DNA from: a virus
IMG/VR virus record: IMGVR_UViG_3300042862_000334
Coordinates: 1 to 61,519 of that record
DNA length: 61,519 nucleotides
Reading direction: 5' to 3' (one strand)
The position numbers and the translations under genes were made by a program. Positions within the stretch are counted from its first letter, which is position 1; each line of letters begins with the position of its first letter. The notes beneath the pieces are model-generated. The model saw nothing but the letters and a program-made list of their open reading frames with translations, was not told where the DNA came from and ran no database searches. This document shows, in pieces, positions 1 through 61,519 of the stretch.

Positions 1-3000
1 AGTCAACTCACACCCCAAGAAAAACAATTCATAGCTTCTCAAAAAGAATGGGAAAAAAGAATGGTAAGAGAAGCAATAAAAGAAGCATCACTAAGTGGAG
101 CAACTTCTCTACGTTTTCCTACACCATATACTTTGAGTGTTATTGAAGGGTATATTAAAGGTGGTGGGTTAACTTCAACTACAGCAGGAGATATTATTGA
201 GTATTTAGGAGAAGATTACATTATTTTAAATGGTAGTGAAGATGACGGCGTAAGAATTATTCCTGTTAGAAATATGACAAAAGTTCTAATAGAGGACTTT
301 GAACAATTGAGAGCAAAAGGAGAAGTAGGAGAAGACGAAGATATTTATGACTACTATCTTGGAGATATTGGAGAAGGTGTAGAATCATCTGACGGAGAAT
401 ATTTTTACTACAATCGTAACTATAGACCACAAGGATTAGAAACTATTGAACAAGGTAGTATAGATGGGGCAACAAAAGAAACATTTGACTTATCAGACCT
501 ATCAGAAACACAACAAACAGTTGCTCGTAAATACGAAGAAATCGCAGAAATACTAAAAAAAGAAAAACCTGTTGAAGTAGTAACAGATGAAAATGGATTT
601 GATTGGTATGAAGCACCTATAACACAAGAGGACACACAAAACCCTGTTGTAGCTTTCTCGTTATCAGAAGAATCTCCAACTCTAAAATACCAAACACAAG
701 ATGGACAAGTGTTTTCAGACTACGGACAAGCTTTAAGAAACACACAAGGAGAAGATTTAGAAGCAGGATTAAACACTACTGAAGGATTTAAACCGTTATT
801 CACTATTTCTACAAACACTAATATAAATACAACAGAGGGTATGATTAACAATTTAATCAAATCAGATTTGTTGTCAGGTGAGAAGTATATAGAGAACGGA
901 GTAAATTATTACAAACCACAAGGAAAATCAGAAGCTAAACAAGTGGCTAATGCACAAGTGGTAAAAGATTTACTGCAACAAAAGTTCGGCGTAAAAGCTG
1001 TAAAAGTAAGTAAAGATGGATTTATTTCTATTATAGAAGAAAACAAGAGAGAGAATATTTCTTTGGCGGGAAGAACAATAAAAATAGCAGACTTGCATAA
1101 AATGGACTTCAAAGAGTTGAAAGATAACTTTGGAGAAGACACTGCTATAAATATATTAGCCAACAAAGAGTTCTTAAACGCTTCAAAACAAACAACAGTT
1201 TCAAAACAAGAATTTATCCCTGAAAATGAACTACAAGAAAAGCTTATAAACTTACTAAAAAAGTTCGGCATAAAAACATTAGCTTTTGAAGAATATATTA
1301 AAAAATATGAGATAAGAAATAAACTTCCTATAAACGCAAGAGCTTTAGCTGATTTAGTAAATAAAGTGGTGGCATTTAAAGATGGAAATATTGAGGAAGA
1401 CGACTTATTAGAAGAAACAGCTCACCTTATTGAAGCCTCAATTCCGCAAGAACAAAAAGAAAATATTCTTAGAAATATTCATAAAACTAGAGAGTGGGGA
1501 CAGTTCTCAGAGCAATATAAACAAATATATGCAACAGAGGAAGAAGTAAGAAAAGAAATCTTAGGTAAAGTCATAGCTAATTCGTTTAAAGAACAGTTTC
1601 AAGCAAGAAATACCAATCAAACGGAAGATAGCATCATAAATAAAATTAAAGAACTTGTAAAAGAGTTTTTTGATAGAATTTCCGCATACTTCCAAGACAG
1701 CTTCCAAAAAGAATTAGATACACTTAATAAAGCGTTATATACTAACTTAATGCAAGAAACTTTGCAGTTAGATTTAGGTAATGCAAAAGGAGTGTTTTTC
1801 AATGCAACAGAAGCTTCACCAAAAATCGACAACTTAAAGAATAAGCTTGATAAAATGGTGGAAGGTCTAAGACAAACCACTAGAGAACTTTCTAAGTCAG
1901 CCACTAATTCGGCGGATAGAGCATCTTTAAATATAGCTGAAGAAGCCTTAGAGAGAGGAGAATCTGTAAGAGCTATTGCAACACTTACACAATTAATTGA
2001 TTCACAAGTTAACCAAATTAACAGGTCTTTAGAAAACACTAAAGAAGGAGAGCTTCCAATTTCGGCAGAGGAAAATGTTGTAGCACAAGCACTTAAAGAA
2101 ACTATGATTCCATCTTTGGCAGAAGTTTCGGCAAAGCTAAATCAAAAAGACCCAACAGAAAAAGCTTTGTTAAATGAAGTGCGAGAAGTAATTTCAAAAG
2201 CAAATACAGTTTTTGGAAAAGTTACAACAGCAAGAAAAGCTACTTTCAATGTTATGGTGGATAGCATGATTGAGAAGTATAATATGACAGATAAGGAAAA
2301 AGCTGAATATCAGAATATGATTAATTTAGCTTTGTCAGGAGTACAAGCAGATACAGACTTTTTACACGCACATATTGGTTCTTTGTTACTAGCTAAAAAT
2401 CCACTTTTGAATATGGCAGGACTTATAACCGAGAGAATGAATTTAAGAAAAAATACTCTTGCTCAACCTCTTGTTAAAAAACTTGTGGATGCCTTCGGTA
2501 AATTCTCAAATTCAGATTTGTTAAAATTAATTGACAATAAGACAGGAGATTTAATTCAAGAAAGAGATATTGAGTTAGAGAACAAACTAAAATCCGCAGA
2601 AAAAGTTAAAATAGCAAATAGTATTTTAGCAGAAGCAGGATTAGAAAAAAGAACAGATGAAAATACAGACTTTAAAGAGTTCTTCAACAACTTAGAAGAT
2701 AATAATTTAGGTGTAGCATTCAATGCACAATACCGTCAATGGGAAGAAGATAAGATTAATGTTTTCTACTTCACCGAGCAGTATAGAAAAGCTATGAAAA
2801 TACACCCTATTAAAAACTTCTTTGAAAAAGGTGGAACGCTTACAAATGAAGAAATATCTCCAAACGCAATAGAAACAGATAGAGCTTTACGCGGGCAATC
2901 AACTCAAATTAGAATGAACGCTAAAAATGGTGTTTTGACTAAATCAGATAAAGCCGAGCTTAAAAAAGTTGAGAAGTTAAGAGCAGAACTTTCTAATCCA

Positions 3001-5931
3001 AGAGATTCAGAGGGTAACTTACTTAAAGGTATTAAGGAACACTACAATGAAAACTTACAAAAGTGGGTGGTGGAAATTGATAATACAGATGAAGGATTTT
3101 ATTCTTTATCAGAAGAACAAAAAACAAAAGTAGCTGAAATAGTTGGTCTTAATCAATTAGCTTACTTAAAACAAGATTTTTTCAAAAATAAAGAAGCTCA
3201 AGACTTAGAAAGATTTATAGCAGAAGTAGAGTCTTTACCTATGGAAGAGCAGTGGAAATTCATTGAAGAAAATGCTACGGTTTCTTATCCTAGAGAATAT
3301 TTTGACAACTTTAAAGAAAATCCTAATTTAGTCCAAAAACTAACAGCTTTAGGAACACAGGATGCTTTAGAAAAAGTAAGACAAATTAGAGCTAAAGAAT
3401 CTTTAAGAAATAAAGTTATGCGTGAAATCTCGGTTTACAATAAGCCAGGAGAAACTAACTTTGTTGAGATGCATTCGACGCAAAAAGAAACTATAAAACT
3501 AGCTCAAACAGAATTAGAAAATCTTTACAGCCAAGCTAAAAAACTTCTACCAAAAGACGAAGCAGAAAGAACAGAACTAAATATCGATTCAAGAGTAAAT
3601 GATGCTTACTTAAATCACTTGGAAGATAGTGGAGAAGATGAGTTAACATTTATTATGAATAATGTAACTTCAACAGGTTTATCTGCTATTGAGGGTATGA
3701 GAGCTATTTTGACAGGAAGTAAGTCTACCAACAAAACGTTCAATAAGTATTTTACAGATGATTTAATAAATGAAAGAGGAGAATTAACATCACAAGCAAG
3801 ACAAGCTCTTATTGAATATGGAAAAACTCGTCTATTACCATATCTAAGAAAAACAGAACCTTTAGGCTATACGCAAGCTAAAAACACACTGTCCGCTTCA
3901 GAGTTTATAAAAAGAACGGATTTAGTTTCTATTTCGCCAAACATATCTTACAATGAAAGAATTAATCAAGATGTAAATCAAGAGTATTTAGACAATAGAG
4001 ATGCGGGAAGACCACAAATAAAACAGTCTTGGATAGAGAAAGTACGTTCAGAGCAATATGACAACTTATTTAAAAACGGCGCAAATAAAGAGTTAAAAGA
4101 AGGATATGAAACTCTAAAAACTCTTATGAAAGAAGCTGTTGAAATGCAAGGACTTACAGGTAGAAGAGATATTTATATGAGACCACAAGTAAGAGCAACA
4201 GAAATTGAGCGTTTTACAAGATTAAGTCCAACAGCAATATCTCAAAATATTCAAGAGTTCTTCCAATTCCGACCTGAAGAAAAAGAATTAGGAGAGCAAA
4301 TTAGTCAGGGTATATACACAATACCTAATTACTATAATCAACGATTAGAAGACCCAAAAGAGGTGTCTAACAACTTCTTATATTCATATTCGATGTATTT
4401 TGTCAAGTCGGCGGAAAATAAAGCTAGAAGAGAGAATATCGGAGACATGTTCGTAATAGATGATGTTCTAACAGATACAAAGTTTGAAAGTAAAAGAGCA
4501 GACGCTACTCAAACCTATAAGATGTTTAAAAATTTCAAAGAATTCAATTTCTATGGAGTTCAAGAATCATTCTCCTATGAAATACCTATTATGGGTAGAA
4601 CTATTGACGTAGGTAAGGTTATGAAAGTACTTAATAATTTTGGGAAGAAGATTAATTTGACCACTTTTAGTGTGCCAATCACATCTTTAGGGCAAAGTTT
4701 TACAGCGAAGGCTATGGAAAGATTCATCGGTCAATACATAACACCAACCGCTTCAAATGAAGGAAATAAACTATTTAAGCAACATGCAACAGATGCTATG
4801 AAGGAGTCTATGGGATTTCAGTCTAAATCTTTCTTGAATGTTACACTTGAAGCACTTGGGCTTTACTCGTTAACTCACAGGCTAGAAGATTCACAATACA
4901 ACAAAGCAGGTAGAACTCTCTATAATGTAGGAAGTAAGTTACATGAGATAGCCAATTTCCCTGTTGTGCCAAGAGCTGTTCTAGGAATTATCTGTGATTA
5001 TAGATATGTTGATGGAAAGATAATGGATGAGAAAACATTTAAAAAGCTTAATAAACAAGGCAATTGGACAGACTATAAAATGTTGAAGGACGATTGGGCT
5101 TTAGCTATTAAAGACGGAGTTTTAGATTTTAACAATGAGACTTTTGTAAATGCTGTAAAAGATAAGGTTACATTAAGAGAAGGACAGTCTTTGGAAAGTT
5201 ACTTAGAAGATGTACGACTTAATATTTCAACAAGAGCTCTAGCTTTCGTTCAACAAATTGACTCACAAATCCCGCAACACCAAAAATCTGTTGCACAAAG
5301 AGATGCAAGAATTAATTTTTTCCTGTCACATCAAAATTGGCTTCTTTCAGCTTTACCTCGTAGATTCCGTAACAGAAGTTTTAGTTATGCAGAAGGGGAG
5401 TTTCAAGAAGGTAGTTGGCGAACTGTTTGGGAACTGATTAGAAATTCCAAGGGCAATCCTAGAAAAATGCAAGAACTTTACAAAAACATGGACGATTTTC
5501 AGAAGAAAAATATTGTAAGGGGCGGGATGGAATTAGCTTTTGCAAATGCATTAGCTTTAGTTGCACTAGTGTTAGCTAATTATAATGACGATGATGAAGA
5601 CCCTAACTATTTATTAGCAGTAGCAGATATGTTTGCAACTAGAATAGCTAACGAACAAATATCATCAACTGTAGCTTTACCTAATTCAATATATAAGGCA
5701 ATGAGTCCTAGTATTATGTTGAAGCAGAAGATGGAAGCATGGGTAAAAGTAAATCAACTGTTTGATAGCGAGAAACAAGGTAAGTATTTAGGAAATTTAG
5801 TACCGTTTTTTAGAGATATTACTCGTTTTCAAGACCCTATTGAATATCGTCAAAGTTATCAGTACCTACAGATGGATAATAAAGATGTACTATATAACTA
5901 TGCTTGGTCGTCAAATTTCCTAAAAGAATAG
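1..5931 (+). CDS. Giant phage protein, 5'-truncated by the window, probably virion-associated
   Basis: The frame is open from base 1, so the gene starts upstream; at least 1976 residues are present and the first internal Met is at 61. No domain is recognised with certainty. Numbering from that Met, residues about 451-455 read EETAH inside a long helical stretch, reminiscent of the metal-site helix of phage zincin-like domains but without HExxH. The middle is highly charged and coiled-coil-like. Near residues 1530-1545 and 1824-1840 (LAFANALALVALVLA) there are hydrophobic segments that could insert in membranes. Size, composition and position before a strong terminator fit a large internal or ejected virion protein, or a polyvalent protein, of a Bacteroidota podovirus-like phage. 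I see no DxDGD RNA polymerase motif. The function is inferred only. Confidence 0.85.
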   Translation, partial: SQLTPQEKQFIASQKEWEKRMVREAIKEASLSGATSLRFPTPYTLSVIEGYIKGGGLTSTTAGDIIEYLGEDYIILNGSEDDGVRIIPVRNMTKVLIEDFEQLRAKGEVGEDEDIYDYYLGDIGEGVESSDGEYFYYNRNYRPQGLETIEQGSIDGATKETFDLSDLSETQQTVARKYEEIAEILKKEKPVEVVTDENGFDWYEAPITQEDTQNPVVAFSLSEESPTLKYQTQDGQVFSDYGQALRNTQGEDLEAGLNTTEGFKPLFTISTNTNINTTEGMINNLIKSDLLSGEKYIENGVNYYKPQGKSEAKQVANAQVVKDLLQQKFGVKAVKVSKDGFISIIEENKRENISLAGRTIKIADLHKMDFKELKDNFGEDTAINILANKEFLNASKQTTVSKQEFIPENELQEKLINLLKKFGIKTLAFEEYIKKYEIRNKLPINARALADLVNKVVAFKDGNIEEDDLLEETAHLIEASIPQEQKENILRNIHKTREWGQFSEQYKQIYATEEEVRKEILGKVIANSFKEQFQARNTNQTEDSIINKIKELVKEFFDRISAYFQDSFQKELDTLNKALYTNLMQETLQLDLGNAKGVFFNATEASPKIDNLKNKLDKMVEGLRQTTRELSKSATNSADRASLNIAEEALERGESVRAIATLTQLIDSQVNQINRSLENTKEGELPISAEENVVAQALKETMIPSLAEVSAKLNQKDPTEKALLNEVREVISKANTVFGKVTTARKATFNVMVDSMIEKYNMTDKEKAEYQNMINLALSGVQADTDFLHAHIGSLLLAKNPLLNMAGLITERMNLRKNTLAQPLVKKLVDAFGKFSNSDLLKLIDNKTGDLIQERDIELENKLKSAEKVKIANSILAEAGLEKRTDENTDFKEFFNNLEDNNLGVAFNAQYRQWEEDKINVFYFTEQYRKAMKIHPIKNFFEKGGTLTNEEISPNAIETDRALRGQSTQIRMNAKNGVLTKSDKAELKKVEKLRAELSNPRDSEGNLLKGIKEHYNENLQKWVVEIDNTDEGFYSLSEEQKTKVAEIVGLNQLAYLKQDFFKNKEAQDLERFIAEVESLPMEEQWKFIEENATVSYPREYFDNFKENPNLVQKLTALGTQDALEKVRQIRAKESLRNKVMREISVYNKPGETNFVEMHSTQKETIKLAQTELENLYSQAKKLLPKDEAERTELNIDSRVNDAYLNHLEDSGEDELTFIMNNVTSTGLSAIEGMRAILTGSKSTNKTFNKYFTDDLINERGELTSQARQALIEYGKTRLLPYLRKTEPLGYTQAKNTLSASEFIKRTDLVSISPNISYNERINQDVNQEYLDNRDAGRPQIKQSWIEKVRSEQYDNLFKNGANKELKEGYETLKTLMKEAVEMQGLTGRRDIYMRPQVRATEIERFTRLSPTAISQNIQEFFQFRPEEKELGEQISQGIYTIPNYYNQRLEDPKEVSNNFLYSYSMYFVKSAENKARRENIGDMFVIDDVLTDTKFESKRADATQTYKMFKNFKEFNFYGVQESFSYEIPIMGRTIDVGKVMKVLNNFGKKINLTTFSVPITSLGQSFTAKAMERFIGQYITPTASNEGNKLFKQHATDAMKESMGFQSKSFLNVTLEALGLYSLTHRLEDSQYNKAGRTLYNVGSKLHEIANFPVVPRAVLGIICDYRYVDGKIMDEKTFKKLNKQGNWTDYKMLKDDWALAIKDGVLDFNNETFVNAVKDKVTLREGQSLESYLEDVRLNISTRALAFVQQIDSQIPQHQKSVAQRDARINFFLSHQNWLLSALPRRFRNRSFSYAEGEFQEGSWRTVWELIRNSKGNPRKMQELYKNMDDFQKKNIVRGGMELAFANALALVALVLANYNDDDEDPNYLLAVADMFATRIANEQISSTVALPNSIYKAMSPSIMLKQKMEAWVKVNQLFDSEKQGKYLGNLVPFFRDITRFQDPIEYRQSYQYLQMDNKDVLYNYAWSSNFLKE

Positions 5932-5983
5932 AAAGAGGTTTGTTTCAAACAAAAGAAAAAAGATTAATAAAATTATTAAATTT

Positions 5984-6014
5984 AAGGTGGGAGGTAAAAT
6001 TTCCACCTTTTTTA
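5984..6014 (+). terminator. Intrinsic terminator after the giant gene
   Basis: AAGGTGG at 5984-5990 pairs with CCACCTT at 6003-6009 and is followed by a T run. It lies 53 nt after the stop codon of the giant gene and separates that transcript from the small plus-strand operon. Confidence 0.8.
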
Positions 6015-6046
6015 TTTGTGTATGTTAATTATTTTTTGTATTATTG
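6015..6046 (+). promoter_or_regulatory. Bacteroidota-type promoter for the small plus-strand operon
   Basis: TTTG at 6015-6018, a 20-nt spacer, and TATTATTG at 6039-6046 (one mismatch to TAnnTTTG). It sits directly between the terminator and the start codon at 6064. Confidence 0.5.
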
Positions 6047-6063
6047 CACAATAAATTTTAAAA

Positions 6064-6414
6064 ATGAAACTAGCGGTGATAGGTAGCAGAAATTTCACAG
6101 AATATGACTTCTTCAAAGAAAAGTTAGAATATCTAACACAAAACATAGAAGAAGATATTGTATATGTAAGTGGTGGCGCTATCGGAACAGATAGTTTATG
6201 CAAAAAATACTGCCAAGAAAACAATTATGAACTAATAGAATTTTTGCCAGACTACAAACAATATGGTAAAGCTGCAACACACATAAGAAATAGTCAAATA
6301 GTTGAGTTTTCAGACGCTTTAATAGCGTTTTGGAATGGAAGTAGCCCAGGAACTAAATCAACGCTGGAAAAGGCTAAAAAGAAAGGAATAACAATTAAAA
6401 TAGTGAAGATATGA
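6064..6414 (+). CDS. SLOG-fold protein (DUF2493/YspA-like)
   Basis: This 116-aa protein has the hallmarks of the DUF2493 branch of the SLOG superfamily: VIGSRNFTEYDFF at the N-terminus (nucleotide-binding loop), SGGAIGTDSLCKKYCQ in the middle, and RNSQIVEFSDALIAFWNGS followed by GTKST near the C-terminus. SLOG proteins bind nucleotides or nucleotide-derived ligands; in phages their role is unknown. First gene of a short operon, overlapping the next gene by 4 nt (ATGA). Confidence 0.85.
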   Translation: MKLAVIGSRNFTEYDFFKEKLEYLTQNIEEDIVYVSGGAIGTDSLCKKYCQENNYELIEFLPDYKQYGKAATHIRNSQIVEFSDALIAFWNGSSPGTKSTLEKAKKKGITIKIVKI

Positions 6415-6623
6415 AAGTAGTTATTAAAACATCTGATTTAGAAAAAGACCCAAACATAATATTAAGTATAGAAACTGCAAGATATTTAGCAAGTCTTTGT
6501 ACAATTGATTTTGATGAAAAATATATAGATATTCCAAAATACTTTAACGAAATAGAAAGATACCATGCAATCCACTATTTAAGATTTAAGCATATTGAAA
6601 AAGATTTTAAACAATTAAAATAG
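6411..6623 (+). CDS. Unrecognised 70-aa protein
   Basis: ATGA overlap with the SLOG gene supports translational coupling. Mixed alpha/beta-looking, with no motif I recognise. Confidence 0.7.
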   Translation: MKVVIKTSDLEKDPNIILSIETARYLASLCTIDFDEKYIDIPKYFNEIERYHAIHYLRFKHIEKDFKQLK

Positions 6624-6630
6624 TAAAATT

Positions 6631-6879
6631 ATGAGAGACTATTGGAAGGAATTAAACGACGAATACTTAAATTTCCCAAAAGAAGAAACAGACAAAAATA
6701 TTTTAGAATGGTCGGGAGAGTGGGGTAAAAAAAGTAAAAAACTGTTAGATAAATATGGAAACATATCTTGGTTAATGTTAGAAGCAGCAAATATGTTAAG
6801 AAACGAAGATATTTCAGAAGGAAAGTTTAGAGAATTAGTAAGGTTTTGTTTAGATAAAGAATTTGAAGATGAAAAATAA
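6631..6879 (+). CDS. Unrecognised 82-aa acidic protein
   Basis: It starts 7 nt after the previous stop. Rich in Asp/Glu/Lys/Trp and predicted mostly helical by eye. No family recognised. Confidence 0.7.
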   Translation: MRDYWKELNDEYLNFPKEETDKNILEWSGEWGKKSKKLLDKYGNISWLMLEAANMLRNEDISEGKFRELVRFCLDKEFEDEK

Positions 6880-7054
6880 AGAACAGTTACCAGGAATAAA
6901 TCCACAAACATTTACATTAGTTTTTGATAAAGAGTTTCAAAAAGGAGATTACATTGTAGGGGTTGACCCTTACGAGAAAGAGTCTGAATCTAATTCTTTT
7001 GCCGCCGTAACAATAACAAAACCTAAAAAAAGAATACGGAATTCAAAAGATTAA
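6863..7054 (+). CDS. Small protein, possible remnant of a larger enzyme
   Basis: 63 aa; the first ATG overlaps the previous gene by 17 nt and a second ATG at 6869 is equally possible. The segment GDYIVGVDPYEKE then NSFAAVTI has the look of the nuclease-domain entry of phage large terminases, but the protein ends soon after in a basic tail. A truncated fragment or a chance resemblance is possible. Confidence 0.5.
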   Translation: MKMKNKEQLPGINPQTFTLVFDKEFQKGDYIVGVDPYEKESESNSFAAVTITKPKKRIRNSKD

Positions 7055-7111
7055 AGGTTTCAACAGAGTAGTAAATACAGGATGGAGTTATATAACTAAA
7101 ATAGTAAAAAT

Positions 7112-7375
7112 ATGACAAAAGAAAAGTTAGCAGAAGAATATAGAAAAACAACTCCAAATCAAATGTATGGAGATAAGTTAGGATTTTTAGCAGGTTTTAA
7201 TTCCGCCGAAAAAGAAATAAAAAAGGAACTGAAAGATTTAAAAAACAAATACAACTCTTGGCTAAAAGAAATAGAAAATGTAAAACTAACTAAAACAATT
7301 AACCAAGAAGAAGTAATTAAATTAAGAGCTAAATTAGAAGTTCTTCAAGAATTAGAAAAGAAATTAAAATTATGA
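7112..7375 (+). CDS. Coiled-coil protein with MTKExLAE N-terminus
   Basis: 87 aa. The first 30 residues (MTKEKLAEEYRK, then FLAGFNSAEKE) belong to a module seen again in the next gene and, more loosely, at 47103 and 47451 (FxxGAxWQ). The rest is a Lys/Glu coiled coil. Overlaps the next gene by 4 nt. Role unknown. Confidence 0.7.
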   Translation: MTKEKLAEEYRKTTPNQMYGDKLGFLAGFNSAEKEIKKELKDLKNKYNSWLKEIENVKLTKTINQEEVIKLRAKLEVLQELEKKLKL

Positions 7376-7812
7376 CAAAAGAACAATTAGCAGAACAATA
7401 CTGCAACAAAATATATCAAGAAGCTGTTAAAGAAGATATGTATGCACCAGATGTGTACCAATCTAAAAAAGATTTTATTGCTGGATTTACCGCCGCCGAA
7501 CCAAAATGGATAAGTGTAGAAGACAAAACTCCAGAATACAATAAACAAGTTTTAGTAAAATACTTAAAAGGAAAGGAAGAAGTTATAACTCAAGGATATT
7601 TTCAAGATGTAGCACAAGAAACAGCAGATATATGCCATAAAAGTGCTGTAGAAAGAGGTAGATTTTCTGAAAATGGGATAGAGACAGTTGAATATTGGAG
7701 AAATTGTGGGTATGGTTTAACCTGGTTTGATTATGCAGGTAGACAAATTCAATCTTTGGTGGCAAAAACAAGTAAAAATAAGGTGATTACATTTATGGAT
7801 TTGCCGCAATAA
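7372..7812 (+). CDS. DUF551-like small phage protein
   Basis: 146 aa. The N-terminal MTKEQLAEQY/FIAGFTAAE module is paralogous to the preceding gene. It is followed by KWISVEDKTPEYNKQVLVKY and a C-terminal VITFMDLPQ, the pattern of DUF551 (W-I-S-V-x-D-x-x-P start and W/F-M-x-L-P end), common in phages and of unknown function. Confidence 0.75.
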   Translation: MTKEQLAEQYCNKIYQEAVKEDMYAPDVYQSKKDFIAGFTAAEPKWISVEDKTPEYNKQVLVKYLKGKEEVITQGYFQDVAQETADICHKSAVERGRFSENGIETVEYWRNCGYGLTWFDYAGRQIQSLVAKTSKNKVITFMDLPQ

Positions 7813-7827
7813 AAGATAAAAAATAGA

Positions 7828-7983
7828 ATGAAAGAAAAATTTTACTATTGCCAAAGAGAAATAGAAGGACAGTCAGAATGTAAACAACAATGCAACCACT
7901 GTAAAGAATACTATTATCCATTAGAACAAGAAAGAAAAATGGAAGATTTAAAAGAGTGGATAGAAAACAAAAACCCAAGTTGA
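7828..7983 (+). CDS. Cys-rich 51-aa protein
   Basis: ATG at 7828, stop TGA at 7981. Cysteines in YYCQRE, SECKQQCNHCKEYYY could bind zinc. The stop codon lies inside the bidirectional terminator. Last gene of the plus-strand operon. Confidence 0.6.
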   Translation: MKEKFYYCQREIEGQSECKQQCNHCKEYYYPLEQERKMEDLKEWIENKNPS

Positions 7984-8008
7984 AATTAATCTTCTTGGGT
8001 TTCTTTTT
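7971..8008. terminator. Bidirectional terminator between converging transcription units
   Basis: AAACCCAAG at 7971-7979 pairs with CTTGGGTTT at 7994-8002, followed by a T run on the plus strand and preceded by an A run (a U run for the minus-strand transcript). Plus-strand genes end here and minus-strand genes end at 8027. Confidence 0.8.
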
Positions 8009-8026
8009 ATTTCAATTCTTTTATAT

Positions 8027-8281
8027 TTAATATATTTTAATGTCCGCCATCCAAAATAAGTCATTAATATCCCTTGAAGAAAGTTCGTTTGGGAACTCAA
8101 ACAACATATCAAACTCTTTACTCATTGCATCTTCACAGTGGAGTCTTAACATACACCAACCATTATCTACTTCAAGTTTAAAAATATCTTTGTGTTGTTT
8201 TAATAACATTAATTTTCCAATAAATTTCTTCTCATTAAAGCGTTTGGCTAATTCTCGCCATTGAGTTTCTGAGTATCTCAT
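8027..8281 (-). CDS. Unrecognised 84-aa protein
   Basis: Start chosen at 8281 (MRYSETQWRELAKRF), which overlaps the upstream stop by 4 nt; the longer frame to 8350 would lie inside the neighbour. Acidic C-terminal half. No family recognised. Confidence 0.65.
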   Translation of the reverse strand: MRYSETQWRELAKRFNEKKFIGKLMLLKQHKDIFKLEVDNGWCMLRLHCEDAMSKEFDMLFEFPNELSSRDINDLFWMADIKIY

Positions 8282-8565
8282 TTTAAAAAAATATAAGTTG
8301 TTACTATTTTTAAAAGATTGTGACTTTCTCTTAATTCTTTTTCCGTCCAATCGTTTCTACCTAATTTTAATTCGTACATTTTACCGCCAGAATAAAGGTA
8401 AACATCAAACCCCCAATACGTTATCAAATCAAATGACAACACACTTAAATCCGTTGTTATTAAATCTTTTTGACTATCATATTTTATTAAAGAGTCTACT
8501 TCTTGATGATAGTGAAGTGGGTTTGGATAATCCTTGTGTGGTTCTGTTAAAAATACTGCCTTCAT
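8278..8565 (-). CDS. Unrecognised 95-aa protein
   Basis: Short overlaps on both sides. Contains LITYWGFDVYLYSGGKMYELKLG, beta-rich. Function unknown. Confidence 0.7.
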   Translation of the reverse strand: MKAVFLTEPHKDYPNPLHYHQEVDSLIKYDSQKDLITTDLSVLSFDLITYWGFDVYLYSGGKMYELKLGRNDWTEKELRESHNLLKIVTTYIFLK

Positions 8566-8912
8566 AACAACTTTTTGTTTAAGTATAATTCTAACTTTTT
8601 AATTTCACTCAATTTCCAGTCATGTTGTTCGTTCAATATTAACTCAACCCCAACTAAATCTTCGAGAGTTTCTTGCTTCATTTTATTTTCGCGCAAAAAA
8701 GATAAAACAGAAACAGCAATTTTAGAAGAACTTTCAATCCAATAACTATTAGATTTTCTCCATTTAGCTTTCTCTAACCAACCAGAATCTTTAATAGAGA
8801 CTCTTTCTAGCCATTCTGTGACACTTTCTCCTTCTCTACGTCTATTATAACCTTCAGGTCTAAAAGAAGCTTCAAATGTGTGGAAATTAATTCCGTCTTT
8901 AAGTTCTATCAT
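8562..8912 (-). CDS. Unrecognised 116-aa protein
   Basis: Starts at 8912, where its ATG overlaps the stop of the frameshifted ORF upstream (TAATG). Codons 66-75 are written over one copy of the dispersed GC-core/A-tract motif (8688-8716), which there encodes SVLSFLRENK. Confidence 0.7.
   Translation of the reverse strand: MIELKDGINFHTFEASFRPEGYNRRREGESVTEWLERVSIKDSGWLEKAKWRKSNSYWIESSSKIAVSVLSFLRENKMKQETLEDLVGVELILNEQHDWKLSEIKKLELYLNKKLL
8688..8716 (+). repeat. Dispersed GC-core/A-tract motif, copy inside a gene
   Basis: CGCGC then AAAAAAGATAAAACAG and AAACAG. Forward copy embedded in coding sequence on the opposite strand. Confidence 0.5.
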
Positions 8913-9033
8913 TACAGCTCTTTTAATAAGTTAATTACTTTTTCTATATTCTCAAATTTAATTACAAGACCTTCACTGTTATCGTGACTGTTCTTGTATA
9001 ATATCTCTGTTATTTTTTCTTTTTTGTCGGCAT
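8912..9033 (-). CDS. Possible -1 frameshifted 40-aa gene (A_AAA_AAG slippery site)
   Basis: ATG at 9033 opens a frame that stops after seven codons, but its third to fifth codons are ACA AAA AAG, the dnaX-type slippery heptamer A_AAA_AAG. A -1 shift there gives MPTKKEKITEIL then YKNSHDNSEGLVIKFENIEK and VINLLKEL, ending at TAA 8912-8914, which overlaps the next ATG (TAATG). The upstream gene stops 2 nt before this ATG. Gap-free junctions on both sides argue for a real gene; an indel or assembly error in the A runs is the alternative. Confidence 0.45.
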
Positions 9034-9034
9034 T

Positions 9035-9325
9035 TTATAACTCTTTTAACCGTTCAACAATTTCTAAAACTTCTTTTTCTGTTACGTCATATCCTTGAGC
9101 ACCTATTCTAGCATCATTCCCAAACCTTAAAAGAATAAGCTCGTCATCATCACTATTTTGATGTATTTCGTAGTATTCTCCATCCAAATGAAATCCTGGT
9201 AAAAATCCGTGATAGTCAAATGCGCGGGAAAGAGGGTAAAAGACAGAAAAAACTAAAACTTCCTCTAACCTTTCTAATTGTTGGTATAACTCAAATATAC
9301 CTTTTGTTAATGTTACTTTGTTCAT
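9035..9325 (-). CDS. Unrecognised 96-aa protein
   Basis: Mixed alpha/beta with GFLPGFHLDGEYYEIHQN and a helical C-terminus (EKEVLEIVERLKEL). Followed directly by the frameshifted ORF. No family recognised. Confidence 0.7.
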   Translation of the reverse strand: MNKVTLTKGIFELYQQLERLEEVLVFSVFYPLSRAFDYHGFLPGFHLDGEYYEIHQNSDDDELILLRFGNDARIGAQGYDVTEKEVLEIVERLKEL

Positions 9326-9338
9326 ATTTGTTTTGTTT

Positions 9339-9740
9339 TTAAATTTTACTTAATGAATGAAAAGAACCTTGTCCACAATAAGACTCTACTTGATACCCTC
9401 TCCATTCATACATACCTGAAGTAAATATATTATATTTTTTCTTTTTAGCTTTTTTACCTAATTTAGACAAAGCACTATAAAGAGGAGTATATAAAGAAGT
9501 TTCTCCGTCATAATGTTGATTCCAAAGAATATCTCTTCTTTTTTCTGCGTGTTTATGAAATTTCTCAAACAGTATTTCTAAACTTTCGTCAGTTTGTTCT
9601 TTTAAGAAGTTTTTAAATTTCTTTTTCCATCTTTTGTAGAATTCATCTTCTCTATTCCACTTTTCAGCCATTCTATCCATAGAAGCTTGACCTTCTTCAG
9701 AATCTAACCAATCTTTCCATTTTTCAAAATCTATTGCCAT
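9339..9740 (-). CDS. Unrecognised 133-aa basic/helical protein
   Basis: N-terminal acidic helix (MAIDFEKWKDWLDSEEGQ), long Lys-rich helices, then GMYEWRGYQVESYCGQGSF. First gene after the promoter at 9778-9808, so it heads the operon running left to 8027. Confidence 0.7.
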   Translation of the reverse strand: MAIDFEKWKDWLDSEEGQASMDRMAEKWNREDEFYKRWKKKFKNFLKEQTDESLEILFEKFHKHAEKRRDILWNQHYDGETSLYTPLYSALSKLGKKAKKKKYNIFTSGMYEWRGYQVESYCGQGSFHSLSKI

Positions 9741-9777
9741 AATTGTTTTGTTTTTCGCCGCGTTAAAAATTAAAGTA

Positions 9778-9808
9778 CAAATATACGAATAAAAACTGAC
9801 ATAAACAA
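9778..9808 (-). promoter_or_regulatory. Bacteroidota-type promoter
   Basis: Minus strand: TTG (9808-9806), 20 nt, TATATTTG (9785-9778). Directs transcription into the gene at 9740. Confidence 0.75.
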
Positions 9809-9810
9809 GA

Positions 9811-9845
9811 AAAACCTCCGAAAAATTAATTTCAGAGGTTTTATT
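9811..9845. terminator. Terminator after the homing endonuclease gene
   Basis: AAACCTC pairs with GAGGTTT around a 16-nt loop, flanked by A and T runs so it can work on either strand. It isolates the endonuclease gene from the next promoter. Confidence 0.7.
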
Positions 9846-9860
9846 TAGATTGAGTTTAAA

Positions 9861-10835
9861 TTAGACGTATATTAAAGATGTTTTGTTTTTACAAGGAGAG
9901 TTACCATTTAACATCTGTTTCATGTGGTTATAACTATATTCATAATATTTAGAAGCTTCACTCAAAGACTGATAAAAAATACCAGTTTCTGTATCGAGGA
10001 CATATTTCATCCAACCTCTTTTTTTATTTGCTCTTTTTAGATTATTGTTAAAATCTTCTAAATACTGTAAACAAGTATCATTACTATTTTTTAATTTATA
10101 ACCTAATGTTTGTGATGGCATATTTATACTTTTAGCAGCTTCTACTATAGTATTGAAAATATCCAATGTTTCTATATTTATAATTTTCCTAAAGTTTTTA
10201 CTTTCTTTCACAAAAGGTAAAAGTCCTTTTTCATAATCTTCTGCATATACGTAGGATGTATCATTATTTGTACGTCTATTTAACTTACTTTTAAAAGCAC
10301 TATAACATATAGGTAAGTTTTCAGAAGCATCTAAGGCACAATCATAAAAGATACCAGTTTCTAAATTTAACACTTCTTTTGCTAAATGATGTTTACCTCT
10401 TGTTTTACCAAACATTATATTTTTTTCTCCGTCTTGGTTACCCTTATTTGATTTTTTCCAATTATTAATCTGCTCTTGTGTTTTTATTACACCTACTGTT
10501 CCCTCACCACCATCTGTTAAATTAACCAATGTTCCGCCACAACAATCAGCACGTTTATAGTAGTCAATCAAAATACACTCTAGTTGACAAGCTGCATCCC
10601 ATGTTATATTATGAGATAAAATCTCTACTTCAAAGCCATATTTTTCAACAACTTTAGTCCACCACTTATTTCTGCCATTTTTTGTATAAGCTCTAGAGTA
10701 TTTTGGTTGATTTCCTATACCTATATAAAAAACCTCACTTGTACCTAATTTTGTATGTCTATAAACATAAGCATCTTTAACATCCTTTTTATCTCGCATA
10801 GTATTTAAAAATGAAAAACTTCTAACAAAAACCAC
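9861..10835 (-). CDS. GIY-YIG homing endonuclease with NUMOD1-like repeats
   Basis: The N-terminal domain has a YVYRH...EVFYIGIG motif (variant of GIY-YIG), then a conserved Arg region (SRAYTKNGRNKWW), a Glu in ACQLECILIDYY, and NLTDGGEG with GEKNIMFGKTRGKHH (NUMOD3-like). Three C-terminal repeats of the type NxETGIFYxxxxxASexx (NUMOD1/IENR1-like) would bind DNA. Free-standing phage homing endonucleases have this build. The start may be 10799 (MRDKKDVKDAYVYRH) rather than 10835. It has its own promoter and terminator, consistent with a mobile gene. Confidence 0.85.
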   Translation of the reverse strand: MVFVRSFSFLNTMRDKKDVKDAYVYRHTKLGTSEVFYIGIGNQPKYSRAYTKNGRNKWWTKVVEKYGFEVEILSHNITWDAACQLECILIDYYKRADCCGGTLVNLTDGGEGTVGVIKTQEQINNWKKSNKGNQDGEKNIMFGKTRGKHHLAKEVLNLETGIFYDCALDASENLPICYSAFKSKLNRRTNNDTSYVYAEDYEKGLLPFVKESKNFRKIINIETLDIFNTIVEAAKSINMPSQTLGYKLKNSNDTCLQYLEDFNNNLKRANKKRGWMKYVLDTETGIFYQSLSEASKYYEYSYNHMKQMLNGNSPCKNKTSLIYV

Positions 10836-10917
10836 TACGAATAGTCTTTGAAAGAAGTTTCTCGGTAAAAATAATATCTTAAAAGTTAATCAGTGTTCGT
10901 AGCAAAAATTAACAATA

Positions 10918-10949
10918 CAAATATACGAAAATTAATTCAGATTACCAAA
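10918..10949 (-). promoter_or_regulatory. Bacteroidota-type promoter of the homing endonuclease gene
   Basis: Minus strand TTTG (10949-10946), 20-nt spacer, TATATTTG (10925-10918). The surrounding 45 nt resemble the promoter of the second homing endonuclease at 25449-25480. Confidence 0.8.
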
Positions 10950-10968
10950 TTGTTTACAATATTTGTTA

Positions 10969-12222
10969 TTAAACTGCATAATAAAATACATTAGGAACTC
11001 CTTTTCCATTATCCTCTGTAATAACAAAACCGCTTTCAGAAGTGTAACCTAAAGATTCGCTAAAGAAATTGCCTGTAAAAAAACTAGGACAGTTCATTCT
11101 TCTGTGGTCTACCGCATCATCTTTAATAGTTTGATAACTGTCTCTTTGGTTTATGTTTAACTTTTGAATAATACTATGTAAATGTCCTTCACAAATTAAA
11201 TTATAATTACCTTGTACACCATAATCCCAACATAACTGTTTAGTACTTCTTTTACTTAATGCATGATGTCCATGTGTAAGAATGTGTGTAATTTTATCAA
11301 TAGTATGCGTAATAACTAAAGAATTAAATTCAACATTATAACCTAATAACTCTAATCCCCAGCAAACTAAATTTGCGGCTCCACCTTGAACATCTTCTTT
11401 GTTGTCTGACGTTGTTCGGTCATGATTTCCTGCTACAACTTTAACTTCTCCTAAATTTACTATTTTAGATAAAAAGTTATCGTGTAGAATTTTAACAACA
11501 AGTTTAACAGCTTCTGCTCCGACCATAGCTTTATCTAAACCTTTCCAAGTATTCTTGTGAGATAAACCTGTAAAACTTTCTATTAAATCCCCTAAGATAT
11601 GCACATGAACTGTTGAATAATTTCTTTCGTTTATATCGTTTACAGCTTCTAGTAACTTATTAGCTAAAATATCAATAGAGAAGTTTTTTGTTCTAATTAA
11701 GTTATCAACATACGAACCTAAATGCAAATCTGCTATTTTAACAACACCAATTTTATTTTTGGTATCTTTTGTTATAGGAGTGTATTTTACACCCTCAAAA
11801 CCTTTTAAAATAAGTTCTTTAAATTCTTCTTCTGTTACGGCAGGTTCAACTACTTCTTCATAGAACACTACATTATAAAAAGGGATTCCACTATGGCTAA
11901 TTAGTTTGTAACTTCTAATCTTATTTACATCTAATCCATAATGTGAACAGTACTGTTCTATATTCATTAAAGAACCGTCCTCTGAAATAGCTGTAAACCC
12001 TCTTTGTGGTTTTTCTTTATCGTTTGAATAGTTGTTACTATCTGTAACCGTATCATTCTCTAAATCTAAATCAACCTTTCCACTCCTAAGTAGCCTACTA
12101 AGTCTGTTTCGATATTTTTCAGAGTATTCAATTCCTAATTCTGTGCAATGTCTTCGACAAGCCTCTGAAATGTTTTGTTCTTGAGTGTAGTACTCTAATG
12201 CTTTTTCTATTTTAAATTCCAT
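10969..12222 (-). CDS. Calcineurin-like metallophosphoesterase with N-terminal HTH-like region
   Basis: 417 aa. The N-terminal 55 residues (ISEACRRHCTELGIEYSEKYRNRL) look like a helix-turn-helix. The C-terminal half carries the full metallophosphoesterase signature in order: KIADLHLGSY (DxH), HILGDLIESF (GDxxE), VVAGNHDRTTSDN (GNHD), LTHGHHAL (GHxx) and CEGHLHSI (GHxH). Such proteins are common in Bacteroidota phages; the substrate is unknown, possibly DNA ends or nucleotides. Confidence 0.85.
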   Translation of the reverse strand: MEFKIEKALEYYTQEQNISEACRRHCTELGIEYSEKYRNRLSRLLRSGKVDLDLENDTVTDSNNYSNDKEKPQRGFTAISEDGSLMNIEQYCSHYGLDVNKIRSYKLISHSGIPFYNVVFYEEVVEPAVTEEEFKELILKGFEGVKYTPITKDTKNKIGVVKIADLHLGSYVDNLIRTKNFSIDILANKLLEAVNDINERNYSTVHVHILGDLIESFTGLSHKNTWKGLDKAMVGAEAVKLVVKILHDNFLSKIVNLGEVKVVAGNHDRTTSDNKEDVQGGAANLVCWGLELLGYNVEFNSLVITHTIDKITHILTHGHHALSKRSTKQLCWDYGVQGNYNLICEGHLHSIIQKLNINQRDSYQTIKDDAVDHRRMNCPSFFTGNFFSESLGYTSESGFVITEDNGKGVPNVFYYAV

Positions 12223-12230
12223 CTATTTAT

Positions 12231-12521
12231 TTATTTAATTTTTATTCCCTTCAAATTTTCAAGAACCATCTTAAACTCTCTCATTATTGTATCTTCTAAC
12301 GGCTCATAGTCACCAGTTTCTTCTCTGTATTCTTGTTGCGAATTTTCACTATTCCACAAATCTATTTTTATATTGTGATTTTCGCCGAAAGAATTAAAAG
12401 AAACAGAATCTATAAGATTATCAAGTGTATATGAAAACCATACATCATCTCTCTCATATTTATTCCATAGTTTTTCGTTTAAGTCTTGTACTATTTCTAG
12501 GGGTGTTTTTTCTCTACTCAT
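12231..12521 (-). CDS. Unrecognised 96-aa protein
   Basis: Acidic protein. A copy of the dispersed motif (12381-12406) is read through as DSVSFNSFGEN. Follows the 38-aa ORF by 3 nt. Confidence 0.65.
   Translation of the reverse strand: MSREKTPLEIVQDLNEKLWNKYERDDVWFSYTLDNLIDSVSFNSFGENHNIKIDLWNSENSQQEYREETGDYEPLEDTIMREFKMVLENLKGIKIK
12381..12406 (+). repeat. Dispersed GC-core/A-tract motif, copy inside a gene
   Basis: TTCGCCGAAAGAATTAAAAG followed by AAACAG. Forward copy within coding sequence. Confidence 0.5.
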
Positions 12522-12524
12522 CTA

Positions 12525-12641
12525 TTATTTATTTAATTCTAAAAATTCTTCTACTACTTCTTCAGTGTTATCAAATGCGTAAAACACATCTTCTTGCTCT
12601 CTTAACCAGTCTATGAATTCTATTAATAGTTCTTTTTTCAT
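12525..12641 (-). CDS. Small 38-aa acidic protein
   Basis: ATG at 12641, TAA at 12525. MKKELLIEFIDWLREQ start, then an acidic tail. Packed between neighbours without gaps, which supports it. Confidence 0.55.
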   Translation of the reverse strand: MKKELLIEFIDWLREQEDVFYAFDNTEEVVEEFLELNK

Positions 12642-12653
12642 ATTATAAGTTAT

Positions 12654-12869
12654 TTAAATTAAAAATGATACTTTATCTTTTACTTTAAAAATAGCACTCT
12701 CTAGTTCCATTAAAGCATATCCTAAATCTTCTACATTACTGCCTTTTCCCATCATAAAGCTTTGGCTTTTACTATCTAAATAGTCGTCTATTTTAGTAGA
12801 CATTTTTTCTACATATTCTAAACTACTTTCTACAAAGCTGTCTATTTGTTCATAATCTTTTTTAGTCAT
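12654..12869 (-). CDS. Unrecognised 71-aa helical protein
   Basis: MTKKDYEQIDSFVESSLEYV start; helical throughout. 1 nt from the upstream gene. Confidence 0.65.
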   Translation of the reverse strand: MTKKDYEQIDSFVESSLEYVEKMSTKIDDYLDSKSQSFMMGKGSNVEDLGYALMELESAIFKVKDKVSFLI

Positions 12870-12870
12870 T

Positions 12871-13272
12871 TTATAAAGTATTTAATCGTTTATTTAAAAG
12901 TTCAATTTGCCTCTTTATATCTTCTTTTTGCGCAATTCTGTCATTTTCTTGCTGTTCTAGTTGTTTTGCTATTTCTTCTTCCATCCAGTTTTCAATTTCT
13001 TTTTCGCCGAAACCTAAAACAGGAATAGGAACATAAGAAAAATCCCCTCGAGTAAAATCCTCGTAAGGAATTCCATCATCATTAAAAACTATAATACGGT
13101 CTTTTTCAACTTTGAAAGAATAGTGACTTAAAAAACTATCAAACTCCATAGTTAAATAATCCGAATTCATACCTAACAAAGATATATAACAATTTTGTTC
13201 TGAAAGTTCTGATTCTTTATCGGAAAGAATATTACACACTTCCCATAATTTTTTTAAATTAAGTATTTCCAT
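12871..13272 (-). CDS. Unrecognised 133-aa protein with C-terminal coiled coil
   Basis: C-terminal 45 residues are a Gln/Glu/Lys coiled coil (EEEIAKQLEQQENDRIAQKE). N-terminal half mixed. Overlaps the upstream gene by 14 nt. Confidence 0.7.
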   Translation of the reverse strand: MEILNLKKLWEVCNILSDKESELSEQNCYISLLGMNSDYLTMEFDSFLSHYSFKVEKDRIIVFNDDGIPYEDFTRGDFSYVPIPVLGFGEKEIENWMEEEIAKQLEQQENDRIAQKEDIKRQIELLNKRLNTL

Positions 13273-13465
13273 TTTTATAAAAATTTTTATTTAAGTAGTG
13301 GCATTTAAATTGCATATCTTGAAACTTACCTTTACCTACTCTTTCATTTGTTTCAGTATCTGTTATGTACCAAAAACTGTTAATATTACCTTTATTTGCA
13401 GTATATTGAAACCTTCTTTTGTTTATTTCGGGCATTTCTACATGCTCTAAAATAATCTCTATCAT
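13259..13465 (-). CDS. Unrecognised 68-aa protein
   Basis: Beta-rich, contains FWYITDTETNERVGKGKFQ. ATGA-type overlap with the upstream gene. Confidence 0.65.
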   Translation of the reverse strand: MIEIILEHVEMPEINKRRFQYTANKGNINSFWYITDTETNERVGKGKFQDMQFKCHYLNKNFYKNGNT

Positions 13466-14076
13466 AAATATCGTTTTTTAATTACTTTTGTCCAATAATC
13501 TGTTGTTACTTTACCTTTATCACTATGACTTGTCCAAACACAAGGGTGTTTTTCTTTTGCCTCTTTTAATCTTTCTTGCGCCGATTTAGATTTGTCTGTA
13601 TCGTGCTCAAACGCGAGGTAACATTCCCAAAAATGCATATCATCTTCTGGTCTAAAGATTAAAGCAATTTGATAACCAAAACAAACAAAGCTCCAAATAG
13701 GATTCCACTCATGTCTAAAAGAGTCGTATTTAGTTTTCCATCCTAGACCTACAAAATCAAATCCAAATTTTTTAGGGTCTGAAAATCTGTAGTTTAAATA
13801 CCTATCATATAGCTCTGAGAAAGACCATTCAGTTAATTTATAATTGCCCTCTCTTCTATTATGTTCTTTTATTCTTTTTAGTTCTTTTACCGCCTCATCA
13901 ATAGCTTTTTGCGGAGTTGCTTTTTTCCAGGTGCGGGGTAAAAATATAGGAGTACCTATTGCAACTTTTCCAAAATAAAACTTTAATTTGGGCGGCTTAA
14001 AAGGTGAAAAGTAAACAGACAGCCACTCAAAGTTTCTTAAAAACCAATATAGCTTTGAATATTTAAATTTTATCAT
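13462..14076 (-). CDS. Conserved-looking 204-aa phage protein of unknown function
   Basis: Trp/Phe-rich. Contains SPFKPPKLKFYFGKVAIGTP then FLPRTWKKATP, and later FGFDFVGLGWKTKYDS and PIWSFVCFGYQIALIF. This pattern recurs in Bacteroidota phage proteins as far as I recall, but no function is known to me. Confidence 0.75.
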   Translation of the reverse strand: MIKFKYSKLYWFLRNFEWLSVYFSPFKPPKLKFYFGKVAIGTPIFLPRTWKKATPQKAIDEAVKELKRIKEHNRREGNYKLTEWSFSELYDRYLNYRFSDPKKFGFDFVGLGWKTKYDSFRHEWNPIWSFVCFGYQIALIFRPEDDMHFWECYLAFEHDTDKSKSAQERLKEAKEKHPCVWTSHSDKGKVTTDYWTKVIKKRYL

Positions 14077-14273
14077 TTTATATTAGTTAAAGGGTAACAG
14101 TTTAAAATATCTTCTTCATCTTGCTCTGTTACATAACCATCTCTCATATTATCAACAGCTTCTTTCAAAGCTTGTTCTACGTGATATTTAGCAAATTTTT
14201 TCATTGCGGTAAGTGTAACATTTCTATTAATGTTTCTTTGTTGTATATTGTATAAAAATTCTTCTGCTGTCAT
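14073..14273 (-). CDS. MTAEEF-type small phage protein
   Basis: 66 aa, MTAEEFLYNIQQ start; MTAEEF also opens the gene at 30215-30427, suggesting a related small-protein family. Coupled on both sides by 4-nt overlaps. Confidence 0.7.
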   Translation of the reverse strand: MTAEEFLYNIQQRNINRNVTLTAMKKFAKYHVEQALKEAVDNMRDGYVTEQDEEDILNCYPLTNIK

Positions 14274-14491
14274 AATTTATCTCTATATTTAAAAGGGTGA
14301 TTTGATTCTTCTGGAATATTACTCATTCCTTCCATGTCTAATAGGTATAAAGCGTGCATATTATCAACAATAGTTACACCTTTGTCTTTAACCCTTTCGC
14401 ACACACTACAACTACAACCGTTACCATCTCTATAAACTACTTTTCCAACTCTATCTAAAAACCACTGTTTTCTTTTTTCGTATTCTGTCAT
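14270..14491 (-). CDS. Unrecognised 73-aa protein with Cys pair
   Basis: Contains GNGCSCSVCERVKDKG, a possible zinc knuckle. 4-nt overlaps with both neighbours. Confidence 0.65.
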   Translation of the reverse strand: MTEYEKRKQWFLDRVGKVVYRDGNGCSCSVCERVKDKGVTIVDNMHALYLLDMEGMSNIPEESNHPFKYRDKL

Positions 14492-14709
14492 AATTTATTT
14501 TCTTCTTTAAAAACGTTTAAATAATAATTAGCCGTTTCTTCAGACCAACTGCTCGTATTTTCTAATTCTTGGTTTTGTATTACCCATCTCCCAAACTTAA
14601 TAGCAAACTCTTCTGCTATTACTTCAAGCTGTTCTGCTACGTGTTTTCTGTTATAATCTTTATCAATCCAATCACATAGAGTATTAATAAAATTTTCTTT
14701 TATTGTCAT
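14488..14709 (-). CDS. Unrecognised 73-aa helical protein
   Basis: Contains LEVIAEEFAIKFGRWVIQNQ; a similar EFAIKFxxxI phrase occurs in the protein at 20801-21052 (DFAIKFASFI), so the two may be distant paralogues. Confidence 0.7.
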   Translation of the reverse strand: MTIKENFINTLCDWIDKDYNRKHVAEQLEVIAEEFAIKFGRWVIQNQELENTSSWSEETANYYLNVFKEENKL

Positions 14710-14750
14710 TTTTATTTAATTTTTAGTTTACTACGTTGTAAATACACTAA

Positions 14751-14918
14751 TTATTTTTCAATCTCGCAAATGTTTATTACTTTATTTCTATTTTCTGTTT
14801 TTTTGAGGTACTCCGTATTAACTTTTTGCGGGAAATTAGCAATACAATCTAAACAACAAAGTACAAATTTAGGTTTATAAGTTTTCCAATCTTCTCTTAA
14901 AAATATTTTTTTATCCAT
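14751..14918 (-). CDS. Small 55-aa Cys-containing protein
   Basis: ATG at 14918, TAA at 14751. Contains FVLCCLDCIANF. It overlaps the 3' end of the primase-like gene by 8 nt. Confidence 0.55.
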   Translation of the reverse strand: MDKKIFLREDWKTYKPKFVLCCLDCIANFPQKVNTEYLKKTENRNKVINICEIEK

Positions 14919-15825
14919 TATCTTCTAAGGTTAAAGGTGCTGACATTCCTAAGCTCTTCATATCTAAACAAGTTTTTTTATAAGATTTTGATTTCTGACT
15001 TAAATAATCATTATTTTCTATTAAATCAAACAAAATATCTTGCATTTCATCTTCTGTAAAATAACCTGCTCCACAATAACCCCAACCTAAAATACAAGTA
15101 CTTCTACAAATGTAGTGTCCGCTATCCGTGATTTTATTCATCATTGAAGTAAGTATCTTAATTATAGTTTGTCTTTCTTCTTCTGTCGCTTCTACTTCAA
15201 TTTTTTCTCCCGAATACTCTCTAAACTCATCTACTTTAATACCTCTTTTATCAAAGATAGCAGGTTCTTCCCTAATCAACACCTCTCTATCGTATGTAAG
15301 ATAAGCTGGCAGTGAGGGGTTTTGGGGTGCGAAGTCCATATTTTTAATATATTGCCACGAAGACATAAGACCGTAAAAATATGACTTAAAATCCTTAACA
15401 TCTAAAGCTACAGGAATACGCACAAGAACCTTAACACCTTTTTTAGAAACTGATAAAAATGAAGCTATAACAAAATCATAGGTATCAAATAAATACTGCT
15501 TTAAAGCTACAGCTACATCTTCCTCTAAATTGTCTATGTCAACTAAAAGAATACCTGTATAAGAAACTATATTTTCATATTTTCTACCTGTTCCGTCCAT
15601 TACACAACAAGGATTAAAATAGAACAGTTGGCTTTTTAATTTATCTTTTCGTTTTTTATCTCCAACTTTTGAAGCTTCTTCAATTTCTTTAAAGACCTTT
15701 AAGGTACTTTCTTTAGGCGACTGTATTGCGGAAAGCATTTCTTTAAGAGAGCACATTCCTAAGGGAATAGTTTCATAAACAGAACTTGGGTAATACTGGA
15801 ATTTAGTATCTAAAATATTATTCAT
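14911..15825 (-). CDS. BT4734/VirE-N-like primase-domain protein
   Basis: 304 aa. Residues about 80-160 contain YTGILLVDIDNLE (acidic metal motif), VIASFLSVSKKGVKVLVRIP (the sGxGxH-type strand pair, here with Lys-Val) and later YDREVLIREEPAIF, the arrangement of the archaeo-eukaryotic primase-like BT4734 N-terminal family frequent in Bacteroidota mobile elements. No helicase domain is attached; a separate DnaB-like helicase is encoded at 32367. Probable priming role, inferred. Confidence 0.75.
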   Translation of the reverse strand: MNNILDTKFQYYPSSVYETIPLGMCSLKEMLSAIQSPKESTLKVFKEIEEASKVGDKKRKDKLKSQLFYFNPCCVMDGTGRKYENIVSYTGILLVDIDNLEEDVAVALKQYLFDTYDFVIASFLSVSKKGVKVLVRIPVALDVKDFKSYFYGLMSSWQYIKNMDFAPQNPSLPAYLTYDREVLIREEPAIFDKRGIKVDEFREYSGEKIEVEATEEERQTIIKILTSMMNKITDSGHYICRSTCILGWGYCGAGYFTEDEMQDILFDLIENNDYLSQKSKSYKKTCLDMKSLGMSAPLTLEDNG

Positions 15826-16091
15826 ATTTTTTTAAATCCTGTAGGAGCTGCTCCTAAAATTATACTTCGATATATTAACTTTTTATAATATTTTGATACT
15901 TTTTTAGTTTTTAAAATATCCCTTATTATTTCTTCTTGCCGCGAATCTTCTAAATAATAATTATTGAAAAAACCTTCTTTTTTAGATTTGCCACTTGCTA
16001 TTAATTCATCAATATTTGCACTTGGAGTAGCTTCTTTATATAATGCTCGATATATTTCCAACATTATTTCGTCTATTTTATTTGCTTTCAT
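15822..16091 (-). CDS. Unrecognised 89-aa protein
   Basis: Helical, with ELIASGKSKKEGFFNNYYLE. 4-nt overlaps with the primase-like gene and the upstream gene suggest co-translation. Confidence 0.7.
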   Translation of the reverse strand: MKANKIDEIMLEIYRALYKEATPSANIDELIASGKSKKEGFFNNYYLEDSRQEEIIRDILKTKKVSKYYKKLIYRSIILGAAPTGFKKI

Positions 16092-16519
16092 TTTTTTCGT
16101 GTTGTATGATACATTGAATATCTTGGATTATAACCAATAGGATAATACTCACCATTAGTGTGTAAAAAAGCGTCAACTTCAATCCAGTCATCAGTATTGT
16201 ATAAATTAGCCTCTATTTTACATCTCCTATCTTTATCGAATAAACATTTGATATACTCCCAATTTTCATCATCACAAGCCATACCTGCTTGACCAAATTC
16301 ATCTTGGTGTTCTTGAATCTCTTTAACTGTTCGATACTTAAAATCCCAAGGTAATAGATGTTCAACTCGCATTAACTCATTGCAAACTGATGATACCACA
16401 TACGTCTTTCTACCTAAAGCGTATCTAAAAGCACAAAATAAAACAATTTCTTGGTCTAACGATAAGGTTTCTTCAACCTCTACATATTTTCTTCCTATTT
16501 TTCTAAATAATTCTGCCAT
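16088..16519 (-). CDS. Unrecognised 143-aa phage protein
   Basis: Contains LSLDQEIVLFCAFRYALGRK then TYVVSSVCNELMR, a helical segment that I associate with phage hypothetical proteins. Function unknown. Confidence 0.7.
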   Translation of the reverse strand: MAELFRKIGRKYVEVEETLSLDQEIVLFCAFRYALGRKTYVVSSVCNELMRVEHLLPWDFKYRTVKEIQEHQDEFGQAGMACDDENWEYIKCLFDKDRRCKIEANLYNTDDWIEVDAFLHTNGEYYPIGYNPRYSMYHTTRKK

Positions 16520-16596
16520 AAGTATTTACATTTATTAGTTTCTTTATCAAAAGGTGGCTCTATAAAAAAAGATTGATAAAATTCATCTGCTTTCAC
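16495..16596 (-). CDS. Possible 33-aa ORF with GTG start
   Basis: GTG at 16596, TAG at 16495; KADEFYQSFFIEPPFDKETN. It fits between two small genes but overlaps the next by 25 nt. Weak. Confidence 0.3.
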   Translation of the reverse strand: MKADEFYQSFFIEPPFDKETNKCKYLWQNYLEK

Positions 16597-16602
16597 CGTA
16601 TA

Positions 16603-16752
16603 TTATTCTCTATAAATTATAAACCAATCTCTACTATTGCCTTTATCATAATGACATATCCACATTTTAGATTGTCTTATATATTCTATTTTCGGCGAAA
16701 AAAGCTTAAAAAGAAACAGAAAAATTACTGCCAAAATTAATAACTCTATCAT
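16603..16752 (-). CDS. Small 49-aa membrane-anchored protein
   Basis: ATG at 16752, TAA at 16603. MIELLILAVIFLFLFKLF is a single N-terminal membrane segment followed by a short soluble tail (WICHYDKGNSRDWFIIYRE). Its start overlaps the stop of the integrase remnant. A copy of the dispersed motif (16691-16719) is read through as FLFLFKLFSPK. Confidence 0.6.
   Translation of the reverse strand: MIELLILAVIFLFLFKLFSPKIEYIRQSKMWICHYDKGNSRDWFIIYRE
16691..16719 (+). repeat. Dispersed GC-core/A-tract motif
   Basis: TTCGGCGAAAAAAGC followed by TTAAAAAGAAACAG; one of the closest copies to consensus, inside the 49-aa ORF. Confidence 0.55.
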
Positions 16753-16916
16753 AACGGTAAATTTATTTTATGTTTTTGTATTGTTAATACTCTATAAGGG
16801 TCTTTACAACTAGTTTCTTTTAAATACTGAGATAGAGTTTGTACATAAACCTTAATTGTGTTTTGAGAGTAATTCTTATATCTCAATTTATTTTCAAAAA
16901 TTTCGAGAACTTTCAT
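16749..16916 (-). pseudogene. Internally deleted integrase remnant
   Basis: The 55-codon frame starts MKVLEIFENKLRYKNYSQNT, identical over its first 24 residues to the intact integrase at 40833-41630, continues to CKDPYRVLTIQ and ends KINLPL, matching the intact C-terminus KINLPI. About 210 codons, including all catalytic residues, are missing. It therefore cannot recombine DNA and marks a second, non-autonomous copy of the array head. Confidence 0.9.
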
Positions 16917-16975
16917 CTGCTAAGTATTGATTTTATTAGTATTTTATTATAGTTGAGTATATATAATAGTTAGCA
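16917..16975 (-). other. attI-like region of array 1
   Basis: TAAGTATTGATTTTATTAGT and GTTGAGTATATATAATAG precede the crossover G16969|TTAGCA. The same stretch, with few changes, lies between the intact integrase and array 2 (41631-41690). Confidence 0.8.
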
Positions 16976-16981
16976 CCAATA

Positions 16982-17626
16982 CTACGAAACTGCACAACCG
17001 AGAACATATTGTCCTACATTTGGGTCAACGCAATTACGAATTATTTGGTCTTTTCTGTGTTTCATTTTATATTCTCGTAAATCAAAATAACCTTTTTCAG
17101 AACTTCCTCTTTGGTTGTGAGTTAATCCGTCTTTAATTTCAGTTTGTGGTATTTCAAAGTTTGCCCAAAATAAGTGTCTACCAAGTTTTGCAGTTGGTTT
17201 TACAAATGGTTCGTAATAAGGCTTTACATTTTCAACTACAAACTTTATATCTGTGTTCTTTGTAAAGTTCTGTAAAAAGGTTATTTCAGCCCACAATCTC
17301 ATATCAGGCATTACAGCATCGTAACTTCCGCTTTTACTTGCCATCATTCTTACTTTGCTATGGCTTTGGCAAGGTGGAGAACTCCATATAAAATCAAACT
17401 CTCTCCAATTTTTAGCCAAATAATCGTGTGCATCAGTAACTATTACATTATCGTTTGGGTGTAATTGCTTGTAAACATTTGCAATTTCTTCGTTGTATTC
17501 TATTGCAGTTACTTCTACATTTTCCCAATGTTTGCGGTTTCCTCCAATTCCAGCGTATAGGTTTAAAACCCGTACTGGTGCTAACATCGGTTTGGCAAAA
17601 TTGCCGTTTTCGTTTTCTTTTGACAT
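16982..17626 (-). CDS. Cassette 1.1: DNA cytosine-5 methyltransferase, compact
   Basis: Motif I is RVLNLYAGIGGNRKHWEN (SAM site), motif IV SSPPCQSHS (catalytic PCQ), motif VI FVVENVKPYY (ENV). At 214 aa or less it is short and lacks a typical C-terminal target-recognition domain, like other compact phage C5 methyltransferases. The start is unsure: 17587 (MLAPVRVLNL) or 17626, which lies inside the attC; the ATG at 17587 overlaps the inverse core. Stop 12 nt from the crossover. Probably protects phage DNA from restriction. Confidence 0.85.
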   Translation of the reverse strand: MSKENENGNFAKPMLAPVRVLNLYAGIGGNRKHWENVEVTAIEYNEEIANVYKQLHPNDNVIVTDAHDYLAKNWREFDFIWSSPPCQSHSKVRMMASKSGSYDAVMPDMRLWAEITFLQNFTKNTDIKFVVENVKPYYEPFVKPTAKLGRHLFWANFEIPQTEIKDGLTHNQRGSSEKGYFDLREYKMKHRKDQIIRNCVDPNVGQYVLGCAVS

Positions 17627-17702
17627 TTTATCTTAATTTAAACATTTGTAATTCTAATGAAGTTTTGTGTTCGGCAACTTCGCCAAGCCGTAGGCGTTAG
17701 GC
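17572..17702. other. attC-like site 1.1
   Basis: R'' GTACTGGTGCTAAC (17572-17585), complementary to the first bases of its own cassette (TTAGCACCAATAC). Arms CGGTTTGGCAAAATTGCCG and CGGCAACTTCGCCAAGCCG. R' crossover G17696|TTAGGC. Confidence 0.85.
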
Positions 17703-17939
17703 AACATTTAAAGAAGCCCACCAAATATTAAACTTCTCCATAGCAATCTTTTCTGCATTTTTTCCACCGACACAATCTTCATAGTGATAAGGTGATTTAG
17801 TTTCTCCATCAGCGTGTCTTAATCCGCTTCTAATGCAGAAAAAACCAGCACCATCTGTAATTTCAAACCAATCTATCATTGTCATTCCAATCCCGAATTT
17901 AAATTCAGGTCGAAGTTTTAATATCTGTTTTTTAGTCAT
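17697..17939 (-). CDS. Cassette 1.2: unrecognised 80-aa protein
   Basis: Contains FGIGMTMIDWFEITDGAGFF then RSGLRHADGETKSPYHYED. Its stop codon is the complement of the TTA that forms the crossover (17697-17699), so the recombination site supplies the terminator codon. Function unknown. Confidence 0.75.
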   Translation of the reverse strand: MTKKQILKLRPEFKFGIGMTMIDWFEITDGAGFFCIRSGLRHADGETKSPYHYEDCVGGKNAEKIAMEKFNIWWASLNVA

Positions 17940-17946
17940 AATAAAC

Positions 17947-18074
17947 GTTGCCTAACAAAGTGTATAAGCAATAGCCGTTAGGCGTTTCAAACTATTGCAG
18001 TTGTTAATATTTAATTTTCTACATCTAATCAAGTTCTGTGTTCGGCTACTGCTCATACACTCGACCGTTATGTG
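17947..18074. other. attC-like site 1.2
   Basis: R'' GTTGCCTAAC matches the complement of its cassette start TTAGGCAAC. Arms GTGTATAAGCAATAGCCG and CGGCTACTGCTCATACAC. Crossover G18067|TTATGTG. Confidence 0.85.
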
Positions 18075-18080
18075 TAATTG

Positions 18081-18932
18081 CTACCATTCCGTTCCAAATA
18101 AAGATTGCGCTTGTAAATCTTTTTCTTTTCTTTTTTCTTCCAACGCTTTTTTAATTCGTTCTTCAATCAAATTACAGTATTCATTTGATATTTCACTTCC
18201 AATCCAATTACGGTTGTTTAAAATACTCATTTTTGCAACTGTTCCGCTTCCCATAAAACAATCATAAACCAAATCACCTTCATTGCTCCAACTTAAAATG
18301 TGGTCATTTGCAAGTGCTTCTGGAAATACAGCAGGGTGTTCGCCTTTTTGTGGGGCTATATACCAATAGTTGTTTCTTCTGCTAAATTCCGCACTTGGTT
18401 TTCTACTCTCTATTTTATGTTCGCCAGTTACTAATCTTCTTCCTACTCCGCTTTTATCTTTGCCAAAAGAAGCATTTGGTTTGTCATAAATTAGATTTGT
18501 AGTATTTATTTTTCCTTTTGAAAACACGAACATATACTCAAAGTTTTGTGTATAGCATTTATTACTCCCTACTGCACCTCCACCATCTTTTATCCAAATC
18601 ATTGTGTCGTGTAAGTTGAATCCAATTTCTTTGAAATATAGTGCTTGTTTAAATGATGTTCCGCTTTCGTTTCCTTGAACAGTTGCATCCGAAATAACCC
18701 AAACTAATACCCCACCATCTTTGGTAATTCTAAACAACTCCTTTGCAATATCTTCAAAAGGGAAAGAATATCCATTGTAAGTTCTTAGTCCATCATAAGG
18801 TGGGCTTGTTACCGTTAAATCCACAAAGCAATCAGGCATCTTTGCCATTGTTTCTAAATTGCTTTCATTGTAATTCTTGTTTATATCAATCATATTTTTA
18901 AATTTTTCAAATTTATTTTTGCCATCGCTCAA
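18081..18932 (-). CDS. Cassette 1.3: N6-adenine/N4-cytosine DNA methyltransferase
   Basis: Beta-class order: catalytic TVTSPPYDGLRTY near residue 40 and SAM motif YDCFMGSGTVAKMSI near residue 235. The start may be internal (MIDINKNYNESN). The last 25 residues (IKKALEEKRKEKDLQAQSLF) are nearly identical to the tail of the methyltransferase in cassette 2.1 although the bodies differ, and the 5' flanks match too, so the two cassettes share ancestry by recombination. Probable restriction evasion. Confidence 0.9.
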   Translation of the reverse strand: MSDGKNKFEKFKNMIDINKNYNESNLETMAKMPDCFVDLTVTSPPYDGLRTYNGYSFPFEDIAKELFRITKDGGVLVWVISDATVQGNESGTSFKQALYFKEIGFNLHDTMIWIKDGGGAVGSNKCYTQNFEYMFVFSKGKINTTNLIYDKPNASFGKDKSGVGRRLVTGEHKIESRKPSAEFSRRNNYWYIAPQKGEHPAVFPEALANDHILSWSNEGDLVYDCFMGSGTVAKMSILNNRNWIGSEISNEYCNLIEERIKKALEEKRKEKDLQAQSLFGTEW

Positions 18933-18988
18933 AAAAGAAAAGAAAAAGTATTCCGTTTCAAATTGAACTTTCTGCTATTAAACCGCAA

Positions 18989-19086
18989 CTACACATAACA
19001 AGGTATTTGCAAAATTGCCCACCAACATTTGTGCTTAATTTGAAGTATCTGCAAGGGCAACTTCGCAAATACCCAACCGTTATCAC
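18989..19086. other. attC-like site 1.3
   Basis: R'' CTACACATAAC, arms GGTATTTGCAAAATTGCCC and GGGCAACTTCGCAAATACC, loop with CAACATTTGTG. Crossover G19079|TTATCAC. Confidence 0.85.
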
Positions 19087-19353
19087 TCAGCTTGGCGAGT
19101 CGGTTAAAAGAGATAACATTGCATCATATCCAAAAACCTGCTTTGTTGCTTCTTTTGTATCGTTTTCATCTGATTTTAGATTTAATGAATAGGAACTTCC
19201 GTAACAGGAAACCTTTTTATTTTCAGCATCTACTATACAAAATCCCGCAGAAACAGGATTTAAGTTTCTCATACTTGAATGCTCTACGAAACAAGGAAAT
19301 ATTATAATTCCGTTGTATTCTTTAATCTTAACATATTTTTGTTCTGTATTCAT
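19087..19353 (-). CDS. Cassette 1.4: unrecognised 88-aa protein
   Basis: Start at 19353 (MNTEQKYVKIKEYNGIIIF) preferred over 19386, which lies in the attC. Beta-rich with GFCIVDAENKKVSCYGSSY. Stop 8 nt from the crossover. Confidence 0.65.
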   Translation of the reverse strand: MNTEQKYVKIKEYNGIIIFPCFVEHSSMRNLNPVSAGFCIVDAENKKVSCYGSSYSLNLKSDENDTKEATKQVFGYDAMLSLLTDSPS

Positions 19354-19376
19354 ATTTAGTGGAATAAAAAGCCGAA

Positions 19377-19517
19377 GTGATAACAAATGATATAAAAGAT
19401 TTTCGGCTTGGTTTATAAATTTAATTTTTGGGTTTGTACTTTTTAATTTTGGTCTTAAACTGAAAGGTTCGGGATTTATCCTGCCGAAAAACCTCTCATA
19501 TCATCGACCGTTATAAG
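19377..19517. other. attC-like site 1.4
   Basis: R'' GTGATAAC complementary to its cassette start TTATCAC. Arms AATGATATAAAAGATTTTCGG and CCGAAAAACC then TCATATCATCG. Crossover G19510|TTATAAG. Confidence 0.8.
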
Positions 19518-19523
19518 AAATAG

Positions 19524-19724
19524 CTACTTTACGTTTTCAATCAAATCTATTTCAACTCGATGTTTAGTATGTGAGTGATAAGAATAATTAGTCAATACTT
19601 GCGTTTCTGTTTTATAACCTAAACGGCTATCTTTTACCTTTTCAATTAATTCTTTTTCAAATTCATTTTCGGCGTGCAAAACTATCTTTGCTTTACCTTG
19701 CCATATTACTACCTCTGTTTTCAT
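19524..19724 (-). CDS. Cassette 1.5: unrecognised 66-aa protein
   Basis: Beta-rich small protein (MKTEVVIWQGKAKIVLHAEN start). Stop 13 nt from the crossover. Shares its cassette with a second tiny ORF. Confidence 0.65.
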   Translation of the reverse strand: MKTEVVIWQGKAKIVLHAENEFEKELIEKVKDSRLGYKTETQVLTNYSYHSHTKHRVEIDLIENVK

Positions 19725-19737
19725 AATTCTATTTTGT

Positions 19738-19863
19738 TTATTTAGTTACTAATGTTGTTGCAAACCACATAAAGAATAATCTTGTATAGTTCTTACCGTT
19801 TACTTTATAAGTTGGAAATTTCTTAAAGCCCATCCATTGTGTGTGAAATTCTATTTTCATCAT
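19738..19863 (-). CDS. Cassette 1.5: possible 41-aa ORF
   Basis: Tandem ATGs at 19863, stop TAA 19738. MMKIEFHTQWMGFKKFPTYK and a hydrophobic FFMWFATTLV end. It lies between the 66-aa gene and the attC; fits a two-gene cassette. Confidence 0.5.
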   Translation of the reverse strand: MMKIEFHTQWMGFKKFPTYKVNGKNYTRLFFMWFATTLVTK

Positions 19864-19881
19864 ATTTAGTTTAAATTATCC

Positions 19882-19967
19882 GCTACTTCTTATAACAGCA
19901 ACTACAACTCACCAGCCGAAACTACTCACTGCATAGGCTGGCGTGATGTAGTTGCAAAACGTTAGAG
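19882..19967. other. attC-like site 1.5
   Basis: R'' GCTACTTCTTATAAC pairs with its cassette start TTATAAGAAATAGC. Arms GCAACTACAACTCACCAGCC and GGCTGGCGTGATGTAGTTGC. Crossover G19961|TTAGAG. Shortest site (86 bp). Confidence 0.85.
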
Positions 19968-20120
19968 CCGTTTAAGGGTGTTTACATTTACCGCAAAGAA
20001 TATTGCATTTACAACGATGTTGAGTATTCCGCTTGCAATTTTACCATCTACCAAAAAGTAAACACCCATACAAAATAGGATTACCTGAACAATCATTAGT
20101 GCTATTATGAACTTTCTCAT
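19962..20120 (-). CDS. Cassette 1.6: 52-aa two-helix membrane protein
   Basis: MRKFIIALMIVQVILFCMGV and GILNIVVNAIFFAV form two membrane segments. The TAA stop is the complement of the crossover TTA at 19962-19964. No inverse core is visible beyond 20120, so the terminal attC is probably lost and the gene is stranded in the phage genome. Confidence 0.65.
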   Translation of the reverse strand: MRKFIIALMIVQVILFCMGVYFLVDGKIASGILNIVVNAIFFAVNVNTLKRL

Positions 20121-20143
20121 TTTTAAATAATTTTTGTGTTTAA

Positions 20144-20341
20144 TTAATAATTTTCTTCAAGAACTGCCATCTGTAATTTTTCCAAAGCATTTTCGCTTAA
20201 AAATTGATAAACAGAATCGTCGTTAATTTTTACATCCATTATAGAGAATCCACCTTTGTAACCTGTTGTTGTGTCAGCTTTTTCATAATCTCCAATTACT
20301 TCAAAATTTACGTTGTCTAATTTAATGTTATGCGTTTCCAT
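20144..20341 (-). CDS. Unrecognised 65-aa protein
   Basis: METHNIKLDNVNFEVIGDYE start, acidic, first gene after the end of array 1. No family recognised. Confidence 0.6.
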   Translation of the reverse strand: METHNIKLDNVNFEVIGDYEKADTTTGYKGGFSIMDVKINDDSVYQFLSENALEKLQMAVLEENY

Positions 20342-20510
20342 TGTTTTTGTTTTTTAAAACTTCGTTAGCTGACTTTTCTAATGCTTCCGATTGTAGTTTG
20401 TTTATAAATTGGTTCTTTAAATCTTGTTGTTTTTCTTCTGAAATACTATCTAATATTCCTGTTTCTACGAAAAACCTAAATACTTTTTTTTTGATTTTAG
20501 GCGGTTTCTA
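20328..20510 (-). pseudogene. Open frame without a start codon
   Basis: A coding-like frame (VFRFFVETGILDSISEEK then LKNQFINKLQSEALEK) ends at TAA 20328 but has no ATG, GTG or TTG; it begins at a run of nine A on the coding strand just after the stop of the upstream gene. An indel in the A run, a frameshift from the upstream gene, or a lost start are all possible. Confidence 0.35.
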
Positions 20511-20814
20511 AATACTCTTCTTCTATTAACTTTTTTATATCTATGTCATTTAGGTCAGTGCAATCTTTTAATAGAGCTATAAACAGTTCTAATTGGTCTT
20601 GTGGAATTGCAAATCGCGCCAAAGAAAATGAAACATAGGGGAAACAGCTATCATCAAGTTCTACTTCTGCTAATTCACATCCAGAAATACCCTGCTTTTC
20701 GTGATAGTAAATATGAGTTATAGTATATTCATTATCTTTTTTAATCCATAAATGCTGTTTTATCTCTTGTGGCTTATTTTTGTCGTCTATGCAAATGACT
20801 TTAGGCTTGTTCAT
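20497..20814 (-). CDS. Unrecognised 105-aa protein
   Basis: Beta-rich N-terminus (MNKPKVICIDDKNKPQEIKQ) that could be an SH3-like barrel (HLWIKKDNEYTITHIYY), helical C-terminus. Function unknown. Confidence 0.65.
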   Translation of the reverse strand: MNKPKVICIDDKNKPQEIKQHLWIKKDNEYTITHIYYHEKQGISGCELAEVELDDSCFPYVSFSLARFAIPQDQLELFIALLKDCTDLNDIDIKKLIEEEYLETA

Positions 20815-21052
20815 TTTCCTTTTTAAAAATTTCTAATAGTTGTTTTATGTTATATGTTTTACCATTATTAAAATCATCTTCACTTTTAGCATATTTATTG
20901 TTATCATATTTATGCTGATAGTATTTTTTATCAATAAATGAAGCAAATTTTATAGCAAAATCTTCAGCTATTTTTTCACATTTTTCAGCATCTAACATTA
21001 AGTAGTGCTTATTTTCATAATTAAATTGTTCTTTAAGATTCATAACTCTCAA
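20801..21052 (-). CDS. Unrecognised 83-aa protein
   Basis: Contains KIAEDFAIKFASFIDKKYYQ, similar to a phrase in the protein at 14488-14709. A second possible start (MNLKEQF) lies 9 nt inside. Confidence 0.65.
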   Translation of the reverse strand: MRVMNLKEQFNYENKHYLMLDAEKCEKIAEDFAIKFASFIDKKYYQHKYDNNKYAKSEDDFNNGKTYNIKQLLEIFKKENEQA

Positions 21053-21296
21053 TTTTTTTTAAAACTTTTTTCCAATATTCTGTGGACTCTTCAATGTCAT
21101 TTACAAAATTCCCAGCATCTGATAGTATTGGTAAACTTGGACTTGCACTTATTATTTTTTTAACGGCGATTATTGCACATTGTTTGGCTGATTCTATATT
21201 TGAAGTTATCTCATAGCCGTCTTCACAACTTACCCAGCTATAATCTCTGAACATTTTTACTAATTCTTCAGCTTCTTGTTTTGGTGTTTTTATCAT
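21033..21296 (-). CDS. Unrecognised 87-aa protein
   Basis: MIKTPKQEAEELVKMFRDY start and SAKQCAIIAVKKIISASPSL; this K-Q-E-A/CAIIAV pattern is common in small Bacteroidota phage proteins. Role unknown. Confidence 0.7.
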   Translation of the reverse strand: MIKTPKQEAEELVKMFRDYSWVSCEDGYEITSNIESAKQCAIIAVKKIISASPSLPILSDAGNFVNDIEESTEYWKKVLKKIESYES

Positions 21297-21550
21297 TTTT
21301 TAGGTCTTTTTATACAACTATTTTCAAAATCTAACAAATCTGAATCTTCTCTTTCAGCTACATAGTGTGGCAATTCACACCATAGACCATCATCATCAGT
21401 GCAATAATAATTGGTAAACTCAAATACCCCATTAAATTCTTTTACTTCTGGTTTACTACACCAACCAATACATCTGTCATTATGTGGATGATTTTCTTCA
21501 GGTGCAACCCAATCTATCCAATCTGGTACTCTACTCCAATCTATTTTCAT
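21293..21550 (-). CDS. Unrecognised 85-aa Trp/Cys-rich protein
   Basis: MKIDWSRVPDWIDWVAPEEN start with HPHNDRCIGWCSKPE and YYCTDDDGLWCELPHY. Cys/His could bind metal. ATGA overlap with the next gene. Confidence 0.7.
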   Translation of the reverse strand: MKIDWSRVPDWIDWVAPEENHPHNDRCIGWCSKPEVKEFNGVFEFTNYYCTDDDGLWCELPHYVAEREDSDLLDFENSCIKRPKK

Positions 21551-21617
21551 AATTCTAATTTTAAATTTATTTTTTCGCGCATACGAGGCACGAGTGCTTA
21601 AAGATTAAAAAGACAGA

Positions 21618-21800
21618 CTAAAAATAACAGCTTTTAAACCGTCTATAATCATGTATATAAGCAGTACTTCTTTCTTCCTGTCCTTCAATTAAAGGAGCTG
21701 TGCTACCATCAATCCATATTTCAAAAGCTTTCTGCTCTTCTACAGGTAGTTCATCAATGAAGATGTATGGTATCTCCGAACCTTCTTTATATATTTTCAT
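21618..21800 (-). CDS. Unrecognised 60-aa protein
   Basis: Contains IDELPVEEQKAFEIWIDGST and RSTAYIHDYRRF. Overlaps the kinase gene by 4 nt. No known function. Confidence 0.65.
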   Translation of the reverse strand: MKIYKEGSEIPYIFIDELPVEEQKAFEIWIDGSTAPLIEGQEERSTAYIHDYRRFKSCYF

Positions 21801-22249
21801 AACTTTTTTAAATTACAATATTGTTGATATTGTTTTTCTATTATACTTTCATCTACTTTTCTTTTTCGACCCATATTACGAGTTAAAGCCTCTTTTAAAG
21901 TTACATCAAAGTAAACTACTTCTGTAGGTACTTTAAACTTTTCAAAGTTTTTTTGGTACTCTATGCGTAAATTAGTTGCATCGACTATAACATCTTTTCC
22001 GCGCTTTAACCAAAAACTTATAAGATTATCTTGAACAGCTGTTATTTGATTCTCTAAATAATTAAAATCATTTCTACTGTAGTATTCTGATATTGTATCT
22101 TCAAGATATCCATAATGAGCCTCTCTTAACTTATCTCTATTTACGACAATATACCTTTCTGGATTGTGTCTAACTGTTGTAGAAGCAAATGTACTTTTCC
22201 CACTTCCACTAATTCCACATAAAATTATTATTTTACTCATGTCTTCCAA
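21797..22249 (-). CDS. Polynucleotide/RNA 5'-kinase, T4 Pnk-like P-loop
   Basis: Walker A ILCGISGSGKSTFA, then VVNRDKLR, the DATNL motif and RNMGRKRKVDESIIEKQYQQ (lid arginines). These are the signatures of the kinase domain of T4 polynucleotide kinase; the phosphatase half is absent. With the phosphoesterase and RNA ligase directly upstream it would re-phosphorylate 5'-OH RNA ends before ligation. Start at 22249 (MEDMSK) or 22240 (MSK). Confidence 0.85.
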   Translation of the reverse strand: MEDMSKIIILCGISGSGKSTFASTTVRHNPERYIVVNRDKLREAHYGYLEDTISEYYSRNDFNYLENQITAVQDNLISFWLKRGKDVIVDATNLRIEYQKNFEKFKVPTEVVYFDVTLKEALTRNMGRKRKVDESIIEKQYQQYCNLKKL

Positions 22250-22847
22250 TAGTTAATTTATTTTTTAGTAGTTGTTGTATTAGCTCGTAAGAAAACAAGC
22301 TGTATTCTCCAAACATATTATAGTAAGCATCAATTCCAACATCCATACTTTTATATTTTCTTATTTCCTTAATTACAGGATTTTCATCTCCATGTAAATG
22401 TCCACTTAAATGAAATGCGCCGTCCTCTTGGTAATTCCAGCAAAATTGCGGGAAATGTGAACAGCAAATAATTTGACCTTCAATATTTAATTCTAAATAG
22501 TCTCCTAAATAAATAAGCTTATCACATTCATGCCAAGTAGAAAATAACTTTCCTCTGTTACAATGATTGCCAAAAAGCATAATAACATTTTTACAAACTA
22601 AACTATTTAAAAACTGTTCGTAGTTTTTATCTTGCATCATCGTATCCCCGCACAAAACAAGTAAATCATTCTCTCTTACGAGTTTATTAGTTTCAACTAT
22701 AATGTGGTCATTCATGTGTTCTACGCTGTCAAACTTTCTACCAAAGTCTATCACTGCCTTATGGTCTATGTGAAAATCTGACGAAAAATAAACCTTATCT
22801 ACATTTAAGGTTTGTTTTGGGTAGCTTGTTAATATTTTAACTTTCAT
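22233..22847 (-). CDS. Calcineurin-like phosphoesterase of the RNA-repair cluster
   Basis: 204 aa with VYFSSDFHIDH (DxH), VLCGDTMMQD (GD), IMLFGNHCNRG (GNH), CCSHFPQFCWN (H) and LSGHLHGDEN (GHxH), all five metal motifs. Placed between kinase and ligase genes with overlaps, so it may remove 3'-phosphate or 2',3'-cyclic phosphate from cleaved RNA, the job done by the Pnkp phosphatase in other repair systems. The substrate is inferred from context. Confidence 0.8.
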   Translation of the reverse strand: MKVKILTSYPKQTLNVDKVYFSSDFHIDHKAVIDFGRKFDSVEHMNDHIIVETNKLVRENDLLVLCGDTMMQDKNYEQFLNSLVCKNVIMLFGNHCNRGKLFSTWHECDKLIYLGDYLELNIEGQIICCSHFPQFCWNYQEDGAFHLSGHLHGDENPVIKEIRKYKSMDVGIDAYYNMFGEYSLFSYELIQQLLKNKLTIGRHE

Positions 22848-23827
22848 AACTTTTTATATTCTGGCTTAATTAATCTATATATCTGTTCATCTATTCTTTT
22901 ACCGTTTCTTAGAGAAAATAGGATATGTTTATATTTATAGTCTTTTATTATTTTGGCAAATTCTTTATCTGATTCTATATGTTTATATTTTAAATATTCT
23001 AATTTAATAGTAGATTCAAAAAAAGAGAATAAACCTATTAAATATTCCTCATACTCTCTAACAGAATTATAAAACTCATCTGGATATCCACTTAATAACT
23101 CTAAAATACTATCGCCGTTTCTCAAACAGTCCCAAACAGCTGTAGTTGACATTTGTGACATCATTTTGTGTAATCTCAAATATTCAGCTCCTTTTATTTT
23201 ACAACGCTCTCCGTTTGAAAATTTGACTACATATCCTTCTTCATTATCTTTTATATCCTCACATAGTTTTTCTAAAGGTGTATCTTTTCTGTGAATTCTT
23301 GCGTGAGGTAAAAGCCAACAATATATATCTTGTTCATCTCCTGTTTTAGTATTAAAAACTGCTGTTAAAATTACATCTTCATAATCTCCATAATCCACCA
23401 CAATTCTATTTTCTTTAAAAATTATTTCAAAACAGTATGTGTTATCTTTATCTAAAGATTTTAAATCATATTTTGAAAGTAATTCAAATCCTTTTATAGC
23501 CTGTTCAGAAGTAAAAGAACCTCTTGATGCAAAAACCCATTCGCCGCCAAAAAAGAATAAAATACCTAAAGAACCGTCGTATTTAGTATATATCTCATAA
23601 TCGTCAGTTACATTAGTTCTACCTTCAGATAAATTAAAAAACTTCTTAAAAGGTCTTGCAACTATATTTCCCGAATTATCTACAACAAGTCCACGACATT
23701 GTAAAGTTACTTCATCCCAAAGACCCTCATACTGCACTCTATCTGTATAATTGTAAACCGTTAAAGGTAATGTTGGATGAACTTGACTGTAAAGTAACCC
23801 ATCTGCTTCATATTGTTTTAAATTCAT
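22844..23827 (-). CDS. T4 Rnl1-like RNA ligase
   Basis: Nucleotidyltransferase motifs: IYTKYDGSLGILFFF (motif I, Lys nucleophile in KYDGS), WVFASRGSF, CFEIIFKENRIVVDY (IIIa), EEGYVVKFSNGERCKIKGAE (IV and V). 327 aa, near the size of T4 Rnl1 (374). Start context matches (QVHPTLPLTVYNYTDRVQY, as in Rnl1). It seals RNA breaks such as those made by host anticodon nucleases. First gene after the promoter at 23884-23915. Confidence 0.9.
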   Translation of the reverse strand: MNLKQYEADGLLYSQVHPTLPLTVYNYTDRVQYEGLWDEVTLQCRGLVVDNSGNIVARPFKKFFNLSEGRTNVTDDYEIYTKYDGSLGILFFFGGEWVFASRGSFTSEQAIKGFELLSKYDLKSLDKDNTYCFEIIFKENRIVVDYGDYEDVILTAVFNTKTGDEQDIYCWLLPHARIHRKDTPLEKLCEDIKDNEEGYVVKFSNGERCKIKGAEYLRLHKMMSQMSTTAVWDCLRNGDSILELLSGYPDEFYNSVREYEEYLIGLFSFFESTIKLEYLKYKHIESDKEFAKIIKDYKYKHILFSLRNGKRIDEQIYRLIKPEYKKL

Positions 23828-23847
23828 AATTCTTATTTTTAATTTAT

Positions 23848-23872
23848 TCGCCGCCTAAAAAACTAAAACAGC
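23848..23872 (+). repeat. Dispersed GC-core/A-tract motif in a 5' UTR
   Basis: CGCCGCCTAAAAAACTAAAA followed by CAGC, between the promoter and the RNA ligase start. Confidence 0.5.
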
Positions 23873-23883
23873 AATTTCTTCTG

Positions 23884-23915
23884 CAAATATACAACATTTA
23901 TCTCAATTAAACAAA
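23884..23915 (-). promoter_or_regulatory. Bacteroidota-type promoter of the RNA-repair cluster
   Basis: TTTG (23915-23912), 20 nt, TATATTTG (23891-23884) on the minus strand. Eleven nt upstream is the conserved element TTTAGACTCAATATAAATTA (about 23927-23948). Confidence 0.85.
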
Positions 23916-23970
23916 TGATTGGCGTAATTTATATTGAGTCTAAATAGGAGATGATTTCTTTTTACAATAT

Positions 23971-25320
23971 TTACAAAGGGGTTTTATAATTTAACGTATT
24001 AAGTTCTTTAAAATTAATACAAGGGTTTACTGAAAAACACTCGGTATGTCCTTGGAAATAATTTAAAGGTTTGTATTTATGTTTTTTATATTTATTTAGT
24101 ATATACTGTTCTAAACTTACACAATCAAAAACATTCCAAACTAAAACAGACACATCTTTTATCTCATAACCGCTTTGTTTTAACAAATCTTTTTTACGTT
24201 TTTTATAGTTTGAAGATATACCTAATTTCCAAAAAATTTCATTCTCATTAGAAAATTCCATAACATACAGTAAGCACTTCATTTCTTTAGAAGTCTCTAT
24301 CTCACCATTGGTTAAATCTTTTCTATAAGATGACATTATTTTAGCACATGTCGGACATCCTCCATTATTATCAACGTGATTATTAGGTCTTTGAAAAAAA
24401 GAACCGTGGTATTTACATATTATTTCAACACGTATTCTGTTATTTTTATAATCTACTTTAGAATAATTATACTTATCACCATGAACTTCTTTTGCTTTTT
24501 CTATAAATTTTTCAGTGTTACCTGTATTCCAACTAACTCTCTTAGCACATTTACTACATTGTTTCCCTCTTAGATGTTTTTGAGCCCTTTGTTTAACATT
24601 ACCATGTATTTCACAGAAATAGCTTATAACAGAATTTGTGTTTTTATAATCTGACAGGTCATAAATAAGGTTATTACCAAACTCTTGAAATCTCTTTAAC
24701 ATTTCTTCTTTTGATATACTATAATCAACACCTCTTTTTTCATAGGAGCATTTTTCACAATCAGACCCTCTTATGTGGGAGTGCCCATTTTGTATATACT
24801 CTCCATGAATAGGACAGATAATAGTTAAATGTTCGTCTAATCTTTTAAAATCGTGTACTAAAGAGTAATCAAATTTAAAATTATGTATTTCATTACTTTT
24901 TCGTATAAAATCCTCTTTTGTTGTTCTATTTATTTTAGCTCTACTTTCCAAACCACACTTAGGACATCTATCACCTCTATCCGAATGAGCACTAGGAGCT
25001 TGTTCAAATTCACCGTGTAAAGGACAGACTATTTTAATTTTTGTATTATTGTTGACATAAACTGATAAAGAATAATCATAAAAGTTATTATGTTTTTTAG
25101 AGGCTTTTAAAATCCATTCTTCTGTTGTTAGTTTTTTACTCTTAGTTAAAGGGACTATTTCATAATTAAAATACTTTGTGATTTTTTCTAACATTTTTTG
25201 ACTTACTCCAAATTTTTTGTATAGGTTCTGCTTACAGAACTTAAAATCAGTCTCTTGTTTTAAAATGTCTAATGTTTCAGGATTTATTATTAAAATCCAC
25301 TCTTCAAATGTTTTAGGCAT
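23971..25320 (-). CDS. Homing-type nuclease: zinc-finger repeats plus C-terminal GIY-YIG-like domain
   Basis: 449 aa. Four repeats of about 70 aa carry F/YDYSxxxY, I-C-x2-HG-x-F, H-x-x-G-x2-C-x2-C (for example VCPLHGEFEQAPSAH then CPKCG), treble-clef zinc fingers of the DUF723-like type. The C-terminus has LLYVMEFSNENEIFWKLGIS and later SLEQYILNKY, a T5orf172-type GIY-YIG variant with its Glu. It interrupts the polymerase-RNA ligase region and has its own promoter, as expected of a free-standing homing endonuclease. Confidence 0.8.
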   Translation of the reverse strand: MPKTFEEWILIINPETLDILKQETDFKFCKQNLYKKFGVSQKMLEKITKYFNYEIVPLTKSKKLTTEEWILKASKKHNNFYDYSLSVYVNNNTKIKIVCPLHGEFEQAPSAHSDRGDRCPKCGLESRAKINRTTKEDFIRKSNEIHNFKFDYSLVHDFKRLDEHLTIICPIHGEYIQNGHSHIRGSDCEKCSYEKRGVDYSISKEEMLKRFQEFGNNLIYDLSDYKNTNSVISYFCEIHGNVKQRAQKHLRGKQCSKCAKRVSWNTGNTEKFIEKAKEVHGDKYNYSKVDYKNNRIRVEIICKYHGSFFQRPNNHVDNNGGCPTCAKIMSSYRKDLTNGEIETSKEMKCLLYVMEFSNENEIFWKLGISSNYKKRKKDLLKQSGYEIKDVSVLVWNVFDCVSLEQYILNKYKKHKYKPLNYFQGHTECFSVNPCINFKELNTLNYKTPL

Positions 25321-25448
25321 ATTTTGACTTATAAAAACGCCAAAAACTTACTATCAACCAGAGCAGTGGTTTTCAAGTAAGTTTCAGCTATTATAATTTT
25401 TATATTTAAATTTGTTTTAAAATCAACCTGCTCGAAGAAATTAAAGCA

Positions 25449-25480
25449 CAAATATACGAAAAATATTTTAATTATCCAAA
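25449..25480 (-). promoter_or_regulatory. Bacteroidota-type promoter of the second homing endonuclease
   Basis: TTTG (25480-25477), 20 nt, TATATTTG (25456-25449). The spacer ends in TTTTCG as in the other endonuclease promoter at 10918-10949, and TTTACAATATTT flanks both. Confidence 0.85.
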
Positions 25481-25503
25481 TTATTTACAATATTTTTAAC
25501 ATC

Positions 25504-27918
25504 TTAGTGGCAATCAAACCATGTTCTACCTAGCATATATTCCATACCCATAGGAACATTAATTTTAAACATACTCTCTATTTCCCTCATACTATTTACA
25601 GTCTCTTTAGATATGATATTTGGTAAACAAACATAATAACCTTTTGTGCTGTGACCTATAGCACTTAGTTGCTCTCCAGTCCAGTCGCTCACAAAAGCCT
25701 CCGCATCTTCTTTAGTATTGAATATTTCAAACTTGAAAAAAGAGGGGTCTGCATACATATCAACCTCATCGTGATATTCTATCATACTGATAATCAATGG
25801 TTTAGCTGTAAAAGGGTCAATATCAACTTTATGTATTTTTTCCAATTTTTCCATAAGTAAGACTGTTGCGTATTTTGCATAGATAACTGCTGCCGACTGA
25901 AATAAGGCGTTTAAGATGCTGTGAGGGGAACGTACAAAAACTTTTCTACCATCAATGGCAGGTACAAATTTTTTATCTGTCGATTCCCAGTATTCTAACG
26001 CTTTCTCTTTAAACTCTTTTAAAGCTATAGCTGTATTCCAAAAACCATCTACAATATCTTTAGAATCTTGGTCACTTTTACCTGTCATTTTTTGTATTTT
26101 TCGCCAAGATGCACCATAGATAATTCCATAATTAATACTTTTTGCCTCCGAGCGAGGTACTCCCATAACTTCTGCCATTTTTGTATGTAAATCATTAGGT
26201 TTTTCAGCAACAAATGTTTTACCTAATTCTATACCATCTGTATAATTATACACATAGTGCGCCATAATTCTGGCTTCAATACTAGCGTAGTCGAATCCAT
26301 AAAAAACACCTCCGTCACCACAACCAAACAGACTTCTAAGTTCTTTTCCATAAACAGATGTTGGTCTAGCAATGTTACAAATGCCAATATGTCTGTATCT
26401 TGATGTATTTGAACCTATCTCGATAGAGGGCGTACTTACTCTTCCGTCTTCTTCTCTATACATAGAAAGAAAGCCTGTATTTGGGGCTTCTAAGTCAAAA
26501 TCCATATCTTCTACATCTCCTCCTGCGATAGATGCTTTTCTATGTTTGTAAGTTAAAAATAAGGCAAAAAATTTAGCAAACTCTACTTTCTCACCTAATT
26601 TATTTAGGTTAGGACATAATTCTTTTTCAACTCCTACTTTAACTTTCGGACTTGTAGGTAAACGAACAGGGAAATCTTCTCTTAACCTGTCTTTTACTTT
26701 TTCTGATAAATCTTCCCACCCTTTTGCTTTAAATAAATCAAAAGCTATTTTTAATCGTAAGTTAGTGTATTTACCACACATAGTTTCTGATAACCACTTT
26801 TCAAAAGCTTTCACTCTTTTTTCGTAAGATAAAGATTGTTTTTTGCTATCTTTTGTAAAATCCCGTTCAGCCCATTCCACAGGAATCCATCCATAGTCAT
26901 CAATAAGTGTCATTTTAACATGGTCAAGGTTACTTATATCTGCCTCTGTATGCGTCTTTAAAGGTAAATTAAAAGGGAGTTCATAGGTGTTATTTTCAAA
27001 CTCTATGAAGTATTTTTGTTCTTGGTTTTCTAGTATTTTTGCACCAATTCTTTCAGCGAATTTTATAATGTGTGTAGATGGTTTTCCATTTTTTAAAAAT
27101 TGTGTATTCGGAGGTGTAAAATTAGACAACTCTGTTTTTGTCATCGGTTTAGGAGGGAGTAAAGGATTTACCTTGTTTTGTAATTCCTCCATTTTTTGAG
27201 TTAAATCTTCCACACATTTAATAGCCAAATCCTTATCAAACCAAAAACCGAAAGTCTCTCTTCTAATTGCAAGGTCAGCCAGTTTGTGTTCCATTTTAAT
27301 AGCTTTATCCCAACCTTTGTAATCACCTTTTTCTTTCATAAGAGCAAAGAAAGTTCTTTTACCTACCTCTGTGTCCAAAATACAATATTGAGTCATTAGT
27401 GGTGTGTAGTTTTTAAACTCAAAACCTTTAGGAGAATCTTTAGGTATAATACCTCTTTTTATGCACTCACCTCTGAAATCCATTTTCGCACAACCTATTC
27501 TTTCTCCCCAATTTTCAAGAGAGTGTCCATTATATCTATCTGGATTAAAAAGACGAGATAAAATTAAAGTGTCAATATGTTTAACCTCTTCTCCGAATAA
27601 AGTATCAGGTTCATCTAAATAACCTACAGAGTAATCTAAAACACCAAATAACTTTAGACAAATCAAATCAAACTTAACTCCGTTATGTTGTACAAGGTAT
27701 TTACAGCCCTTTAGAGACTCTTTCATCCACTCTTTGGTAATCTTGTCCCCTTCAGCTACAAAAAGCTCGTCAGTATAAGCATCTCTAATTACAACAACAT
27801 GTAGTTTTGCATCTGGTTTTAGCTTGTAAGGAAAACTTGAATGGTCAACCATTTCTTCAAGTAATGACGATGTTTCTATGTCAATAACTTTTACTAAACC
27901 TTTATTCTCTAAATCCAT
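25504..27918 (-). CDS. Family A DNA polymerase with 3'-5' exonuclease
   Basis: 804 aa. Exonuclease motifs: VKVIDIETSSLL (DIE), LVQHNGVKFDLICL (exo II), YCILDTEVGKRTF (exo III). Polymerase motifs: GFDYASIEARIMAHY (motif A; DYASIEAR resembles DYSQIELR), RSEAKSINYGIIYGASWRK (motif B), MIEYHDEVDMY (motif C, HDE). This is the replicative polymerase of the phage. The nearest helicase and primase-like genes lie at 32367 and 14911. Confidence 0.95.
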   Translation of the reverse strand: MDLENKGLVKVIDIETSSLLEEMVDHSSFPYKLKPDAKLHVVVIRDAYTDELFVAEGDKITKEWMKESLKGCKYLVQHNGVKFDLICLKLFGVLDYSVGYLDEPDTLFGEEVKHIDTLILSRLFNPDRYNGHSLENWGERIGCAKMDFRGECIKRGIIPKDSPKGFEFKNYTPLMTQYCILDTEVGKRTFFALMKEKGDYKGWDKAIKMEHKLADLAIRRETFGFWFDKDLAIKCVEDLTQKMEELQNKVNPLLPPKPMTKTELSNFTPPNTQFLKNGKPSTHIIKFAERIGAKILENQEQKYFIEFENNTYELPFNLPLKTHTEADISNLDHVKMTLIDDYGWIPVEWAERDFTKDSKKQSLSYEKRVKAFEKWLSETMCGKYTNLRLKIAFDLFKAKGWEDLSEKVKDRLREDFPVRLPTSPKVKVGVEKELCPNLNKLGEKVEFAKFFALFLTYKHRKASIAGGDVEDMDFDLEAPNTGFLSMYREEDGRVSTPSIEIGSNTSRYRHIGICNIARPTSVYGKELRSLFGCGDGGVFYGFDYASIEARIMAHYVYNYTDGIELGKTFVAEKPNDLHTKMAEVMGVPRSEAKSINYGIIYGASWRKIQKMTGKSDQDSKDIVDGFWNTAIALKEFKEKALEYWESTDKKFVPAIDGRKVFVRSPHSILNALFQSAAVIYAKYATVLLMEKLEKIHKVDIDPFTAKPLIISMIEYHDEVDMYADPSFFKFEIFNTKEDAEAFVSDWTGEQLSAIGHSTKGYYVCLPNIISKETVNSMREIESMFKINVPMGMEYMLGRTWFDCH

Positions 27919-27954
27919 ACTTACTCTACTAAATTAATTTTTTTTCTTCTGTTT

Positions 27955-28122
27955 TTAATTGTTTTCCGCTGATTTTAGATACCAATTATGTATAGACCTA
28001 CCTATATCTAAAGTTAAATGTTCTATGAAATAATCAACCTCTTCTACTTTTAAGTTATCAATTAGAATTTGTAATTGTGGGTTTGAAAGTAGTGCCACCC
28101 TTTTTAAAACTTCTATTTTCAT
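27955..28122 (-). CDS. Small 55-aa protein
   Basis: ATG at 28122, TAA at 27955. Helical (LLSNPQLQILIDNLKVEEVD). Its 3' end overlaps a reverse-oriented copy of the dispersed motif (AGCGGAAAACAATTAAAAAC). Confidence 0.55.
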   Translation of the reverse strand: MKIEVLKRVALLSNPQLQILIDNLKVEEVDYFIEHLTLDIGRSIHNWYLKSAENN

Positions 28123-28154
28123 ATATTTTTGCTTTTAATCTTTTTCCGCCAAAA

Positions 28155-28481
28155 TTAATATAAATCCTCACTATAAAGTGTTCCCTCTCCGCCACTAACT
28201 CTTATAATTTGATTAGCTTTTTTAGCTATATCCCAACCTTCTTGTCTATCTACGAATCTGTTTAAATTTGTTAGAAATCCTTGAATATGTTCTCCACTTT
28301 CAGCATCTCTTAGTCCTGTTACGGCGCATTTAGAGTAGATACATTGACCGTGACGGTGTCCTGTAAAAACTACGCCACTATCACAATTTTTTGGTAAATA
28401 ACTACCTAATGGTACATCGCTGTTTTTAATGTGTGGAAATTCTTTATACCAAACTGCTGCACATAATATTCTTTCTTCCAT
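28155..28481 (-). CDS. Conserved-looking 108-aa phage protein
   Basis: Contains GVVFTGHRHGQCIYSKCAVT and QGFLTNLNRFVDRQEGWDIA; I recognise the GHRHxxCI / NRFVdRxEA pattern from phage hypothetical proteins but know no function. Confidence 0.75.
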   Translation of the reverse strand: MEERILCAAVWYKEFPHIKNSDVPLGSYLPKNCDSGVVFTGHRHGQCIYSKCAVTGLRDAESGEHIQGFLTNLNRFVDRQEGWDIAKKANQIIRVSGGEGTLYSEDLY

Positions 28482-28483
28482 GT

Positions 28484-28666
28484 TTATTCTACTTTAAACG
28501 ATTTATCAAAAGACTGTTCTTCTCTAACATACACTTCTAAACTATTTATATCTTGGTAACACACTGCTTCAAACCATTCTCCTTCGTGTTGATATTTGCA
28601 AGGGTGTAGCACTCGATACAGATTTTTATTTTTGTAGTGCGTATATAACGTTTCTTTCAATTTCAT
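28484..28666 (-). CDS. DUF1653-like 60-aa protein
   Basis: YTHYKNKNLYRVLHPCKYQH, then EAVCYQD and VYVREEQSF follow the DUF1653 pattern (YrHyKgnlYrVl ... vvYqdl ... vRp). Function unknown. ATGA overlap with the upstream gene. Confidence 0.65.
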   Translation of the reverse strand: MKLKETLYTHYKNKNLYRVLHPCKYQHEGEWFEAVCYQDINSLEVYVREEQSFDKSFKVE

Positions 28667-28821
28667 TCTGTTTTTATCTTTTTCGCGGCGATTTTCTTAT
28701 CCACATAACTATCTATTTCTTTTTCACACCCACTGCAAAATAAACCTTCTCCAACACCTTTGGTTAAGACAGGTTTTTGACAGCAGTATGTTACAATATC
28801 TTGGTGCAATTTATTTTCCAT
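28663..28821 (-). CDS. Small 52-aa zinc-ribbon-like protein
   Basis: ATG 28821, TGA 28663. Two Cys pairs (TYCCQK and FCSGCEKE). Its last codons (KIAAKKIKTE) are written over a reverse copy of the dispersed motif. Confidence 0.6.
   Translation of the reverse strand: MENKLHQDIVTYCCQKPVLTKGVGEGLFCSGCEKEIDSYVDKKIAAKKIKTE
28665..28692 (-). repeat. Dispersed GC-core/A-tract motif, reverse orientation
   Basis: On the minus strand: AATCGCCGCGAAAAAGATAA followed by AAACAG, at the 3' end of a gene. Shows that the motif occurs in both orientations. Confidence 0.5.
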
Positions 28822-29209
28822 TTTTTATCGCCGAAATTAATCTGTTATTAAATTTTTCTTCTCTCTCTTTATACATCTTTAAAACATCTTCATGTCTATT
28901 ATCATCGAAAAATGTCTTACAAACAAGTTTTGATACTTTACTTCTAAATTTCTCTTCTATACTTGTTGGCGCGGATTCTAAAGGAGTAAAAAACAACTGC
29001 TCAATCTCATAATTATCAAAGATTAGTTTAGCTTTAAAAGAACGACTATATCTTTCAATTACTTCTATTTTAACTTCAATATAAACTGATATTCCTAATT
29101 TAACCCACAATAATTTACCATCTTCTGTTGGTTTAGGTAGTTGAACAAGTATTTTATCTTTTATAATATTATCTAAGATAAAGTCTCTGTATTTTTCTGT
29201 TATACTCAT
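28811..29209 (-). CDS. Unrecognised 132-aa protein
   Basis: Start at 29209 (MSITEKYRDFI) gives less overlap than 29218. Mixed alpha/beta. No family recognised. Confidence 0.65.
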   Translation of the reverse strand: MSITEKYRDFILDNIIKDKILVQLPKPTEDGKLLWVKLGISVYIEVKIEVIERYSRSFKAKLIFDNYEIEQLFFTPLESAPTSIEEKFRSKVSKLVCKTFFDDNRHEDVLKMYKEREEKFNNRLISAIKNGK

Positions 29210-29865
29210 TCCCACCAATTTTTTATCCTTTCATTCATAATCTTAAATAACAAATCTTGAGCTCTTTGCTGATTTATATTTCCAATATTCATTGCAATAT
29301 ACTTCTTACTTTCTAAACTGAAAATACCTTCACCATTTAAAACTCTTTTGTAAATCAACGGATATTTCTTAAAATACTCGTCAAAGTTTTCCCAAATTTG
29401 TTCTGACTCCCAAGTTGAATATCCTTCCATATCACTACATTTTTCAAACCAATGTTTTTCTTTATGATAATCAAAATATTCATGTTCATAGAACTCATCT
29501 TGTATTTTCTCAATTAAGCTTACACAAATTCTCATATCTCTTGCATCTTTTTGTGCTTTTGTATAAAAATCTCTATCTCCAATGTATTTAGCTTGAGCTT
29601 TTAATTTGTGTTTTAAAACTTCAAAAATGTAATGACTGTCCCAATTTCTATCTTGCCAAATTACTTTTCGCCAATACCAAAAGTTTTTTACACCTTGTTT
29701 AAAGTCTTTTGGAATGAATCGCCAATTAAATTTCCATTTTAAAGATAATCTTCTGAATAGATTTGGTTTTGGTCTGTCTTCTATATAATCACAACCACAG
29801 TTTTGTCCACAACTATCTAAAAAGCAACCTTTACCTTCATTCCCTGTACAATTTATCTTTTTCAT
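29206..29865 (-). CDS. Conserved-looking 219-aa phage protein with N-terminal Cys cluster
   Basis: Four Cys near the N-terminus (CFLDSCGQNCGC) then aromatic helices: GVKNFWYWRKVIWQDRNWDS and HYIFEVLKHKLK. The WRxxIWxDRxWDxxfl phrase is familiar from many large phages, where the function is unknown. Confidence 0.75.
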   Translation of the reverse strand: MKKINCTGNEGKGCFLDSCGQNCGCDYIEDRPKPNLFRRLSLKWKFNWRFIPKDFKQGVKNFWYWRKVIWQDRNWDSHYIFEVLKHKLKAQAKYIGDRDFYTKAQKDARDMRICVSLIEKIQDEFYEHEYFDYHKEKHWFEKCSDMEGYSTWESEQIWENFDEYFKKYPLIYKRVLNGEGIFSLESKKYIAMNIGNINQQRAQDLLFKIMNERIKNWWE

Positions 29866-30218
29866 TGTATAAATATTTTTAAAGTTGACCCGCCATCTTG
29901 ATAACTAACTTCTACACCACCACGGTAAGTAAAAATTCTACCTATTGGGTGTTTATCTGAATTGTGGTTGATTATTTCTACCCTCGTTACAGATGGTTTT
30001 ATAACAGCCCATTGAATTCTTTCTTCGCCCAAATCAGTATAGATTTCAGTTTCTATTTCAAAGTTTACTTCTTTATTTTCTTTTACAGCAAATCCGCCGA
30101 AATAAGAAGAAGTTAAAGATAGAGGATAATCTACAAAAACAACATCGTCTCCTTCTAAAGAAGATACTGTTCTAGCCCAAAATGCATTTTCTTTTCTAAT
30201 TATTTTTCCTTTTGTCAT
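29862..30218 (-). CDS. Unrecognised 118-aa beta-rich protein
   Basis: Beta-strand-rich. 4-nt overlaps on both sides. No motif recognised. Confidence 0.65.
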   Translation of the reverse strand: MTKGKIIRKENAFWARTVSSLEGDDVVFVDYPLSLTSSYFGGFAVKENKEVNFEIETEIYTDLGEERIQWAVIKPSVTRVEIINHNSDKHPIGRIFTYRGGVEVSYQDGGSTLKIFIQ

Positions 30219-30427
30219 TGTATAAATTCTTTTAAATCAACTGCGTTTAATATACTGTCTTTATCAATAATAGCACAATCATGTTCAACTTGTGCATAAG
30301 CTTTTTCCGCCACAATTTCAAGAAGTTCTTGGCATTTTAGTTCTGCAAATTCAGATAATGCTTCTTCAAACATCCAATCTCTACATCCTTCAGGATAATA
30401 TTTTTCTGTAAATTCTTCTGCTGTCAA
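30215..30427 (-). CDS. MTAEEF-type small phage protein
   Basis: 70 aa; opens MTAEEFTEKYYPEGCRDWMF, sharing MTAEEF with the gene at 14073-14273, and has a helical acidic body. Confidence 0.7.
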   Translation of the reverse strand: MTAEEFTEKYYPEGCRDWMFEEALSEFAELKCQELLEIVAEKAYAQVEHDCAIIDKDSILNAVDLKEFIQ

Positions 30428-30430
30428 AAT

Positions 30431-30586
30431 TTAATTTTTAATTTCTAAATAATATTCACACTCTGTTTCACTTTTATTCGGCGGCGCAGAAAAATAAGAT
30501 TGCCTGTATTCGTTTGCAACCGCTGTAAATCTATAGCAAGTTTCTTTTAACTCGCAACCCGTACCTTTACATTTTGATATGTCCAT
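30431..30586 (-). CDS. Small 51-aa Cys-containing protein
   Basis: ATG 30586, TAA 30431. MDISKCKGTGCELKETCYRF resembles the small CxGxxCxxKxxCyRf phage proteins that may bind metal. Function unknown. Confidence 0.65.
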   Translation of the reverse strand: MDISKCKGTGCELKETCYRFTAVANEYRQSYFSAPPNKSETECEYYLEIKN

Positions 30587-30589
30587 TTT

Positions 30590-31885
30590 TTATTTTTTTA
30601 ATAGTTTACAACAGTATATAGCTAAATTTTCAATAACGTTTCCGTTTTTTGTTAAGTCTAAATATTCGACTAAAAAGGTGTGGAAATCATCTTCGATACT
30701 AAATGTCTCATCTATAATTAGACATTTTTCAAATTTATCAGCTACTACTTTACTACCTTTTAATTTAGCTGTTTTGACTTCAATATCTAAATTAAAGTTA
30801 TAATGTTTTTTAATTTCAAAAGCAAAAGGTGTTATATATTCCACCTTGTCTACCGTTATTGACGGTTCAGATAAAGGAGTAGGTGTGGTTTCAATTGTAA
30901 CTTCTCTACTATAACTCCACAGACTATCTTCTATTGTTTTTATTTTTTTACCGCCGATTTTACAATCCTTTTGTTTTCTAACTTTATCAATTAACCAATC
31001 ATAAGACCTAACTTCTCCAAATTCTTGATACACCTCATTTACAACCTTTTTAACAGATTCTGAAATATAATCTGAATAGTGGGTATTAGTGCTTAAAAAC
31101 TCTTTTTCTTCTGTTTGGAAATAAGGGGCTATAATACTTTTTAAGAAATCTTCGTTGTTAGTATTTTGGATAGCGTAACTAATGTTTTGTTCAACAGAAT
31201 ATAAATTACTTAAAATACGTCTTTCGTCTATATCTCCAAATTTAATATTCCATGCAAATCTACTAGGTTTGTCTTTATCTTCATACACTAATATATTTTG
31301 TTTGTAAATCCTAAGATACCTTTCTTTATTTTCTAAACATTCAACAGAACTTGAAACTTCACATAAAGGTTTTGATTGATTTATATATAAGTGTTTATTT
31401 TCCCAAACATTAAAAAACTCATTTTGCTCATCAAATTCTAAAGTAACAACTGTTCCGTAAGCAATCATAAATTCATCTTGCTCCTCACTGATATTACCTT
31501 TTTCATCTAACATGTTTGAATAAAGCTCTCTTAAAGCCATCCATAAACTCCAATTGTATCCCATCTGTAAAGCAAATCCTGTTTCTATTACCCCAGAAGT
31601 ATCGTCAGAATAGTCTATGTAATTTATATTAATAAGCTGTTTCTCTTTGATTGTATTGGGGCATTTCTTAACACTTGTAGAAAACTTATAAACATTTAAA
31701 ATACCATTGTCATCATAGGTTTTAATAGATATGTTTATATTATTTCTTAAAAGTAATGCTATTGCGTACTTTAATCCCGAATCAAACTGACCTATGGTGC
31801 TTTCATCCCCTCTTTTAGAAGAATCGCCCATAGAAGATAAGTCTAACCTTGATATTATAGTGGGTGTTATAAAATTTACTTTCAT
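30590..31885 (-). CDS. GHKL-fold ATPase-like protein
   Basis: 431 aa. STIGQFDSGLKYAIALLLRN matches the phage GHKL pattern (GxFGxGxKyAlAlLLR), and LWMALRELYSNMLDEKG is an N-box (E..xN). The remaining GHKL G2 box is not obvious. Similar ATP-binding proteins occur in large Bacteroidota phages without a known role. The gene is isolated by a terminator upstream (31890-31918). Confidence 0.7.
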   Translation of the reverse strand: MKVNFITPTIISRLDLSSMGDSSKRGDESTIGQFDSGLKYAIALLLRNNINISIKTYDDNGILNVYKFSTSVKKCPNTIKEKQLININYIDYSDDTSGVIETGFALQMGYNWSLWMALRELYSNMLDEKGNISEEQDEFMIAYGTVVTLEFDEQNEFFNVWENKHLYINQSKPLCEVSSSVECLENKERYLRIYKQNILVYEDKDKPSRFAWNIKFGDIDERRILSNLYSVEQNISYAIQNTNNEDFLKSIIAPYFQTEEKEFLSTNTHYSDYISESVKKVVNEVYQEFGEVRSYDWLIDKVRKQKDCKIGGKKIKTIEDSLWSYSREVTIETTPTPLSEPSITVDKVEYITPFAFEIKKHYNFNLDIEVKTAKLKGSKVVADKFEKCLIIDETFSIEDDFHTFLVEYLDLTKNGNVIENLAIYCCKLLKK

Positions 31886-31889
31886 ATTT

Positions 31890-31918
31890 TAGAAAAATAA
31901 GCCCTTAATTAAAAGGGC
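31890..31918 (-). terminator. Intrinsic terminator
   Basis: Minus strand GCCCTTTTAATTAAGGGC followed by TTATTTTT, directly after the coiled-coil gene at 31928. Confidence 0.8.
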
Positions 31919-31927
31919 GTTTGTTAA

Positions 31928-32206
31928 TTACTCAGAGATAAATTCTTTTTCAAATGTTTTATAAAGCTCTAAAGTTGATTTAGTGTTTACAAGCTGATTA
32001 TAAAGATTTTCAACAACTGATTTATCCAATGGCTCTGTAGATGATAATCTGTTTTGTAATTGCTCTTGTAAATCCTCAATTTTGTCTTCTAAATCTCTTT
32101 TTGTTCTTTTTAAAAATTTAGCATCTGCTTTTGTAGTCACTTCTAATACTACGTTTACATTTTTCTCTTCTGATAATGTTGTCTCTAATAATTCTTTTCT
32201 TTTCAT
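31928..32206 (-). CDS. Coiled-coil protein, 92 aa
   Basis: Residues 25-60 form a heptad-like helix (FLKRTKRDLEDKIEDLQEQL). Single-gene unit between a promoter (32237) and a terminator (31890), so it is probably highly expressed. Function unknown. Confidence 0.75.
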   Translation of the reverse strand: MKRKELLETTLSEEKNVNVVLEVTTKADAKFLKRTKRDLEDKIEDLQEQLQNRLSSTEPLDKSVVENLYNQLVNTKSTLELYKTFEKEFISE

Positions 32207-32236
32207 TTTTGTTTATTTTTTAAATTAATTACTCTG

Positions 32237-32244
32237 CAAATATA
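32237..32244 (-). promoter_or_regulatory. Bacteroidota -7 element of the coiled-coil gene
   Basis: TATATTTG on the minus strand, 31 nt from the ATG; the expected -33 TTTG is weak. A copy of the dispersed motif (CCGCGTAAAAAAATAAAAC) lies where the -33 region would be. Confidence 0.55.
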
Positions 32245-32366
32245 CGAAAAAAATTCCGCGTAAAAAAATAAAACAGCAAGAATTTAATCTCACTGTCTTA
32301 ATTTATATTGATTCTAAATAACAGAATAATGCTATACATATTAATTATAACACTATTTTGCTATTT

Positions 32367-33515
32367 TTAAAAAGGAGGTGTAGTATCTCCATCACCAAAA
32401 ACTGAACTTAACTGGTCAAAACTAATTGGTGGTACAATCTCAGAAACTGTTTTTTCAAACACTGGAGTAGTGTTGAATGTTGGCGTTTGGAATGGTGTGG
32501 CTGTTTGTTTGGGCTCAATAGACTGTTTCATTTTTTCTATCTGTTCTGATGTTAAATCCATCTTTTTTACGAAAAGGTCTCGCCATGGGGAATCTGATTC
32601 CCTTACTTTTGTTACAAAATAAAATAAATTTGAAATTGTATTAAATGAAATTCTTCCGTTTTTATCTTCTTCCCCGAAAAATTCATCTAAATAATCATAC
32701 CTTTCTTTTGAAACTTTTAAATATTGTGTCACAGATTGTTTGAAAGGGTTTGTGATTATTATTATATAAGATGCTAACTGCTCCATAAAACTGCTACCAA
32801 AAATCCAAGAATTGTTAGGCATCATATCATTAGATTTCTCTTTTATATTACCACTGTGAATCCTATTAATTTGCGAAAGTAACAAGAAATATACGTTGTT
32901 GAACTCTAACTTCAGTAAATTTATAAATTCGCTTATTTTTTCTAAAACAGCTTGTTTATCAGAGCCTACGAACAATAAAATGTGGTCCGCTGATAATATT
33001 ATGCTATCAGCATCTTTGTGCTTAATACAAAAATCTCTTGTCATCTTATAAAAATCCTCTGGAGTAACAGGTGACTGAACTACAAACCTTCTGTTATCTT
33101 GTAAACTCTCATAATACTTTTTTACTTTTTCAGATTCCTCTTCATTAAATTCTTCAAATAATATTTTTGATTTCTTTTTACCAAGTAAGTTATGTGTTGT
33201 ACGTAGAAGTTTATTTAACATCTTCATCTCCATAGAAAACTCAAGACTGACAAAATTTTCAGCATTTGGGTTTACTTCTTTACTCATAATTTTTTCTATC
33301 ATTCTGTAAAGTGTCTCAGATTTACCTGAGGATGGAGCTCCAGCTATTAAAACACAATCACCTGGTAATAAGGTTCCTAAATGACAATCTAGCATTTCTT
33401 CCCCTGTGCGGAGTAATAGTTTTGTACCTTTTTGCAATTTTGCCATTTCAGCAAACGCCTCTGTAGCAACTACACCTACTTGTTGAATTCTACTATCTAA
33501 TTGTATTTCACTCAT
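32367..33515 (-). CDS. DnaB-like replicative helicase (RecA-fold only)
   Basis: 382 aa. Walker A GDCVLIAGAPSSGKSETLYR near residue 55, SLEFSMEM, Walker B region DSIILSADHILLF, and LLLSQINRIH (DnaB H3/sensor). There is no DnaB N-terminal domain; the C-terminal 50 residues are Pro/Thr-rich and disordered. Next to the winged-helix protein at 33515, a typical helicase/loader pair. Unwinds DNA for the family A polymerase. Confidence 0.85.
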   Translation of the reverse strand: MSEIQLDSRIQQVGVVATEAFAEMAKLQKGTKLLLRTGEEMLDCHLGTLLPGDCVLIAGAPSSGKSETLYRMIEKIMSKEVNPNAENFVSLEFSMEMKMLNKLLRTTHNLLGKKKSKILFEEFNEEESEKVKKYYESLQDNRRFVVQSPVTPEDFYKMTRDFCIKHKDADSIILSADHILLFVGSDKQAVLEKISEFINLLKLEFNNVYFLLLSQINRIHSGNIKEKSNDMMPNNSWIFGSSFMEQLASYIIIITNPFKQSVTQYLKVSKERYDYLDEFFGEEDKNGRISFNTISNLFYFVTKVRESDSPWRDLFVKKMDLTSEQIEKMKQSIEPKQTATPFQTPTFNTTPVFEKTVSEIVPPISFDQLSSVFGDGDTTPPF

Positions 33516-34081
33516 TATAACGTTTTAAATTTCTCTATAAAATAATTTTCGTGCTTTTGGTAATATTGGTACAATCTTGAAGAGTGTAAATCAAAGCGCA
33601 CACTAAAAACAGATTCGCCCTTAAAAAAGAGATACTGTAAAACTTTTGAAAACTCCATCTCCTTTTCATCGTTAGCAAATGTCTGTATCAAAAATGCTAA
33701 TGCATTCTTTTCTATGCCACTTTCTGCCGAAAATTGAGCTATGAATTGTTTTGTCTTTTTTTGGTTCCCTAAACTCTTACCAGATGCTAAATATATGTTT
33801 TTTATCCACTCGAATATTCGCAATGAATCTTCTGTTACTTCAGCAATTGATAAGTTATTCAACAACTCAGAACCCTTTTTACTTAACCTAACATTATGTA
33901 AAGGATTATCTCCTTTTCTCCCTTTCACACTTGTTAATAGTCCAAGAGAGTTTAATCTGTTGAATGTTTGTTCTGTTAGTTCTTCTAAGACTGTCTTTTC
34001 TATTTGTTTTGCCGCGGCTAAAAAATAAATATCAGAATTTTCTAAACCGCTGTTCTTAAAAAGCTGAAAGTTTATGTACAT
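33515..34081 (-). CDS. Winged-helix protein, possible helicase loader or origin-binding protein
   Basis: 188 aa. N-terminal LENSDIYFLAAAKQIEKTVL then LNSLGLLTSVKGRKGDNPLH fits a winged helix. C-terminal helical domain. Its stop overlaps the helicase start by one base, so the products are probably made together. The loader role is inferred from position only. Confidence 0.6.
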   Translation of the reverse strand: MYINFQLFKNSGLENSDIYFLAAAKQIEKTVLEELTEQTFNRLNSLGLLTSVKGRKGDNPLHNVRLSKKGSELLNNLSIAEVTEDSLRIFEWIKNIYLASGKSLGNQKKTKQFIAQFSAESGIEKNALAFLIQTFANDEKEMEFSKVLQYLFFKGESVFSVRFDLHSSRLYQYYQKHENYFIEKFKTL

Positions 34082-34083
34082 TT

Positions 34084-34326
34084 TTAATTATTTTTTACGT
34101 AATCTCCATATTGTTGAGCCATAGCATCTGCAATACCTTGTTTACTTTTAAGTATTTTTGATTCTTTGGCGAAAAATGGAGTATTACATATTTTGCAATT
34201 ATAATTAGGAACTCTGTTAAATTTTATATCATACTCATAACAAGAGTAAGAGCAAAATTTTTCAGGGTAATTTCTTGTATTAGATACATAATTGGAATTA
34301 CCACATATTTTACAACATTTTTCCAT
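34084..34326 (-). CDS. Zinc-finger protein, 80 aa
   Basis: MEKCCKICGNSNYV, FCSYSCYEYD and YNCKICNTPFF give three Cys-x2/3-Cys pairs. Adjacent to the winged-helix gene. Confidence 0.7.
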   Translation of the reverse strand: MEKCCKICGNSNYVSNTRNYPEKFCSYSCYEYDIKFNRVPNYNCKICNTPFFAKESKILKSKQGIADAMAQQYGDYVKNN

Positions 34327-34396
34327 AATATACTAATTCTGTTGCTTGTTTTGGTATAGTTGCGTTTGGATGTAATTTTTTAATTTTTACTTGCAT
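34310..34396 (-). pseudogene. dut: dUTPase N-terminal fragment
   Basis: 28 codons: MQVKIKKLHPNATIPKQATE matches the first beta strands of dUTPase, then the frame diverges and stops at TAA 34310 instead of continuing into the AGxDL motif. The zinc-finger gene takes over 14 nt inside it. A decayed dut gene is the likely explanation. Confidence 0.65.
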
Positions 34397-34398
34397 AA

Positions 34399-34545
34399 TT
34401 ATATTTTTCTGATTTTTTCGCCAAGGTCAAAATCATTTGGCGTTTTGTTAATTAACTCTTCTAAATCTTTTAACCAATTTGCAATGATGACATTATCGCT
34501 TTGTTTGGCTAAAAAAATAATATCGGATAGTGATAAATTACTCAT
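34399..34545 (-). CDS. Small 48-aa protein
   Basis: ATG 34545, TAA 34399. MSNLSLSDIIFLAKQSDNVI, helical. Ends just before the dUTPase fragment. Confidence 0.5.
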   Translation of the reverse strand: MSNLSLSDIIFLAKQSDNVIIANWLKDLEELINKTPNDFDLGEKIRKI

Positions 34546-34613
34546 TCTTTACTTTTTATTTGCGGCGTAATATTTAGTAAACCTATTGCTACTAAAAACC
34601 CAATTATTACTCA

Positions 34614-34835
34614 TTATTCTACAATTTTAATAAATTTACCACTACTATCTTCTAATCTTGTCAATTCAAATTTGCCGTCTAAAAAAGTTAAAACAGAGTT
34701 TAAATCAATCATTGAAAACAAACCATGAAAGGATTGTAAATTTATATTACTTCCACCATTCTCTATAAAATAGCTGTAAAACCATTCAATAGGATATTTT
34801 TGGGAGTTTCTTATTTTTATATATTCTTGTTTCAT
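34614..34835 (-). CDS. Unrecognised 73-aa protein
   Basis: Contains YPIEWFYSYFIENGG. Followed leftwards by a 70-nt stretch with no convincing gene. Confidence 0.6.
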   Translation of the reverse strand: MKQEYIKIRNSQKYPIEWFYSYFIENGGSNINLQSFHGLFSMIDLNSVLTFLDGKFELTRLEDSSGKFIKIVE

Positions 34836-34938
34836 AATTAACTACACTGACAAGTGTCATAAGGATTGCTATTTAAATATGTTGACATCATTTGACATAA
34901 ATTACACTAATTTGTACAGGTCTTTTCTTCGTCTTCTA

Positions 34939-35097
34939 TTATATTAATTTTTCTGTTTCTATTAGTCTTTTTACGGCGATTTTATCCTCAATAGATAACA
35001 ACCTAAAGAAGTCAAGAAAGTTTAAAACTTCTTTTGAGTATTGTTTCTCTGTTTCTTCCGACAACCTGTCTTCCCAATAATCTCTACTATTTGACAT
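34939..35097 (-). CDS. Small 52-aa protein
   Basis: ATG 35097, TAA 34939. Charged helix; last third (KIAVKRLIETEKLI) is encoded by a reverse copy of the dispersed motif. Starts inside the stop of the upstream membrane ORF. Confidence 0.55.
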   Translation of the reverse strand: MSNSRDYWEDRLSEETEKQYSKEVLNFLDFFRLLSIEDKIAVKRLIETEKLI

Positions 35098-35203
35098 AAT
35101 AAATAAGTGCTCCTAAGATTAACAAAACTGTTCCTATAATGCTAAACGTTATTTTAGCTCTTTTGATGACTATTTTTCTCTCATCTAAATCTATTTCGCT
35201 CAT
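35087..35203 (-). CDS. Small 38-aa single-pass membrane protein
   Basis: ATG 35203, TAG 35087. ITFSIIGTVLLILGALIYYV is a clear membrane segment after a charged N-terminus. First gene behind the promoter at 35272-35301. Confidence 0.6.
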   Translation of the reverse strand: MSEIDLDERKIVIKRAKITFSIIGTVLLILGALIYYVK

Positions 35204-35271
35204 AATTTATCTTTTAAAAATTCGTTTGCTTCCTACTCTGTCAATTCAACTCTACTCACCTTCTCATACTG

Positions 35272-35301
35272 CAAATATAGATAAGTTTTTGAGATATACA
35301 A
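35272..35301 (-). promoter_or_regulatory. Bacteroidota-type promoter
   Basis: TTG (35301-35299), 19 nt, TATATTTG (35279-35272), 69 nt upstream of the 38-aa gene. Confidence 0.75.
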
Positions 35302-35320
35302 GCTTTATTTCTAAATTTCT

Positions 35321-35671
35321 TTAAGGTTTAGTAATTATCCTATGTATTGTTGCTTCTGTTGTTTTTCTATCTCTTGCCCAAGCTTCTTCAAATTGTCCTT
35401 GTGCTATTTTATCAGGTATATTTAGAGGTGCTAAGTACTTAATATGCCTTTCATATTCATTTATTATTGATAAAGTTGTCTCTTGGTCAATTCCAAACAT
35501 TTTATTATAATTAGTTTGTACAATAGGGTCTAACTCTTTAATCAATTGTTTTATAAGCATTTTAACTTTTTGTTTGTTAAAAGGTGTTACTTGCAACCTT
35601 TCTAAGTTTTCTACCGACATTTGTAACGTAATGACAGTATCTAATAAAGTCATTGTATCTTCATTCTCCAT
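35321..35671 (-). CDS. Unrecognised 116-aa helical protein
   Basis: All-helical by eye. Stop-start overlap with the HTH protein upstream, so possibly its partner. Confidence 0.65.
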   Translation of the reverse strand: MENEDTMTLLDTVITLQMSVENLERLQVTPFNKQKVKMLIKQLIKELDPIVQTNYNKMFGIDQETTLSIINEYERHIKYLAPLNIPDKIAQGQFEEAWARDRKTTEATIHRIITKP

Positions 35672-36045
35672 CAGACTAAATTTATATTTTCTTCTTCTAT
35701 TTGTATTCTACTTAATTTTGATTCTACCACAATAAAACCTGTTTCTTTATACTCATTTATAGCTTCGTCAACTATACTTCTACTTATATTCATAAATTCA
35801 GCAACTTTTCTTGCACTTTTTCTTTTTAAGTAGAATTCTATTATTCTCAGTTTTCTTGGGTGATTCTTTTTACATCTTCTTTCAAAATGAGCTCTTGGAT
35901 TATAAGCCACTATTTCATCCACTTGTTCTTGAGTAAACCTTATTTCTCTGCCAACATATAACCCTTTTATTTTTAGTAAAAAAACTCTTCTGCTTATTGT
36001 AGAATAATTTATATTATGTTTTTCAGTTATCTGTCTATAGGTCAT
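35671..36045 (-). CDS. Double helix-turn-helix DNA-binding protein
   Basis: 124 aa. First HTH: MTYRQITEKHNINYSTISRR; second: KSARKVAEFMNISRSIVDEA. Basic residues between them. Possible transcription regulator or small terminase-like DNA-binding protein; the order of neighbours does not decide. Confidence 0.7.
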   Translation of the reverse strand: MTYRQITEKHNINYSTISRRVFLLKIKGLYVGREIRFTQEQVDEIVAYNPRAHFERRCKKNHPRKLRIIEFYLKRKSARKVAEFMNISRSIVDEAINEYKETGFIVVESKLSRIQIEEENINLV

Positions 36046-36307
36046 TTTTTAAACTTCTTTTCTTGCCGTGTAAAATATTGCTTTCGTCCGCCCAAGTTAA
36101 CAAACATGTTTCACAATTATTTAGCAATTCAAAATCGATGAAAAAATCTTCTTCGGCTAAATCATCTAAACTAAAGCTATAAATAGGTTCTACACCCTCT
36201 TCTAAAAGTAATATTAGGTGTTCACTTCCATATCCAATTACTGTTCCTACAACATCATCAGATAGTCTTACTAGTTTGTTTTTATATTTCTCGTAGAGTT
36301 TTTTCAT
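36035..36307 (-). CDS. Unrecognised 90-aa protein
   Basis: KNKLVRLSDDVVGTVIGYGS suggests an SH3-like barrel in the first half; CETC near the C-terminus. Overlaps the HTH gene by 11 nt. Confidence 0.65.
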   Translation of the reverse strand: MKKLYEKYKNKLVRLSDDVVGTVIGYGSEHLILLLEEGVEPIYSFSLDDLAEEDFFIDFELLNNCETCLLTWADESNILHGKKRSLKNDL

Positions 36308-36558
36308 TATTTTAAATTTTCTATCTTTTTATAAGTTTCATCTATTAATCTCACACAATCTTCTACATCTTTTGCTTTTTCTAAGCTCTTATCTAAGAAT
36401 GCTTTTAAACATTGTTGTATTGTTGAATAATAAAAAGGTTCTTCAAAGGTGTAAGTCTCCCCTTTGCTCTTACCATCTTTTCTTGTGCGGATTTCTGAAA
36501 ACACTAAAGTTGCGCCTTCTCCACTTGTGTCGATTCTAAAATTTTCTGTTATTTTCAT
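36307..36558 (-). CDS. Unrecognised 83-aa protein
   Basis: MKITENFRIDTSGEGATLVF start, beta hairpins then helix. Part of the operon from the promoter at 36751-36781. Confidence 0.65.
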   Translation of the reverse strand: MKITENFRIDTSGEGATLVFSEIRTRKDGKSKGETYTFEEPFYYSTIQQCLKAFLDKSLEKAKDVEDCVRLIDETYKKIENLK

Positions 36559-36563
36559 AGTTT

Positions 36564-36722
36564 TTATTTTTTAAGTTTTTCTAGTTCAGCTTTATAAGCC
36601 TCTATGAGTTTACCATTCTTTATAATTGTATCAGATATTAAACTTGGATATTGACTAATTGTGCGTTTAACATCATTTTTTAAATGTTCGATTATTATAA
36701 CTATTTCCTCATGTCTTTCCAT
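36564..36722 (-). CDS. 52-aa helical protein, paralogue A
   Basis: MERHEEIVIIIEHLKNDVKR then TISQYPSLISDTIIKNGKLI. 45 of 52 residues match the ORF at 46881-47039 by my count, an unusual close duplicate pair 10 kb apart. Confidence 0.75.
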   Translation of the reverse strand: MERHEEIVIIIEHLKNDVKRTISQYPSLISDTIIKNGKLIEAYKAELEKLKK

Positions 36723-36750
36723 ATAGTATTTGTTTTAAATTTATCTTCTG

Positions 36751-36781
36751 CAAATATACAACATTAATTTATATTGTGCAA
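36751..36781 (-). promoter_or_regulatory. Bacteroidota-type promoter
   Basis: TTG (36781-36779), 20 nt, TATATTTG (36758-36751), 29 nt before the ATG at 36722. The TTTAGAACAATAATAAATAA element follows upstream (about 36792-36813). Confidence 0.8.
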
Positions 36782-36910
36782 GTGTTTATGCTTATTTATT
36801 ATTGTTCTAAATAATATTTCTGTTTTTAGTATTCTGACTTTTTTACATAACAATTTTCTCCAAATTACTTTAGAGAATTCTTTCTTGACCCAACTATTGA
36901 GAATATTATA

Positions 36911-37768
36911 TTATTGCTTAGATAGAAAGAAACAGAAATCAAAGTCTAAATGCTTTAATTCTTTTAGTTCTTTTGCGGGCTTATAAAATTCTGTTGTTGT
37001 GAATTTGGATATTAATTCTTTGTAAAGTTTTCCATTTTTAAAAACCAAGTTTCTGTATCCTGCATACCTTAAAGATAGGTATTCTTTTTGAGAACATTTC
37101 TTTATGAATTCAAACTGTCTTTTAGTTTTTATTATTCCTGCCGAAACTAATTTATTTTTCCAATATTTCCCGCTCCCTTTACTTTTTGTTTCTCCAAATT
37201 TTAATTTTGAAAATCCTTGATTAGATAAAACTGTATTAGCATTGAATGTATCTTGGTTTTGAGCGTATTCTTTATCCGCATCTCTCCAAGAATTTCTAAA
37301 CTTGAATTGTTGTGCTGTTAAAGTGTAGCCTTTAGCCATTTTCTCAATTATCTTATTTTGCTCGTGTCTTCTATCAATTCGATTCTTTTGTTGTTGCTCT
37401 ATTCTAAAAACTCTCACTCTGAAACTGAATAATTTTGTTTCTTGGTAAGAAGATATTTCTATTGGAACAACCTTTTTACTACCATATTTTTTATTAATTT
37501 TGTTTGTACCTATTAAAACAAAGTTTCCTTTAGTATCAAAATAACATAGTTTTTCTTTGATTAGTATCTTTATGTATTTTCTTAATGTTGTTACTGATAT
37601 ATCAGTTTTTTGTTTTAAAGTGTGGTATATGTTTCTGTTCTCTTTATAAATTTTTATTTCTCCATTTTTACCATATTTTAGTTTAGCATATATAGCCAAC
37701 AAATTATCACCGCCGACTTCAAATAAGTCAGAATATAGCTTTGAGTTAATGTTGGTGTAGTGTTGCAT
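36911..37768 (-). CDS. Winged-helix replication/regulatory protein (285 aa)
   Basis: Start at 37768 (MQHYTNINSKLYSDLFEVGG) preferred over 37810, which falls in a structured leader. Contains KQKTDISVTTLRKYIKILIK, a winged-helix recognition region, and FSFRVRVFRIEQQQKNRIDR. Proteins with this MxHYTNINSKLY start are known to me from flavobacterial genomes as hypothetical or Rep-like; role unproven. Preceded by a long leader with an attenuator-like structure. Confidence 0.75.
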   Translation of the reverse strand: MQHYTNINSKLYSDLFEVGGDNLLAIYAKLKYGKNGEIKIYKENRNIYHTLKQKTDISVTTLRKYIKILIKEKLCYFDTKGNFVLIGTNKINKKYGSKKVVPIEISSYQETKLFSFRVRVFRIEQQQKNRIDRRHEQNKIIEKMAKGYTLTAQQFKFRNSWRDADKEYAQNQDTFNANTVLSNQGFSKLKFGETKSKGSGKYWKNKLVSAGIIKTKRQFEFIKKCSQKEYLSLRYAGYRNLVFKNGKLYKELISKFTTTEFYKPAKELKELKHLDFDFCFFLSKQ

Positions 37769-37780
37769 TGTATATAAATA

Positions 37781-37890
37781 AAAAATGTCCTGAACGCAAA
37801 AATGAGACAAGAGCCACCACGCATCTTAAATCTCAATCTTTGTTTCAGGACGAACCTTACTATCTTAAATTGACTTTGGTGGTGGACAAA
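37781..37890 (-). promoter_or_regulatory. Attenuator-like leader with competing stems
   Basis: On the minus strand, order is CCACCACC (37885-37878), GTCCTGAA (37851-37844), TGAGA (37835-37831), GTGGTGG (37820-37814), TCTCA (37807-37803), TTCAGGAC (37794-37787), then ATTTTTTATTT. GTCCTGAA/TTCAGGAC with inner TGAGA/TCTCA makes a terminator hairpin; CCACCACC can instead pair with GTGGTGG in its loop. Lies just upstream of the winged-helix gene. Confidence 0.6.
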
Positions 37891-37943
37891 ATCTTATATT
37901 TTCCGCTAAAAAAGTAAAAACAGAATAATCTATTTCTACCCTA

Positions 37944-37974
37944 CAAAAATACAACAAAAACTGTAAACAACAAA
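37944..37974 (-). promoter_or_regulatory. Bacteroidota-type promoter, proximal
   Basis: TTTG (37974-37971), 19 nt, TATTTTTG (37951-37944). It would give a leader of about 170 nt containing the attenuator-like structure. Confidence 0.65.
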
Positions 37975-38195
37975 ATTCGTTATATTATATAAAACAAAAG
38001 TACGACTTTTTATTCACACCTACAAAAACCTTATAAAGTTACTTTGTAATTAAGAAAACTCCAATCTACACAATGTATAACCGTTGTTAATACAACTGTA
38101 AGTTTAAAACAAAAATATAACCAAAGTAAAAGTCCTCTTCCTATTTAAGAATTCTATACAATCTTGTTATTAAAGAGTGCCTTACTTTTCTTCTG

Positions 38196-38226
38196 CAAAT
38201 ATACAACATTAATCTAAGAAATCAAA
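38196..38226 (-). promoter_or_regulatory. Bacteroidota-type promoter, distal
   Basis: TTTG (38226-38223), 19 nt, TATATTTG (38203-38196). The nearest gene downstream starts 428 nt away at 37768. The interval 37811-38195 holds this leader, the proximal promoter and no ORF I can support. Confidence 0.75.
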
Positions 38227-38246
38227 AAAACTAAAATTGGTTGTCA

Positions 38247-38966
38247 TTATTTAAATACTTTGTTATAAATAGCCCAGTATTCTGCAATCTTTTTAGCTGT
38301 TTCATCTACTTTCTTTAAAAATTTTTCCGCCCGCTCTCTTGAATATGGTGTATCAATATATTCAATATCTCCAGTTAGCCTTAAAACATTTTTATTGCCA
38401 GACTCAAGCGTATTCCCCTTCCTATCAAATAATATTACTTTTGAACTGTTTATTTCAAAACCCTCTTCTTCTAAAGCATAACAATACATTGTAGTTTGAT
38501 TATAATCTTCTGATGCATATTCTTTAGCTTTTTTCTCTATTGACCCTGTTTTAAAATCTATAACATCTGCTTTTTTATTTTTTACGCCGAAAATTCTGTC
38601 TACAAAACCGTACAAAATGTAAGAACCCCTGTCGATTAAAACCTCTCTCTCATATTCAGCTAAAGCATTACCTGGAATCTCTTTATCTAATACTTCCATA
38701 TCAAACTGAGAAAGATAAGGTTGCTCTAATCCTGTTTCTTGGTATGTACCCACAGAGCTACCAAACTCTGTGAAAATTGAACCTTCACTTGGAATACCTA
38801 AAAACTTATTAGCTAACCATTCTCCTCTATAACCCTCTTCATTAAAAGCTGTATAAGTAGAATAAGACATTGCTGGTCTACCAATGTATTTTTTATATCT
38901 TTCTGGTACAGGATTATTTGGACGTTCTTTATAAATACTTGGTAGTATTAGTTGTTTATTTGCCAT
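38247..38966 (-). CDS. PD-(D/E)XK nuclease, Cas4/RecB-like
   Basis: 239 aa. YGFVDRIFG (GxxD), ADVIDFKTGS (D-x-K) and NQTTMYCYALEEEG (QxxxY) form the PD-(D/E)XK RecB-like signature. Probable DNA recombination or repair nuclease of the phage. Overlaps the exonuclease gene by 11 nt. Confidence 0.85.
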   Translation of the reverse strand: MANKQLILPSIYKERPNNPVPERYKKYIGRPAMSYSTYTAFNEEGYRGEWLANKFLGIPSEGSIFTEFGSSVGTYQETGLEQPYLSQFDMEVLDKEIPGNALAEYEREVLIDRGSYILYGFVDRIFGVKNKKADVIDFKTGSIEKKAKEYASEDYNQTTMYCYALEEEGFEINSSKVILFDRKGNTLESGNKNVLRLTGDIEYIDTPYSRERAEKFLKKVDETAKKIAEYWAIYNKVFK

Positions 38967-39936
38967 TTACTAGTTGTTTAATTTCTAATTTTTTCTGTTC
39001 TTTTACTTCTGGTTTGTCCGAGGAAAACATGGTATTGTTAACATAAAGACTTGTTAAGATATCTTCTACAATTTCTTTATCTTTTTTAGTTAATTTAGAT
39101 TTACTTAACTTCTGTTCTATTTTTTCTTTTGTCGCCGAATCAATAGAAACAGCTTTATAGATGCGTTGTAATAGCGGTACCTCTTCTACGAAAGTTTCAT
39201 TTGAATTATTTTCTGTTTTATCTATAACTTTTCTAATAAAACCTTTTCTGCCTTGCAAGGCGCAAAACAATTCAGCAACAGCTTTAACATCTTTCTTGCA
39301 GTATTCTGAAATTCTACTAATGCCGTCTTTCTCTTCATAATAAACTCTTGAAACATCTGCTCCAGAAATATCGTCTTTAGGTGTATCAATACCTGCCAAC
39401 ATACACATTGAATCTAAAGATAAGTTGTAGTAATAAGTACCTTTTGTAATATCCATAGTGTCCATAAAGTTGTCCGCCAATACCCATGGTTTTTGTTGAC
39501 TATCACTATGTTTGTCTGAAAGAATAGATAAATCAACACCACTTTCAAATGCTTTTAAGCGAATTGTTGGCATATCAAATTGAATAATATTATGACCGCA
39601 AGGAATAAAACCTGTTGAGTTTAACATTGTGTAGAACTGCTCTATAATGTCTTTCTGTTCGCCTAAAAGAGATTTTAAAAATAGATTATTATCTTTAATA
39701 AAACCTACAGTTATACAAACTATTTTATTAAATGCTGGGTCTAAAGCACCGTTTAGTTTGTAATGCTCTAAGACTTCATTTGCTGGTGGTAGTTTTGATG
39801 TTTCTTTATCTCTTAACTTCCAAGCATATAAATCATATTCTTTTGAATTAATGTCTAATACATCGTTTCTACGTGTAGTTTCTATGTCTAGAAATAATAG
39901 TTTTTCTAAATCTTGTTTTCTTACTCTGTTATTCAT
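38956..39936 (-). CDS. DEDD 3'-5' exonuclease, PolB-like exonuclease family
   Basis: 326 aa. LLFLDIETTRR (exo I, DIE), FIPCGHNIIQFDMPTIRLKA (exo II, N..xFD) and ISEYCKKDVKAVAELFC (exo III, Y-x3-D). Matches the stand-alone 3'-5' exonuclease family related to PolB. Paired with the PD-(D/E)XK nuclease, as often in phages. Confidence 0.85.
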   Translation of the reverse strand: MNNRVRKQDLEKLLFLDIETTRRNDVLDINSKEYDLYAWKLRDKETSKLPPANEVLEHYKLNGALDPAFNKIVCITVGFIKDNNLFLKSLLGEQKDIIEQFYTMLNSTGFIPCGHNIIQFDMPTIRLKAFESGVDLSILSDKHSDSQQKPWVLADNFMDTMDITKGTYYYNLSLDSMCMLAGIDTPKDDISGADVSRVYYEEKDGISRISEYCKKDVKAVAELFCALQGRKGFIRKVIDKTENNSNETFVEEVPLLQRIYKAVSIDSATKEKIEQKLSKSKLTKKDKEIVEDILTSLYVNNTMFSSDKPEVKEQKKLEIKQLVNGK

Positions 39937-40162
39937 TTTTTATTTGTTTTATTAAGTTTTTAATTCCTCTGCCGTCTTTTATTGATTTACCTGTATGCCA
40001 ACCAGAGTATGGAAATATTGTTACTTTTTCGCCGCGAAAAAAAAATGAAAAAGAAGAGGAACTGATATCAAAAATATCAAATCCTAAATCAGAAACAGCA
40101 TTAGAAGCATATTCAAATCTTTTAGGTTCTAATTCTATTTGTTTTTCTTTATCTAATCTCAT
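39929..40162 (-). CDS. Unrecognised 77-aa protein
   Basis: GEKVTIFPYSGWHTGKSIKD, then GRGIKNLIKQI is a common phage small-protein motif (WhtGk...dGRGi..LlkqI). The segment before it (SSSSFSFFFRGEK) is written over a copy of the dispersed motif. Confidence 0.7.
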   Translation of the reverse strand: MRLDKEKQIELEPKRFEYASNAVSDLGFDIFDISSSSFSFFFRGEKVTIFPYSGWHTGKSIKDGRGIKNLIKQIKNE

Positions 40163-40572
40163 TTTTTAAATACAATTTCTTTTTCAATTTTACCATTAAC
40201 CAATCTACTAACTGTTGCTTCTTTTATATCATTTTCTTGATTGGTTAGAGAAACTATTTCAGATACAAATTTTTCATAATCTTCTTCTGTTTCTAATGTT
40301 CCGCAACTAGCCCCAACGCTTGATTCAACACGATAAGCACCAAAAGGATTTTCAATATGTTTTTCTTCTCTAATTACATTATCAACAGCTAACTCCTTAC
40401 TTTCATCCAACTTTATCATCTTACCTTGCTCATCTCTTTTTATGGTAAAAGACCTATGATATCCACAATCTGGACAATTTACATATTCCTCTCCTGTTTT
40501 GTAGTAGTAGTCCTCAAAGCACTCTTCGCTTTTACAGTTTGGGCACTCTATATTTCCAATTACACTTCCCAT
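40159..40572 (-). CDS. Zinc-ribbon protein, 137 aa
   Basis: IECPNCKSEECFEDYYYKTG then YVNCPDCGYHRSF, a four-Cys zinc ribbon, followed by an unknown domain. Between the exonuclease and integrase regions. Confidence 0.7.
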   Translation of the reverse strand: MGSVIGNIECPNCKSEECFEDYYYKTGEEYVNCPDCGYHRSFTIKRDEQGKMIKLDESKELAVDNVIREEKHIENPFGAYRVESSVGASCGTLETEEDYEKFVSEIVSLTNQENDIKEATVSRLVNGKIEKEIVFKK

Positions 40573-40576
40573 AGTT

Positions 40577-40792
40577 TTAATATACTTTTAATTCTTCTTT
40601 ACCTGTGTTTAACCAAGCTTCTATATTATTTGTACTACGAATTGATTCATTGTTATCCATCCAATAGAATAACTGGTATCTTAAATCACTATGTGCTAAT
40701 CTTTTCTTTTCGCCGAAAAAAGATTTAAAAGAAACCTCAAATATTACAGAAGTTCCATTTTTCTCTATTAATTTTAAATTAGTAATTTTCAT
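40577..40792 (-). CDS. Unrecognised 71-aa protein
   Basis: Start at 40792 (MKITNLKLIEKNGTSVIFEV) fits the promoter at 40814-40845; the longer frame to 40816 would begin inside the -7 element. A forward copy of the dispersed motif is read through as SFKSFFGEKK. Confidence 0.65.
   Translation of the reverse strand: MKITNLKLIEKNGTSVIFEVSFKSFFGEKKRLAHSDLRYQLFYWMDNNESIRSTNNIEAWLNTGKEELKVY
40709..40736 (+). repeat. Dispersed GC-core/A-tract motif, copy inside a gene
   Basis: TTCGCCGAAAAAAGATTTAA followed by AAGAAACC; close to consensus, inside coding sequence. Confidence 0.55.
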
Positions 40793-40813
40793 ATTTTTAA
40801 TTTTTATCTTCCG

Positions 40814-40845
40814 CAAATATACGAAATTATTTTTAAATAGGCAAA
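40814..40845 (-). promoter_or_regulatory. Bacteroidota-type promoter overlapping the integrase 3' end
   Basis: TTTG (40845-40842), 20 nt, TATATTTG (40821-40814). The -33 element lies inside the last codons of the integrase gene, so the recombinase and the downstream operon are separately transcribed. Confidence 0.8.
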
Positions 40846-41630
40846 TTTATTTTACCTAAAGTTTTATTTGAAACGTGACAATAAATCTGAGTTGTTCTAA
40901 TGTTCTGATGTCCAGCTAATTGTCTTATTATTTGCAAATCTGTTCCTGATTCTAAAAGTGTTGTAAAACTACTATGACGTAGCAAGTGAAAATGATAGTC
41001 CTTACCTATATATTTTTTAACTATCTCGTTACAACTTCTGTGAGAATATTGCAGACCAAACTGCCCGTTAAACAAGAACTCTTTCGGTGTATACTCCTTA
41101 AAATATTCGCGTAAAAGATTTAAAACAACAGAAGATAAAGGTACAAACCTGTCCTTTCTTCCTTTACCGTTTTTAATTAAAATCAACATCCTTTTAGAAT
41201 CAATATCTTCTAATTTTAAATTACAAACTTCACTAACTCGCATCCCTGTAGAGAAAGCTAAAGTGATTATTGCTTTGTGCTTCAAATTCTCAATTTTTGA
41301 AATCTTATCTAACAAAAAATCTTTATCAATTACTCTTGGTAGTTTCTTTTCAGTTTTTGGTCTTTCTATTTTGTTTAGATGAACATCTTTTTTATTTAAA
41401 ATATATCGCGCAAAAAGCTTCAAACAACCAATAAACTGATTTTGTTGAGCAACAGATGAAAATTCCCTACTTTCAAGAAAACAAACAATGTCTTTAGTTG
41501 AAACTTTGTATGGGTCTTTACAATTTATTTCTTTTAGATATTGAAAAAGTACTTGTTTATAAACCTTAATTGTGTTTTGAGAATAGTTTTTATATCTCAA
41601 TTTATTTTCAAAAATTTCGAGAACTTTCAT
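40833..41630 (-). CDS. int: Tyrosine recombinase of the cassette array (short XerC/D-like)
   Basis: 265 aa from MKVLEIFENKLRYKNYSQNT; the frame continues to 41693 but the array 1 remnant starts at the same Met, and the extra codons are attI. N-terminal SAM-like DNA-binding domain, then catalytic residues: FSTGMRVSEV (Arg), KNGKGRKDRFVPL (Lys), FHLLRHSSFTTLLESG (HxxR), AGHQNIRTTQIYCHV (His, Tyr nucleophile). The roughly 20-35-residue insertion typical of IntI between the Lys and HxxR motifs is absent: only EFLFNGQFGLQYSHRSCNEI lies there. Located next to the attI-like site, so it is the probable cassette recombinase. Confidence 0.9.
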   Translation of the reverse strand: MKVLEIFENKLRYKNYSQNTIKVYKQVLFQYLKEINCKDPYKVSTKDIVCFLESREFSSVAQQNQFIGCLKLFARYILNKKDVHLNKIERPKTEKKLPRVIDKDFLLDKISKIENLKHKAIITLAFSTGMRVSEVCNLKLEDIDSKRMLILIKNGKGRKDRFVPLSSVVLNLLREYFKEYTPKEFLFNGQFGLQYSHRSCNEIVKKYIGKDYHFHLLRHSSFTTLLESGTDLQIIRQLAGHQNIRTTQIYCHVSNKTLGKINLPI

Positions 41631-41690
41631 AGTTTGAGTATTGATTTTATTGATGTTTTTTATTAGTTGAGTATATATAATAGTTATAAG
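41631..41690 (-). other. attI-like region of array 2
   Basis: GAGTATTGATTTTATTGATG then TAGTTGAGTATATATAATAG and crossover G41683|TTATAAG. Nearly identical to the region at 16917-16975; no palindromic arms on the integrase side, as expected for attI. Confidence 0.8.
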
Positions 41691-41696
41691 CAAGTG

Positions 41697-42446
41697 CTAC
41701 ATTTCGTTTTCAAATAGAGATTGTGCTTGTAAATCTTTTTCTTTTCTTTTTTCTTCCCACGCTTTTTTAATACGTTCTTCTGAAATCTTGAAATAGTTTT
41801 CATCAAGTTCAACACCAATGTATTGTCTGTTTGATAATAAACTTGCAATACAAGTCGCACCCACACCCATAAAAGGTTCAAAAACTATTTCGTTTTCTTT
41901 TGATGAATTTTCAATTAGAATTTTCATCAACTCAACAGGCTTTTCTGTGTCGTGTAAATTTTTACCATCATCGTCTTTTGTTTTTTTATTTGGTATAGAA
42001 AGTATATCAGCAGTTCCACAATTATTTATTTTTACACCTGCACCTTTTCTAAAAAATAAGATATACTCAAATTGCGACATATAGTATTGACCCATTATCT
42101 TGTTTCCTTTATCCCATATAATTGACTTTATGAAGTGAAACCCTATATCAGTCAAAACATTAAGATATTCTTGCAGGTTTTTATGATTAGTCATTATATA
42201 GCAATGACCTGTTTCTTTTAGAACTTGATATAATTTTTCTCCCCATATTTTTACGTGAGTATCATTTTTTTCAAATACTTTACCTTTTTTATTAATATCT
42301 TTTTGCAACATTCCACCGCTATTTCCAGCACAACCTCTTGCAGTTGTTGGATATGGTGGGTCTGTTACAATTAAATCAACCTTATACTCCTTAGCAATCA
42401 TTCTATCTATTATTGCTATTGCATTATCATTAAATATTTTGTTCAT
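41697..42446 (-). CDS. Cassette 2.1: N6-adenine DNA methyltransferase
   Basis: 249 aa. Catalytic LIVTDPPYPTTARG near residue 30 and SAM motif VFEPFMGVGATCIAS near residue 200, beta-class order. C-terminal tail RIKKAWEEKRKEKDLQAQSL is shared with cassette 1.3. Stop 14 nt from the crossover, 5' end next to the attC. Probable restriction evasion. Confidence 0.9.
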   Translation of the reverse strand: MNKIFNDNAIAIIDRMIAKEYKVDLIVTDPPYPTTARGCAGNSGGMLQKDINKKGKVFEKNDTHVKIWGEKLYQVLKETGHCYIMTNHKNLQEYLNVLTDIGFHFIKSIIWDKGNKIMGQYYMSQFEYILFFRKGAGVKINNCGTADILSIPNKKTKDDDGKNLHDTEKPVELMKILIENSSKENEIVFEPFMGVGATCIASLLSNRQYIGVELDENYFKISEERIKKAWEEKRKEKDLQAQSLFENEM

Positions 42447-42541
42447 TTTTCTTTATTTTTAAATTTTTATTTTCCCCGCACAAAAAAGAAAAGAAAAAGG
42501 TTTCGTCTTTCAAATCAAGTTCTGTGCTATAAAACCGCACC

Positions 42542-42677
42542 AGCTTATAACAGCGTGTATATGCAAGTGGTGGTTCTGTGGTTTATTCAACATTTGTTTT
42601 CTTATCAAACTTTCTACTGTATTGAAAGGTAAGTGCTTCTAATCACCACCTGACATATACACGCAAAACGTTATAAG
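42542..42677. other. attC-like site 2.1
   Basis: R'' AGCTTATAAC; arms GCGTGTATATGCAAGTGGTG and TCACCACCTGACATATACACGC pair; loop has TTATTCAACATTTGTT. Crossover G42670|TTATAAG. Confidence 0.85.
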
Positions 42678-42753
42678 TAACTTTAACCGAAGCTGTCCAA
42701 AAGATAATTCTGCTAAAAAGCTGTATAAATTTCTTTCTGCTTCGGAAAAGCTA

Positions 42754-42888
42754 CTATTTTTCTATAAAGTATGTATTTTTAAAAACTATATATGCTTTTC
42801 TATTCATAATAATTGTCTTTTCTCCGTACTTTTTACCCAACCATTCCACTATAAAAAATGGTAGTATTTTATAAATATTTCGTATCAT
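42754..42888 (-). CDS. Cassette 2.2: 44-aa protein
   Basis: ATG 42888, TAG 42754. MIRNIYKILPFFIVEWLGKK has a hydrophobic N-terminal segment, basic tail. Second of two tiny ORFs in this cassette. Confidence 0.5.
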   Translation of the reverse strand: MIRNIYKILPFFIVEWLGKKYGEKTIIMNRKAYIVFKNTYFIEK

Positions 42889-42890
42889 AA

Positions 42891-43019
42891 TTAAAAAGAT
42901 AAATCTTTGTTACTATTTTCTAAATCCTCTTTCAAACTTTCTAAAACTAACTCAATAATTTCAGATGGAATTTCTTCCCCATTTAAAAATTTTTCTTTAT
43001 AATCTTTTAAATATCCCAT
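42891..43019 (-). CDS. Cassette 2.2: 42-aa acidic protein
   Basis: ATG 43019, TAA 42891. MGYLKDYKEKFLNGEEIPSE then helical acidic end. The pair of an acidic and a basic/hydrophobic mini-protein could be a toxin-antitoxin-like module, but nothing is recognised. Confidence 0.5.
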   Translation of the reverse strand: MGYLKDYKEKFLNGEEIPSEIIELVLESLKEDLENSNKDLSF

Positions 43020-43027
43020 AATAAAAG

Positions 43028-43165
43028 CTACTTATAACAGTGGTTTTGCTCAATGGCTATTTCAGGCAAAATTTATACACTGTTTTGTGTTTGTAAAATT
43101 TGTTTTTAATTCAATAATTTAGGATTGCTTTTCAGCCACTAAGCAAAGCCACGAAACGTTATAAG
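43028..43165. other. attC-like site 2.2
   Basis: R'' GCTACTTATAAC; arms AGTGGTTTTGCTCAATGGCT and AGCCACTAAGCAAAGCCACG, with the TTCAATAATTTAGG loop. Crossover G43158|TTATAAG. Confidence 0.85.
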
Positions 43166-43187
43166 TAACCCTACGGGTCGCTATCGC

Positions 43188-43468
43188 TTACTTATAACAC
43201 GGGCTAAAACAAAATAAATTTGCTATCGTCCGTGCAAATATTCATCGTGGCGGTTTTCATAATCCACTTTTTTACTTTCGGTTTGTTTTGCTTCTTCAGT
43301 TTCTAATTCATAGCAGTATGAATGAAAGTTTGCGTTTCTAAATGTCATTGGAGATTCTGCATTAAAAGCAAAACCAGCATCGTAGTCGTGGATTTCTATT
43401 TTCTCTTTACAAACTTTACATTTCATAATCCGCAAATTTTACTTCGTTTAGCCCGAAACCGTTAGCGG
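43188..43468. other. attC-like site 2.3 with a gene inside its loop
   Basis: The cassette starts TTATAAGTAACC and R'' TTACTTATAAC follows after only 29 nt. Arms ACGGGCTAAAAC (from 43198) and GTTTAGCCCGAAACCG flank a 204-nt gene instead of a normal loop. Crossover G43461|TTAGCGG. Confidence 0.7.
43223..43426 (-). CDS. Cassette 2.3: small zinc-finger protein
   Basis: 67 aa from MKCKVCKEKIEIHDYDAGFA; CKVC and HSYC could bind zinc. TTG at 43435 is an alternative start. The gene sits inside the hairpin arms of the cassette's attC-like site rather than between crossover and attC. Confidence 0.65.
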   Translation of the reverse strand: MKCKVCKEKIEIHDYDAGFAFNAESPMTFRNANFHSYCYELETEEAKQTESKKVDYENRHDEYLHGR

Positions 43469-43473
43469 TAATA

Positions 43474-43710
43474 CTATGACAGTGCTTCAAATCTAATTCT
43501 GTGGTTATAAAAATCGCCATCTCCTCCAGCGTGTACAGCATATTTTTGACCATCGCCATTTTCAACTTCTGCATAAGTTCCATCTTCTAATGTAATTTGT
43601 GCTTCATCATCAAATCTTGCATAGAAATGTTTATTTTCATTTAAAAAAAATGCCATAGTATCGCTATTTGTTGGCATTGGCTCTATTGTTGAGAATCTAT
43701 AATCTTCCAT
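43474..43710 (-). CDS. Cassette 2.4: unrecognised 78-aa protein
   Basis: DTMAFFLNENKHFYARFDDE and GDGQKYAVHAGGDGDFYN. Stop 13 nt from the crossover. Beta-rich, unknown function. Confidence 0.7.
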   Translation of the reverse strand: MEDYRFSTIEPMPTNSDTMAFFLNENKHFYARFDDEAQITLEDGTYAEVENGDGQKYAVHAGGDGDFYNHRIRFEALS

Positions 43711-43738
43711 TTTGTATGTTTTAAATTATTAATAATAA

Positions 43739-43879
43739 GTACTACCGCTAACAAGGGTTTTATGAAATTGGGGCTTCGGTGCTTAATTTTGGCTTTTGGT
43801 ATTCTATTGAACTTTGGTGCTTTATTCAACATTCGGTTTTCAAAAACCCCAACTTCATAAAGCCCCGAGACGTTATAAG
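43739..43879. other. attC-like site 2.4
   Basis: R'' GTACTACCGCTAAC complements the cassette start TTAGCGGTAATAC over 13 positions with one mismatch. Arms TTTATGAAATTGGGGC and CCCCAACTTCATAAAGCCCC. Crossover G43872|TTATAAG. Confidence 0.88.
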
Positions 43880-43884
43880 CCATT

Positions 43885-44256
43885 TTAGGACGACACACCG
43901 TTAATAGAAAGTAAATTTTCCCAACCACAAGAAACATCATAACCTAAATCATCGGCTTGGTTTACAGTCAATGCTTTTAATTCAATTGTTTCAGTTGGTT
44001 CTTTTGGCATTTCTTTATAATCCCACCATTCCGAACCATCATACTCGCCTCTTTCAAGCCACCAATTTTCGCCAACCACTAATAAATCTTGTGCAACTTT
44101 AGATGAACCAAATCCACTTTCATAATCAACATCAGCAGTTTTTTTGAAATCTTCCCAAGTTGTTTTATGAGTTGAAGTTCCTACCCATTTTACATCAGTT
44201 TCTTTTTTGTTATTACTCTCTAATAATTCAAGAGTTTCTTTTAATAAATTGCTCAT
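43885..44256 (-). CDS. Cassette 2.5: unrecognised 123-aa protein
   Basis: Contains VKWVGTSTHKTTWEDFKKTA, LLVVGENWWLERGEYDGSEW and WWDYKEMPKEP. Trp-rich. Stop 12 nt from the crossover. No function known to me. Confidence 0.75.
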   Translation of the reverse strand: MSNLLKETLELLESNNKKETDVKWVGTSTHKTTWEDFKKTADVDYESGFGSSKVAQDLLVVGENWWLERGEYDGSEWWDYKEMPKEPTETIELKALTVNQADDLGYDVSCGWENLLSINGVSS

Positions 44257-44297
44257 TGTTTTTTAATTATATTGTTACGCCAAACACGAATAAAAAC

Positions 44298-44398
44298 GGC
44301 TTATAACAGTGGTTTGGCAAAATACCGCCACAAGCCTTTGTACTATAATTCAACATTTGTGCAAGGCGGTACTTCGCCAAGCCACCAAACGTTACAGG
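44298..44398. other. attC-like site 2.5
   Basis: R'' GGCTTATAAC; arms AGTGGTTTGGCAAAATACCG and CGGTACTTCGCCAAGCCACC; loop TAATTCAACATTTGTGC. Crossover G44391|TTACAGG. One of the clearest sites. Confidence 0.9.
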
Positions 44399-45051
44399 CA
44401 AGTGTTAGCACCCTGCACATCAACGACAGACTGCGGGATATTACGTTCCTGTTTACGTTCTTTCATTTGCCAATCGTAATCCAATAAATAGTTATGGCTG
44501 TTACCAATCAAATCATATTTGTCTTTACTAATTGACACTTTTAAAAAGGCTCTCATTCCACCTTTGGTAATTGGTGCAACTTTATGAATGTTAAATTGAT
44601 TAAGTCTTATAAGTTGATTTTCTTTGTAAGCAACATCATTAAATGGCATCGCTTGTTTTTCCATTTCTTCCATTGAAAGCAAATCGTCTAATGGCAAATC
44701 AAAATCTGTTTTATTAAAAATGGTTGGGTATTTGTCGCACCACACATAGTTAATATCATTAGTCAAAAAACCATCGCTATGCCATCCTGTTCTATTAAAA
44801 GAACAATTAGGCATTTGATAAAGAAATTTTGCAGTCAAATACACGTATGAATTTACATAATTATCCAAGCCAAATTCGCCAATAAAATCACAACATATTG
44901 CACCAATCAATTTATCAAAGCATTTTAATCGTGGCTCATAAATCGGTTGTGTTTCATTTGGCATTTTAATAGGTAAATATTGGTAGAACATCATTTCTTT
45001 ACATTCTACTTCAAATATTCCTAATTCCGTTGGTAGTTCACCGTATTTCAT
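44392..45051 (-). CDS. Cassette 2.6: 2OG-Fe(II) oxygenase-like protein
   Basis: 219 aa. RTGWHSDGFLTND supplies HxD, and FNIHKVAPITKGGMRAFLKV supplies the distal His and Arg, the metal/2-oxoglutarate ligands of the double-stranded beta-helix dioxygenases. The substrate is unknown. Its TAA stop is the complement of the crossover TTA (44392-44394). It overlaps the second gene of this cassette by 4 nt. Confidence 0.75.
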   Translation of the reverse strand: MKYGELPTELGIFEVECKEMMFYQYLPIKMPNETQPIYEPRLKCFDKLIGAICCDFIGEFGLDNYVNSYVYLTAKFLYQMPNCSFNRTGWHSDGFLTNDINYVWCDKYPTIFNKTDFDLPLDDLLSMEEMEKQAMPFNDVAYKENQLIRLNQFNIHKVAPITKGGMRAFLKVSISKDKYDLIGNSHNYLLDYDWQMKERKQERNIPQSVVDVQGANTCL

Positions 45052-45353
45052 ATTGCATTGATTTTAACAGTTTCAAAAGTGTTTTCAAAAACGTAAAGGC
45101 ACAATTCCTGCATTATAAATAGTTTGCAAGTTCCCATATAATTAAGCCTTTCAAGTGGCGTTTTTATTGGTTGCCCTGTTTTATAAAATTCTAAACACCT
45201 TTTTTCTTTTGGGTGTTCTTCATCTGTTTCAACTATTGCCCACAGAAAAAACAATCCATCTACATCTTCAATGCGGATTATTTGAGCATCTTTTGGAAGT
45301 TCTATTGTGTACTTCTCTTTTGTTGGTATTGAGTATTTATATATTGCTTTCAT
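45048..45353 (-). CDS. Cassette 2.6: unrecognised 101-aa partner protein
   Basis: Beta-rich (MKAIYKYSIPTKEKYTIELP, LFFLWAIVETDEEHPKEKRC). Translated ahead of the oxygenase-like gene with an ATGA overlap, so the pair travels as one cassette. A similar small beta protein family accompanies phage genes, function unknown. Confidence 0.7.
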   Translation of the reverse strand: MKAIYKYSIPTKEKYTIELPKDAQIIRIEDVDGLFFLWAIVETDEEHPKEKRCLEFYKTGQPIKTPLERLNYMGTCKLFIMQELCLYVFENTFETVKINAI

Positions 45354-45383
45354 TACGAAAAATTTTAAAGATTAACCCACACC

Positions 45384-45518
45384 TGCCTGTAACATCGGTT
45401 TGCCAAAAGCTGGGCAGACGTAGTAAATTCAGCTTTTGTTCCTTTAATCGGCTTTAGTGCAAGGGGTGATCAGTTGTGCTTCTAATCCCAGCCTTCGGCA
45501 AGCCGTAGCCGTTAGCAT
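45384..45518. other. attC-like site 2.6
   Basis: R'' GCCTGTAAC complements TTACAGGC at its cassette start. Arms CGGTTTGCCAAAAGCTGGG and CCCAGCCTTCGGCAAGCCG. Crossover G45511|TTAGCAT. Confidence 0.88.
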
Positions 45519-45523
45519 CAATG

Positions 45524-45739
45524 CTACAATTTGTTTTCAAAAGATATTTTAGGCTCTTTTGGAATTGGAATTTTCATAACGTGGGTTGGCACTTTTCTGC
45601 CACAAAAACCGTAATTAAAAGAAAAAGTATTTTTTAAAAACTTTGCTTTTTTAACTTTGTTGTCCATAAAAATATAACAATCAAAATCAGTTTCTTTTTC
45701 AAAATCGAATTTATCTATTTCAATCCATCTGCAATTCAT
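45524..45739 (-). CDS. Cassette 2.7: unrecognised 71-aa protein
   Basis: MNCRWIEIDKFDFEKETDFD start, basic middle (KVKKAKFLKN). Stop 13 nt from the crossover. Confidence 0.65.
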   Translation of the reverse strand: MNCRWIEIDKFDFEKETDFDCYIFMDNKVKKAKFLKNTFSFNYGFCGRKVPTHVMKIPIPKEPKISFENKL

Positions 45740-45765
45740 AGTATTTCAGTTTTAAGAACCGCACT

Positions 45766-45903
45766 AATGCTAACACATGTTTGTGTCAATAGCTACGGCA
45801 GTTATTAATTTAATGTTTTGCGTTTTCTTTTATGTTCAGTCTTAAACCGAAACGATAGTGTGTGTCAGAACGCTACTGAACACAAGCACTCGGAAGTTAT
45901 GTG
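45766..45903. other. attC-like site 2.7
   Basis: R'' AATGCTAAC complements TTAGCAT. Arms TGTTTGTGTCAATAGCT and GCTACTGAACACAAGCA. Crossover G45896|TTATGTG. Divergent loop. Confidence 0.8.
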
Positions 45904-45907
45904 AGAT

Positions 45908-46081
45908 TTACTCGTCAGAAGTATCAAAATTAAAATCATCTTCTTCTTCTACTATAACTTCTCCTTTATATGAAAAAGAAACAGAAGGAGAACCACAACA
46001 ACCACAACCACCTACTGACATTTGTATATCATTAGCCTTTAAAATTTCTTTTACTTTTTTAATTCTTTCTTCTATTCCCAT
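45908..46081 (-). CDS. Cassette 2.8: 57-aa protein with CGCC motif
   Basis: ATG 46081, TAA 45908. Basic helix at the N-terminus, then MSVGGCGCCGSPSVSFSYKG and a strongly acidic tail (VIVEEEDDFNFDTSDE). Metal binding through the Cys cluster is possible. Stop 12 nt from the crossover. Confidence 0.6.
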   Translation of the reverse strand: MGIEERIKKVKEILKANDIQMSVGGCGCCGSPSVSFSYKGEVIVEEEDDFNFDTSDE

Positions 46082-46100
46082 TTTGTTTTAATTTAAAAAC

Positions 46101-46236
46101 CTCACATAACAGCATATTACCGCTATGGCTTGGCTTTGGTTAATCCGAAATGTGTCGGCTCACTTTTTGTTTGTTGTTTATTTGTTGTCGTTTGTGTTCA
46201 AATACGCCACATAGTTAATATGCATAACGTTATAAG
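46101..46236. other. attC-like site 2.8
   Basis: R'' CTCACATAAC complements TTATGTGAG exactly. Arms GCATATTAccgctatgg and CATAGTTAATATGC. Crossover G46229|TTATAAG. Confidence 0.82.
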
Positions 46237-46520
46237 CAAGGTGGCTTTGGAAGTTCCATCCACCAAGTTTCATCTACATTACAATACTTTACCATTGAAG
46301 TTTCGTGTATAGAAATTGCCAAACTTTCTTGGCTATCATTCATTATTCTATAAATCAAAACTTTGTTACCGTTTTGTTCTACTGATGGCAATTTCTCCGA
46401 AGCCGCCACCCAGCTTATAACAGCACCTATATTCAATTGCGGTTTTTGTGGTTCATTCAACTTTTGTTCTTCTATTTTCATTTGTTCTAAATTTAAAGTT
46501 TTCGTTTTTAAAGTCCGCAA
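46230..46520 (-). CDS. Cassette 2.9: DUF551-like protein
   Basis: SWVAASEKLPSVEQNGNKVL ... WWMELPKPP follows the DUF551 pattern, like the protein at 7372-7812. The frame runs through the attC to 46520, so the N-terminus is uncertain; a shorter start near 46420 or an alternative codon is possible. The stop TAA is the complement of the crossover TTA at 46230. Confidence 0.65.
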   Translation of the reverse strand: MRTLKTKTLNLEQMKIEEQKLNEPQKPQLNIGAVISWVAASEKLPSVEQNGNKVLIYRIMNDSQESLAISIHETSMVKYCNVDETWWMELPKPPCL

Positions 46521-46547
46521 CTAAATATAGCTGCATCACGTTGGCAG
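46411..46547. other. attC-like site 2.9
   Basis: R'' CAGCTTATAAC; arms GCACCTATATTCAATTGCGG and CCGCAACTAAATATAGCTGC. Crossover G46540|TTGGCAG, the only boundary without TTA. Confidence 0.82.
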
Positions 46548-46550
46548 TAA

Positions 46551-46790
46551 TTATTTGAAGAACTCGCTAAATTCAACAAGCCTTAATCCTTCTGCTTTTT
46601 GATATTCGGAACTTCCAGTACTACCAGTTGAAAAAAAACTTTCATAGTCTGCGTAAACTACTACTGCTGTTTCCGTTGTTGCCATTTGTGGTACAAAATC
46701 TAAATATAAATTTTCAGCACCTAAAAAATCTTTTACTTTATCAAACTCTTTTTTATCTCTAATAATAATTGATAATCCTTTGTAATCCAT
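46551..46790 (-). CDS. Cassette 2.10: unrecognised 79-aa protein
   Basis: Start at 46790 (MDYKGLSIIIRDKKEFDKVK); upstream codons would lie in the attC. Alpha/beta. Stop 11 nt from the crossover. Confidence 0.65.
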   Translation of the reverse strand: MDYKGLSIIIRDKKEFDKVKDFLGAENLYLDFVPQMATTETAVVVYADYESFFSTGSTGSSEYQKAEGLRLVEFSEFFK

Positions 46791-46808
46791 CACGTTTAGT
46801 ATTATAAC

Positions 46809-46835
46809 TACTGCTAACAACGGCTATACAATAGT
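46809..46835. other. Truncated attC-like site 2.10
   Basis: R'' ACTGCTAAC and the left arm (AACGGCTATACAATAGTTGGG) are present but no matching right arm or R' follows; array 2 ends here. Confidence 0.65.
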
Positions 46836-46880
46836 TGGGTTAATTGTTTAATTTAAAGTCTGTTTTGTTTCATATCTTAT

Positions 46881-47039
46881 TTATTTTTTAAGTTTTTCTA
46901 ATTCAGCTTTATAAGCTTCGATAAGCTTGCCATTTTTTATAATTATATCAGATGCTAAACTTGGATATTGACTAATTGTACGTTTAACGTCATTTTTTAA
47001 ATACTCAATTAATATAACTATTTCTTCACATCTTTCCAT
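46881..47039 (-). CDS. 52-aa helical protein, paralogue B
   Basis: MERCEEIVILIEYLKNDVKR then TISQYPSLASDIIIKNGKLI; close copy of the gene at 36564-36722. Directly follows the right end of array 2. Confidence 0.75.
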   Translation of the reverse strand: MERCEEIVILIEYLKNDVKRTISQYPSLASDIIIKNGKLIEAYKAELEKLKK

Positions 47040-47102
47040 ATCTTATTTATTTTTCTTTTATCCAATTATAGCATCACTTCCTAATAGTAGTCTTTTCATA
47101 TC

Positions 47103-47447
47103 TTATTTGTTTTTAAATTGTTTAAAGAATTGTTTAATTTTTTCTTCCCTAATTAATCCTTGCATACCTCTATTATCTAATAAAAATTTGTCAAATTCAT
47201 TAATCATCACTATAACTTCTTCATCACTATACATTTTCTTGTCTTGTTCTTGTTTTTTAAGAAGATACTCTATTGCTTTTTCTAGTGTTTTTACTCTATC
47301 ATCATTAAAGAATTGTTCAGGCTCTTGTTGCCATTTAGCACCTGTTAAAAAAGCAGATTGTAAATAACCACTAATATCATAATCATTTACTATTTCTTCT
47401 TCTCCATAAAATCTTTCAGCAACTTCTTCAAGTGTTTCTTTTTTCAT
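47103..47447 (-). CDS. Phage protein with FxxGAxWQ motif
   Basis: 114 aa. MKKETLEEVAERFYGEEEIV and SAFLTGAKWQQEPEQF; helical. Shares the motif with the upstream protein at 47451. Common in Bacteroidota phages, unknown role. Confidence 0.7.
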   Translation of the reverse strand: MKKETLEEVAERFYGEEEIVNDYDISGYLQSAFLTGAKWQQEPEQFFNDDRVKTLEKAIEYLLKKQEQDKKMYSDEEVIVMINEFDKFLLDNRGMQGLIREEKIKQFFKQFKNK

Positions 47448-47450
47448 AAC

Positions 47451-48341
47451 TTATTTCTTTTTAAATTGTTCAAACCATTCCTTTGGTAACATTGGAATTT
47501 TAAGTATTTTTTCAGCAGAACACATCAAGCAGTAATCTGCGTATTTATCCATGTAACTATACATCCTTTCCTCTTGCCATTCAGCTCCAGCTATAAAATA
47601 GTGACGTGATATTTCCGCAGCATTCACTTTTTGTTTTGGTGCTACTTCAATAAAGTTATCAGGTATCGCTCTTTTAGCTGCTTCTTCAAGTGTTTCTTGT
47701 TCAAGTTCGTATGAATACTTTTCTAAACCTTGTTGCTCATATTCTTTAACTGATTGTTTAGGTTCTTCTTTTTTACTAAACATAGAATTAGCAATAGACA
47801 TAATATTTATTGAATTTTCAATAGAATCTTCAAATTTAGTTTCTTCTTTTGGAATAATTATCATATATTCATAAGGACTATGTATTTCTTTAAAACTTCT
47901 AAACTTTTCAACTTCAACAAACTCACAACTCGGATGAGCCACAAACCACTCTAAAAAATCATTATCAATAGCTTGTACACCATCTTTGATTAAGTCTTGG
48001 TCTGTTGTTAGGATGATTTCTCTTATATGATTATAATTCCAAATATCTTGTTTATTTGACCATTCAATTCCAATTAATTTACAAGAACCTTTAAAAAATC
48101 TATTTTTACAAGTTAGTTTACCAATATTTCCATTTTGAACATCAATAACATAAATTGATTTTGTTAAATTTTCTTCTTTTATTTCTTTATCTGAAGTAAT
48201 GCAGATGTTTTGAGGTTTAACATACGCAACACCTGTTCTAGCAAATTTATCAAATATTAAATAATGTTTTCGTCTTGTTGATAACCATAACCTACTTGGT
48301 TTATCTGTTGGTATTACCCATAAATTTCTTTTTTGTTCCAT
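47451..48341 (-). CDS. Two-part phage protein, 296 aa
   Basis: N-terminal part opens MEQKRNLWVIPTDKPSRLWL and is beta-rich; the C-terminal part has LEEAAKRAIPDN then RHYFIAGAEWQEERMYS, the same module as the next gene. Looks like a fusion of two small phage families. Function unknown. Confidence 0.7.
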   Translation of the reverse strand: MEQKRNLWVIPTDKPSRLWLSTRRKHYLIFDKFARTGVAYVKPQNICITSDKEIKEENLTKSIYVIDVQNGNIGKLTCKNRFFKGSCKLIGIEWSNKQDIWNYNHIREIILTTDQDLIKDGVQAIDNDFLEWFVAHPSCEFVEVEKFRSFKEIHSPYEYMIIIPKEETKFEDSIENSINIMSIANSMFSKKEEPKQSVKEYEQQGLEKYSYELEQETLEEAAKRAIPDNFIEVAPKQKVNAAEISRHYFIAGAEWQEERMYSYMDKYADYCLMCSAEKILKIPMLPKEWFEQFKKK

Positions 48342-48370
48342 ATAAAATTATTTGTTTTTAAATTATTTGA

Positions 48371-48378
48371 CAAATATA
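48371..48378 (-). promoter_or_regulatory. Bacteroidota -7 element
   Basis: TATATTTG on the minus strand, 30 nt before the ATG at 48341. No clear -33 element at the right distance. Confidence 0.5.
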
Positions 48379-48448
48379 ACAAATAAATGTTAACGATTAA
48401 CATATACGCATAAAAAAAACCGCTTTTTATTGCTCATTTTTTCCATAA

Positions 48449-48691
48449 CTACTTATTTAAAAACTGTTCTAAAACTTCCTTTTCTCTACTAACTTTTTCA
48501 AGCTGTTCTTTCATTTTTCCCACAAAAACAGATGAAACAGATGAAAATAAGTTAACACTCTCCTCAATAGATAAATCTTTCTTTAGTAAACTCATAATAA
48601 GAGTCTTCTTATCTTTAAATTCAGTTTCTTTTTCTGTCTTTTGTAAGTAATTTGCCAATCTAATTCTCCAACTTTTTAAACACTTTGTCAT
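48449..48691 (-). CDS. Unrecognised 80-aa helical protein
   Basis: MTKCLKSWRIRLANYLQKTE start and a coiled-coil C-terminus (MKEQLEKVSREKEVLEQFLN). The 107 nt to the right (48692-48798) hold no gene I can support. Confidence 0.6.
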   Translation of the reverse strand: MTKCLKSWRIRLANYLQKTEKETEFKDKKTLIMSLLKKDLSIEESVNLFSSVSSVFVGKMKEQLEKVSREKEVLEQFLNK

Positions 48692-48798
48692 TTTTATTTC
48701 TTATTTTGTTTGTAAATGTATTAATTAATTTTTAATCTCACAAGATTATTCTGTTTTATTTTTTCGTGTGGTGGTAAAACTACTTCTGTTTTTATAAT

Positions 48799-48993
48799 CT
48801 ATTTCTTTACAGGCGGGCTTGAAATTGTAGCATATTTTCCATTATCAAAGACTAATACTCCGTCTAAATAAGCTACATTCAAATGATATTTACTTACTGT
48901 TATTTTATTGTTTTCTATTTTTCTTAATACTCCATTAGGTGTTTCAACCCAACATGGTATTGGATACATATCTAGTAGTTCTCTGTATAACAT
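48799..48993 (-). CDS. Unrecognised 64-aa protein
   Basis: Beta-rich (VLRKIENNKITVSKYHLNVA). No family recognised. Confidence 0.6.
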   Translation of the reverse strand: MLYRELLDMYPIPCWVETPNGVLRKIENNKITVSKYHLNVAYLDGVLVFDNGKYATISSPPVKK

Positions 48994-49001
48994 TTATTAA
49001 T

Positions 49002-49394
49002 TTAATTGTTGATAATTACTTTTTCCGCCCAAACATTATTCTCTCCGCAATAAATAACTCCACCCTCTGAATTAATAACATCTTTTGGTAAAGACTGTAA
49101 GTATTCAATTTCTTCTTTAAGTTTCATTACTCTATTTTCATTTTCCGCTAAAAAAGAATAAGAACTGAATTTAACTTCTTCATACTTCACTGCAAACTTA
49201 TTAAAATGCTCATTATACAGCTCTATAACTTTTGATTGCATTTCTTTAATTCTGTTGGTTCTGTCTTCATGTTCTGCATATCTTAAATTTACTACTTTAA
49301 GTGGTTTTTTAATGTTTTTTGTGGCAGATAAAAAGTAAGTTTCTGTTGGATATGCTTTATTGATTTCTTTTAATGTTACTACGTCTTTTTGCAT
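49002..49394 (-). CDS. Unrecognised 130-aa protein
   Basis: Helical middle (ENRVMKLKEEIEYLQSLP), C-terminal beta (GGVIYCGENNVWAEKVIINN). Contains a dispersed-motif copy near 49143-49172. Confidence 0.6.
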   Translation of the reverse strand: MQKDVVTLKEINKAYPTETYFLSATKNIKKPLKVVNLRYAEHEDRTNRIKEMQSKVIELYNEHFNKFAVKYEEVKFSSYSFLAENENRVMKLKEEIEYLQSLPKDVINSEGGVIYCGENNVWAEKVIINN

Positions 49395-49398
49395 AATG

Positions 49399-49818
49399 TT
49401 ATTTTATTAATGCTTCTTCAAGCGTTACTATTCTATTGTAAAATCTAATTACTTGTTTTGATTCTGTTAGTCTTAAATTTATTCTTTCTTTGAGTAATTG
49501 CCTACTTTCTTTAGTTTCTTGCCAGTCGTTGAACAAGTGTGGTGGTATGTTTTTATATGATTCTGAATAATCCATTATATTAAATCCCCTAATTTCAGCT
49601 TCACTTACTAAACCTTTATGCCTATTAACTAAATATTTCAAGCGTCCATAGAAAAAAGTTGTGTGATTTGTTCCTAATTTAAACACATCTGTTTTATTTT
49701 CTATTTTAGCTTTGCCACTTTTTACTGTGTTCAAAATTCTAGGTAACTCTCTAATTTCTGCTAGTAAGTGGGCGTTAGTCAACTCGATAGGTCGTATTGA
49801 AGCGTTTATTCTTGTCAA
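49399..49818 (-). CDS. Conserved-looking 139-aa phage protein
   Basis: Contains TNAHLLAEIRELPRILNTVK and LGTNHTTFFYGRLKYLVNRH. This resembles pyrimidine-dimer DNA glycosylase (T4 DenV type: INxxP..aeQHLmAEyREiPrv and GtGHvkFFydK), with Thr/Arg start TRINASIRPIELTNAHLLAE, so a DenV-like glycosylase/lyase is likely. T4 DenV is 138 aa, the same size. Confidence 0.8.
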   Translation of the reverse strand: MTRINASIRPIELTNAHLLAEIRELPRILNTVKSGKAKIENKTDVFKLGTNHTTFFYGRLKYLVNRHKGLVSEAEIRGFNIMDYSESYKNIPPHLFNDWQETKESRQLLKERINLRLTESKQVIRFYNRIVTLEEALIK

Positions 49819-49822
49819 AATA

Positions 49823-50029
49823 TTATTGTTTTTTATTAATTAAAAATTTATCTGCTAAATATAAATCCATGCAATCGTAAGTGGAAGTGTTTAATTCTGC
49901 AAATTTAGAGTTTAAAAATCTATCGTATTCTACAAACACTAAACCCCACTGTAAATCATATTCTAATTTCTTAAACTTTTTATCTCTTAATTTCCATAGA
50001 TTAGAGAATAAGTATTGGTCGTATGTCAT
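49823..50029 (-). CDS. Unrecognised 68-aa protein
   Basis: MTYDQYLFSNLWKLRDKKFK start; aromatic and charged. ATGA overlap with the upstream ORF. Confidence 0.6.
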   Translation of the reverse strand: MTYDQYLFSNLWKLRDKKFKKLEYDLQWGLVFVEYDRFLNSKFAELNTSTYDCMDLYLADKFLINKKQ

Positions 50030-50187
50030 CTTAATACAAATTTATGATTATTAACCTGTTCTTCTGTTTTTATTTCAAATTTTTCTCCGCGCATTTCACA
50101 ACCTCTAAACTGCTCGGCTTGTTCTAAAGTGCAAGGTTTTGAAAGTAAAACCCAATAGTTGTCTTTTATTGCTACTGCTACGTGCAT
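50026..50187 (-). CDS. Small 53-aa protein
   Basis: ATG 50187, TGA 50026. MHVAVAIKDNYWVLLSKPCT then CEMRGEKFEIKTEEQ, the latter encoded by a reverse copy of the dispersed motif. Overlaps the next gene by 4 nt. Confidence 0.6.
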   Translation of the reverse strand: MHVAVAIKDNYWVLLSKPCTLEQAEQFRGCEMRGEKFEIKTEEQVNNHKFVLR

Positions 50188-50189
50188 AA

Positions 50190-50411
50190 TTAATCTTCTT
50201 TTCTTGTTAAACCTATTTCTTCTGCCTCTAAAGAAATTATATCAAAAACTGTTTCCATAATATAATCTCTCCCTAATGCTTCAATTAAAACTTCCATAGC
50301 TTCTTCGTCTGTGCAATTATAGTTCTGTTTTACATCGTCTATGTGCCAAAGGTTGTCTACTTGATAACCTGCATTTTCTAATACTTGTTTTGCTTTTTCT
50401 ATTTCGTTCAT
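50190..50411 (-). CDS. Unrecognised 73-aa protein
   Basis: ENAGYQVDNLWHIDDVKQNY then CTDEEAMEVLIEAL is a small conserved phage pattern (GYqVdNLWhiDDVk...cteeeAmevl). Function unknown. Confidence 0.75.
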   Translation of the reverse strand: MNEIEKAKQVLENAGYQVDNLWHIDDVKQNYNCTDEEAMEVLIEALGRDYIMETVFDIISLEAEEIGLTRKED

Positions 50412-50415
50412 AACT

Positions 50416-50619
50416 TTACTTTTTAAAATAATCTTTTACAAATTCTACAATTTCTTCTTCCCAATCTAAATCCACATCTTCCCAATTAAATGTTTCAGGG
50501 TATTTTATTAAAAACTTTTTTGCTATTTTAATACACTCGTCTATTTTTGAGAAAAACGAACCTCTTACGTCATCTTTTAATAAATCATAGTACATTATGT
50601 ATCCTACTACTTCTTCCAT
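50416..50619 (-). CDS. Unrecognised 67-aa acidic protein
   Basis: MEEVVGYIMYYDLLKDDVRG start; acidic. Unknown. Confidence 0.6.
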   Translation of the reverse strand: MEEVVGYIMYYDLLKDDVRGSFFSKIDECIKIAKKFLIKYPETFNWEDVDLDWEEEIVEFVKDYFKK

Positions 50620-50623
50620 AACT

Positions 50624-50800
50624 TTATCTGTTTAAAATTATAATTCCGCCTAAACAAATTAAAGATAAAAGAAGATAAATAACTGTTTTTAATAAATAAA
50701 TTCTTTTTTCCGCCATTCCAATATATCTTAAAACAGAAATTGGCGTTGTTAAATAATCTTCTTCTGCGTTTTCTTTGTAATATCTTAAATCTTTTTCCAT
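50624..50800 (-). CDS. Small 58-aa membrane protein
   Basis: ATG 50800, TAA 50624. Soluble N-terminal 30 residues, then LKTVIYLLLSLICLGGIIIL. Contains forward and reverse copies of the dispersed motif. Confidence 0.6.
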   Translation of the reverse strand: MEKDLRYYKENAEEDYLTTPISVLRYIGMAEKRIYLLKTVIYLLLSLICLGGIIILNR

Positions 50801-50801
50801 A

Positions 50802-51098
50802 TTAGTTTACTTTTTTGTTTTCACTATACAATTTTCTTGGTTTGTATTGATAACTCCCAAAACTAACAATATGCTTTTCAACTAAATTATGAATAGTTGC
50901 GTTATTAGTTCCTGTTGCTTTTGCTAATCTGCCTATAAAAACTTTATAAGTTAAACAACCGTTATTAAAATCTTCTATTGCTTTTGTTGTTTTCCAATAG
51001 TTTTGATTTTCTGTTGTGCCGTGATTTTCATTTGCAAAATAATTTACTCTAATGTCTGTTGCTACTTTGTTGTAGAAATCTTGTGTTGTGTGTATCAT
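50802..51098 (-). CDS. Unrecognised 98-aa protein
   Basis: AIEDFNNGCLTYKVFIGRLA then KATGTNNATIHNLVEKHIVS, helical and possibly HTH-like. Unknown. Confidence 0.6.
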   Translation of the reverse strand: MIHTTQDFYNKVATDIRVNYFANENHGTTENQNYWKTTKAIEDFNNGCLTYKVFIGRLAKATGTNNATIHNLVEKHIVSFGSYQYKPRKLYSENKKVN

Positions 51099-51130
51099 AT
51101 CTTTTTTATTTTGTTAGTGGCGAAATTTTA

Positions 51131-51838
51131 TTAACAAGAAGTATCTACTATATCAAAGTTATAACTTCCATTTTCGTAAGCGTGTTTGTTTATAGTATTA
51201 AGATAGATACTGTATCTACTATCAGGATTTTCATCTCTACTTATTTCTATCCTATCTGTGTAATGCTGAATAGTATAATCATCACTTTCTTCGTAATCAA
51301 TATTTCCTAAATACTCAATCAAAGCTGTTTCAATAGCATCTTCAAAACTTTCTTTGAAACCAATCCCCAAACCGTCTAAATCAATATCGTTATTCCAACG
51401 TAAATTAACTACATCTTTTACTTTTTCTACGGCATCATCATAAGAAAGACCGTTTAAATCTTCTATTTTTAAATCGGTTATAGTGTGCCAAATTTTAAAC
51501 CTACTATCTGGATTATCTGAAAGGTGTTTAGAATTTCTATCGTCTAACCAATTAGCACCTAAAAACTTATGGCAATAATTCATACCTTTACCTTCGTGTT
51601 GATAAGCTATAACTAAATTGCCGTACAAAGGTGAATAATCAAAATTTGAGTAAAAACTATCTATAACTTCATCGTTTAGCCAAAAGTCTGTTATAATTTG
51701 CCCACCTTGTTGTGTGTTGTTTTTAATTTCATCAAAATACTTTAAGGAATCTTTTTTATTCGCAAAAGATTGTGTTAAACTTTCGTCTTGTTCTGTATTG
51801 TTTTCTGTTGAAAATGATTGTGTTACTAAATATTTCAT
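51131..51838 (-). CDS. Unrecognised 235-aa acidic protein
   Basis: Very acidic, Asp/Asn/Ser-rich (DNPDSRFKIW and DENPDSRYSIYLN repeat the DNPDSR phrase). Largest protein of the right-hand small-gene block. Could mimic DNA, but that is speculation. Confidence 0.65.
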   Translation of the reverse strand: MKYLVTQSFSTENNTEQDESLTQSFANKKDSLKYFDEIKNNTQQGGQIITDFWLNDEVIDSFYSNFDYSPLYGNLVIAYQHEGKGMNYCHKFLGANWLDDRNSKHLSDNPDSRFKIWHTITDLKIEDLNGLSYDDAVEKVKDVVNLRWNNDIDLDGLGIGFKESFEDAIETALIEYLGNIDYEESDDYTIQHYTDRIEISRDENPDSRYSIYLNTINKHAYENGSYNFDIVDTSC

Positions 51839-52188
51839 AATTCTAATTTTAAAGTGTTACTTTCTATTTTATTAATCTGTTGTTGTATGTAGTTTTCTAT
51901 TAGTGGCTCTAAATCTTTTTTCCAAATGAATGTATTTTCAAAATCTATGCTGTCATATCCGTCATATTCTACTATACTTTCTAAAATCTGTTGTTTTGTT
52001 TTGAAAGTGTAGTTATTTTGAACCTCTTTTTTAATTTTTTCGCGCAAAGAAAGGAAATAAAACTGCAAATATAAGAAATCTATTCTATTATTCAAAGAAA
52101 AATAATTACTTTTTTGCACCCAACTCATTTTGTTTAATTTCTGTTTTGACCGAAAATTAACTGCTTTTTGTAAGATTTTTAGTTTCAA
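51835..52188 (-). CDS. Unrecognised 117-aa basic protein
   Basis: Basic N-terminus (MKLKILQKAVNFRSKQKLNK), helical. A dispersed-motif copy lies at 52038-52065 (SLREKIKK). ATGA overlap with the next gene. Confidence 0.6.
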   Translation of the reverse strand: MKLKILQKAVNFRSKQKLNKMSWVQKSNYFSLNNRIDFLYLQFYFLSLREKIKKEVQNNYTFKTKQQILESIVEYDGYDSIDFENTFIWKKDLEPLIENYIQQQINKIESNTLKLEL

Positions 52189-52190
52189 AG

Positions 52191-52373
52191 TTATATATTT
52201 TGTTTACTTTGTAAAATGTCTTCTACACTTGGTTGATTACCTTCTCCGATATACTCTTCAATAACTAAAAGTAATTTCTTTATATTATTTAAAGATATAT
52301 CTTCTCTATTTTGTTTTAATTCTCTTGCTATTTGATTTTTCGCCAAAATAGCGTCAAAATGTTTATCTTTCAT
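52191..52373 (-). CDS. Unrecognised 60-aa helical protein
   Basis: NQIARELKQNREDISLNNIK; helical, charged. Confidence 0.55.
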   Translation of the reverse strand: MKDKHFDAILAKNQIARELKQNREDISLNNIKKLLLVIEEYIGEGNQPSVEDILQSKQNI

Positions 52374-52406
52374 AACTAATCTTTTAATAGAATAAATCTG
52401 TTATTT

Positions 52407-52574
52407 TTATTTTTTAATTATTTCATATTCAAAACTCCAATGACAAAAACCTGTTTCATCTGATATTTTATCTTCTATTTCACATAAAGAAGTTACTTCT
52501 AAAGTTAATTCTTGTGGTAAATCAACTTCTTCTCCGTCTGTATCATAATCTATGTTAAAAACCCTTACTTTCAT
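52407..52574 (-). CDS. Small 55-aa protein
   Basis: ATG 52574, TAA 52407. MKVRVFNIDYDTDGEEVDLP then ISDETGFCHWSFEYEII, a small fold repeated in phages (DUF-like). 4-nt overlap with the upstream ORF. Confidence 0.6.
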   Translation of the reverse strand: MKVRVFNIDYDTDGEEVDLPQELTLEVTSLCEIEDKISDETGFCHWSFEYEIIKK

Positions 52575-52711
52575 AATTTCACTAATTTATAATTTTCTCC
52601 TGCAAAAATATGTTTTATCTGTATTCTATTAAGCATATTATCTGTTGCTCTTAAAACTGTTTCTTTTCCTATTTTTACGTGTAAATTGTATTTTGGATTA
52701 AATGTGTTCAT
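52571..52711 (-). CDS. Small 46-aa protein
   Basis: ATG 52711, TGA 52571. MNTFNPKYNLHVKIGKETVL, basic. Coupled to the next gene. Confidence 0.55.
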   Translation of the reverse strand: MNTFNPKYNLHVKIGKETVLRATDNMLNRIQIKHIFAGENYKLVKL

Positions 52712-52715
52712 AGTT

Positions 52716-52964
52716 CTATAAATTATAATTTTTAATTAATTCTTTTTTCGTGCATCTATCAAAACCATAATACTCTAAAAAGTCGTTTATGTGTTTGATA
52801 GTAGTTTGACTTTGACAATTATAAACACTCATTTCATTTGTTAAATGATTATAACTGGCTACTCTTGTTGTGTAAGAAATTAAATCTGAATAGTGGTCGC
52901 CATCTTGGTTTACATATTCGTTTACGTGGTTGTTTGCTAATTTATTGATATAAAATGTTTTCAT
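52716..52964 (-). CDS. Unrecognised 82-aa protein
   Basis: MKTFYINKLANNHVNEYVNQ start; aromatic and polar. Unknown. Confidence 0.6.
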   Translation of the reverse strand: MKTFYINKLANNHVNEYVNQDGDHYSDLISYTTRVASYNHLTNEMSVYNCQSQTTIKHINDFLEYYGFDRCTKKELIKNYNL

Positions 52965-52966
52965 AA

Positions 52967-53308
52967 TTATTCTTCTGTGTTAATTTCTTGCCACGCTTGA
53001 CAAAGTTCTAAAATTTCTTCTAAAGTTTCAACATCTAATTCCTCATAAGTTAAAGAATAGTCATCAACACTTTCTCCTAATTGTTCACTCCAAACTTCAA
53101 CATCAACTGATTCTTTATTAAAATGCTCAATCAAATGGTTTAAATTTCCCTTTTGGTTAGGTACACTTGGACTACAACTTGCTTCAACTTCTCCTACTCC
53201 AAATGTTCCATAATTATCAATAATTTCTTTTATTTCTACTATTAAATCTGTTTTTGTAGAATTGTCAATTAAATTTCCGTCTTGTTCTTGGTCTGTGTAA
53301 ATTCCCAT
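52967..53308 (-). CDS. Unrecognised 113-aa acidic protein
   Basis: Acidic throughout, with LVxEIKEIIDNYGTFGVGEV-like core (residues 22-41) and ASCSPSV following; this GxxGVGEVeaSCSPSV phrase looks family-specific. Unknown function. Confidence 0.65.
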   Translation of the reverse strand: MGIYTDQEQDGNLIDNSTKTDLIVEIKEIIDNYGTFGVGEVEASCSPSVPNQKGNLNHLIEHFNKESVDVEVWSEQLGESVDDYSLTYEELDVETLEEILELCQAWQEINTEE

Positions 53309-53312
53309 AATT

Positions 53313-53579
53313 TTATATTTTTTGCTCCTCTAAAGTTTCTAATAAGTATAATAATTCTCCTACTCCTACAACATCTTCATCAAAACTAAAGGCGTTACCA
53401 TTAATAGTAGTTAAATAACCTTCTTCATCAATCCCGATAATCTCCTCCGTATATCTATCTACTATCTCGATATTGATAGGTTCTTTAAAAGTTTGAGGAA
53501 ATTCTAATTGATAACATAAACTTAATACTTTACCTCTTAAATCGTTGTATTCGTTTGATAGTTTTTCTAAATTTTTCAT
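53313..53579 (-). CDS. Unrecognised 88-aa protein
   Basis: Acidic, mixed alpha/beta, ends in a helix (VGVGELLYLLETLEEQ). Confidence 0.6.
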   Translation of the reverse strand: MKNLEKLSNEYNDLRGKVLSLCYQLEFPQTFKEPINIEIVDRYTEEIIGIDEEGYLTTINGNAFSFDEDVVGVGELLYLLETLEEQKI

Positions 53580-53623
53580 AGTTTATTTTTTGTTAAAATT
53601 ATTTCGGTAGTATTCAGAATGTT

Positions 53624-53794
53624 TTAACTTATTTCAACCCTGCAAAATTCAAAATCTGAATATCTTGTAAGATATAAGTCTAATATCACTACATCGGTAA
53701 TATAATCAAATTGTAAAGGTATTTCATCTAAACTTCTATCTGTTTCTTTTTCAATATCTTCTATAAGATTTTTTAAATCCTGTAATGTTTTCAT
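53624..53794 (-). CDS. Small 56-aa protein
   Basis: ATG 53794, TAA 53624. MKTLQDLKNLIEDIEKETDR, helical then beta. Confidence 0.55.
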   Translation of the reverse strand: MKTLQDLKNLIEDIEKETDRSLDEIPLQFDYITDVVILDLYLTRYSDFEFCRVEIS

Positions 53795-53824
53795 AATACT
53801 ATATTTTTATTTTTGTCGCAATTT

Positions 53825-54133
53825 TTAAAAATTATAAATTTCATTTGATAATGAAAATGTTATTGTTCCGTTTGTATCTACTTTATTGCTTATTAATCTT
53901 TTTACGGCGGTTTCTATGCCTTTCAAAGAAGTGTATTTTTGTCTGTTTGTTCCTTTGTTACTGCGACAAAATAAATTCGCCCCAAAACTTGAAAGCATAA
54001 AGTCTGGCTCTTTATCTCGCCCAACTAAAACTAAATGAAAAACATAACTTTTATCTGACAAGTGTACGTTAATTTGCTTCTCCTCGTTGTATAACTGCTC
54101 TAATGTTATACCTAAATTTTTAATTGTTTTCAT
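53825..54133 (-). CDS. Unrecognised 102-aa protein
   Basis: Beta-rich; ETAVKRLISN is encoded by a reverse copy of the dispersed motif. Unknown. Confidence 0.6.
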   Translation of the reverse strand: MKTIKNLGITLEQLYNEEKQINVHLSDKSYVFHLVLVGRDKEPDFMLSSFGANLFCRSNKGTNRQKYTSLKGIETAVKRLISNKVDTNGTITFSLSNEIYNF

Positions 54134-54154
54134 AGTACAAATGTAATTATTAAT

Positions 54155-54592
54155 TTATAATGATTTTAAATTATTAACTGATTTTTTAATATAGTCTTTA
54201 TTATACCCTTTAAACACATTTTCATTCAATAAATAATCTATTGCATCTTCTCTTGAAAATTCTACTTCGTGTTGATTTTCCCAAACATTTTCTTTATTTA
54301 ATACCATTAAAAGTATAGATTTTAAATGTGCATTATCATCTAAAATATCGCTTATTTCTGTTTCTTTTAAAGTGTTTGTATAAAATCCTCTGTTTACTTT
54401 TATAGTTTTTTCGCCCGAAACAGAATTTTCAATATCCTCACTTGTAATATCCACTTCTAAATTAAAAAAATCTTCTACTTCTTTTGAATCCTTACCATAT
54501 TTTAATACAAGTTCATCTAATTGCTTATCTAAACTTTTATATTCCTTGCTTCTTCTGTCTAAATGTTCTGCTAAATACTTATACATTTTCAT
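54155..54592 (-). CDS. Unrecognised 145-aa protein
   Basis: Charged helical N-terminus, acidic C-terminal part (EISDILDDNAHLKSILLMVL). Unknown. Confidence 0.6.
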   Translation of the reverse strand: MKMYKYLAEHLDRRSKEYKSLDKQLDELVLKYGKDSKEVEDFFNLEVDITSEDIENSVSGEKTIKVNRGFYTNTLKETEISDILDDNAHLKSILLMVLNKENVWENQHEVEFSREDAIDYLLNENVFKGYNKDYIKKSVNNLKSL

Positions 54593-54608
54593 TTTGTTAG
54601 TTTTTAGG

Positions 54609-54638
54609 TGTTATTTTAGTTGTTGTCATAATTCAAAT
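54609..54638. repeat. 30-bp copy of a gene 5' end
   Basis: Identical to 54953-54982, which carries the start codon of the 93-aa gene downstream of it. Leaves a 10-codon vestige (MTTTKITPKN) in the 100-bp gap 54593-54691. Confidence 0.7.
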
Positions 54639-54691
54639 TGTTTAAAATTAAAATTCCGCCAATAAAAATTAAAAATAGTGATTTAAACCGA

Positions 54692-54973
54692 TTATATTTT
54701 AAAGTTAAAATTATAGTGCTTATTGTACTTTACTTTATCCTCTTTATCAAAGTATTTAAACCACTCTTTTACACCGTCATAATGTTCTCCCATCTCTATA
54801 TATAGATAATCATCATCTTTAAATGTTGCGATTTTATAAGAGTATTGACCTATAAATGTACGTAAAACACCACATGTTAACCAGCTATCGTAATCTTCTA
54901 ATTTTATAAATTTTTTATTATATTCTTTTAAAATATCTTTTATTTCTTTAAATGTTATTTTAGTTGTTGTCAT
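54692..54973 (-). CDS. Unrecognised 93-aa protein
   Basis: Aromatic and acidic, with WLTCGVLRTFIGQYSYKIAT. Its first 20 nt and upstream region are duplicated at 54609-54638. Confidence 0.6.
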   Translation of the reverse strand: MTTTKITFKEIKDILKEYNKKFIKLEDYDSWLTCGVLRTFIGQYSYKIATFKDDDYLYIEMGEHYDGVKEWFKYFDKEDKVKYNKHYNFNFKI

Positions 54974-55012
54974 AATTCAAATATTTAATTATTGTTATCT
55001 TTATTTCTTGTA

Positions 55013-55020
55013 CAAATATA
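55013..55020 (-). promoter_or_regulatory. Bacteroidota -7 element
   Basis: TATATTTG on the minus strand, 40 nt before the ATG at 54973. -33 element weak. Confidence 0.5.
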
Positions 55021-55046
55021 CAAACTAATATTGAAATAAAAAACTT

Positions 55047-55328
55047 TTAAGTTAATTTTTTTGTTAAAATTTCAATTACTTCTTTTGGCTTAATTCCAAA
55101 CAAAGAAACTCTTTGAGAATTTAGATTTTCTCCACCAATACAATAACGTATATCTATTGTAGTTTTAGAGGCGGGTTTTTTAATCATATATTTGCTAAAC
55201 TCTTTAATTATATAGTTTATAGCGTTTTCGTGCGTTGTGTCTTGTAAGTTTAAGTATTCTGTATCTTGACAATTACCTTTTACTGTTAATCTTACAAGTT
55301 CTAATTTTATTGGTGTGTATATTTTCAT
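55047..55328 (-). CDS. Unrecognised 93-aa protein
   Basis: MKIYTPIKLELVRLTVKGNC start, beta-rich. Unknown. Confidence 0.6.
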   Translation of the reverse strand: MKIYTPIKLELVRLTVKGNCQDTEYLNLQDTTHENAINYIIKEFSKYMIKKPASKTTIDIRYCIGGENLNSQRVSLFGIKPKEVIEILTKKLT

Positions 55329-55338
55329 TTTGTTGTTT

Positions 55339-55494
55339 TTAATTAAATCCTTTTAACTTTTCTTCTACTTTTAATAATCTAACTTTAAGTTTTTCAATCA
55401 TTCCTTTATCTGAATGAGGGTTTTTGATTAATTCTTCAATGGTATTTTTTATTTGTTCAAAATCTTCTCTTGTTTTAGGTTCTTCTAAAATCAT
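55339..55494 (-). CDS. Small 51-aa coiled-coil protein
   Basis: ATG 55494, TAA 55339. MILEEPKTREDFEQIKNTIE then coiled coil. Begins 5 nt after repeat copy A, which may carry its promoter. Confidence 0.55.
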   Translation of the reverse strand: MILEEPKTREDFEQIKNTIEELIKNPHSDKGMIEKLKVRLLKVEEKLKGFN

Positions 55495-55498
55495 AGTT

Positions 55499-55575
55499 TT
55501 AAAGTGTTATTTTTATCAAAGGTATATATCAATACCAAAATTATATTAAAGTGTCTTACAATCGTTTTAAATAGT
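55499..55575. repeat. 77-bp perfect direct repeat, copy A
   Basis: Starts TTAAAGTGTTATTTTTATCA and ends TCGTTTTAAATAGT; identical by eye to 58364-58440. Between two genes; contains minus-strand TACCTTTG (a possible -7) and the last three codons of the gene at 55567. Confidence 0.85.
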
Positions 55576-55773
55576 GTCTGTTAAGTAAGCATCTGTTTTA
55601 CAATGCGGACAAGCCCAAAAACTATTTTCATAATCGTTTATGTACTCCATTGAATAAACTTTTATACCTTTAATATCGTACTTCTTTGCGTTTATTTGTG
55701 GGTTTTCGTCTATTAACAACCTTTCACAATTATTGCATTTACAAAGTTCTGTTCCGTTTTCTTTTAGTTTCAT
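55567..55773 (-). CDS. Zinc-ribbon-like 68-aa protein
   Basis: CKCNNCERLLIDENPQINAK and FWACPHCKTDAYLTD give two CxxC pairs. Its stop codon is inside the 77-bp repeat. Confidence 0.7.
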   Translation of the reverse strand: MKLKENGTELCKCNNCERLLIDENPQINAKKYDIKGIKVYSMEYINDYENSFWACPHCKTDAYLTDTI

Positions 55774-55776
55774 AAT

Positions 55777-56361
55777 TTAGTACATTTTACCGTTAGACAA
55801 AAATTCCCAACCATTAGCAAGTATAGTTTCTATTATCGCTTCATCGCTACGTTGATACTCAATTTCTGAATAACCTTGCTTTTCTAAATCTTTGCACAAT
55901 TCCATATAAAGATTTTCTATTTTTTTCTCCACTTGTGAAACTACTTCGTGTACATTGTATCTTTTACCATAATAATCATCAAATTCATAACTAACATCGC
56001 CTTTACTCGCATAACAATAATGATTCCCTTTGTTACCTGTATTTTCAAAACTACAATTGTCAATAATTACTTTTGCCGTTTTTTCTTTGCCCTCGCCCAA
56101 AATTTCCGCAAAAAAAGATAAAAGTAAAGATTCTTCAATTCTATCACAACCGAAACTTAAACCATCGCCTTGACAATAAGATAAACTATATTGTAATTCT
56201 ACATTACCGTAAAATCCTGCTTTTTCGATTTGTTCTACTGCATCATCATGGAAAAAATCTAAATGGACGTGGTCTTCACTTCTATATTCTTCAATTGCCA
56301 CTTGTTTAGCTTCATCGCTTAATTCGTTAAAGGTATATAGCTTTGTACGTATCGTTCTCAT
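55777..56361 (-). CDS. Conserved-looking 194-aa phage protein
   Basis: LYTFNELSDEAKQVAIEEYR, YSLSYCQGDGLSFGCDRIEE and LEKQGYSEIEYQRSDEAIIE then NGWEFLSNGKMY are characteristic of a widespread phage family (fxELseeAKekAie...QGDGasF...E.ie.n.y.F..dG). No function known. Confidence 0.8.
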   Translation of the reverse strand: MRTIRTKLYTFNELSDEAKQVAIEEYRSEDHVHLDFFHDDAVEQIEKAGFYGNVELQYSLSYCQGDGLSFGCDRIEESLLLSFFAEILGEGKEKTAKVIIDNCSFENTGNKGNHYCYASKGDVSYEFDDYYGKRYNVHEVVSQVEKKIENLYMELCKDLEKQGYSEIEYQRSDEAIIETILANGWEFLSNGKMY

Positions 56362-56364
56362 AAT

Positions 56365-56559
56365 TTAGTTTTTTAAATTGATTAATAAATTTACTTTTTC
56401 TACTACGTTATTTTTACTTATTTTGTAGTGGTGTGAAGTTCCATTAATACCTACTCCAAAATAGTTATCTTTTTCTTTCCATAAGTAAACGTCGTTCAAT
56501 CCGTTTATATTTCTAAATCTTTGCTCTTTTTTTCTAAAGTCTATTTTCATTTTTTTCAC
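56365..56559 (-). CDS. Unrecognised 64-aa basic protein
   Basis: MKKMKIDFRKKEQRFRNING start, then beta strands. Unknown. Confidence 0.55.
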   Translation of the reverse strand: MKKMKIDFRKKEQRFRNINGLNDVYLWKEKDNYFGVGINGTSHHYKISKNNVVEKVNLLINLKN

Positions 56560-56605
56560 GCCTTTTTATACAGAAGCGTCTAACTGGTTTTTAAATTAAT
56601 TATTG

Positions 56606-56707
56606 TTATGCGTCACCTTGCAGACGCTCCGAAACATAATCCTTTACTATTTTTTTAATCGGTTCAACAAATTCGACACGAACACGAAAGGCAATAGTTT
56701 TAGTCAA
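56606..56707 (-). CDS. Possible 33-aa ORF with TTG start
   Basis: KTIAFRVRVEFVEPIKKIVK DYVSERLQGDA-like frame ending at TAA 56606, preceded by minus-strand TATCTTTG (56746-56739). The frame is open further left of the TTG without an ATG. More GC-rich than its surroundings. The hairpin AGCGTCT/AGACGCT overlaps its end. Confidence 0.35.
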   Translation of the reverse strand: MTKTIAFRVRVEFVEPIKKIVKDYVSERLQGDA

Positions 56708-56814
56708 TACTTGAACGTTATTTGTTTTTAATTCGTGCCAAAGATATTAATAATTTCCGCCTAAAAAAATAAAAAGACAGAAATATTTTAATTTATAATA
56801 AGTCTAAATAAAGA

Positions 56815-57177
56815 TTATTTTTGTTCGTTATACCATTTTACAAATTCTACACAAGCGTTGTAAACTGCCTCTATTTTAGTTAGCCCTTTAAAATAGTTTC
56901 TACTATCATAGTTAAATAAAGTATCTTTATAACCTATTCTGCACCAATTAAGGGAAATATCTATTTGACAATGTTTTAAACTCTCAATCTTTTCTACAAT
57001 TTCCATAAGCCAATTCCAATCTGTATCAAAATAGCATTCATTAAATTGAAATATACCTTGCATACATTCTGCATTACGGTTAAACATTAATTGATTAGGT
57101 ACAAAAACATCTGCTCCATATTCGTCTGTACTATTGCCTAAAAATTCTGCTAATAGTTTGTTATTTTCTGTGTTCAT
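56815..57177 (-). CDS. Conserved-looking 120-aa phage protein, paralogue 1
   Basis: DTDWNWLMEIVEKIESL and IEAVYNACVEFVKWYNEQK are shared with the gene at the right edge (61254). This DWNWLMeVveKIE ... VY.ac..Fi.WYN pattern is common in Bacteroidota phages; function unknown. Confidence 0.75.
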   Translation of the reverse strand: MNTENNKLLAEFLGNSTDEYGADVFVPNQLMFNRNAECMQGIFQFNECYFDTDWNWLMEIVEKIESLKHCQIDISLNWCRIGYKDTLFNYDSRNYFKGLTKIEAVYNACVEFVKWYNEQK

Positions 57178-57208
57178 AATATTAAATTTTTAAATTGTTG
57201 TTTTAAAT

Positions 57209-57238
57209 TTCGCGCGAAAAAAGATTAAAAAGAAACTG
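57209..57238 (+). repeat. Dispersed GC-core/A-tract motif, intergenic
   Basis: TTCGCGCGAAAAAAGATTAA followed by AAAGAAACTG, with a palindromic TTTCGCGCGAAA core. Upstream of the 120-aa gene. Confidence 0.6.
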
Positions 57239-57293
57239 ATTAAAACTTCAATAACTCTTTATACTCAACCCCAAATTAATATTAAATAAAAAT

Positions 57294-57563
57294 TTAATTA
57301 AATAAAGGAATACACTCTCCTGTTAATTCTGTATTAATTCTTTGCCATATAGTAAAGTTATCAAAAAATCCGTTTCTTACTTTTTCAGCTAATTCGATAC
57401 TTTTATTTAAAGCAAAATCTTTTTTCGATTCTGTTACGTGGTCAGCATAGCTTCCAACCCTTACTGCTTTTGCATTTTCAATCATTTTACCTGCAACTGT
57501 ATTGAGTGCATCAACTAATCTTTTACCTTCAACAACTTCTTTTGTGTGTGTTATAAATTTCAT
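57294..57563 (-). CDS. Unrecognised 89-aa protein
   Basis: AVRVGSYADHVTESKKDFAL and RNGFFDNFTIWQRINTELTG; looks conserved but I know no function. Driven by the promoter at 57584. Confidence 0.7.
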   Translation of the reverse strand: MKFITHTKEVVEGKRLVDALNTVAGKMIENAKAVRVGSYADHVTESKKDFALNKSIELAEKVRNGFFDNFTIWQRINTELTGECIPLFN

Positions 57564-57583
57564 AATGTTTTAAATTTCTTGTA

Positions 57584-57614
57584 CAAATATACAAATTAGT
57601 TTTTAATTGCACAA
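57584..57614 (-). promoter_or_regulatory. Bacteroidota-type promoter
   Basis: TTG (57614-57612), 20 nt, TATATTTG (57591-57584), 21 nt before the ATG. Upstream element TTTAGAACCAATATAAATTA at 57625-57646. Confidence 0.82.
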
Positions 57615-57628
57615 GTGTTTTTATTAAT

Positions 57629-57811
57629 TTATATTGGTTCTAAATAATTTCGCCCGAAAAATTTATCACAACCCTCTTTAAACTCTTGAGTAAAAATTAA
57701 GTTACTTGGGTGTGTTTCTGTTAATACTCCACAACCGCATTTACATTTTTCTGTTGGTGCTATATAAAATAGCTTACAATTATTACAAATTAATACTTTT
57801 ACTTCTTCCAT
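57629..57811 (-). CDS. Cys-rich 60-aa protein
   Basis: LICNNCKLFYIAPTEKCKCG and CGVL: four to five Cys, probable zinc ribbon. The stop codon lies in the upstream promoter element of the next unit. Confidence 0.65.
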   Translation of the reverse strand: MEEVKVLICNNCKLFYIAPTEKCKCGCGVLTETHPSNLIFTQEFKEGCDKFFGRNYLEPI

Positions 57812-57835
57812 TTTGTTATTATTTTATGTTTAAAT

Positions 57836-57862
57836 TTCGCGCGAAAAAAGATTAAAAAGAAG
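57836..57862 (+). repeat. Dispersed GC-core/A-tract motif, intergenic
   Basis: TTCGCGCGAAAAAAGATTAA followed by AAAGAAG; nearly identical to the copy at 57209. Confidence 0.6.
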
Positions 57863-58271
57863 TTCCATTAATCAAATTAAAATCATCAACTAAAACTAAA
57901 TAACTTTCATAAGCTAAACCAATCCTATTACCATTAACCTCTTTAGTAGAATAACGTAAACTATCATCTAACAAATTATTATACTTATCAAAAGCAAAAT
58001 CTATTTTAGTAATAATATCAATTCGAGAAGTATTAACCGTTTCTGAATTAATATCTTTAGGCACTCTACTACTACCGTTTTTAAACCAAAATACTCTTTG
58101 CCCTCTCTTAAATTTAGTTTCTTGTAATATAGATAACAAAGTTTCGTACTGCTCCAAATTCAAATAAGCGTATTTAAGACCTCGTTTTTCAATCTTAATA
58201 CCTGAATATCTATTATCTGATAAAAGTACTTCTAATGGTACTCTAACGGTGTTATTTTCTACTTTATACAT
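57852..58271 (-). CDS. Unrecognised 139-aa protein
   Basis: Beta-rich N-terminus (MYKVENNTVRVPLEVLLSDN), FKRGQRVFWFKNGSSRVPKD in the middle. Unknown. Overlaps the motif copy at its 3' end. Confidence 0.6.
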   Translation of the reverse strand: MYKVENNTVRVPLEVLLSDNRYSGIKIEKRGLKYAYLNLEQYETLLSILQETKFKRGQRVFWFKNGSSRVPKDINSETVNTSRIDIITKIDFAFDKYNNLLDDSLRYSTKEVNGNRIGLAYESYLVLVDDFNLINGTSF

Positions 58272-58363
58272 AATTGTTTATTTATTTTTTTACCATACTA
58301 TAATATACTTGTTTTTAATAGATTAAAGATGGCAAAAATTTAGTGGTTTTGGGGGTTTTGGTG

Positions 58364-58440
58364 TTAAAGTGTTATTTTTATCAAAGGTATATATCAATAC
58401 CAAAATTATATTAAAGTGTCTTACAATCGTTTTAAATAGT
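58364..58440. repeat. 77-bp perfect direct repeat, copy B
   Basis: Identical by eye to 55499-55575. Lies in the 174-nt gap between the genes starting at 58271 and ending at 58446, and may bring a promoter. Confidence 0.85.
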
Positions 58441-58445
58441 ACCTA

Positions 58446-58700
58446 TCAATTTAAAGATAAGTTAATTCTTTTATACTTTCCACCATTATTTATATCGTGG
58501 ACAATAGAAATTAAATCATTGTATAAATTATCTCTTATTGGTAAATCTTCATAATACATTAATAACCATTCAATAATACTTTCAGAAACATATTTACAAG
58601 TATATTTATTACCATAATTCCAATTCTCGCAATTTTTTATAAGTCTTTTTACGCGAGTAACACTTATTGGATAAAACCCACTTTTAATTTTTGTTTTCAT
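58446..58700 (-). CDS. Unrecognised 84-aa basic protein
   Basis: GFYPISVTRVKRLIKNCENW, basic, helical. Unknown. Confidence 0.6.
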   Translation of the reverse strand: MKTKIKSGFYPISVTRVKRLIKNCENWNYGNKYTCKYVSESIIEWLLMYYEDLPIRDNLYNDLISIVHDINNGGKYKRINLSLN

Positions 58701-58722
58701 AATATTTTCGCCGAAAAAAGAA

Positions 58723-58950
58723 TTAATAAAAATATATGTTAGTCATATTATAAATCTCAATAGCTTTTTTAACTAATTTAAAACTATATTTCTTTTTGTG
58801 TCTGATTAATAGTTTAGAATAAATACCTGTTAATTCTGGACAAGGTTTTGTATCTAAAAATATGTCATCTATTCCCATATTGTAGTTAATACCATTTTCA
58901 AAAATGTATATAACTCTATCGTGCTGTTTTTGTATGATTATTTTTTTCAT
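58723..58950 (-). CDS. Unrecognised 75-aa basic protein
   Basis: Start at 58950 (MKKIIIQKQHDRVIYIFENG); the longer frame to 59022 would be hydrophobic leader sequence overlapping the next gene and a motif copy. Unknown. Confidence 0.6.
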   Translation of the reverse strand: MKKIIIQKQHDRVIYIFENGINYNMGIDDIFLDTKPCPELTGIYSKLLIRHKKKYSFKLVKKAIEIYNMTNIYFY

Positions 58951-58956
58951 AGTGTT

Positions 58957-58985
58957 TTTCGCCGTTAAAAAATTAAAAAGAAACT
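58957..58985 (+). repeat. Dispersed GC-core/A-tract motif
   Basis: TTTCGCCGTTAAAAAATTAA followed by AAAGAAACTG, just upstream of the 75-aa gene. Confidence 0.55.
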
Positions 58986-58987
58986 GA

Positions 58988-59269
58988 TTAACTATTATAA
59001 ATAATATCAACAATATCCCCACATTTTAACCAAAAAATTCTTTTTAAATTTTGGTTATGGTCTTCAAGTTCTTCATCTTCCCAAACTCCATAATCGTTTA
59101 GTTCGTCTATAAGTTCTTGCTTATCTATTTTGTCAAGTTGTTTTTTATAATATGGTAAACTTGTATAATAGTCTACACTATATTCGTTGTTTCCACTTTT
59201 ACTACATTCTTCTGCTACTGCTTTTGCAATGTTTAAATTTGCTGTAATGTAATTGAAAGGTGCTATCAT
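58988..59269 (-). CDS. Unrecognised 93-aa acidic protein
   Basis: MIAPFNYITANLNIAKAVAE then EELEDHNQNLKRIFWLKCGD. Helical. Unknown. Confidence 0.65.
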   Translation of the reverse strand: MIAPFNYITANLNIAKAVAEECSKSGNNEYSVDYYTSLPYYKKQLDKIDKQELIDELNDYGVWEDEELEDHNQNLKRIFWLKCGDIVDIIYNS

Positions 59270-59273
59270 AATA

Positions 59274-59477
59274 TTAATATCTTAATTGGTCTGCTATTTT
59301 CTGTTCTTTTTTACTATATAAACTACTTTGTTTAGGTAACCAAACGTTTGATAATTTATCATAAAAATAATCAATCATTAATAAATCATCACTATCTTCT
59401 AAATCATAACCTAAATTAGTGCAAATTTCTTCCGTTGTTTGCCCCCAATCTTCTATAAACTTTTCTACTTCACTCAT
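59274..59477 (-). CDS. Unrecognised 67-aa acidic protein
   Basis: MSEVEKFIEDWGQTTEEICT start, helical. Unknown. Confidence 0.6.
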   Translation of the reverse strand: MSEVEKFIEDWGQTTEEICTNLGYDLEDSDDLLMIDYFYDKLSNVWLPKQSSLYSKKEQKIADQLRY

Positions 59478-59483
59478 AACTAT

Positions 59484-59726
59484 TTAATTTGAAAATTTAT
59501 AAAATCCTTTGTTCGTCTGTAATGTTAAATCTTTATTGCGGTGTTTAATAACCTTAATTAGTTTACAATCATCTTTAAACCTAACTAACTTACTTGTTGG
59601 TAAAGTTCTACTTCCTGCGGTTGGTATTGAATTTTCCGCAAAAGAAATAAAAAGAAACTGTTTTTTCAACTGCTCTAATAAAACATCTAATCCGTATAAA
59701 TCAATGTTTGCTAAAATGTTTTCCAT
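59484..59726 (-). CDS. Unrecognised 80-aa protein
   Basis: MENILANIDLYGLDVLLEQL helix then ENSIPTAGSRTLPTSKLVRF. Contains a motif copy (59633-59660). Unknown. Confidence 0.6.
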   Translation of the reverse strand: MENILANIDLYGLDVLLEQLKKQFLFISFAENSIPTAGSRTLPTSKLVRFKDDCKLIKVIKHRNKDLTLQTNKGFYKFSN

Positions 59727-59741
59727 AACTATTGGTTTTTA

Positions 59742-59766
59742 AAGAGGGCTAAACAATAACCCTCTT
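59742..59766 (-). other. Intercistronic hairpin
   Basis: AAGAGGG pairs with CCCTCTT around an 11-nt loop and covers the stop codon of the gene at 59749. No U run follows on the minus strand, so RNA stability or translation control is more likely than termination. Confidence 0.5.
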
Positions 59767-59952
59767 ACCTGTTTGTATATCTATTAAAAAACTTTCAATT
59801 TCTGTTTTATAACTTCTTGGCAATTTTTCAAAATATTTTACTTTACCATTATCTAAAACTTCTGCAACTTTTTTACCTTGATACTCAAAAAATAAATCTG
59901 TTTCGTTGCACGTTAAGAATAAATCTGCTTTGTCTAATTTAATGTAGTTCAT
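59749..59952 (-). CDS. Unrecognised 67-aa protein
   Basis: MNYIKLDKADLFLTCNETDL start, beta-rich. Unknown. Confidence 0.6.
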   Translation of the reverse strand: MNYIKLDKADLFLTCNETDLFFEYQGKKVAEVLDNGKVKYFEKLPRSYKTEIESFLIDIQTGKRVIV

Positions 59953-59976
59953 AATATTTGTGTTTTAAATTCATTA

Positions 59977-59984
59977 CAAATGTA
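59977..59984 (-). promoter_or_regulatory. Possible -7 element
   Basis: TACATTTG on the minus strand, 25 nt before the ATG at 59952; a motif copy (59993-60018) occupies the -33 region and TTTAGAATAACTATAAATTA lies further upstream (60029-60050). Confidence 0.5.
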
Positions 59985-60056
59985 TAAATAATTTCCGCAA
60001 TAAAAAAATAAAAAGACAGAAATATTTTAATTTATAGTTATTCTAAATAAAGATTA

Positions 60057-60539
60057 CTATTCTTTATACCTTGTTAAATTCAGTTTATAACCTTGTCTTG
60101 TATATCGAGGTTTCAACCAAAATAAACTATTTTCTGCATCAAAAAATGGTCTTGCTTTAAAAGGCTCTTTACCTAAACCAACAACTGTAACATAAGTTTT
60201 ATTTTTGGCTAACCCTTTTATTTTTTCTTCTGTTGGTTGTTGCCAATCTTTATAGGTTTCTTTGTAATTCTCTATTTGTTCAAAAGAATTTTTATTGTTT
60301 AGATAGCTTTGAGAATTATAAACAAATCTACTTAATATTTTTTCATCTAAATTCAAGTGTTTACAATGTTCGGCAACTGTTGAGTTATAACAATATATGC
60401 CTTTACTTTTCAAATCCTCAATTACTTCAACTATTTCTTTTAAGTAGTGTTTAAAACTGTCTTTGTAATTTTCAACTTCGCTTAAATTAATAAGTACCAT
60501 TTGTTCAAATGCTTTTGCTTGTAATATTATTTCTATCAT
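60057..60539 (-). CDS. Unrecognised 160-aa protein
   Basis: Helical N-terminus, C-terminal KPRYTRQGYKLNLTRYKE. Contains CKHLNLDEKILSRFVYNS. Unknown. Confidence 0.65.
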   Translation of the reverse strand: MIEIILQAKAFEQMVLINLSEVENYKDSFKHYLKEIVEVIEDLKSKGIYCYNSTVAEHCKHLNLDEKILSRFVYNSQSYLNNKNSFEQIENYKETYKDWQQPTEEKIKGLAKNKTYVTVVGLGKEPFKARPFFDAENSLFWLKPRYTRQGYKLNLTRYKE

Positions 60540-60560
60540 TTTGTTATTGTTTTTAAATTT

Positions 60561-60588
60561 TTGCCCGAAAAAAGATTAAAAAGAACTG
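60561..60588 (+). repeat. Dispersed GC-core/A-tract motif, intergenic
   Basis: TTGCCCGAAAAAAGATTAAA followed by AAGAACTG. Confidence 0.55.
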
Positions 60589-60795
60589 TTAATTTTTAGG
60601 GTGCAACTTACAAGCATAATCACTTAATAAGTTTCTTTGATAGTCTGAAAGGTTTAAATCCTTTGAAAGATAATCAACGCTATCATTAATTAACATTCTA
60701 ATCATTGGTTTATCGTTTTTATGTTTACTCTTTACTGTAATAGTATAAGTTTTAAGCGTTTGTTTTGCTTGTTGATACTTTGATATTGTTTTCAT
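60589..60795 (-). CDS. Unrecognised 68-aa basic protein
   Basis: QQAKQTLKTYTITVKSKHKN, then MIRMLINDSVDYLSKDLNLS. The KDLNLSDYQRNLLSDYACKL end is helical. Unknown. Confidence 0.6.
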   Translation of the reverse strand: MKTISKYQQAKQTLKTYTITVKSKHKNDKPMIRMLINDSVDYLSKDLNLSDYQRNLLSDYACKLHPKN

Positions 60796-60879
60796 AAGAT
60801 AATGTTTTAAAATGGTTAAAAATAGTGTTAGATTAAATGTTTGAGGGTTTTGTTAGAATAAATCCGCCGTGAAAAGAAA

Positions 60880-61095
60880 TTAAACAACCTCAAACTCATA
60901 CTCATATAAAGAATAAGGAACACTTAAACCACTTTCCAATACTTCTAAATCACAAAGATACATACCATTCATACTACTGTCATAAAATTGATTTTCTCTT
61001 ACAGAATTAACTGATTCAACAATAATTAAATCAATCCCTAAAAATTCTGTGTAATTATCATTATCTGATATAATACGAACTACTTTATTTATCAT
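60880..61095 (-). CDS. Unrecognised 71-aa protein
   Basis: MINKVVRIISDNDNYTEFLG, beta-rich. First gene left of the parS-like region. Confidence 0.6.
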   Translation of the reverse strand: MINKVVRIISDNDNYTEFLGIDLIIVESVNSVRENQFYDSSMNGMYLCDLEVLESGLSVPYSLYEYEFEVV

Positions 61096-61218
61096 ACTTC
61101 AAATGTTAACGGTTGTTAATGTTTTTTATTTATTTAAGAACAAGCCACTTTTTACTTTATGTTTCAAAGTGCTTTGTAGAATAAAGGATTTTGTTTGGTG
61201 GGGGTTGTCCTCCCCTAT

Positions 61219-61234
61219 TGTTCCACGTGGAACA
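61219..61234. promoter_or_regulatory. parS: parS-like perfect 16-bp palindrome
   Basis: TGTTCCACGTGGAACA. The bacterial parS consensus is TGTTNCACGTGAAACA, so this differs at one position and is fully symmetric. It lies in the 158-nt intergenic gap 61096-61253 next to GGGG(GTTGTCCT)CCCC. No parB is visible in this window. Confidence 0.65.
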
Positions 61235-61253
61235 CTATAATTTTTAGACTTGT

Positions 61254-61519
61254 CTAAATTTTATTTTCGTTATACCATTTAACAAACGATATACAAGCGT
61301 TATAAACTGCCTTTATTTTAGTATCTCTATTTAATTCGACAATAAATTCAATGTTTTCATGGTCGTATATTCTTACATTATATTGGTTTATTTGAAAATC
61401 AAAACGTGTGTTTTCTATACTTTCAATCTTTTCAACTACTTCCATTAACCAATTCCAATCTGAATGAAACTTTAAATCCCCTAATCGGAATGCTCTTTCA
61501 AATTTCGGAAAATAGTAAT
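61254..61519 (-). CDS. Phage protein, paralogue 2 of the gene at 56815, 5'-truncated by the window
   Basis: The frame is open to the right edge (YYFPKFERAFRLGDLKFHSD upstream of WNWLMEVVEKIESIENT) and ends AVYNACISFVKWYNENKI. Same family as 56815-57177; the 5' end lies outside the window. Confidence 0.75.
   Translation of the reverse strand, partial: YYFPKFERAFRLGDLKFHSDWNWLMEVVEKIESIENTRFDFQINQYNVRIYDHENIEFIVELNRDTKIKAVYNACISFVKWYNENKI

Follow-up and report, generated by a model that had tools for sequence, protein, structure and literature searches.

A second attI-headed cassette array in a phage genome, most likely served in trans by one intact XerA-like recombinase

Main finding

The window analysed here is a 61.5-kb IMG/VR virus record taken at its full length (IMGVR_UViG_3300042862_000334, 61,519 nucleotides), for which the host type is given as marine-type bacteria. 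We consider it likely that array 1 (positions 16749-19964) is the second cassette array of a phage integron, and that the single intact recombinase of this genome (40833-41630), which adjoins the head of array 2, serves both attI sites in trans. In this system, array 1 has its own attI (crossover at 16969) and no enzyme of its own, and the intact recombinase would most likely insert, excise and shuffle cassettes at both sites. The attC of a circular cassette would fold into a hairpin as single-stranded DNA, most favourably in its bottom strand, and the recombinase is predicted to join the folded attC to attI at G^TTA. Because the cassette genes are inverted relative to attC, their transcription towards the integrase would probably come from the phage's leftward operon and not from an attI promoter.

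The closest relatives of the window helicase (about 51% identity) and of its large structural protein (24-30%) belong to the Cellulophaga phages phi4:1 and phi17:2. The first of these is a phage of the genus Lightbulbvirus (145.9 kb), and no attC or attI of the window type was found in the first 50 kb of its genome.

Anatomy of the two arrays

The initial annotation had read the two array heads as copies of one sequence, and their alignment gives a 197-bp direct repeat of 83% identity (16783-16979 versus 41497-41693). At the head of array 1, a minus-strand ORF of 55 aa (16749-16916, ATG at 16916) holds the N-terminal 45 residues of the integrase together with its last codons, the catalytic core being absent. 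The original description of this ORF, as the integrase N-terminus with 24 identical residues joined to the last integrase codons, is borne out: residues 1-24 of the remnant are residues 1-24 of the integrase (MKVLEIFENKLRYKNYSQNTIKVY), amino acid identity is 84% over 45 residues (query residues 2-46), and the C-terminus KINLPL, followed by the stop, resembles the integrase KINLPI and stop through 12 identical nucleotides (TAAAATAAATTT) in frame, a tail match that was equalled in 3 of 2000 shuffled tails. About 55 bp flanking the remnant match the head of array 2, including TAGTTGAGTATATATAATAG^TTA. This stretch had been likened to the attI of array 2, rightly so; attI of array 1 (16917-16972, plus strand; crossover G at 16969, G^TTA) has a profile score of 30.6, equal to that of the attI at the intact integrase (41631-41686, plus strand; crossover G at 41683). 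The intact gene encodes a tyrosine recombinase of 265 aa (40833-41630, minus strand; PF00589) with conserved catalytic residues and no IntI-specific insert, and it starts at ATG 41630, not at TTG 41693.

Five plus-strand cassettes follow the attI of array 1. Cassette 1 (16970-17699; attC 17582-17699) carries a C5 cytosine methylase-like gene (PF00145; minus strand, 16982-17626 or from ATG 17587), and its own ends match at 6/6; cassette 2 (17697-18070; attC 17953-18070) carries a minus-strand ORF at 17697-17939; cassette 3 (18068-19082; attC 18996-19082, with hairpin folding) carries an N6/N4 DNA methylase gene (PF01555; minus strand, 18081-18932); cassette 4 (19080-19513; attC 19381-19513) carries a minus-strand ORF at 19087-19386; and cassette 5 (19511-19964; attC 19893-19964) carries one or more short ORFs. 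A small minus-strand ORF trailing the last R' box (about 19965-20120), read from the sequence, is flank or a truncated cassette, and the hairpin scan found no attC there, in agreement with the five attC-ended cassettes and one unit without attC that had first been counted. Own ends are matched in all five cassettes. With five attC and only an integrase remnant, array 1 falls under the CALIN definition (at least two attC, no integrase nearby).

Array 2 is likewise read on the plus strand. Its cassette 1 (41684-42673; attC 42548-42673) carries an N6/N4 DNA methylase gene (PF01555; minus strand, 41697-42446). In cassette 2 (42671-43161; attC 43035-43161) the own ends match, and in cassette 3 (43159-43875; attC 43749-43875) they do not. 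Cassette 4 (43873-44394; attC 44304-44394) has a minus-strand ORF at 43885-44256, and cassette 5 (44392-45514; attC 45390-45514) has two, at 44392-45051 and 45048-45353 (DUF7352). The distal part (45512-46232) contains a probable attC, identified by eye, at about 45765-45898 (ending AGTTA) and a weaker one at 46107-46232 (score 9.2).

attI, attC and the orientation of cassette genes

The attC rule (TAACA, stem, (C/A)GTTA, with short spacers) was derived from the window and then used on other loci; an earlier scan with looser rules had come out barely above shuffled sequence. The window contains 11 such hairpins, all on the plus strand and all within the arrays (five in array 1, six in array 2); the minus strand has none, and shuffled sequences average 0.3 each. 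A related integrase, at 46-70% identity, was found in 80 viral loci, which were chosen by similarity to the window integrase from IMG/VR contigs that are fragments and of which some very long ones may not be viral. In 70 of these 80 loci there are 378 attC versus 3 in shuffles; their strand relative to the integrase is the same throughout, and the attC adjoining the integrase lie on its 5' side. A few second arrays occur on the other side of the integrase (L010, L021 and L058).

Upstream of the integrase, the attI consensus TATATATAATAG^TTA is conserved in about 60 loci, and the 28-bp attI profile gives one site per integrase in most loci, with almost no other matches except the orphan sites described below. 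The asymmetry of the attC arms is also fixed, with 1-2 nt beside TAAC and usually 5 nt beside GTTA. As it would stand in the cassette circle, the outer stem of attC measures about 15 bp, and its position 11 is an A in 203/203 cassettes; this A is nearly always unpaired on the top strand and usually faces C, which usually makes a G.T pair on the bottom strand. By predicted folding the bottom strand is the more stable in 199 of 203 attC (mean -24.5 versus -20.1 kcal/mol), which agrees with what is known of strand preference in integron attC (PMC9892861). The R' box, in which GTTA was demanded by the scan, is mostly GTTA(T/G) and departs from GTTRRRY, as 135 of 203 cassettes have T as the fifth base; exchange breakpoints fall at or within GTTA.

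Nearly all cassette ORFs of at least 75 aa (244/247) point towards the integrase; in bacterial relatives, 6/7 main cassette ORFs are in the usual sense. An attC in the opposite orientation, with genes in the normal sense, was considered and rejected, as the stop codon of the first gene abuts attI with no hairpin between them; the orientation of attC is fixed by end matching and bottom-strand folding. In the window the cassette genes lie within one long leftward gene block, so that their expression is likely to occur by read-through from phage promoters.

Orphan attI arrays in related phages

Orphan attI sites heading attC arrays are found in at least 7 of 47 phage records with a window-type integrase, namely the window and at least six of the 46 further records covered by profile and pattern searches, the counts being lower bounds. 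They occur in G002 (two), G007, G022 (two), G038, G044 (three, one without attC) and G051, and G020 is a weaker case. Integrase N-terminal stubs stand at several of these sites, with lengths of 21 aa and about 74 aa in G022, 35 aa in G044, 17 aa in G051 and 45 aa in the window; the stub in G038 is weak (32 aa), and no recognisable integrase sequence was found at the orphan attI of G002, G007 and G044:13210. Own ends are matched in 29 of 39 orphan-array cassettes. In the first orphan cassette of G002, T-arm-like letters had raised the possibility of a tRNA, and none was found by ARAGORN.

One genome links two of its arrays directly. In G044, a 230-nt cassette that stands first after the attI of the second integrase (L068) also lies inside an orphan array at 99.1% identity; this phage has two integrases, and the shared cassette adjoins the second one. 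That the intact enzyme of the window may serve both attI sites in trans was already suggested in the initial annotation, and service of several attI by one intact enzyme appears to be the best reading, because orphan attI arrays recur in at least six other records and one genome shares cassettes between its arrays. The anatomy, the conserved attI and attC, the matched ends and the cassettes common to two arrays of one genome can be read from the sequences themselves; the window enzyme would be the catalyst. Counted against the reading of array 1 as a second array served in trans are the failure to find a near-identical phage with a different array 1, an integrase without the IntI domain, and the second integrase of G044.

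A homologue with a recombining array 1 was sought in two ways and not found. An exact search of IMG/VR with the array 1 attI stretch returned no other contig, and L215, the nearest relative of the array 1 flanking gene at 89% protein identity, carries neither attI nor attC; because synteny is only loose, this comparison proves little as an empty site. Exact searches with other orphan attI returned the source contig only in two cases and three contigs for G002, which share the same first cassette, so that turnover at orphan attI is not directly seen.

Origin of the integrase remnant

Between remnant and integrase, dS is about 0.75 and dN/dS 0.12, which would mean that most of the divergence arose while both copies were intact, or that the stub has been under constraint. 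At this dS the remnant does not look like a recent copy of the resident integrase, and there is no support for a recent duplication of the resident head with subsequent decay. Of the scenario first put forward, in which the head was duplicated or split and one copy lost its catalytic core, the loss of the core is supported, and simple duplication of the resident head, as it was stated, is not. In G022, moreover, the remnant of about 74 aa is closer to the G038 integrase (58%) than to the integrase of its own genome; this nearness to another lineage, together with the dS of the window remnant, suggests that array heads can be imported, or are old.

The divergence is unevenly spread along the remnant, with 69/72 nt identical in codons 1-24 (codons 1-13 being unchanged) and 45/63 nt identical in the next 21 codons; the reading frame of the remnant is intact. 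Identity of the first 13 codons could reflect gene conversion or constraint at the DNA level. It is conceivable, if rather unlikely, that the remnant has been kept because the first 40-60 bp of the integrase gene also belong to attI or to an adjacent DNA-binding site, or because the stub peptide is itself functional. The concentration of identity in the first 24 codons, the intact frame with its low dN/dS, and the 17, 21 and 35 integrase residues at orphan attI of other phages would all fit such retention, whereas the orphan attI without recognisable integrase sequence do not, and the pattern is accounted for equally well by gene conversion or by divergence between two still intact copies. Retention of the remnant is compatible with service of both attI by one enzyme.

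Cassette mobility and cargo

Movement of cassettes as circles requires that each cassette match at its own two ends, and not with its neighbours. Own-end complementarity of at least 5 nt beyond GTTA was found in 69% of 262 distinct cassettes; when ends were exchanged among cassettes the figure was 1.7%, and for the two sides of a single attC in the array it was 2%. Four groups of contigs (L004/L005, L013/L014, L022/L023/L025 and L030/L032) have different first cassettes after 600 bp at 99.7-100% identity on the integrase side, with identity stopping at or just after GTTA, and identical or near-identical cassettes are found in different phages and positions. These contig comparisons demonstrate natural cassette exchange at attI in related phages, and the enzyme behind it was presumably the resident integrase.

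The matched ends also bear on whether array 1 is a fossil, that is, a former integron head that lost its integrase and whose cassettes have become fixed, as in many bacterial CALINs. The integrase core is deleted, array 1 has fewer cassettes than array 2, and no array 1 variant was found, all of which a fossil would explain; however, own ends are matched in all five array 1 cassettes, its attI is as well conserved as the attI at the intact integrase, orphan arrays recur in unrelated phages, and the G044 cassette is common to two arrays. On this evidence we regard a fossil array as improbable, at about one chance in five, and prefer an array that is served in trans.

Among 100 cassette proteins (the longest), DNA methylases are the most frequent (N6/N4, 6; C5, 3; D12, 2), followed by GNAT acetyltransferases, while most have no Pfam match. 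The frequency of DNA methylase cassettes suggests that the swapped genes may help the phage evade host restriction, as has been proposed for phage cassettes (Qi et al., 2023; PMC9892861).

A recombinase without the IntI-specific domain

The phage recombinase is about 266 aa long, and all its catalytic residues are conserved. The IntI-specific domain is absent, with 60 residues from the GKG motif to HxLRH versus 107 in IntI, and the TIGR02249 score is 140 bits, in two stretches, against a cut-off of 265. In the tree, the phage enzymes group as a single clade of 51 viral and three MAG contigs (support 100/99), separate from both IntI and the Xer-type outgroup rows. The AlphaFold2 model (mean pLDDT 86) is closest to archaeal XerA and next to IntI4, with TM-scores of about 0.55 that are not strong evidence because they reflect domain placement; in the PDB, archaeal Xer enzymes come first both by sequence (4a8e) and by fold (5hxy). 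Since the extra IntI domain is called necessary for integron recombination in a passage of PMC9668308 (citing Messier and Roy, 2001), the phage clade falls outside integrons as judged by that domain, while it looks as if it were integron-like in its working.

It is quite improbable that a host enzyme, or one from a co-infecting phage, moves the cassettes in place of the resident integrase. Class 1 IntI1 does use some phage attC in assays (PMC9892861), and canonical IntI is present in 84 of the 296 genomes that were sampled from the phylum to which one Bacteroidota genome belongs; however, in 70 of 80 loci the attI and attC arrays are found together with a single integrase clade, the resident integrase has attI immediately upstream, and its catalytic residues are conserved. 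That the locus is not an integron at all, its hairpins being terminators or other repeats and its recombinase an ordinary phage integrase, is scarcely credible, for although the enzyme is nearer XerA/XerC models than IntI, the orientation bias, the spacing rule and the exchange breakpoints at GTTA speak against it, and terminators leave the matched cassette ends unexplained.

Relation to known systems and significance

Among the features by which integrons are recognised, the phage loci have an attI beside the integrase as the apparent insertion site and an array of attC-ended cassettes that are predicted to fold; an IntI-type integrase is lacking, as are cassette genes transcribed away from the integrase, judged by ORF direction. 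With the bacterial IntI integrons (class 1 and the Vibrio superintegron type) they share an attI beside the integrase, arrays of single-gene cassettes, an attC with the more stable bottom strand, an apparent crossover at a GTT core and matched cassette ends. They differ in that the recombinase has no IntI-specific domain and lies outside the IntI clade, the cassette genes are inverted, there are several attI per genome, and the R' box is mostly GTTA(T/G) as opposed to GTTRRRY.

In size, fold and catalytic residues the phage enzyme resembles archaeal XerA and bacterial XerC/XerD. The role of Xer enzymes is to resolve chromosome dimers at dif, whereas the phage enzyme sits beside attI and attC arrays and forms a separate clade. 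XerA-like recombinases of Bacteroidota, about 380 aa long (L088, L105, L107, L120 and others), show about 40-43% identity to the phage enzyme and have no IntI insert, and L088, L107 and L120 have attC sites nearby; these differ in an N-terminal extension of about 110 aa, in attC on the 3' side of the integrase, and in genes mostly in the usual sense (6/7).

Another comparison is offered by the Treponema-type reversed-integrase integrons, in which the integrase and cassette genes are also read in the same direction (PMC3607928). In Treponema the integrase is transcribed toward attI, which is at its 3' side, whereas in the phages attI is at the 5' side and the genes are turned inside the cassettes. 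Phage integrons and CALINs have been described by Qi et al., 2023 (PMC9892861); one of them, in an inactive prophage, has two arrays headed by attI, and the phages described there likewise bear attC arrays, DNA methylases included. Their integrases are bacterial IntI in temperate phages, or there is none, as opposed to the phage-specific clade and recurrent orphan attI seen here. The window integrase clade, inverted cassettes throughout and recurrent orphan attI in one genome are undescribed in the literature searched, with preprints and most subscription journals outside its scope.

On balance, we favour the view that these loci constitute a phage-specific integron class, with a minimal XerA-like recombinase without the IntI domain, folded attC, action in trans on dispersed attI, and inverted cassettes suited to phage transcription. 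A phage clade without the IntI domain beside clearly recombining attC arrays means that the supposed need for this extra domain can be tested directly. Software for integron detection that insists on the IntI domain is expected to report the phage loci only as integrase-less attC clusters. If this view is correct, phages would have machinery devoted to the exchange of accessory genes, DNA methylases among them, with several loading sites in each genome.

Repeats and motifs within the window

In addition to the heads of arrays 1 and 2, the window carries two long direct repeat pairs that lie outside both heads, one of 218 nt agreeing at 81% (36528-36745 and 46845-47062) and one of 89 nt agreeing at 94% (55496-55584 and 58361-58449). 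An intergenic GCGAAAAAAGATTAAAAAGAAA-like element is repeated at 16683-16715, 40701-40733, 57202-57234, 57829-57861 and 60553-60585, and is found to the left of both array heads. A second intergenic motif, (G/A)CAAATATAC, recurs at 23873, 36740, 38173, 40791 and 57573, with one copy immediately to the left of the integrase; read on the minus strand it is GTATATTTG, which resembles the Bacteroidota -7 promoter element. In array 1, at 17582-17587, the alternative start of the C5 cytosine methylase-like gene (ATG at 17587, minus strand) overlaps the R'' box of its attC.

Related elements outside the window

In the phage record G002, which has attI sites without an integrase heading attC arrays, the first of these orphan cassettes (L250 4070-4222; also in L251 and L252) consists of an attC and only about 25 nt. 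The attC loop contains T-arm-like letters (GGGAGTCGAACCC, GGAATCGAACCTCC), and ARAGORN detected no tRNA in this cassette.

The phage-clade integrase is also present on three bacterial MAG contigs (L083, L084 and L085), one of which, from a Bacilli MAG, encodes an integrase with 69% identity to that of the window; these are probably misbinned phage contigs.

Among 296 genomes sampled from the phylum of genome record G013, 84 have a canonical integron integrase that scores above the cut-off. This number greatly exceeds the one complete integron reported for Bacteroidetes proper (PMC9024848). Bacteroidota chromosomes carry XerA-like integrases of about 380 aa that lack the IntI insert and have attC on their 3' side (L088, L107, L110, L120 and L145), an arrangement that possibly represents a further, unrecorded type of bacterial integron.
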